DNA from: a virus
Length of the DNA stretch: 21,720 nucleotides
IMG/VR virus record: IMGVR_UViG_3300015374_000777
Span: 1 to 21,720 of that record
Reading direction: 5' to 3' (one strand)
Below, piece after piece: positions 1 through 21,720 of this stretch. Within the stretch, counting starts at the first letter, position 1, and each line of letters opens with the position of its first letter. The translations under genes and the position numbers were made by a program. The notes beneath the pieces are model-generated. The model had not been told where the DNA came from. It made no database searches and saw only the letters and a list, made by a program, of their open reading frames with translations.

Positions 1-63
1 ATTCCCTGGAGCCGGCGAGCCGCCAGCTATGGGACCAATAGTAATGCCCCTGAGTGACTACGC
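1..63. other. Left-edge intergenic stretch, no gene seen
   Basis: This short stretch lies downstream of the last complete gene on the minus strand. It contains no ATG or GTG on the minus strand, and its single TTG runs into a stop after two more codons. The next gene must therefore begin to the left of the window. I see no convincing terminator: there are GC-rich inverted segments but no T-run. Confidence 0.5.
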
Positions 64-426
64 CTAGGCGCTCGCCGGCGCGGCCGGCACGGTTGCCGCT
101 GGCATTGCCCCGGTAGTTCCGGTTGCGGTTGTCGTAGATACGGCTTCGCCGGTGTCTTCTGGCACGACTGTCGGGGTAACGGCCGTACCAGCCATGTCGT
201 ACGGCGCGGTCGGGTTCTCTGCCGCCTTTTCGGCCTGGGCGGTAAGAGTAGCCGTTACCTCTTCGTCAGTGGGCATTGGATCGAAGCGCAATCCCGCTCC
301 CACCGCCCACATCAAGGTCGCGGGATCGACCGTTCCCATGTCCTCGCCCGGTTGGTACCACTTGCTAACGTTGCCCTCGGCGTCCTGTTCGAGTGCGAAG
401 TAACCGTAGCCCAAAAACGTGGTCAT
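64..426 (-). CDS. Small phage protein with Ala/Thr/Pro-rich C-terminus, function unknown
   Basis: This is a 120-residue protein of no family I recognise. The first 70 residues look globular (GYGYFALEQDAEG, YQPGEDMGTVDP, then a helical stretch around EEVTATLTAQAEKAAE). The last 35 residues are low-complexity Ala, Thr, Pro, Val and Gly, as in flexible tails of virion proteins. I chose the ATG at 426 because GGAGGG lies four bases upstream. An in-frame ATG at 531 would overlap the end of the glycosyltransferase gene by about 90 bases. The gene starts 13 bases after the glycosyltransferase stop, so it is very likely co-transcribed. A minor structural role is a guess from position. Confidence 0.65.
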   Translation of the reverse strand: MTTFLGYGYFALEQDAEGNVSKWYQPGEDMGTVDPATLMWAVGAGLRFDPMPTDEEVTATLTAQAEKAAENPTAPYDMAGTAVTPTVVPEDTGEAVSTTTATGTTGAMPAATVPAAPASA

Positions 427-439
427 TCGACCCTCCGAG

Positions 440-1339
440 TTATGAAGTCCGTATCTGCAACGGCGGGAACCGATCAACATGTAGCTGATCGGTTCGGGTT
501 GCCGGATTAAGGAGTTGGCTGACAAGCGCACGGGCCGGCGACACTTTCGCTTCGATCAGGCCGGTTCTTAATGTCCGCTCTGCTTGCGCAAAGAAGTCTA
601 ATTCCGCAGGCAACAAGATGGCCGTGTCGCGATTGGCGAGTAGGGCGCGGATCATCCATGTCCGAGCTTCATCGAATCGCCGCGTATTAAATAAGTGGCG
701 AGTCATCAACGCTAACGCGTGCGGATCTCTCGGATTGTCCGCTATCTGAAGCTCTAACAATCGTTCGTTCCTGGCCCCTTTTTCTCGATCACGCCAGATA
801 TCGGGATCGTAGCCCGTATGAAGAATATGCGGACCTTGCGCTATCCCCCGCCAACGCCCTTGCGACGGGTCGCCGTTGAGTCGGACCTCTTCATGAATCC
901 GTCCCCAATAACGAATGCGTGGATCGTTCCGAAAGACCCGCACCGACGAGACTTCGGTTCCCAGCACGCGTCCTGACGTAGTGCATTCTTCGATCCACAT
1001 CGCATACCCGTCCGCGCCCCCTCTTCGGACCGCGAAGCCGATGTCTTCACCACCCGCCTGAAGCAGCCTATCGTCGGCGTCGATGACGAGAATCCAATCC
1101 GCCGTGCAATGCCCTAAGGCGGCGTTCCGTGCGGCCGAGAAATTGTCGCACCACTCGAAGTTGAAAACCTTGGCCCCTTCGGCTTTCGCAATGTCGGGCG
1201 TCGTGTCCGTCGAACCAGTGTCGACAACAATCATCTCGGCGACATAAGGAGCAGCCGAACGTAGCGCGCCCGCGATTGAGTGCGCCTCGTTGCGAGCGAT
1301 CATCGCCAAGGAGATGGGAGCCGACTTCTTGCTCTTCAC
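440..1339 (-). CDS. Family 2 glycosyltransferase (SunS-like) in phage structural operon
   Basis: This 299-residue protein has the full signature of an inverting GT-A glycosyltransferase of family 2. The N-terminus reads SLAMIARNEAHSIAGAL. The nucleotide-sugar site DTGSTDTT is at residues 40-47, FEWCDNFSAARNAAL at 61-75, and the metal-binding DADD at 87-90. WGRIHEEV is at 145-152 and HTGYD at 174-178. Residues about 190-235 form a TPR-like helical pair, as in the SunS-like subgroup. It should transfer a sugar from a nucleotide-sugar donor to a protein or glycan acceptor; donor and acceptor cannot be read from sequence. The start is GTG, four bases inside the preceding gene (GTGA overlap), without a clear Shine-Dalgarno, which suggests coupled translation. 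Glycosylation of virion proteins or of the host surface are both possible. Confidence 0.88.
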   Translation of the reverse strand: MKSKKSAPISLAMIARNEAHSIAGALRSAAPYVAEMIVVDTGSTDTTPDIAKAEGAKVFNFEWCDNFSAARNAALGHCTADWILVIDADDRLLQAGGEDIGFAVRRGGADGYAMWIEECTTSGRVLGTEVSSVRVFRNDPRIRYWGRIHEEVRLNGDPSQGRWRGIAQGPHILHTGYDPDIWRDREKGARNERLLELQIADNPRDPHALALMTRHLFNTRRFDEARTWMIRALLANRDTAILLPAELDFFAQAERTLRTGLIEAKVSPARALVSQLLNPATRTDQLHVDRFPPLQIRTS

Positions 1340-1866
1340 AAGACGAATGGCTCGGGTGGCCGCTTGGCGTTAATGTCCTGGGCCAATCGCTCGGCTCTGG
1401 CTCGGGTAATCGGTTCGAGCGTGCCGATAGTGATGGCGATGATGTCGGCGTCCGTAAAGGCATCTGGCGGCTGAAATGTCCTCGGATGGACGATGTTCGC
1501 TTGCGGAGCTAGATACTTCAACCGGTGGGCCAGTTGCTCATTGTGCGTAATCGTCGCGTACGCATAGAGGGCTCCTTCGAGCCCGCGCCACGGACGATCA
1601 ATGCACATGGACGTGAAATACTCGTGGTAGACGGGCTGATCGATGCCGGGCCGGTACTCGTGACGAGAACACCGATACCGCTCGCCTGTCTCGCTGCCGC
1701 GATTGCGGACCAGAAAGAACTTGGAATCCCGCCACTTGTCGTAGATTGCCATCTCCGCCCGCGTCAGCGAGTTGGGCAAGATCCTTCTGGGAAGATCTGA
1801 ACCAACCTCCCGCAACGCCTCGGCAACCGTGATGTGGTCCGGGAGAATGAGACCGTTATGTGTCAT
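1336..1866 (-). CDS. Unrecognised phage protein with Cys/His-containing core
   Basis: This is a 176-residue protein. Its start is the ATG at 1866, overlapping the previous stop as ATGA; a longer open frame continues upstream in the body of the tail terminator gene but is only a shadow. The core around residues 60-100 contains ERYRCSRHEYRPG, YHEYFTSMCIDRPWRGLEGALYAYA and TITHNEQLAHRL. Its Cys and His spacing could be a degenerate metal site. A short C-terminal helix contains ITRARAERLAQDI. I have an impression of similar proteins near phage tail genes but cannot name a family. It sits between the tail terminator and the glycosyltransferase and is translationally coupled to both, so a tail-related accessory role is the default inference. 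Confidence 0.75.
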   Translation of the reverse strand: MTHNGLILPDHITVAEALREVGSDLPRRILPNSLTRAEMAIYDKWRDSKFFLVRNRGSETGERYRCSRHEYRPGIDQPVYHEYFTSMCIDRPWRGLEGALYAYATITHNEQLAHRLKYLAPQANIVHPRTFQPPDAFTDADIIAITIGTLEPITRARAERLAQDINAKRPPEPFVL

Positions 1867-2369
1867 GCCGCGAGCCTGGTACCCATGTAGATAACGATGT
1901 ACGAGCAAAGAACCAGCGGCCAATCCGTGCCGTTTTCCTGTAGTGGTATCGGCTCGGCTTCTTGCTGAATGGCCTGGATCATTGTGCGCTTCGCTCGCCA
2001 GCCCATGACAATCCCCTGATTCGGCGGCGGGCAAAGCACCGGGTTCATCGTTCGCCAAAGATCGTCGGCCGTGCGCCGCCGCACGTTGATCGTCGCGCCC
2101 GGACCGAAGCAACGAATGTCCACGCGCGCATAGTGGATGTCGGTGTACGGATCGGCCCCACGACCACCAGCGCGCCGAACGAGGATCGCGTAGTCGGGCA
2201 TATGCCAATGGCGCGGGTCGGTCGCTGGTACTTCGGGCATCGCCGACGCGACGCGTGGAAGCTGTCCGGCTGGAACTCGCTGCCCGGTCAGGGCTGCTAC
2301 GTCGGGGTCGGTCTGAAGGACGTTGATGAGCGCTCCAATGACATCCGGCAAGATCAACCCGCGAACCAT
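1863..2369 (-). CDS. Probable tail terminator / tail completion protein
   Basis: This 168-residue protein has the layout of tail terminator proteins (lambda gpU-like or DUF3168-like). An N-terminal helix (VIGALINVLQTDPDVAALTG) is followed by a strand-rich core with YAILVRRAGG, YARVDIRCFG and a helix with RRTADDLWRTMNPVL. The C-terminal strand is WPLVLCSYIVIYMGT. Tail terminators cap the growing tail tube and dock it to the head connector. The ATG directly follows the stop of the gp10-like gene (TAAATG), and the gene follows the connector genes exactly where a terminator is expected. The assignment rests on fold pattern and order, not on a catalytic motif. Confidence 0.72.
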   Translation of the reverse strand: MVRGLILPDVIGALINVLQTDPDVAALTGQRVPAGQLPRVASAMPEVPATDPRHWHMPDYAILVRRAGGRGADPYTDIHYARVDIRCFGPGATINVRRRTADDLWRTMNPVLCPPPNQGIVMGWRAKRTMIQAIQQEAEPIPLQENGTDWPLVLCSYIVIYMGTRLAA

Positions 2370-2885
2370 TTAGACCAGCCCCTCTTCCCGTGCCGCCGCC
2401 CGTATGACATCCGAAAAGCGATAGGCAACGCGGTCAAGAGTATTGCGAATGGGAAAATGGCCTGGTCGGATAGACGTGCCATACTCCTCGAAAATGGCGT
2501 GTGGGACCTCAGACCCGATCTGAAGTTCGACAAATGAAGAAGCCCCAGCACTGCCTCGAACGGCTGGCGAGCCGCCCGGCGTGGAGCCAACGATGAAGAA
2601 TCCCGCATCTCTCTCTGCGCGCGTCATGTATGGATGCCGATCTGGCGTCCACTCTTCGTTATTCCAGTAGTCCTGGGCGAACTCGGCGAGTTGTTCGAAA
2701 CCGCGCGTTAGTACGTCGTTGAACGCCTGGATCACCGCCTGGCCTTCCCAGGTGTATTGCATGCCTGTCGGGCGAATCGTGACTTCGGCCGGACCAACCC
2801 GCCGCCCACCACTCGGTTGAGTCTGATCCCCAAACAACCCTTCGGTCGGAACCGCGCGGGGTGGACTACGACGACCACGGGGCAT
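2370..2885 (-). CDS. HK97 gp10-like tail-completion / minor tail protein
   Basis: This 171-residue protein has a disordered basic start (PRGRRSPPRAVPTEG). A helical region (WEGQAVIQAFNDVLTRGFEQLAEFAQDYW) follows, then a strand region ending in FVELQIGSEVPHAIFEEYGT, and a C-terminal helix (TLDRVAYRFSDVIRAA). The order of amphipathic helix, a strand with YA/HAIFEEYGT, a Pro-containing turn and a final helix is typical of the HK97 gp10 family, which acts at the head-tail joint or in tail completion. It begins with ATG immediately after the preceding stop (TAAATG) and ends right before the tail terminator start. This position between head closure and tail terminator is where gp10-like genes usually sit. 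Confidence 0.75.
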   Translation of the reverse strand: MPRGRRSPPRAVPTEGLFGDQTQPSGGRRVGPAEVTIRPTGMQYTWEGQAVIQAFNDVLTRGFEQLAEFAQDYWNNEEWTPDRHPYMTRAERDAGFFIVGSTPGGSPAVRGSAGASSFVELQIGSEVPHAIFEEYGTSIRPGHFPIRNTLDRVAYRFSDVIRAAAREEGLV

Positions 2886-3302
2886 TTAGACGACCTCCGC
2901 GCCATGTAAGGTCAGCACTCGATAAACCACCGCACCGTGTGGTCCTATTTCGGCGATGGATTCGACTCGGGTCGGATCCACAATCAGCGTGCGGCCCGTT
3001 TCAGGATCGGTGACTGAGGCGACGTAGTCACCGACCTGAATCGGGTCATCCCATGCTACCGTCAACTCGTTGATCTCGACTTGGACTGGGCCGGAGTCCC
3101 CCACCGCGAACTTCGACGTGTCTCGATAAAGACATATCTTGTCCGTTGTTGGCACGGGGGCTGGCGGAGTTTGAATCGTCTGGAGTGGGTTACCCCAGTC
3201 GTCCACGCCACCCCCCGTCGGATCATCGGCTCGCCTGAGCCAGGTGTATCGATGCCGCAACATTCGATTGACGCGCCCCTGGACAAAGGCCGCGCTAGTC
3301 AC
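2886..3302 (-). CDS. Probable head-closure (head-tail joining) protein
   Basis: This is a 138-residue, mostly beta protein. After an N-terminal arm (MLRHRYTWLRRADDPTGGGVDDWGN) come strand segments such as DKICLYRDTSKFAV and VEINELTVAWDDPIQVGDYVASVTD, ending in GAVVYRVLTLHGAEVV. Size, beta content, the arm that begins with a tyrosine-containing motif, and position fit the head-closure or stopper proteins (SPP1 gp16 / HK97 gp7-type). These sit under the portal adaptor ring and receive the tail. The start is GTG within a GTGA overlap with the adaptor gene, so translation is probably coupled. Confidence 0.68.
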   Translation of the reverse strand: MTSAAFVQGRVNRMLRHRYTWLRRADDPTGGGVDDWGNPLQTIQTPPAPVPTTDKICLYRDTSKFAVGDSGPVQVEINELTVAWDDPIQVGDYVASVTDPETGRTLIVDPTRVESIAEIGPHGAVVYRVLTLHGAEVV

Positions 3303-3799
3303 GGGATCGCGACGTTGCCAGTCCCCAGCAAGACAGTCGTGCCGCTGCCTAAGCCAACAATGACGTCGCTAAGATCCGAGATATCGCCTCGGCCACCTGG
3401 CGCGAGGGTCATCATCGTCGGCTTCGTCAATTCGAGCAGTGTCTCGGCAACAGTGAGATCGAGAATCGCGATGGCCATCTGACGAAGCGTCTCGGCGCGC
3501 ATGATCGGATCGAACTTTGCGTAGCGATAGTCGTAATCCTTGAACCGCTCCGCCTCCATAAACGGCACCGAGCCGGCGAGCGCCGCTGCCGACAACAGGA
3601 CAGCGGCGTCATGATCTCGCTGGGCCTCGTCCGATCCGTCGGGCCAGGGTGCCTGCGTGTCGATAGCGAGCACTTGCTGCGAGGCCCACGGCGTAGCGAA
3701 GGCAATCGTTTGATCTGGCAGATCGGACTCCCCGACATCAGAGCGAATGGCCGCTCGTACAGCGGGATAATCCGCAACAGTCAGGAAATTTACTGCCAT
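3299..3799 (-). CDS. Head-tail adaptor (gp6 / DUF4054-like connector)
   Basis: This is a 166-residue protein. Its first half is helical, with the sequence order of head-tail connector proteins. It runs through TVADYPAVRAAI, SDLPDQTIAFATPWASQQVL and DEAQRDHDAAVLLSAAALAGS to FMEAERFKDYDYRYAKFDP, followed by AETLRQMAIAILDL. The C-terminal part (LTKPTMMTLAPGGRGD, VIVGLGSGTTVLLGTGN) is Gly/Thr-rich and probably extended. Adaptors of this class form a ring below the portal. The gene begins with ATG three bases after the preceding stop (TAACTCATG), and order adaptor, closure, gp10-like, terminator is conserved in siphophages. Assignment is by pattern and synteny. Confidence 0.72.
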   Translation of the reverse strand: MAVNFLTVADYPAVRAAIRSDVGESDLPDQTIAFATPWASQQVLAIDTQAPWPDGSDEAQRDHDAAVLLSAAALAGSVPFMEAERFKDYDYRYAKFDPIMRAETLRQMAIAILDLTVAETLLELTKPTMMTLAPGGRGDISDLSDVIVGLGSGTTVLLGTGNVAIP

Positions 3800-3802
3800 G
3801 AG

Positions 3803-4396
3803 TTAGGCTGGCCGATCTACTTCGGCTGCGGTCGGCACGTAGGCCCCGTTGGGAGTAATCTCGTTCGGTCGGCCCGACAGCCGGCGCTCAACGGCTGCGA
3901 CTGACTCGGCGTCATACAGGTCGGGGTCGAGCTTGCGGCCAAGTGGGATCGGCCGACCAGGCTGCGCCGCGAACAAGTTACCCGGCTCGATTCCAGAATC
4001 GGCTGGGTAGCGAGGATTCGGCACCTCAACTTCTTCGCCGTTGTGCAAGACCGTGATCGTACGCTTCGGTTCGGGCACCTCGATGAGCAGGCCGTTCATG
4101 AGGAGTTGGTTGATCTGCGGCGTCCGATAGACATAGTCAGGGGTTGGACCAGCGATGAACGCTTCGCCGCCCGGATGACGCGGATCGCGCTCGAACAGGA
4201 CAACACGATCATCTGTCCGCGCCGACATTGCCCAAAAGACGTTGGTTCCCCAACGATCTAGTTCCGCGTCTTGGACGCCGCGAGAACGGGCGCGTTCCCG
4301 CTCTCGCTCAGCGACAGTCTTCGTCTCGGCCAATGCTTCAGCCTCCGCCTTAGAGATTAGTCGGCCATCTGGGCCGCGTGGACGTGCTGTGGCCAT
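3803..4396 (-). CDS. Phage head-region protein sharing an ERDP-xHP-GEAF domain with its neighbour
   Basis: This 197-residue protein starts with a charged helical segment (SKAEAEALAETKTVAERERERARSRG). A compact domain at about residues 60-105 contains VVLFERDPRHPGGEAFI and NQLLMNGLLIEV. The C-terminal half is Pro-rich (HNGEEVEVPNPRYPAD, AQPGRPIPLGRKLDPDL, NEITPNGAYVPTAAEV). The middle domain is clearly related to the C-terminus of the gene just upstream (VALWERDPSHPNGEAFV, AVVSRLAAGILKEG). Both genes lie between the capsid protein and the connectors, where small head accessory proteins are common. No named family is recognised. The ATG follows two adjacent in-frame TAA codons of the previous gene and has only a weak ribosome-binding site. 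Confidence 0.75.
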   Translation of the reverse strand: MATARPRGPDGRLISKAEAEALAETKTVAERERERARSRGVQDAELDRWGTNVFWAMSARTDDRVVLFERDPRHPGGEAFIAGPTPDYVYRTPQINQLLMNGLLIEVPEPKRTITVLHNGEEVEVPNPRYPADSGIEPGNLFAAQPGRPIPLGRKLDPDLYDAESVAAVERRLSGRPNEITPNGAYVPTAAEVDRPA

Positions 4397-4402
4397 ACCT
4401 TA

Positions 4403-4954
4403 TTAGGAAGGCTTCGACCCCTCCTTCAAGATACCCGCCGCCAGCCGGGACACGACCGCCCCAGTCTTCGCGACCTCGACCGTTTCGCCAGGCCCAACGA
4501 ACGCTTCGCCGTTCGGATGGGACGGGTCGCGCTCCCAAAGAGCAACGCGCGGCTCTTGGAGACCTGACTGAACCCAAATCTTCTCGACACCCGACTCATC
4601 GGGGTCTTCGCCCTCCGTCCGCGAGGTTGCCTTGTCGTGATCGTCCGCTGTCGTTTCGTCCTTCTCCTGGGGGACGGCCAGTCCCTGGATCAAGGGCGGA
4701 TGTATCACCGACGAGCCTTCGGCCGGAACTGGCTGAGGCCCTTCCAAACTCATCGCCATCGTCGCACCCATCGCCCGGTCCGAGGCAGCAGTCCGCGCTG
4801 AGGAAGTCCGCTCTGAGGAACTGCGCTCTGCTGGCTTAGGGGTGGAAGTGCTCGAAGTGCTCATGCTCGAACTGGTCGAGGGAGACGTGCCTTGTTCTGC
4901 CATAGGAGTATTGTCCTCGAATTCTTCGGGCGAGATTTTTCGAATCTGAACCAT
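4403..4954 (-). CDS. Low-complexity phage protein with ERDP-xHP-GEAF C-terminal domain
   Basis: This 183-residue protein has a Ser/Thr/Pro-rich middle (TSPSTSSSMSTSSTSTPKPA, then SSSERTSSARTAASDRA) that is surely disordered. A charged linker (KDETTADDHDKATSRTEGED) leads to a C-terminal domain of about 50 residues containing VALWERDPSHPNGEAFVGPG and RLAAGILKEG. That last domain is paralogous to the centre of the next gene. The start is the ATG at 4954, two bases after the preceding stop, with AGGA nine bases upstream; an in-frame TTG at 4960 overlaps that stop and is less likely. A flexible tether plus a small domain could suit a virion surface or scaffold role, but this is inference. Confidence 0.72.
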   Translation of the reverse strand: MVQIRKISPEEFEDNTPMAEQGTSPSTSSSMSTSSTSTPKPAERSSSERTSSARTAASDRAMGATMAMSLEGPQPVPAEGSSVIHPPLIQGLAVPQEKDETTADDHDKATSRTEGEDPDESGVEKIWVQSGLQEPRVALWERDPSHPNGEAFVGPGETVEVAKTGAVVSRLAAGILKEGSKPS

Positions 4955-4956
4955 AC

Positions 4957-5331
4957 TCAACGATCCTGCTCTGCCAAACGCTCTAGCTTCTCACGTTCAC
5001 GAGCCAATTGCTCATCGGCCGCGTGCTCTAAACGCTCGGTGGCTAACTCGGTGCGGGCTTGAGGCAGAGCACGCAGAATCTCGTCCAACTTTAAGTGCAA
5101 CGCTGCGGAGTCGCGATTTTGAGTGTTCTGGATAACGAACACGAGCAAGTACGTGACCACGGTCGTCGCCGTGTTGATCACCAGTTGCCAGGTATCCGAG
5201 AAGCCGAAGAGGGGGCCGCTGATCGCCCACAGGATGACCGCCGCGCACGACAGGACGAAGGCGAGCGGATGCCCGGTCCAAACGCCTGTCGTCGTAGCAA
5301 TCTGAGCGAACCACTTGTTCAGCTTTTCCAC
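4957..5331 (-). CDS. Low-affinity iron permease family membrane protein (PF04120)
   Basis: This 124-residue protein has two membrane segments, about residues 22-42 (PLAFVLSCAAVILWAISG) and 50-68 (LVINTATTVVTYLLVFVIQ). The loop between them has GPLFGFSDTWQLVINT, and the second segment is followed by IQNTQNRD and KLDEIL. These are the hallmark motifs of the bacterial low-affinity iron permease family, and the length is normal for it. The C-terminus is a charged helix (RTELATERLEHAADEQLAREREKLERL), probably cytoplasmic coiled coil. Despite the family name, transport by the short bacterial members is poorly established. The start is GTG with GAGAGG eight bases upstream, 25 bases after the capsid gene. 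Alternatives such as a holin-like role cannot be excluded, but the motif match is strong. Confidence 0.88.
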   Translation of the reverse strand: MEKLNKWFAQIATTTGVWTGHPLAFVLSCAAVILWAISGPLFGFSDTWQLVINTATTVVTYLLVFVIQNTQNRDSAALHLKLDEILRALPQARTELATERLEHAADEQLAREREKLERLAEQDR

Positions 5332-5356
5332 TCACGCGGCCTCTCCCGGTTACGCC

Positions 5357-6667
5357 CTACGCAGCAATGTTCAGGATACGGCTGGAATTTGGGTCTATGA
5401 TTCCGTACCCCTCCACCTCAGTTATCGTCAATAGCTGAGTTTGGTTATTAATAAACCGATCTACCTCGCTGACGTTGCCACCAACTTCAGTCACTCGCTC
5501 CAACGCGGCACTCGACTGAAGCGCTACCAACTTGGAGGCGGGCGCGTCTGCCGTGACGCCGTACTCCATCGCGATGCTCAACTGGTTCGCCAACGGGCTA
5601 ACCGTGCCGAACGCATTCGCTGGGATCATCGCGTAGGGAGTCTGGACACCAATGGAGACCGGCAGGAGCAGCATCTGCATAATCGGGGCCTCTTGGCCCA
5701 AGATGATGTCCGGCTGGTACGTCAACGCGAACCGAAGCTTGAAGGTCAGGAACGACTGAAGTGTCAGCGTGCCCGCTGTTGATCCGGGATGCAGACCCGT
5801 TTGGGTCAAGACCGTCGCTGCGGTGTTCGCGTTACCGTCACCGTTGATGATCGTGTTCATCGCGATAGTGACCTTGTCCATCTCGGACTGAATGGCCATG
5901 CGCGCGATGATGAACGCGATCCGGTCTACCCGCTGACGGCGAAGCTGCTCGTACGTTGCTTGAAGCGCACGACCAAACTTGTAGATACGCAGCGTGTGCT
6001 CACCCGTGACGAGCGAGGTGCGCGGGATCTCGGTGCCTTCAGCGACACGCTTCATGCGATACGCGTCAGTCCCGAAGTCGTCCGTGATGTAGAGCGTGCG
6101 GTAGGCGTCGGTGTCGATAGCGGTCGTCCGCGCAACCAGCCGCGCGAGCGGGATTGGCGGAACGAGACGCTTCGCCCGAATTTCGGGGTTGTCGTACCAG
6201 GGGTTAATCAGACCGCCGAGCGCCGCGTCGCCAGACATGAGAACGGCACGAGTTTGCAGGTCCGAACCGTCCGACATACCCGACTGAGCCATTGCCAAAC
6301 GGGCCTGGCTAACGGGGTCGAGATTCTGAGCCCGACGCCAAACGCGGGACATGAACTCGGGCATCAGCGCGCGGCGCTCAGGAGTTTCGAGGCACTCCTG
6401 CCACGTGGACGCGAACAGACCAATCTCTGGTACGGGCGCGAGCACGATCCCCGTCGCCCGAACCAATCGTTCGAACGCATCGAGTGCGCGGTCGTCCGCC
6501 TCACGCTCCGATGTTGGATCGGTGTTTTCGAGGTACTGCGAAAGATTCATGCCGCGCTCTGCGGCATCCCGATAGATGCGCGATCCGTTGGTTCCGAGCG
6601 CACGGATCGTGTCTTCGGGGGATTGACGCCGGATCTGGATACTGGCCGGCGTGAGAGCATTTGCCAT
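5357..6667 (-). CDS. Major capsid protein (HK97 fold)
   Basis: This 436-residue protein should be the main shell subunit. The N-terminal third is helical and charged (SPEDTIRALGTNGSRIYRDAAERG, ERRALMPEFMSRVWRRAQ), probably the arm or delta-like region. From about residue 150 it follows the HK97 order. RTLYITDDFG and EGTEIPRTSLVTGEHTLRIY are followed by the spine-helix-like RRQRVDRIAFIIARMAIQSE with DKVTIAMNTIINGDGN, then the domain with LTYQPDIILGQEAPI. The C-terminus is VEGYGIIDPNSSRILNIAA. I chose the ATG at 6667 because AAAGGAG lies eight bases upstream; a longer frame from 6709 would run into the decoration gene. It follows the protease and decoration genes as expected. Confidence 0.88.
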   Translation of the reverse strand: MANALTPASIQIRRQSPEDTIRALGTNGSRIYRDAAERGMNLSQYLENTDPTSEREADDRALDAFERLVRATGIVLAPVPEIGLFASTWQECLETPERRALMPEFMSRVWRRAQNLDPVSQARLAMAQSGMSDGSDLQTRAVLMSGDAALGGLINPWYDNPEIRAKRLVPPIPLARLVARTTAIDTDAYRTLYITDDFGTDAYRMKRVAEGTEIPRTSLVTGEHTLRIYKFGRALQATYEQLRRQRVDRIAFIIARMAIQSEMDKVTIAMNTIINGDGNANTAATVLTQTGLHPGSTAGTLTLQSFLTFKLRFALTYQPDIILGQEAPIMQMLLLPVSIGVQTPYAMIPANAFGTVSPLANQLSIAMEYGVTADAPASKLVALQSSAALERVTEVGGNVSEVDRFINNQTQLLTITEVEGYGIIDPNSSRILNIAA

Positions 6668-6675
6668 GCTGCTGT

Positions 6676-6682
6676 CTCCTTT
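6676..6682 (-). promoter_or_regulatory. Ribosome-binding site deciding the capsid start
   Basis: AAAGGAG lies eight bases before the ATG at 6667, in the short gap after the decoration gene stop. It is among the strongest sites in the window, which fits the high expression needed for a capsid protein. Confidence 0.75.
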
Positions 6683-6686
6683 CCGG

Positions 6687-7124
6687 CTAGCCGCCCAGGT
6701 CCACGACAACCTTGGTCATGTCCACGTTGTCCCAAATAATTGGTCCCGTTTTAGCTAGCTCAGCGGCAGTCGCCGAGTTCGCATTGCGGATGTAGCCTTT
6801 CGCGGCAACGAGCAACGCGCCCACTGCCTTGAGCCCAGGCGTGCACGTCGCGGCCGTACCAGCGGGAAATGTCGTGTTGCCCTTGTTCTGAACCGTGCAC
6901 GCCCCGTCGGCTTCAACCTTGAGTAGCTTGCCGACGATAGCGTCGCCGTCAGCGCAAAGGCCAACCACGTCGGTTCCGGCGACGAACGTGACCGCGAGCC
7001 CAACGGCGGTCGAACCGCCAGCAGTGGTTGCGCTGTAAATGATTGTCGAGCCATCCGCCCAAAACGTCTGCGCGTTGTAACGCTGATCGTCAAAGCCGAT
7101 GGCAAGTCGGCCAGTAGCAGGCAT
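6687..7124 (-). CDS. Capsid decoration / head-stabilising protein (DUF2190-like)
   Basis: This is a 145-residue, Gly/Ala/Thr/Val-rich beta protein with no charged helices. It contains IIYSATTAGGSTAVGLAVTF, DVVGLCADGDAIVGKLLKVE, GACTVQNKGNTTFPAGTA and PGLKAVGALLVAAKGYIRNA. The segment of the form DGDAIVGKLLKVEADGACTVQ is typical of the small capsid decoration proteins encoded between protease and capsid genes (lambda gpD-like by role, DUF2190-like by sequence feel). Such proteins bind at capsomer interfaces after expansion and stabilise the shell. The ATG has AAGGGAG seven bases upstream, and the gene lies directly between the protease and capsid genes. Confidence 0.78.
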   Translation of the reverse strand: MPATGRLAIGFDDQRYNAQTFWADGSTIIYSATTAGGSTAVGLAVTFVAGTDVVGLCADGDAIVGKLLKVEADGACTVQNKGNTTFPAGTAATCTPGLKAVGALLVAAKGYIRNANSATAAELAKTGPIIWDNVDMTKVVVDLGG

Positions 7125-7141
7125 CTCCTAACTCCCTTCGG

Positions 7142-9004
7142 CTAGGCGCGGTAGGCGCGGGCGGGAACCTTGACAGGCTCTGGCTGCGCCGGCTGCGGAT
7201 CAGTAATCCCATCGTCGGTTGCACGCCCACCCTGGAAGCGCTGATTACCGACATCGGTCCAATGCTTGTGAAGCTCCTGAAGCTCGGCGTACGAGCCACG
7301 CGTAAACGTGCCGCCGTACGGGGTTTCGCTCCACTTCTTACCAAAGGCGCGGATCCCCGCCTTTCGACAGTCCTCAACCAACTGCTCGCGCGCTTGACGA
7401 CCAATCTCGGCCCACAGCCGCAGATCGGACACCTCGCGCCCAAGTTCGTTGAAACGCACGGCGAGATCGCCCTGGAAGCCTTCCGGAGCCAACCCGGCCG
7501 CGACCAGTGCGGAACGCAATCCCACTACGGTGTCCGCTGCCGTAGACGTAACTACCACCGTTCCATTCGTGGAACCGCTGGTAGTCGTGACCCCGTTGGT
7601 GCCAGTAGCTGGCACGTAGGCCACGGTGGGCAGGGTCGTCTCCGTATGTCCTTCTTCAGGCGGAGGCGAACTGGATTCGGTCGGCTGCTCAGGCATCTCG
7701 CCAGTCTCCTTCTTGTCTTGATCGGTGTCCGGCCCTTCGGCAACGTCGCGGTCCTCGGGCTCTTCGTGGCCATGCTCCAGAATTTCACGTAGATCCAAGT
7801 CGTCTGGATCGAAGTGCGCCGACATGTCCCGACTCTCTTCTCCTACACCTTCGGACTTCGCGTGCCGTTTCAGGTGCGCGAGTGCTTTCTTGCCTGTCGA
7901 GGGGTTCTGAGCGGCACGGGCCAAAGCGTTCCTGAGGTGCGGGACATCCACTTTCCCGTCTTTATCGTGATGCGGGTAGTGCCGCAAACTGCGCGGGGTC
8001 GTCTTCCCCTCTTTGTCCTTCTTGCCACCGGGTTCGATGTACGCGAAGGCACTGTCCGGAAGATCGTTCTTGTAGGCCGATGTCCACTCCGCTCGCCCAT
8101 CGACAAAGAACCGGGGAGTGGTCAACGCGGGGAACCGGACACCCCGAAATCGCGATTCCAGGCCGAGCGCCACATCCCGAGGCAGGATGTCCATGTCGGC
8201 CATCTGGAACGCCTTGCGGAAAACCGGAGCCGACCGTCCAGAAATTTGCGCCATCGGAGTCGCCCCGTCGAACACGAGCGACAGTTCGGCGCAGTGCGCT
8301 CCGTCAACCTCGCCGATAGCGACCGCGCGGTCGCCAGTCTTGCGACCCTCGCTATCGCGCAAGTTGTATTCGATGCCTGGCAAATGATTACACGGCGCGC
8401 CTGGATCACGGACTTCCTCGTCGTCACCACTCCCGAAGAACAACAGGCTCAGGAGATCGCCCATCATCGGCTTTCCATCGAGCGAACACATCAGGTTGCC
8501 GCCGTAGAAGCCGATGCTCACGTCGTGAACCGAGCCGTAATCAATGGCCTTGATTACGTCCGAGGTATTGACACCCGAGATGCTCAGTCCTGGCGGAATG
8601 TAGAAATCCATCTCGGTTCGGGCATTGCCGCCGGCGCGCGAACCTTTAAAGCGGCCCAGATAGGTTCGCCCAATTGGTAGCTCGTTTGTCCGGTGCGAGT
8701 TCTGAAGCGAGATGCCATTCGTCGCGTCCTGGGCGTAGTTCTTGAGCGACGATGGCCGCATCCGAGTCCCATAGGAATCGACCATGTCGTTCGAGGCCCA
8801 GGCCGTATTCACGTACGGGACACCTTGCTCCAAAACCGACAAGTTGTGGATCGAGTCGAGCAATTCTTGGGGCAAGTCATCTCGGGTAAGCGGCTGCACA
8901 CGAGCCCGCGTGTTCAGTGGCATACGCGCCAACATCAAGCCTGGCTCTGATTCGCTTTCCGTATCGGATGAATCCAGGAGGTCTGGGTCATCTCGGATTG
9001 CCAT
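7142..9004 (-). CDS. Prohead serine protease fused to a scaffold-like C-terminal region
   Basis: This is a 620-residue protein, far longer than the roughly 200-residue HK97 protease. Residues about 60-260 hold the protease: SNDMVDSYGTRM, LQNSHRTNELPIGR with probable catalytic His104, YGSVHDVSIGFYGG with probable Ser163, and CAELSLVFDGATPMAQI, the usual end of the domain. Residues about 314-385 form a separate module, starting LPDSAFAYIEPGGKKD with RSLRHYP, HLRNALARAAQNPSTGKKAL and HLKRHAK, that recurs in phage head proteins. A Ser/Thr/Pro-rich linker and a helical C-terminus (LAVRFNELGREVSDLRLWAE, QAREQLVEDCRKAG) look scaffold-like. The protease would cleave scaffold and capsid during maturation. 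I prefer the ATG at 9004 with AAGGAGG eleven bases upstream over a GTG at 9037 that would place that site inside the gene. Confidence 0.87.
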   Translation of the reverse strand: MAIRDDPDLLDSSDTESESEPGLMLARMPLNTRARVQPLTRDDLPQELLDSIHNLSVLEQGVPYVNTAWASNDMVDSYGTRMRPSSLKNYAQDATNGISLQNSHRTNELPIGRTYLGRFKGSRAGGNARTEMDFYIPPGLSISGVNTSDVIKAIDYGSVHDVSIGFYGGNLMCSLDGKPMMGDLLSLLFFGSGDDEEVRDPGAPCNHLPGIEYNLRDSEGRKTGDRAVAIGEVDGAHCAELSLVFDGATPMAQISGRSAPVFRKAFQMADMDILPRDVALGLESRFRGVRFPALTTPRFFVDGRAEWTSAYKNDLPDSAFAYIEPGGKKDKEGKTTPRSLRHYPHHDKDGKVDVPHLRNALARAAQNPSTGKKALAHLKRHAKSEGVGEESRDMSAHFDPDDLDLREILEHGHEEPEDRDVAEGPDTDQDKKETGEMPEQPTESSSPPPEEGHTETTLPTVAYVPATGTNGVTTTSGSTNGTVVVTSTAADTVVGLRSALVAAGLAPEGFQGDLAVRFNELGREVSDLRLWAEIGRQAREQLVEDCRKAGIRAFGKKWSETPYGGTFTRGSYAELQELHKHWTDVGNQRFQGGRATDDGITDPQPAQPEPVKVPARAYRA

Positions 9005-9015
9005 CGCTACCACAA

Positions 9016-9022
9016 CCTCCTT
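9016..9022 (-). promoter_or_regulatory. Ribosome-binding site for the protease gene
   Basis: AAGGAGG is a near-perfect anti-16S match, but its spacing of eleven bases to the ATG at 9004 is long. A GTG two bases downstream is too close. The site supports starting the protein at 9004 instead of 9037. Confidence 0.55.
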
Positions 9023-9051
9023 AGCTGAGGATTCCACATAGCGAAGTTAGT

Positions 9052-9095
9052 CCGGCAGGCTAGCAGGATTTGCTGGTAAGAGGTACCACTGCCGG
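9052..9095. repeat. Imperfect inverted repeat before the protease gene
   Basis: The arms are CCGGCAG (9052-9058) and CTGCCGG (9089-9095), with an inner AGCA/TGCT pair around a five-base loop. It sits in the 95-base gap between the Cys-rich gene and the protease start. There is no T-run for a terminator and no clear promoter, so its role is unknown and it may be chance. Confidence 0.3.
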
Positions 9096-9099
9096 CCAT

Positions 9100-9291
9100 T
9101 TACGTTGGTCTAACCGCACGCGACTGTACTGGTTGCCCGCCGCGCGACATAGTACCGAAGACGTTTTCGCAAAACGGATGTTGCCGGTAACGCGGGGCAG
9201 GATCGTCGCATTTGCAACGCGCTAATTCTTTCCCGCACGTACACATCAGACGCAGGTGATGTCGATCAGGACACTGCTCGCTCGGACTCAC
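9100..9291 (-). CDS. Small Cys-rich, probably zinc-binding protein
   Basis: This 63-residue protein has CTCGKELARCKC at residues 17-28, two CxC pairs in the pattern of a small zinc ribbon or knuckle. A further Cys is in HPFCENVFG, and a Cys and two His lie in EQCPDRHHLRLM. The C-terminus is basic and probably flexible. The GTG start has AAGGA five bases upstream and lies 26 bases inside the preceding gene, so the two are coupled. No named family is recognised. Together with the previous gene it forms a pair of Cys-rich peptides placed just before the protease. A structural, metal-stabilised fold or a host-interaction role are both possible. Confidence 0.65.
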   Translation of the reverse strand: MSPSEQCPDRHHLRLMCTCGKELARCKCDDPAPRYRQHPFCENVFGTMSRGGQPVQSRAVRPT

Positions 9292-9490
9292 AATGTTCCT
9301 TCATTTCTAAGCGTCTCGCGATTCGACGCATAAAGAGCAATCTGTCCAATAGGTACTGATCTCCGAGCAATCGGTGCGGGCATTTAGCGTCGCACGCCAA
9401 ATTCTCGTGCTGTCGACAGTACGACTCCGTAACGCGTTTCAAGTCCTCCAGTTCGCCATCGGTACCGCGCCACGAAGGAACGATTGCCAC
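9266..9490 (-). CDS. Small Cys/His protein upstream of the protease, function unknown
   Basis: This 74-residue protein is mainly helical, with a candidate metal site formed by SYCRQHENLACDAKCPHRL (residues 23-41) and a last Cys in KEHCESE. The helix RLLGDQYLLDRLLFMRRIARRLEM is amphipathic and basic. I selected the GTG at 9490, with GGAAG six bases upstream. A nearby ATG in another frame (9494) gives only a 36-residue protein of poor composition. The gene overlaps the next Cys-rich gene by 26 bases. No family is recognised. Confidence 0.65.
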   Translation of the reverse strand: MAIVPSWRGTDGELEDLKRVTESYCRQHENLACDAKCPHRLLGDQYLLDRLLFMRRIARRLEMKEHCESERAVS

Positions 9491-9493
9491 CCA

Positions 9494-9604
9494 TTACTTC
9501 CGCTTCGGCGGCGGGACAGGCCGAGGCAGCTTCACCGCCGTTTTGGGGAGTCGTCTGGCGTTCATCAGAGCCTCCGCCGGATTGTCAGATGACATCAAGG
9601 GCAT
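9494..9604 (-). CDS. 36-residue basic peptide, function unknown
   Basis: This tiny frame encodes a 36-residue peptide beginning MPLMSSDNPAEALMNAR and ending in a basic, Pro-rich tail (LPRPVPPPKRK). The ATG at 9604 has AAGGA seven bases upstream, inside the last codons of the minor head gene, and the frame ends six bases before the next gene's start. The good ribosome-binding site and exact fit between two genes support real translation, although nothing in the sequence gives a function. The Pro/Lys tail could bind nucleic acid or a protein partner. Confidence 0.55.
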   Translation of the reverse strand: MPLMSSDNPAEALMNARRLPKTAVKLPRPVPPPKRK

Positions 9605-9608
9605 AAGC

Positions 9609-10460
9609 CTATCCTTGGGCTGCTACGCGCAGCGGGCTGTCGCGCACTTCGCGCTTAGGACACTCTTCGCAGTTATCCGCTTTGCCTAATCGCCAATAGC
9701 AATCCCAGCCAGTAGCCGTTTCCTCAATGTCCCAGTGGCACCCGCAGTTGCCCAAACACGGGGTAGACCCGTCGCCGGGGTAGTAGGGCAGTTCGGGGAC
9801 GCCGCGCGCATACGTGTACCCGCGCTGCATTACCTGACGAGCCGAGAGCGGATACAGATTGGCTCGGCGCACCGCCTGAGCTACGTCCTCCGCGTTAAAC
9901 GGCCGGGACACAACCTGCGCTGCGAAGTTGTTCAGGTATCGGTATTGCTCCGACACTGCGCGGCCCAGGTAACTCCAGTCGCGGTAACTCATCTGGAAGC
10001 GGCCACCTCGCCCCAACATGTAGGCCGCCCCGTACGCGTCCTTGATGATCTCGCGCATCTGGAACTCCCACTCGGGCACGTTCCCGCCCGCGTTGCGGTC
10101 GAACATCCACTGAGTGATCTGTTCGGCGCGAACCCGCTGCTCTTCGAGATAGCGGTAGAGCATCTGCCGCAAGTCCTCGTACGGCAGCGGGTTGCCGTCG
10201 GCATCGGCATAGCGGGCATTGGCGATATCCCAGGTCCACGGACGCCGACCAATTGGCCGGGTCCGATTGACCTGGGTGTCGCGCTCGCGAACGCTGTACT
10301 CGAATTCGAACTGGTCGCGTGCCTTCTGTTTGCAGTGCTCTTCCGTCGCGCGCATGATCTCGGCGCAGTACGCCTTGGGGTTCTTTTTTCCGCTGTTCGC
10401 TTTTACACAGTCATCGAACGTGGCGTAGCTGCAATCAGGGCCAAACGGCACGTCTAACAA
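9609..10460 (-). CDS. Cys-rich minor head / head morphogenesis-like protein
   Basis: This protein has about 283 residues. The N-terminus carries CSYATFDDCVKANSGKKNP with KAYCAEIM, a Cys motif recurring in phage head proteins. The middle is helical (YEDLRQMLYRYLEEQRVRAEQI, EFQMREIIKDAYGAAYMLGRGG, DVAQAVRRANLYPLSARQVM). The C-terminus has LPYYPGDGSTPCLGNCGCHW, then WDCYWRLGKADNCEECPKR, a Cys cluster that looks zinc-binding and is typical of minor head proteins next to portal and protease genes. Minor head proteins are injected or line the portal vertex. The start is uncertain: TTG at 10460 has AAAGGG only two bases away, while GTG at 10451 has the same site eleven bases away. Confidence 0.68.
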   Translation of the reverse strand: MLDVPFGPDCSYATFDDCVKANSGKKNPKAYCAEIMRATEEHCKQKARDQFEFEYSVRERDTQVNRTRPIGRRPWTWDIANARYADADGNPLPYEDLRQMLYRYLEEQRVRAEQITQWMFDRNAGGNVPEWEFQMREIIKDAYGAAYMLGRGGRFQMSYRDWSYLGRAVSEQYRYLNNFAAQVVSRPFNAEDVAQAVRRANLYPLSARQVMQRGYTYARGVPELPYYPGDGSTPCLGNCGCHWDIEETATGWDCYWRLGKADNCEECPKREVRDSPLRVAAQG

Positions 10461-10632
10461 AGCCCTTTAAGTTCTCGCGGTACTCGTTGCTCTCGCACTG
10501 GCGGCTGGCTCAGCACTAGAACAGGTATTGGCGAGCATCTAGGAGGCGTTCGGGGCACAAGCTACCAATCGTGGCGCAACCCCTGTTGCGTACTTTGCCT
10601 GATTTGTCCGGATAACGCTACCCCCGCCGGCC
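10461..10632. other. 172-base intergenic gap at the fibre-to-head boundary
   Basis: This is the largest gap in the window, separating the end of the fibre cassette from the head genes. I find no frame with a good ribosome-binding site, only a 23-codon frame without one. It has no tRNA-like cloverleaf and no T-run. It contains the hairpin listed separately. It is a natural place for a promoter for the head genes or a processing site, but I cannot identify a clear -10/-35 pair. Confidence 0.5.
10575..10590. repeat. Perfect 6-bp hairpin in the intergenic gap
   Basis: CGCAAC and GTTGCG flank a four-base loop (CCCT on the plus strand). The stem does not extend and no T-run follows in either direction, so it is not a standard intrinsic terminator. 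It could slow or process the transcript between the fibre and head genes, or be chance. Confidence 0.35.
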
Positions 10633-11385
10633 CTAAATTGGCACTGGCTCGCGCGCGTCTTCTTCCAGTATTTCCAAGTCCGCGAGCCCAAGAATCCAGA
10701 GTTCTTCGCGCTCCCAACGTGGCGGGGCGGCAGCGTGGAGTCGTACGGTTGGCCGGCCAGTCTGACCGTTCAGGGCTGGCTGAACGGCTACGGGTGATAC
10801 GACATGACCGGCCGCTCGTAGCGTAGCTGGACTGGCTCGTGTAACCAATCGGCCCGCGCTCGGTTGGACAACGTGCGTCCGAGTTTCGACTCGACCAACG
10901 GACGCCGTCGCGGCGACGAACGCCAGACTTGGCTGAATCGCGAGGGCATAGCCTGTTGTCTCACCAAGGAACCCTTCGACCTTTGCACGCGCCCTGACTG
11001 GTTGAACAACACCCGCTCGGGCGACAACCTCGCCGCGCAGACCTCTGACGCGAACTTCAGCGTACAGACGCTGGCGCTTAGGAACGAGTCGCGCTGGCCG
11101 AGACGGCCCGAGAACACCCTCGACAATAACCGGCGGGATCGGGCGGATTGGCTCACCAATAACCGCGTAGAGGGGTACGGTCCGCTCGTAGGCTGGGGCA
11201 ACAGGAGCTTCCTGGCCAACGACACCAATCCACGAGACCGCGAGTCGGACACCCGCACCAACCGACGCATTGAGCGGGATGGCCCTCGCGCTCGTCGCCC
11301 GAAATGCGAGCGAGAGAGGAATTACCCGCTGTCTAGCTGGAAGTGGACTTAGCCCAATCCAAGAAACAGCGAGGCGTTCGGTCAC
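10633..11385 (-). CDS. Arg/Val-rich beta-repeat protein of the fibre cassette
   Basis: This is a 250-residue basic protein rich in Arg, Val, Ala and Pro. It contains loose repeats in which an Arg or Lys pair precedes a hydrophobic strand. RLAVSWIG occurs twice (about residues 4 and 48), and others include RTVPLYAVIGEPIRP, RLYAEVRVRGLRGEVVARAG and THVVQPSAGRLVTRASPA. The C-terminus is acidic (ILGLADLEILEEDAREP). The GTG at 11385 overlaps the previous stop as GTGA; a longer frame to 11484 lies inside the upstream gene. The alternation of basic turns and strands resembles the 20-residue repeats of the 752-residue protein two genes upstream, so it may be a degenerate relative. No named family is recognised. 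Confidence 0.65.
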   Translation of the reverse strand: MTERLAVSWIGLSPLPARQRVIPLSLAFRATSARAIPLNASVGAGVRLAVSWIGVVGQEAPVAPAYERTVPLYAVIGEPIRPIPPVIVEGVLGPSRPARLVPKRQRLYAEVRVRGLRGEVVARAGVVQPVRARAKVEGFLGETTGYALAIQPSLAFVAATASVGRVETRTHVVQPSAGRLVTRASPATLRAAGHVVSPVAVQPALNGQTGRPTVRLHAAAPPRWEREELWILGLADLEILEEDAREPVPI

Positions 11386-12056
11386 GGCACTTCCGCTGTT
11401 AGTCGAATCTGTCCGCCGAGCGCGAATCCGTCTCCAGCGCGGTATGCGTCCGATTCGGCCGACGTGAAGATAAACGTCACCCAATCGAACGCGCCGGTCG
11501 GGACGATGACCACTTGCGTACCGACTTGGATCGCATCCGCATCCAACAAGTCGATCCTCAGTCTGGCAGTGGTAGTCTCGCCGGGTACGGCCCCCGCCCG
11601 AACGAGCAACTGCAAGGGAGTGCCAACGCCGGGATCAACCATCGGCGGCAGGCCGAAGACGATGGGGGTCGAAGACCCACTCGGAATTGCGGGCGAGACG
11701 ATGTATGTCGTGTCGTCTGGTGTTGGTTCGCTCACGTCGGGATACGTTGCGGGTCCGCCGGTTTGATTTGTCCAATCGTCAATTGAGACATCGCTGTCTG
11801 GCTGAACGAATCCGAGACTGACGAGGCCCGAGATCGGAACGCTGCGCTGGCGAGTGGCGCTGAGCGCGGCCGTTGTAGACGCGTGGCCAGTCGCCGACCC
11901 AGTTAGCGCAACGAACACTCCCGTGCTGAGCGCGACGCTTATCGGGACAGAGCGCTCATTGACCGCGATGAGTGCGGGAAGTGGGGTACCGGGCAGTGCT
12001 TGCCCAGGCTGGGTAAACGGACTGCCAAGAACGCCGGTGAATCGTGGTTGCGTCAT
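11382..12056 (-). CDS. Probable phage surface/fibre protein with short beta repeats and a C-terminal beta domain
   Basis: This 224-residue protein has an N-terminal part with two copies of RSVPIS (NERSVPISVALSTG, RQRSVPISGLVSLG), about 40 residues apart, that echo the repeats of the previous gene. The C-terminal 120 residues look like a globular beta-sandwich (DDTTYIVSPAIPSGSSTPIV, LQLLVRAGAVPGETTTARLR, FDWVTFIFTSAESDAYRAGD). Such domains are common in fibre or head-surface proteins and may bind carbohydrate. The ATG at 12056 overlaps the preceding stop as ATGA, and the gene overlaps the next as GTGA, so three genes form a coupled set. Confidence 0.7.
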   Translation of the reverse strand: MTQPRFTGVLGSPFTQPGQALPGTPLPALIAVNERSVPISVALSTGVFVALTGSATGHASTTAALSATRQRSVPISGLVSLGFVQPDSDVSIDDWTNQTGGPATYPDVSEPTPDDTTYIVSPAIPSGSSTPIVFGLPPMVDPGVGTPLQLLVRAGAVPGETTTARLRIDLLDADAIQVGTQVVIVPTGAFDWVTFIFTSAESDAYRAGDGFALGGQIRLTAEVP

Positions 12057-14311
12057 GTCTCTAGCACGAACTGACCACTCTCCGACTCCCACAACACGCG
12101 CGGCGAGGCTGTGTTTGACTCGAACGCAGTGTTAGACCAGCGCACGTCTGGGTAGGCCCCAGCGAGATTGAACCGGATACCTGTCCAAGTCACGTTGGTG
12201 GTCACGCCGGGTACCGCGATGATCGTGCCACTCGTGTTGCCAATACCGAGCGCCGCAGCTAGCAACGAGCGCTTGCGGGTGAGCAGGACCGTTACGGTCG
12301 CACTGGCAAACGCACTCGCATTGATTCCGCGCCGCGCATTGACCTGAGCGACGGTCGCCGCGACACCAACAGCATTGCCCTTGACGTACTTGACGGGGAT
12401 TGAATTGACTTGAGCGGCACCCGCCGATAGGCCAGTTAATGCGCGGCGGACAGTCAGCGCTTGCGTAACGGTGGTTGAGCCATTGCTCGAAACCGTCAGT
12501 CCGCGCTTGGTCGTGGGTGCGGCGGTCGTGATTGCCAGTCCGGTAATCGCGACAGTTAGTGACCGCCTGCGACTCGGCTGCCCGATGACCGACGCCGAAC
12601 CAACAGACTGGGCCAGTAACGCATGCTGCGGGCTGACCTGACCACTAGCTACGCTGCCGCCTAGTGCACTAGCGCTGAGTGACCGCCTGCGACTGGGTTG
12701 CGCGCCCGCCGATGCCGACCCAACTGCCTGAGCTACCAGCGCACGCTGTGCTCGAACCTGGCCACTAACGACGCTGACGCCTAGTGCACTGGCGTTGAGC
12801 GGCCGTCGAATGCTGATCTGACCAACGACAACGCTGCTGCCGATAGCGCCGGCGGTAAGCGAGCGGCGGACATTAATCGTCGCGCTGGTTGTTGCCGCGC
12901 CGAAGGTATTGCCCTTGACGTACTTGACGGGCAACGCGTTGCCCGACGCCTGGCCCGCTGATAGGCCCGTGATTGCCCGGCGGCGATAAAGCGCGACCGT
13001 AACGCTCGCGACGCCCGTACTGCTGACAGTCAGCCCGCGCCGAACAGTCGGCGCAGCGCTAACACTGGCGATACCAACGGTTGCCGCCGTAAGTGGACGA
13101 CGCCGGCCAGGCTGTGCGGCAACCGTGACCGATCCCAACGCGCTAGCGGATAAGCTGCGTCGTGCTGATGGCTGACCGACTTCGGTCGCTACGCCTGCGC
13201 TGCTAACCGTCAAGCTACGTCGCGCGCTCGGTTGACCAACTTCGGTCGCTGCGCCGCTGGAGACGCCGGTTAGCGACAGGCGGCGGGAGAGTGTTGCCGT
13301 GACCAATGCCTGGCCGACTGATGCAACTGTCAGCGACCGACGAGACGTGATCGACCCGCTGACGTTTGCCTGACCAGTCGTCGCGCCCGTCAGGTTCTTG
13401 GCTGTGACAGGCGCTGGACTGGCTGCCGCGAGCACCATGTGCCCGAGCATGCCCACTGGAGACGCCAGCGTGCCCGACGACGGCATGAAGATCGCGACAA
13501 CCGTCGGTTTCTTATCGACTGCCCCGGTCGCCGTTGCCATGGCAGTTGCCGTACCGATGAGAGACCGACGAGCCGAAGGTTGTCCAGCTTCGATAGCGCT
13601 GCCGGACGTAGCCCCAATCAGACTGCGCTTCTTAGAGGGCGTGGCAGAACTACTGCCAGTGCCCGTGCTTGCGCCGGTCAGATTCTTGTAGACAATCACC
13701 CGCAACGTGGTGCCCGTGCCGGTCTTGCGGGTGTTCGACGCACTCAACGTTTGGCTAAAGGCCGTGCAGGTGGTGCTCGCCCCTAGCGATGTCGTGTTGT
13801 TATGACCAAGCGCAACGCTGATGGTGGTTGAGTTGGCCTGCGTCTTGTCGATGGTCGAACCGGTGGCGACGGTGCTGATCGTGGCCGCCGATGTCCAGGC
13901 GTAAAACAACGCCTCGTAATCACCCGCCACGCCCCCAGTGACCGGCGCGCCTGTAGGCATCGTGGCGTTGTTGCCAGTGCTGGACGCCGCCAGGTCGGTG
14001 TCTGGCAACACTGTCGAACCAGCCTGGTTGTAGGCATTGCATACCCAGGCGGCAACCGACGCAGCGTTAGTGAAACTGAGCGTCAGACTGACGCTGTACT
14101 GTGCCCAGTAGACAGTCAGCGACTGACCGGTACCCGCCGAATCAGTACCAAGCGAGGTCCAACCAGTCGGTACCGCAGGGCCAGCCGTGCCCGCGTTCGC
14201 TACGCCGACGAGCACCATGTCGCCAGCGGCTGTGCTGGCCGGCAGTGTTACCGAAAATACTGCCCCCGACGCAGCGGTACCGCTGGTCGCGGTGCGCTGC
14301 GAAATGGGCAT
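12053..14311 (-). CDS. Large repeat-built fibre-like protein with about 20 copies of a 20-residue unit
   Basis: This is a 752-residue protein. Residues 1-210 form a Ser/Thr/Gly-rich beta domain (VFSVTLPASTAAGDMVLVGV, GDYEALFYAWTSAATI) of the kind found at phage surfaces. Residues about 210-690 consist of roughly twenty units near 20 residues each, of consensus RRSLTVSSAGVATEVGQPSA, with Arg or Lys pairs at the start, Gly near position 10 and QPS near the end. A larger 178-residue duplication carries two copies of PVKYVKGN. The C-terminal 55 residues (TNVTWTGIRFNLAGAYPDVR, PRVLWESESGQFVLET) are a separate cap. A beta-solenoid or fibre shaft is a reasonable inference. The ATG is four bases after the previous stop, with no obvious ribosome-binding site. 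Confidence 0.78.
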   Translation of the reverse strand: MPISQRTATSGTAASGAVFSVTLPASTAAGDMVLVGVANAGTAGPAVPTGWTSLGTDSAGTGQSLTVYWAQYSVSLTLSFTNAASVAAWVCNAYNQAGSTVLPDTDLAASSTGNNATMPTGAPVTGGVAGDYEALFYAWTSAATISTVATGSTIDKTQANSTTISVALGHNNTTSLGASTTCTAFSQTLSASNTRKTGTGTTLRVIVYKNLTGASTGTGSSSATPSKKRSLIGATSGSAIEAGQPSARRSLIGTATAMATATGAVDKKPTVVAIFMPSSGTLASPVGMLGHMVLAAASPAPVTAKNLTGATTGQANVSGSITSRRSLTVASVGQALVTATLSRRLSLTGVSSGAATEVGQPSARRSLTVSSAGVATEVGQPSARRSLSASALGSVTVAAQPGRRRPLTAATVGIASVSAAPTVRRGLTVSSTGVASVTVALYRRRAITGLSAGQASGNALPVKYVKGNTFGAATTSATINVRRSLTAGAIGSSVVVGQISIRRPLNASALGVSVVSGQVRAQRALVAQAVGSASAGAQPSRRRSLSASALGGSVASGQVSPQHALLAQSVGSASVIGQPSRRRSLTVAITGLAITTAAPTTKRGLTVSSNGSTTVTQALTVRRALTGLSAGAAQVNSIPVKYVKGNAVGVAATVAQVNARRGINASAFASATVTVLLTRKRSLLAAALGIGNTSGTIIAVPGVTTNVTWTGIRFNLAGAYPDVRWSNTAFESNTASPRVLWESESGQFVLET
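12225..13690 (-). repeat. Tandem 60-bp coding repeats with nested 120-bp and 534-bp copies
   Basis: The DNA repeats along with the protein. The 12-base acttcggtcgct recurs 60 bases apart (13189 and 13249). A 17-base copy recurs 120 bases apart (12558-12574 and 12678-12694), as does cgcctagtgcact (12659 and 12779). An identical 24-base copy recurs 534 bases apart (12374-12397 and 12908-12931). Exact copies at several scales point to repeated intragenic duplication and recombination. Confidence 0.85.
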
Positions 14312-14315
14312 CGGG

Positions 14316-14609
14316 CTACATTACGCCAGTTACGTCATCGACCAACGTCAGGATGCGACGGTCTACTACGGCCCACGGCATAGCCATTATCTTGGCCTTC
14401 AGGTGTTCGTAGTCCGCGTCTTCCAGTTCGAGCGTGCCGTTGGCTGATTCCAGCGCGTCCAGCACGCGTATCGACTGGCGCATTTCGGCAATGGTCACTC
14501 CGGCGCGCGGATCGAGTGGCTGGCGGATGACTTCTTTCAGCACCTGCGTGTACCGCAACGGCTCCACCCCCGGCTCACCCGGTAACTCACGCAGCGGAAT
14601 GCTTTTCAT
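14316..14609 (-). CDS. Small conserved phage protein, function unknown
   Basis: This is a 97-residue protein with a distinctive order: KSIPLRELPGEPG, TQVLKEVIRQPLDPRAGVTI, then AEMRQSIRVLDALESANGTL, ELEDADYEHLKAKIMAMPWA and a final DRRILTLVDDV. I have the impression of having seen this pattern in other phage genomes as a short hypothetical protein near tail genes, but I cannot name a function. The two helical halves could form a small chaperone-like or regulatory dimer. The gene overlaps the previous one as ATGA and runs straight into the repeat protein gene, so it may help assemble or express fibre proteins. Confidence 0.75.
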   Translation of the reverse strand: MKSIPLRELPGEPGVEPLRYTQVLKEVIRQPLDPRAGVTIAEMRQSIRVLDALESANGTLELEDADYEHLKAKIMAMPWAVVDRRILTLVDDVTGVM

Positions 14610-14893
14610 GCCAGTCCGATGATCCTAGAAATGAATGTCATGTCAATAGCGTCCAGGGCCGTGTCGAGATCCGCAATGGCGCTCTTGATCAAGGTTTCCT
14701 GGGAAGCGTCGAAGTAATACGGGGCAGCCTTCAGGTCCACGGTATCTAGCCAGTTGTGATCCTGGCCGACAGTCAGCTTGTTCTGAGAGAACGCCCGCAG
14801 ATGCTGGCCGATAATCTGGTTCACGGCAAACGCCGTCTCGGGCGCAGTGCCAACCGTAGCGGGCGGGGGCGGTGGATCGGTGGGAACGGTCAT
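14606..14893 (-). CDS. Small phage protein following the large fibre gene
   Basis: This is a 95-residue protein. A Pro-rich start (PTDPPPPPATVGTAPE) leads into helices with AVNQIIGQHLRAFSQNKLTV, HNWLDTVDLK and YYFDASQETLIKSAIADLDT, ending AIDMTFISRIIGLA. The last segment, roughly 25 residues of helix followed by an aromatic-containing helix and a short tail, is a pattern I associate with small phage structural accessory proteins. A function cannot be assigned. AAAGGAG lies six bases before the ATG, and the stop codon of the fibre gene is part of that site, so the two are tightly linked. The end overlaps the next gene as ATGA. Confidence 0.75.
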   Translation of the reverse strand: MTVPTDPPPPPATVGTAPETAFAVNQIIGQHLRAFSQNKLTVGQDHNWLDTVDLKAAPYYFDASQETLIKSAIADLDTALDAIDMTFISRIIGLA

Positions 14894-14899
14894 GCGCTT

Positions 14900-14906
14900 C
14901 TCCTTT
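14900..14906 (-). promoter_or_regulatory. Ribosome-binding site merged with the fibre-gene stop
   Basis: The site AAAGGAG shares bases with the TAA that ends the large fibre gene (14905-14907). The ATG at 14893 follows after six bases. Ribosomes finishing the fibre gene are placed directly on the next start. Confidence 0.7.
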
Positions 14907-17900
14907 ATGCCGTGGTCGTGTCGGTGATCAGGCCATACGCAACGAGCGCGGCGATGACCGAACCGAGCGCGGCGTTGCTGCCCTTGGCTCCAGACACGGT
15001 GGCCTTTGTCGAGCCCGCCGCGCCGAAGAACGAAAGCCCCGCGCCGCCAGGTGGGCAGACAAAGACATAGCCGTCATTGCGGACGTAGAACAGGTTGGCG
15101 GGAGTCGAGTTCTGAATCTGCAACGCGAACTGCGCGCTAGTGTTCGTCGCGCCCCGCAGCAAGAGTGTTGTTCCGGCGAATGGGACCACGCCCATACCCA
15201 CGAGGCCATCGAACTGCGACGTGCCTTGATTCCACAACCCAATGTTGGTCGTGCTCGCTCCAGACTGCGCGGCGATAGCAATGCCGAAGGCGTTGCCGAT
15301 ACCGGCCTTGCCCTGGTTCTCCACCAACACGCCGGTCATGGTGGTGATGGCACTCCCCGCGCCGAGTGTTGGGCTATACGCGTGCAGCGCTCGGCCAACG
15401 CCCATCGTGAACGCCGCCGCCGCCGTCACCACTCCGGCAATAATCCCCTCGCCTCCTCCGGTAGCCGCTGCGTTGAATGACGGAAATGCGTAGATCCCGT
15501 ACTGCGTGCTGCTGGTCAATGTTGACGGTTGGACATTGATGCCAATGGTCGTCGCCGGCGGCGTGCCAACCCCAACCGAACCATCCAGCTGCGACGTGCC
15601 CAAATTCCGCAGGCCGATGTTGCTGCCGCTCGCGCCGGACGGGGCGTTGATGTAGATGCCGTAGGCGTTGGTCACGCCGGCCGAGCCCATGTTGTGCAGG
15701 TAGATCCCAGCGGTGTTGGTGACCAGGCTCGATCCCTGGATGGTCGGGGAATTGGCGCGCAGCCCGATCAGCCAGGGAATGGTGAACGAGGCGTTCTGCG
15801 TCTGCATCTTCGTCTCGATGGCCTCGGCCCAGGTGCTGGCCGACGAAGGGGCCTCGATGTGCGAGACGAACACCGACTGGACACCGCCGCCGGAGGTTCG
15901 GCCGGCAGCGATGAACATACTCTCGGTGACGTTCGAGTAGCCGACGAAGTTATCGACTACGCACACGTTGCCGTAATGCGCGCCGCCGTTCATGTACAGC
16001 GCCCACTGCGCCTGCGGCGTGGCCCCGATGGCCACGTTGCCGGTGAGCGTGCTTTGACCGGCGACGTTCAGCGTGCCGCCCACGTACACGTTGCGCGGCC
16101 TGTTCGCTCCAGATGCCCCAATGTCATAGGTGTTGTCGGTATTAGCGAGCAGGTTGGTTCCGTTCGTCCAGCCAGGTGTGACCATGCTCGTGCCGAGGTA
16201 GAGGGTGCGCGGCCTGCTCGTGGCCGTCGCACCAATGTCGTAGGTGTTGTCCGGGGCAAACGTCAGGTTCTGCGTCAGCGGAAGGCTGAAGATGTTCCCG
16301 GCCGCACCCTGAGTCATGAGCTTGACCAGCACGTCCGTGCCGGTGTTCGGAATCACGCCCCCACTCTGCGTCCACTGCACCGGGACGCTGAACCAGCCTG
16401 TGTTATTCACGGCCGGACCAGTGACGTTGAACTGCACGTACCGCGTGCTGTCGGTCTTCTGCGACAGGCGTATCTGATCGCCAGACGCCATGACAGCAAA
16501 CGCCTGAGAACGATCAACACCGTCCGTCGATCTCTTGTCGAAGTACAGCGTGGCCGTGCCGGAGGCCCAGGTACCTGTATTGGAACGAACCTGCTGAGCG
16601 TTCGGTGGCGTGGAGGTCACGTTGCTCCACGTCCATGTCTCCATGTACGCCGCGCCAATGGCACTCAGCAGTTGCTCGTTGCCCAGCGAATCGAGGGCGT
16701 ACACGAGGTGATCTGCCTTGGGGTACACGAAGAGCGACCCCGCTGCCGGGATCACTGATGGGGTGACGATTTCGGCAAGCGATTGGTAGCCACCCAGATA
16801 CATGTTGCGCGGCCTGGTTGCTCCAGATGCGCCAATGTCGTAGGTGTTATCCGGACTGAAGATCAATGGAGCCGTGAGCGTCGTAGTGCTGTGTATCGTG
16901 ACGCCCCCGGCCACGTCCATCCCGCCCGCGAGGAACAGATTCCTGGGACGGTTCGCTCCTGCCGCGCCGATGTCGTAGGCGTTGTCCGTCCAAGTCAGGA
17001 GGTTGCCGGTTTGCCACTCGATCCGCCAGCGGTCGATGAAGTTGTTGCTGAAGATGATGTCGCCGCCACCGTTAGCCGTCAGGCGATAGGCGTGCGGCTG
17101 GCCCGTGCCGGCGTACTCGGTGCCCGTCTCGAAGATGCCGAACGACCAGCGGAAGAAGCCGCGCTCGTAGTTATTGACATCGGTGAAGGTGTTGTAGATG
17201 CGCAGCGCCTGGGCATTTGTGGTACGCCGCATAGCCAGCACATCGGCTGCGTCGCGGTACAGACGCACATCGTGTGTCGTCTGCCCCGGAGCACCGGATG
17301 CCCAACCCAGGAATGTCTGGCCGTTCAGCGTCAACCCTGAGCCGAGAGAAAAGAGCGCCACCGGGCTGCCTGACTGTGCCATCACCGGATAGCCCGTTTG
17401 GTTGAACAGACCCCCGTCAATGTTCATGAACCCGAGGCTGGGGACACCCGCACTGCCGTCCCCCGCCAGAAATGAGGTGCTGGCGTACACCGTGCGCGGA
17501 TATGCGCCAGCCACGCCGATGTCCCAGGTGTTGGTGTCTGACGGCTGGAGATGGTTACTCGCGTTCACCAGCCAACTGGTCACACCGTTCCGCCCGAAGC
17601 GCACGCTGCCACCGCTGGCGTAGATGTTCACACCCCCCGAGCCGATCAGATTGATCGTGTTTGCACTGGGTGACCACAGCCCGGCGGCGGGCGAGTTGAC
17701 GAAGCTGTAACTGGGCGCGGTCTGCAAGCCGTCCGGCGCGAGCAGCGGGAATGTCACGCCGCTGGTCTGTTGCAACGAATCGTGCGTGATGACCGCTGAC
17801 ACAGCCGTTCCGGCGACCCACGAGCGGGCCGTCTGATCGCCGTTGTAGGGTTCGACGGCCCGCGTGACCGTCAGACTGGCTGTCCCCTGACCACCGGTAA

Positions 17901-18063
17901 CCCGTACCACCTCGAATGGCCCGTTGGTCGGATCTTGGCAGAGAACTGCCCGATACTCGCCGCCCGTCGGCCATTTCGACGCGTCACCAGCGGCAATCGG
18001 CAGGGTTGTCGACCCAGCGACGATATCGCTAGCTACCGTCGTCCGCAGCCCGTTGCCGGGCAA
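14905..18063 (-). CDS. Large fibre protein (1052 residues) with DNTYDIG and GIY-type repeats
   Basis: Residues 1-95 form a small beta domain (WPTGGEYRAVLCQDPTNGPF, QGTASLTVTRAVEPYNGDQT) paralogous to one in an upstream gene. Five motifs of the form DNTYDIG-x-RPRN-YLGG, the first a degenerate WDIG version, lie near residues 176, 357, 402, 602 and 640. Such motifs are common in phage fibres. Two longer paralogous blocks, GIYLHNMGSAGVTNAYGIYI (about 784-834) and GVLVENQGKAGIGNAFGIAI (about 908-957), both lead into a sequence like GTSQLDGSVGVG. The C-terminus ATVSGAKGSNAALGSVIAAL with GLITDTTTA is also typical of fibre proteins. It should be a trimeric, surface-exposed receptor-binding or fibre protein. 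The listed start is TTG at 18063, but the homologous reading continues upstream and an ATC start is possible. Confidence 0.85.
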   Translation of the reverse strand: MPGNGLRTTVASDIVAGSTTLPIAAGDASKWPTGGEYRAVLCQDPTNGPFEVVRVTGGQGTASLTVTRAVEPYNGDQTARSWVAGTAVSAVITHDSLQQTSGVTFPLLAPDGLQTAPSYSFVNSPAAGLWSPSANTINLIGSGGVNIYASGGSVRFGRNGVTSWLVNASNHLQPSDTNTWDIGVAGAYPRTVYASTSFLAGDGSAGVPSLGFMNIDGGLFNQTGYPVMAQSGSPVALFSLGSGLTLNGQTFLGWASGAPGQTTHDVRLYRDAADVLAMRRTTNAQALRIYNTFTDVNNYERGFFRWSFGIFETGTEYAGTGQPHAYRLTANGGGDIIFSNNFIDRWRIEWQTGNLLTWTDNAYDIGAAGANRPRNLFLAGGMDVAGGVTIHSTTTLTAPLIFSPDNTYDIGASGATRPRNMYLGGYQSLAEIVTPSVIPAAGSLFVYPKADHLVYALDSLGNEQLLSAIGAAYMETWTWSNVTSTPPNAQQVRSNTGTWASGTATLYFDKRSTDGVDRSQAFAVMASGDQIRLSQKTDSTRYVQFNVTGPAVNNTGWFSVPVQWTQSGGVIPNTGTDVLVKLMTQGAAGNIFSLPLTQNLTFAPDNTYDIGATATSRPRTLYLGTSMVTPGWTNGTNLLANTDNTYDIGASGANRPRNVYVGGTLNVAGQSTLTGNVAIGATPQAQWALYMNGGAHYGNVCVVDNFVGYSNVTESMFIAAGRTSGGGVQSVFVSHIEAPSSASTWAEAIETKMQTQNASFTIPWLIGLRANSPTIQGSSLVTNTAGIYLHNMGSAGVTNAYGIYINAPSGASGSNIGLRNLGTSQLDGSVGVGTPPATTIGINVQPSTLTSSTQYGIYAFPSFNAAATGGGEGIIAGVVTAAAAFTMGVGRALHAYSPTLGAGSAITTMTGVLVENQGKAGIGNAFGIAIAAQSGASTTNIGLWNQGTSQFDGLVGMGVVPFAGTTLLLRGATNTSAQFALQIQNSTPANLFYVRNDGYVFVCPPGGAGLSFFGAAGSTKATVSGAKGSNAALGSVIAALVAYGLITDTTTA

Positions 18064-18083
18064 AATCTCAGCGATTGGAGTGG

Positions 18084-18088
18084 CCCCC
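18084..18088 (-). promoter_or_regulatory. Possible ribosome-binding site for a non-standard fibre start
   Basis: GGGGG lies eight bases before an in-frame ATC at 18073-18075, twelve bases upstream of the TTG at 18063. No other strong site precedes the TTG at normal distance. The homologous domain in the upstream gene also continues across this region, which supports an earlier start. Confidence 0.35.
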
Positions 18089-18117
18089 TACCGAACTTTA
18101 TGGAAGGTTAGTCTTCG

Positions 18118-18519
18118 TCAATCCTCGCTGACAGTCAGGGCCGAGGCCGCGAATCTCGGAATGTCACCCACGTTCATGACGGTGCTCGTGCAGTCACCCC
18201 AGTACAGCATGTTGCCTGTCGTGATTGCGTCCATGACCGCCCAGCCGACGACGGTGTAAGCCGACGTAGTGACTTGCGGAAAGGCAATCTCCGCGTTGTT
18301 CGCGATCTGGCTCGCGGTGCGCGTCCAACCCGCCGACGCAACAGCTTGACGCGCGTACGCCGAACCGGTCACTTCCGTACCGCCCGACGCGTCCGACGGT
18401 GTCGCGGTGAACAGTGCGACATACACCGTTGACAGAGCGGTCAGTGCTGGAGTTGCGCCGCCCTTAAACACATGATCCAACAATCGTTGCTCGAAGGCGT
18501 CTGTCTTGCTACCGGCCAA
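18118..18519 (-). CDS. Phage tail fibre/minor tail protein of the gp80-like type
   Basis: This is a 133-residue protein. It starts with AGSKTDAFEQRLLDHVFKGG, then LSTVYVALFTATPSDASGGT and EVTGSAYARQAVASAGWTRT. The second half has NNAEIAFPQVTTSAYTVVGW and NMLYWGDCTSTVMNVGD. The order, a short N-terminal helix, a VALFTA-TPSD strand with GGTEVTGSAYARQ, and a FPQVT-VVGW end, is that of small phage proteins annotated as tail fibre or minor tail proteins. The TTG start has AAGGAG at a spacing of seven bases, which is a strong site, and no ATG lies nearby. It sits between two fibre-like genes and probably serves as a fibre subunit or fibre-base protein. Confidence 0.8.
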   Translation of the reverse strand: MAGSKTDAFEQRLLDHVFKGGATPALTALSTVYVALFTATPSDASGGTEVTGSAYARQAVASAGWTRTASQIANNAEIAFPQVTTSAYTVVGWAVMDAITTGNMLYWGDCTSTVMNVGDIPRFAASALTVSED

Positions 18520-18526
18520 TTGAGTT

Positions 18527-18532
18527 CTCCTT
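18527..18532 (-). promoter_or_regulatory. Ribosome-binding site deciding a TTG start
   Basis: AAGGAG with a seven-base spacing precedes the TTG at 18519 and immediately follows the stop of the upstream gene (TAGAAGGAG). It fixes the start of the gp80-like gene although the codon is TTG. Confidence 0.7.
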
Positions 18533-19255
18533 CTACGCTGGTGGGGGCGGTGGCCCGTTCGGGTCGAGCACGCTCATAAGACGCTGGACATAGCGTCGTA
18601 GCTCGACATCGACGGCGATGATCTGCGGCAAAGGTTGGTAGTCAGCAGGTGACGAGCCGATGACCAGGCTGACGTTGTCGAAGACAAACGTGTATAGACC
18701 AATGCCTCCCAAGGCCACCGTGATGGGCTGCGCGCTACCAGATGGCAGAGCAGCAATCAGCCGTACGGTTTGCCAGTCGCCCGTACCATCCACTAACTGC
18801 GGCATCTGGTATGCCTGTTGGCCGAGAACGCCAATCGCCGCGTTAACCTGGCCGCCCGTCGGGGCCAGCACCTGAAACGACAACGCGACCGTCAAACCGT
18901 TGAGTGCGGTCACGTTAGGTGCAATCGTTTGGCCGATCAGGTTCACGTTCTGTGTCGTACCGGTGATCTGCGCGGCTAGCTGCGAACCAGCGGGCGCAGT
19001 AGACGCAACTTGTTGGACGCTGCCCGTTTCACCAAAGCGGTTGACCAGCACTGTCCAGCCGTCAGCCGCTACCTGATTGGGTTGGTCGAACGGACCTGGC
19101 CCGTTGCTCCAAAGTTCAAAGCCACCATTTACCAGCAGGTTTGGCCGCGAAAGCTCAAAGCCCATCACGTCGCTGCTCACACGCTGAATATCCTGAGGCA
19201 GGGTGCCTGGCGACATCGGTGTGGTAGGCGGCGTGGGAGCGTGCTGGTCGATCAA
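18533..19255 (-). CDS. Fibre-associated carbohydrate-binding-like protein
   Basis: This is a 240-residue protein. After a Pro-rich start comes NLLVNGGFELWSNGPGPFDQ, DGWTVLVNRFGETGSVQQVA, SQLAAQITGTTQNVNLIGQT, LTVALSFQVLAPTGGQVNAA and a final strand block (TFVFDNVSLVIGSSPADYQP). The LVNGGFE-x-W opening and the jelly-roll-like strand order are characteristic of carbohydrate-binding-like domains in phage fibre and head-surface proteins. The C-terminal helix VDVELRRYVQRL is also typical. It probably binds polysaccharide or is a structural fibre domain. The TTG at 19255 starts three bases after the previous stop and has only a weak site (GAGG about ten bases upstream). A later ATG (MSPGTLPQ) lacks one. 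Confidence 0.75.
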   Translation of the reverse strand: MIDQHAPTPPTTPMSPGTLPQDIQRVSSDVMGFELSRPNLLVNGGFELWSNGPGPFDQPNQVAADGWTVLVNRFGETGSVQQVASTAPAGSQLAAQITGTTQNVNLIGQTIAPNVTALNGLTVALSFQVLAPTGGQVNAAIGVLGQQAYQMPQLVDGTGDWQTVRLIAALPSGSAQPITVALGGIGLYTFVFDNVSLVIGSSPADYQPLPQIIAVDVELRRYVQRLMSVLDPNGPPPPPA

Positions 19256-19258
19256 TGC

Positions 19259-20341
19259 CTACGTACCTCGCACACTGTAGCTCACGATCACGCGTTCGCT
19301 GCCGCTGAAACTTGCCGCAAAGGTAAGTGCGGTGCCAACTACCGAATAGTGACCAGCGGCCAGCGACTGCACGACGCCATTACGGGCGACCATGATGATC
19401 GTTTCTGGCTGGTCTGTCAGCACGACACCAGTCGTGCTGGACGTTGGCACGAATTCCTCGGTTTCGATGCGCAGGTACAGGTGCTTGTCGAGATTGCTCT
19501 GAGTCAGAACAGCAGCGATGCCAGTTCCGGATGGCCAGGCGCGCGCAGTCTGGTCGCCGTGATACGGCTCGGCGGCGCGTTCGACACCCAGTGATGCTGA
19601 CCCCTGACCCTTCACCACTTTGACCAGTTCCCAAGGACCACTAACTGGGTCTTGCCAGAGCACCGCACGATAATTGCCCGCCGTCGGCCAGTTGGGCGCG
19701 TCGGCTGTCTGAATGACCACGGTCGTCGCGCTATTGCTAATCGCCCCGTTGAGGGTGCTGGTCAAACCATTCTCCGGCAGGACTTCGATTTCGGTAACAA
19801 GGTCTTCGACCACCACTGAGTTGACCAGATGGTCGGGGAAAGTGCTGCCATCCCAGGCGCGAATGCCGAAATGACCTTCGGCGCTAAAGGACGTGTCGTT
19901 GATCGTGATGTACTGCACGTCGTTGACGATGGCGAACAGGGTTGATCCCAGGCAGCCTAATGTCAGCGTTGTCGGATCGCTAGGTGGTGAGGCTGGGATC
20001 GCGTCCCAGATCGACGTGTACGTGCCGCCGACCACGCGGAACATCTTCAGGTGCGGCGCATTTACGTCCAGCCAGGCCAAGTAGAAGTTATTCGCATCCA
20101 CGTAGCGCATAACTACTCCCAAACCACCAGTGGACGACCACATGCTTCCAGTGCTGATATCCGCGGTTACCTTGTAGTTCGCACCGCCGAGTGAGGTCGT
20201 ATTGATCGCGAGCGACTGATTGAGGAGCGTCGCGCGCATCCCACCGCTGACGATGTCAAAATTGCCTGTTACTTCGACCCAGTTACCGCCCAGCGTGGCA
20301 GAATCGGCGCGGGCAAAATCGTCGCGGAACAGTTCAGCCAT
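19259..20341 (-). CDS. Lectin-like fibre protein with a domain shared with the large fibre
   Basis: This is a 360-residue, all-beta protein with three parts. Residues 1-180 look like a concanavalin/LamG-type jelly roll (FRDDFARADSATLGGNWVEV, GGLGVVMRYVDANNFYLAWL, FSAEGHFGIRAWDGSTF), a fold that binds sugars. Residues about 189-282 form a small domain (WPTAGNYRAVLWQDPVSGPW, GQGSASLGVERAAEPYHGDQ) paralogous to the start of the 1052-residue fibre. Residues about 290-360 form a third beta domain (VARNGVVQSLAAGHYSVVGT, SGSERVIVSYSVRGT) of a kind often found in tail fibres. It is likely a receptor-binding or fibre component. The ATG is three bases after the previous stop, without a clear ribosome-binding site, so translation is probably coupled. 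Confidence 0.8.
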   Translation of the reverse strand: MAELFRDDFARADSATLGGNWVEVTGNFDIVSGGMRATLLNQSLAINTTSLGGANYKVTADISTGSMWSSTGGLGVVMRYVDANNFYLAWLDVNAPHLKMFRVVGGTYTSIWDAIPASPPSDPTTLTLGCLGSTLFAIVNDVQYITINDTSFSAEGHFGIRAWDGSTFPDHLVNSVVVEDLVTEIEVLPENGLTSTLNGAISNSATTVVIQTADAPNWPTAGNYRAVLWQDPVSGPWELVKVVKGQGSASLGVERAAEPYHGDQTARAWPSGTGIAAVLTQSNLDKHLYLRIETEEFVPTSSTTGVVLTDQPETIIMVARNGVVQSLAAGHYSVVGTALTFAASFSGSERVIVSYSVRGT

Positions 20342-20344
20342 CGA

Positions 20345-20758
20345 CTAACTGGTAGGCGAAACGTAGGTGAACTCTTGGATTGTCACCAGAGCCCCCTGTT
20401 CCAGATCTACCTTGTCGATAACCAAGTTGGGATCATCCTCGTCGCCCGGCAACCCCACCGTACCGTCGAACACGACATATCCGTCCGCTCGCACCGTCCG
20501 GTACCAAACTGCCCGTCCGGTCAGAAGAGCGTAGGCACCAGGCATTCGCTTGGCGGTCCCGACACCATTAACTGGGTCGTCAAACGCCGGCGATTCGAAC
20601 AGGAACTCGATCAGCTTCCGAGCCTCGCCAGGTGGTGACTCAGGGGAGGGCGGCATCGGGGCCGGGAAGGTGATGAGCCTCCCGCCCGCTAAGAGACCAC
20701 CCATAAGCTTGGTCTGCTCGTTTGCCGTGGTAGTCGAGTAGGCCAGGGGGCGCGGCAT
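20345..20758 (-). CDS. Small beta-rich phage protein downstream of the portal gene
   Basis: This is a 137-residue protein. It starts with PLAYSTTTANEQTKLMGGLL, then has a Pro-rich stretch (FPAPMPPSPESPPGEA). The C-terminal half has GRAVWYRTVRADGYVVFDGT, GLPGDEDDPNLVIDKVDLEQ and GALVTIQEFTYVSPTS. The WYR-x-DG-x-V-x-DGTVG and the final LEQGALVTIQEFTY elements recur in small phage structural proteins that I know only as hypothetical. The ATG overlaps the portal stop by one base (TAATG), so translation is coupled. Its place between portal and fibres suggests a virion protein, possibly an attachment piece for the fibres. Confidence 0.7.
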   Translation of the reverse strand: MPRPLAYSTTTANEQTKLMGGLLAGGRLITFPAPMPPSPESPPGEARKLIEFLFESPAFDDPVNGVGTAKRMPGAYALLTGRAVWYRTVRADGYVVFDGTVGLPGDEDDPNLVIDKVDLEQGALVTIQEFTYVSPTS

Positions 20759-21720
20759 TATTCGGTTACCTCAACGACCCCCGTCATCCGTCCCTGATCG
20801 TCGCGCTCGATGATCTTGCGCGTCTTCGCTGGGGCCGACGGTGGGGCTTTTGAGGCGACGACCAATTCACGAACCTCTTTGGCTACGTCACGTAGGGCAT
20901 CGGCCGCATCTCGGACTCGCTCGCCTTCCATGTCGGGCTCGATGAACTGCGCACGAGCGTCGAGGAGGCCCGCCCCCTCGGGAACCGCCGCATCCCAATC
21001 GCGCGTGATTCGGCGGCGATCACCTTCGTCGTAACCAACATCAGCCGGCACGTACGGAAGCGGCGTCCCAACGGGTTTATACGCTTCAGGTGGAGGCGTA
21101 CCTGAAGGCTTCCCGTTGAGACGCCAATCTAAGCGTAATTCGGGCCAGTGAATGCCGAACACCTTCTTCGCCCGACTCGCGCCACTCTCCCCAGCTTCGC
21201 CACCAGTCTCGCCGTTTTCTACGGAGACCTTGTCCGAATTGGCACCAGCGGGTTCCATGTCGCCGCGCGGCGAGCCAGTTGTCGTCCCCGCGACAAACGA
21301 GTACGGCAGTTCGTTCGACGGGACCAGTCTGGGCTCTGGCGAGTCGGGCATGTGACCAGTTGTCTTTTCGGCTAGCTCTTCTTGGCCGATAACGCCCATC
21401 ATCCAAAGTTTCGTCGCGTTGTCGATGGTCAGCCCTTCGGTCATCGCGTCGCGATACTTTTCGGCAGCACGTAGCTCCGAGAAGCGCCAGCGGCATTCGG
21501 CCGCTACACCTTGCGCTTCGCACGCGAGCGTTGCCCACTCGGACAGTTGCGCCTCGGACAGATGCTGGACCGCCTTGATGCCGGCGGCTTGTAGCTCCCA
21601 TTGTCGGTTCGCGTTCGCCTCGGATTGGCCTTCGATAATGCCCATCAACAGCGGCATTGTCTTCAGGGCGCGGGCGAGTTCACGCTCCAGGGCGCGGATG
21701 AGCGGATCGATTCCGGCTAA
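20758..21720 (-). CDS. Probable portal protein, C-terminal part (cut by the window edge)
   Basis: The frame is open to the right edge, so only about the last 320 residues are visible; an internal Met at 21657 is not the start. The visible part begins with a helical region (GIDPLIRALERELARALKTM, MGIIEGQSEANANRQWELQA, EKYRDAMTEGLTIDNATKLW, MMGVIGQEELAEKTTGH) that matches the stem, wing and clip-side helices of portal C-termini. After it comes an unstructured Gly/Glu/Pro-rich region (SGASRAKKVFGIHWPELRLD). The C-terminus has GERVRDAADALRDVAKEVRE and RKIIERDDQGRMTGVVEVTE, also usual in portals. The portal forms the twelve-subunit DNA channel of the head. The context before protease and capsid supports this, but terminase is not in view. 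Confidence 0.72.
   Translation of the reverse strand, partial: LAGIDPLIRALERELARALKTMPLLMGIIEGQSEANANRQWELQAAGIKAVQHLSEAQLSEWATLACEAQGVAAECRWRFSELRAAEKYRDAMTEGLTIDNATKLWMMGVIGQEELAEKTTGHMPDSPEPRLVPSNELPYSFVAGTTTGSPRGDMEPAGANSDKVSVENGETGGEAGESGASRAKKVFGIHWPELRLDWRLNGKPSGTPPPEAYKPVGTPLPYVPADVGYDEGDRRRITRDWDAAVPEGAGLLDARAQFIEPDMEGERVRDAADALRDVAKEVRELVVASKAPPSAPAKTRKIIERDDQGRMTGVVEVTE

Follow-up and report, generated by a model that had tools for sequence, protein, structure and literature searches.

A PF04120-family membrane protein gene inserted in a phage head operon is a candidate for accessory cargo that moves among phages

The window analysed here (the entire 21,720-base virus record, which is probably a genome fragment) carries a gene of the PF04120 family that is inserted as a single gene between the major capsid protein gene and the next gene of the head operon. 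Based on its distribution and context in other genomes, we favor, with moderate confidence, the explanation that the gene is accessory cargo: it would move among phages, use the expression of the operon that hosts it and, through the small inner-membrane protein that it encodes, modify the membrane of the host cell. Its role is likely to be host modification rather than virion building.

The gene is a real open reading frame (ORF), confirmed at exactly 4957..5331 of the minus strand, with a GTG start and a product of 124 amino acids; the plus strand over the same positions is interrupted by stop codons. A sequence-only reading of the window had assigned the product to PF04120 from the motifs GPLFGFSDTWQLVINT, IQNTQNRD and KLDEIL, all of which we found in the 124-aa product, and it had named an HMM search as the result that could overturn this assignment. 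That search produced a match to Pfam PF04120.17 across profile positions 1–114 of 128 (E 3.8e-41; 140.3 bits vs a gathering cut-off of 25). Residues 7–113 also match phrog_3485, annotated as “membrane protein” (E 1.3e-27, 97.4 bits) and listed in the PHROG category of moron, auxiliary metabolic and host takeover genes.

Hydropathy analysis identified two hydrophobic segments in the protein, at approximately residues 22–42 and 47–69, and AlphaFold2 predicted helices at residues 2–19, 22–42 and 46–88 along with two C-terminal helices (mean pLDDT 86, pTM 0.56, 76-member alignment). The two methods thus agree on the pair of membrane segments that had been proposed from the sequence, and these helices flank the SDTWQL motif, as PF04120 membership leads one to expect. 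In the AlphaFold2 model, a tight turn at the SDTW motif separates helices 22–42 and 46–88, and the long helix 46–88 is predicted to reach past the membrane. Across 76 phage and bacterial members, residues W35, G39, Q49, N53, T54, T56, T60, F65 and Q68 are invariant, and these positions mostly form a polar track on helix 2. Pairwise dN/dS ratios against clade mates are approximately 0.12–0.25 where dS could be estimated, which indicates purifying selection on a functioning gene rather than a chance ORF. The GC content of the gene (0.58) and its GC3 (0.72) fall inside the range of the other genes in the window.

Comparisons of the protein with solved structures returned one non-significant match by sequence (E 0.8) and, using Foldseek with the predicted model, no match in the PDB at E up to 10. 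Foldseek also listed three BFVD entries (E 4–7), which we dismissed as meaningless for a helical hairpin, and a weak match to Peptidase_S49_N/SohB (E ~0.05) was judged to reflect the likeness of one membrane-plus-charged-helix protein to another.

Table 1. Features of the window, with positions counted from its first base.
Feature	Positions	Strand	Evidence or remark
PF04120-family two-helix membrane protein gene	4957..5331	-	Pfam, phrog_3485, AlphaFold2, hydropathy
Gap after capsid stop codon	5332..5356	-	25 bases; GGGAGAGG is a plausible ribosome-binding site
Major capsid protein gene	5357..6667	-	phrog_3922, E 2.3e-43; PF25209, 41.5 bits
Next head-operon gene	4403..4960	-	Start overlaps PF04120 stop by 4 bases
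Following gene	3803..4396	-	Product similar to that of 4403..4960 (34–37% over ~65–79 residues)
Gene upstream of capsid gene; virion structural protein family, decoration-like	6687..7124	-	phrog_4588, E 1.8e-4
Glycosyltransferase gene	440..1303	-	Moron-type phrog_13126, E 2.3e-19; beyond the tail-terminator gene
Genes for repeat-containing proteins (752 aa and neighbours)	10633..14311	-	Many imperfect RRSLTxxSxGxA-type repeats

As the sequence-only reading had placed it, the PF04120 gene follows the capsid gene by 25 bases and precedes other head genes; that reading had left the minus strand unmentioned. For the capsid gene itself, alignment with relatives favored the ATG at 6667, and the longest ORF reaches 6709. 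The product of the gene upstream of the capsid gene is 82% identical in the related locus L022. On the other side, tblastn and gene calls identified a homologue of 4403..4960 directly after the capsid gene in three relatives (L022, L024 and L025). The genes at 3803–4396 and 4403–4960 are adjacent and their products are alike, which suggests an old tandem duplication; neither product has a family match. In the minus-strand region scanned upstream of the PF04120 start, no sigma-70-like promoter was found, other promoter types being outside the scan, and the overlap between the PF04120 stop codon and the next start leaves no room for a terminator there. Based on these features, we expect the gene to be transcribed and translated together with the head genes, here presumably late.

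Relatives of the capsid gene are few in IMG/VR, where two differently designed viral scans yielded the same few loci, and some of these loci belong to the same phage, so the history of the junction is read from a small sample. One locus (L002) represents nearly the same phage as the window and has the PF04120 gene at the same place. In L022 and L024, with capsids 87% identical to that of the window, and in L025, with a capsid 78% identical, the capsid stop codon is followed within ~10–35 bases by the homologue of 4403..4960, and the PF04120 site is empty. In L026, with a capsid 72% identical, the junction instead holds an opposite-strand ORF of 319 amino acids with an HNH_3 domain (26.4 bits, cut-off 24.8), and the 79-kb record contains no PF04120 gene anywhere. 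This HNH_3 ORF (L026:11455–12414, minus strand) immediately follows the capsid gene, whose ORF there overruns its usual end.

The PF04120 gene is not fixed at the capsid junction among related phages, a point that the sequence-only reading had proposed to check; the view of the gene as foreign to the core head operon is borne out. Because close relatives do without the gene at this place, it appears to be dispensable for head assembly. A relative nonetheless carries the family at another location: L022 and L004 are parts of one 124.8-kb record, and its sole PF04120 copy, at 111,355–111,720, lies ~29 kb away and on the other strand. That copy is followed by replication-initiation-like and DnaC-like genes, and an integrase gene is located at ~104.8 kb, ~6 kb from it. 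Between the window and this record, the capsids have the 87% identity given above, whereas the PF04120 proteins are 65% identical.

Phylogenetic analysis placed the window protein among phage proteins. In the PF04120 tree, which was built on about 140 columns and includes 148 phage and bacterial proteins, it falls within a phage-only group of six (SH-aLRT 99); a smaller, more careful tree recovered the same six (UFBoot/SH-aLRT 94/93). Its closest phage relatives are the proteins of L003 (76% identity) and then L006 (72%), and tblastn identified no head genes in common between either of these loci and the window. Near-full-length matches reach 54% on bacterial chromosomes and 55% on plasmids, and Ensifer plasmids reach 66% over an 83-residue core of the protein. 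The phage-only clade and the greater distance of the bacterial copies argue that the window copy was not recently acquired from the bacteria sampled, contrary to an earlier suggestion of recent capture, and that it has circulated among phages. A group of the window, L003 and L006 that leaves out L004 has moderate support (94/75), and on that support it suggests that the window copy and the copy of the capsid relative L004 were separate acquisitions. At least 257 plasmid records, most of them from Sinorhizobium, Agrobacterium, Rhizobium and Burkholderia, also carry PF04120 genes.

The contexts of PF04120 genes in other phages are diverse. Genes at these loci were predicted using a home-made codon-usage gene caller, for which start sites and small genes are approximate. 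Among isolate phages, nearly every match came from a mycobacteriophage of Bixzunavirus type (173 Mycobacterium phage records), with five Streptomyces phage records besides; in the Mycobacterium phage MoMoMixon, the PF04120-type gene lies between genes annotated as head fibre and head decoration. The PF04120-type ORF of Streptomyces phage Sham (L028:6001–6345) is unannotated in its record. Elsewhere, PF04120 genes occur beside terminase or portal genes (L006, L040, L090 and L096), inside a baseplate module (L012), and after genes for a virion structural protein (L058), an internal-virion-like giant protein (L053) or a fibre protein (L009). For L053, a PADLOC match to Csm2 (E 0.027) was discarded as chance. 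Endolysin genes are near in two loci, where the PF04120 gene is upstream (L035) or downstream (L060) of the endolysin gene, and in L047 its surroundings include a weak match to an Rz-like spanin.

Other copies occupy replication or recombination regions (L004 and L007), and that of L007 adjoins a gene for a Cas4/RecB-type exonuclease; given these two loci, an early idea that phage PF04120 copies are always late was dropped. Two copies lie beside HNH genes, one of which encodes an IscB-like RRXRR-HNH protein (L013) and the other a different HNH protein (L061), and in very large phages the family occurs in regions without recognisable virion genes. The gene for the IscB-like protein (L013:8625–9998) overlaps the PF04120 start by ≤4 bases. 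A gene for a small DUF3309-like membrane protein (weak match) directly follows the PF04120 gene in L091 (6389–6553), and similar glycine-rich small membrane genes precede it in L064 and L081. In most phage lineages examined, the PF04120 gene is tightly packed against its upstream neighbour, often at −4 to +4 bases and with overlaps of 1 or 4 bases. Of the phage lineages read, about half have virion, packaging or lysis genes as neighbours; as genes for virion and lysis functions occupy much of any phage genome, we claim no statistical preference. In bacteria, the neighbours include genes for sensor kinases, Ku, LigD, trehalase-like proteins and short-chain dehydrogenases, a raw tally of Pfam families that may hint at stress physiology.

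These observations can be joined in a mechanism that accords with the cargo explanation. A single PF04120 gene would move horizontally among phages, as part of a family that is also found on plasmids and chromosomes, and in the window it would have entered the junction of the capsid gene with the head gene that follows, a site that relatives leave empty or fill with an HNH gene. Carrying neither promoter nor terminator of its own, it would be read and translated with whichever operon it enters. The protein would form a helical hairpin in the inner membrane with a long cytoplasmic helix, and it would oligomerise, probably through the polar face of helix 2 (Q49, N53, T54, T56, T60 and Q68). By performing the same task as its host counterpart, it may then alter the membrane of the infected cell, with effects on ion or solute permeability or the exclusion of competing phages; since phage and bacterial proteins are strongly conserved, they probably have one biochemical activity in common.

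The functions put forward in the sequence-only reading (iron uptake, a pore, a benefit to a lysogen) are conjectures. The neighbours seen in about half of the lineages could mean a lysis or virion role instead. We regard it as unlikely, if still worth weighing, that the protein is a holin, antiholin or other lysis-timing protein that acts late, forms oligomers and, as the infection ends, either permeabilises the membrane or regulates it. The small size, the two hydrophobic helices and the presumably late operon fit such a role, as do the lysis genes that adjoin or lie near the PF04120 gene in L035 and L060 and the spanin-like match in the region of L047. However, the window protein matched no holin family in PHROG, Pfam or NCBIfam, and the better similarity to a holin or antiholin that the sequence-only reading had named as counter-evidence was not seen, phrog_3485 being an uncharacterised membrane protein. 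No lysis family was found in the 20 window genes scanned, which probably come from a genome fragment; the replication region of L004 and the exonuclease neighbour of L007 are unsuited to a timed late protein; and the same conserved protein is kept on bacterial chromosomes, which would be unlikely for a killer pore. A role as virion component or as a membrane protein for DNA ejection, encoded with the head genes, is very improbable. It would be consistent with the position of Bixzunavirus gp109 between annotated head genes and with several lineages, L058 and L053 among them, in which the PF04120 gene has head, baseplate or internal-virion genes as neighbours, but relatives with capsids 72–87% identical have no PF04120 gene in the head operon, the L004 and L007 copies are in replication regions, and the family is conserved with bacterial chromosomal proteins. 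We found no usable virion proteomics of Bxz1-type phages in the literature.

Metal uptake, by which the protein would raise or change the host's import of iron or another divalent cation during infection, seems to us slightly less probable than a lysis role. The near-full-length PF04120 match and the strongly conserved polar residues of helix 2 favor it, whereas no cluster of His or Cys is found among the conserved positions, and iron-uptake families are absent among the 25 commonest of 122 Pfam families beside bacterial copies (raw tally). The term “iron permease” itself has no source other than the family name, which we take to be inherited from yeast Fet4; our literature search found incidental mentions of PF04120 and no test of the function of a bacterial or phage member. 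Superinfection exclusion, a special case of the cargo explanation in which a small inner-membrane protein stops the DNA entry of competing phages, is doubtful and a little less probable again. Exclusion factors are often small phage membrane proteins, and the accessory, roaming distribution of the gene suits this role; against it, the window protein has no match among the PADLOC models, and exclusion works best when the protein is made early or from a prophage, whereas the gene here is in a head operon.

Since PHROG 3485 already brings together PF04120 genes from phages, the present gene does not represent a new kind. The useful pattern is that unrelated phages repeatedly carry genes of a single conserved family of membrane proteins, packed closely into operons. 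A wider proposal, which we advance tentatively and consider possible rather than probable, is that PF04120 is a widespread roaming inner-membrane effector that has become lodged in operons for virion proteins, packaging or lysis in many unrelated phages, and that it has a single unrecognised activity in common with the bacterial proteins, be it control of ions, timing of lysis or exclusion. If this is true, the “iron permease” label is wrong for the whole bacterial family. Bixzunavirus phages in M. smegmatis combine a genetic system with a PF04120 relative, which makes the function of the family directly testable.

Among known systems, the closest is Pfam PF04120 itself (Iron_permease; in bacteria, “low affinity iron permease family protein,” and DUF1452 in one older record), with which the window protein has the conserved core GPxFGFSDTWQLxINTxTT...IQNTQNRD...KLDEL in common; the window protein differs in belonging to its own phage clade and in being encoded within a capsid operon. 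PHROG 3485 already holds phage genes of this type, and the window protein matches it significantly; however, the isolate matches have ~43–44% identity over part of the protein, and none is at a comparable capsid junction in the isolate collection searched. The gp109 of mycobacteriophage MoMoMixon (Bixzunavirus) is likewise a PF04120-type membrane protein encoded amid annotated head genes, but it has ~43% identity over 80 residues, belongs to an unrelated phage and is flanked by small hypothetical genes. Class II holins resemble the window protein in length, in their two helices and charged C-terminus, and in a presumably late operon; they differ in that the window protein has no sequence match to them, has no lysis genes seen beside it among the 20 window genes scanned and is common to bacterial chromosomes. 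The comparison with a classical moron, which the sequence-only reading had offered, holds in part. Unlike a moron, the gene has no promoter or terminator of its own that we could find, is coupled into the operon by its overlap with the downstream gene, and has the same base composition as its neighbours; like a moron, it is a lone addition between two genes that are direct neighbours in L022, L024 and L025.
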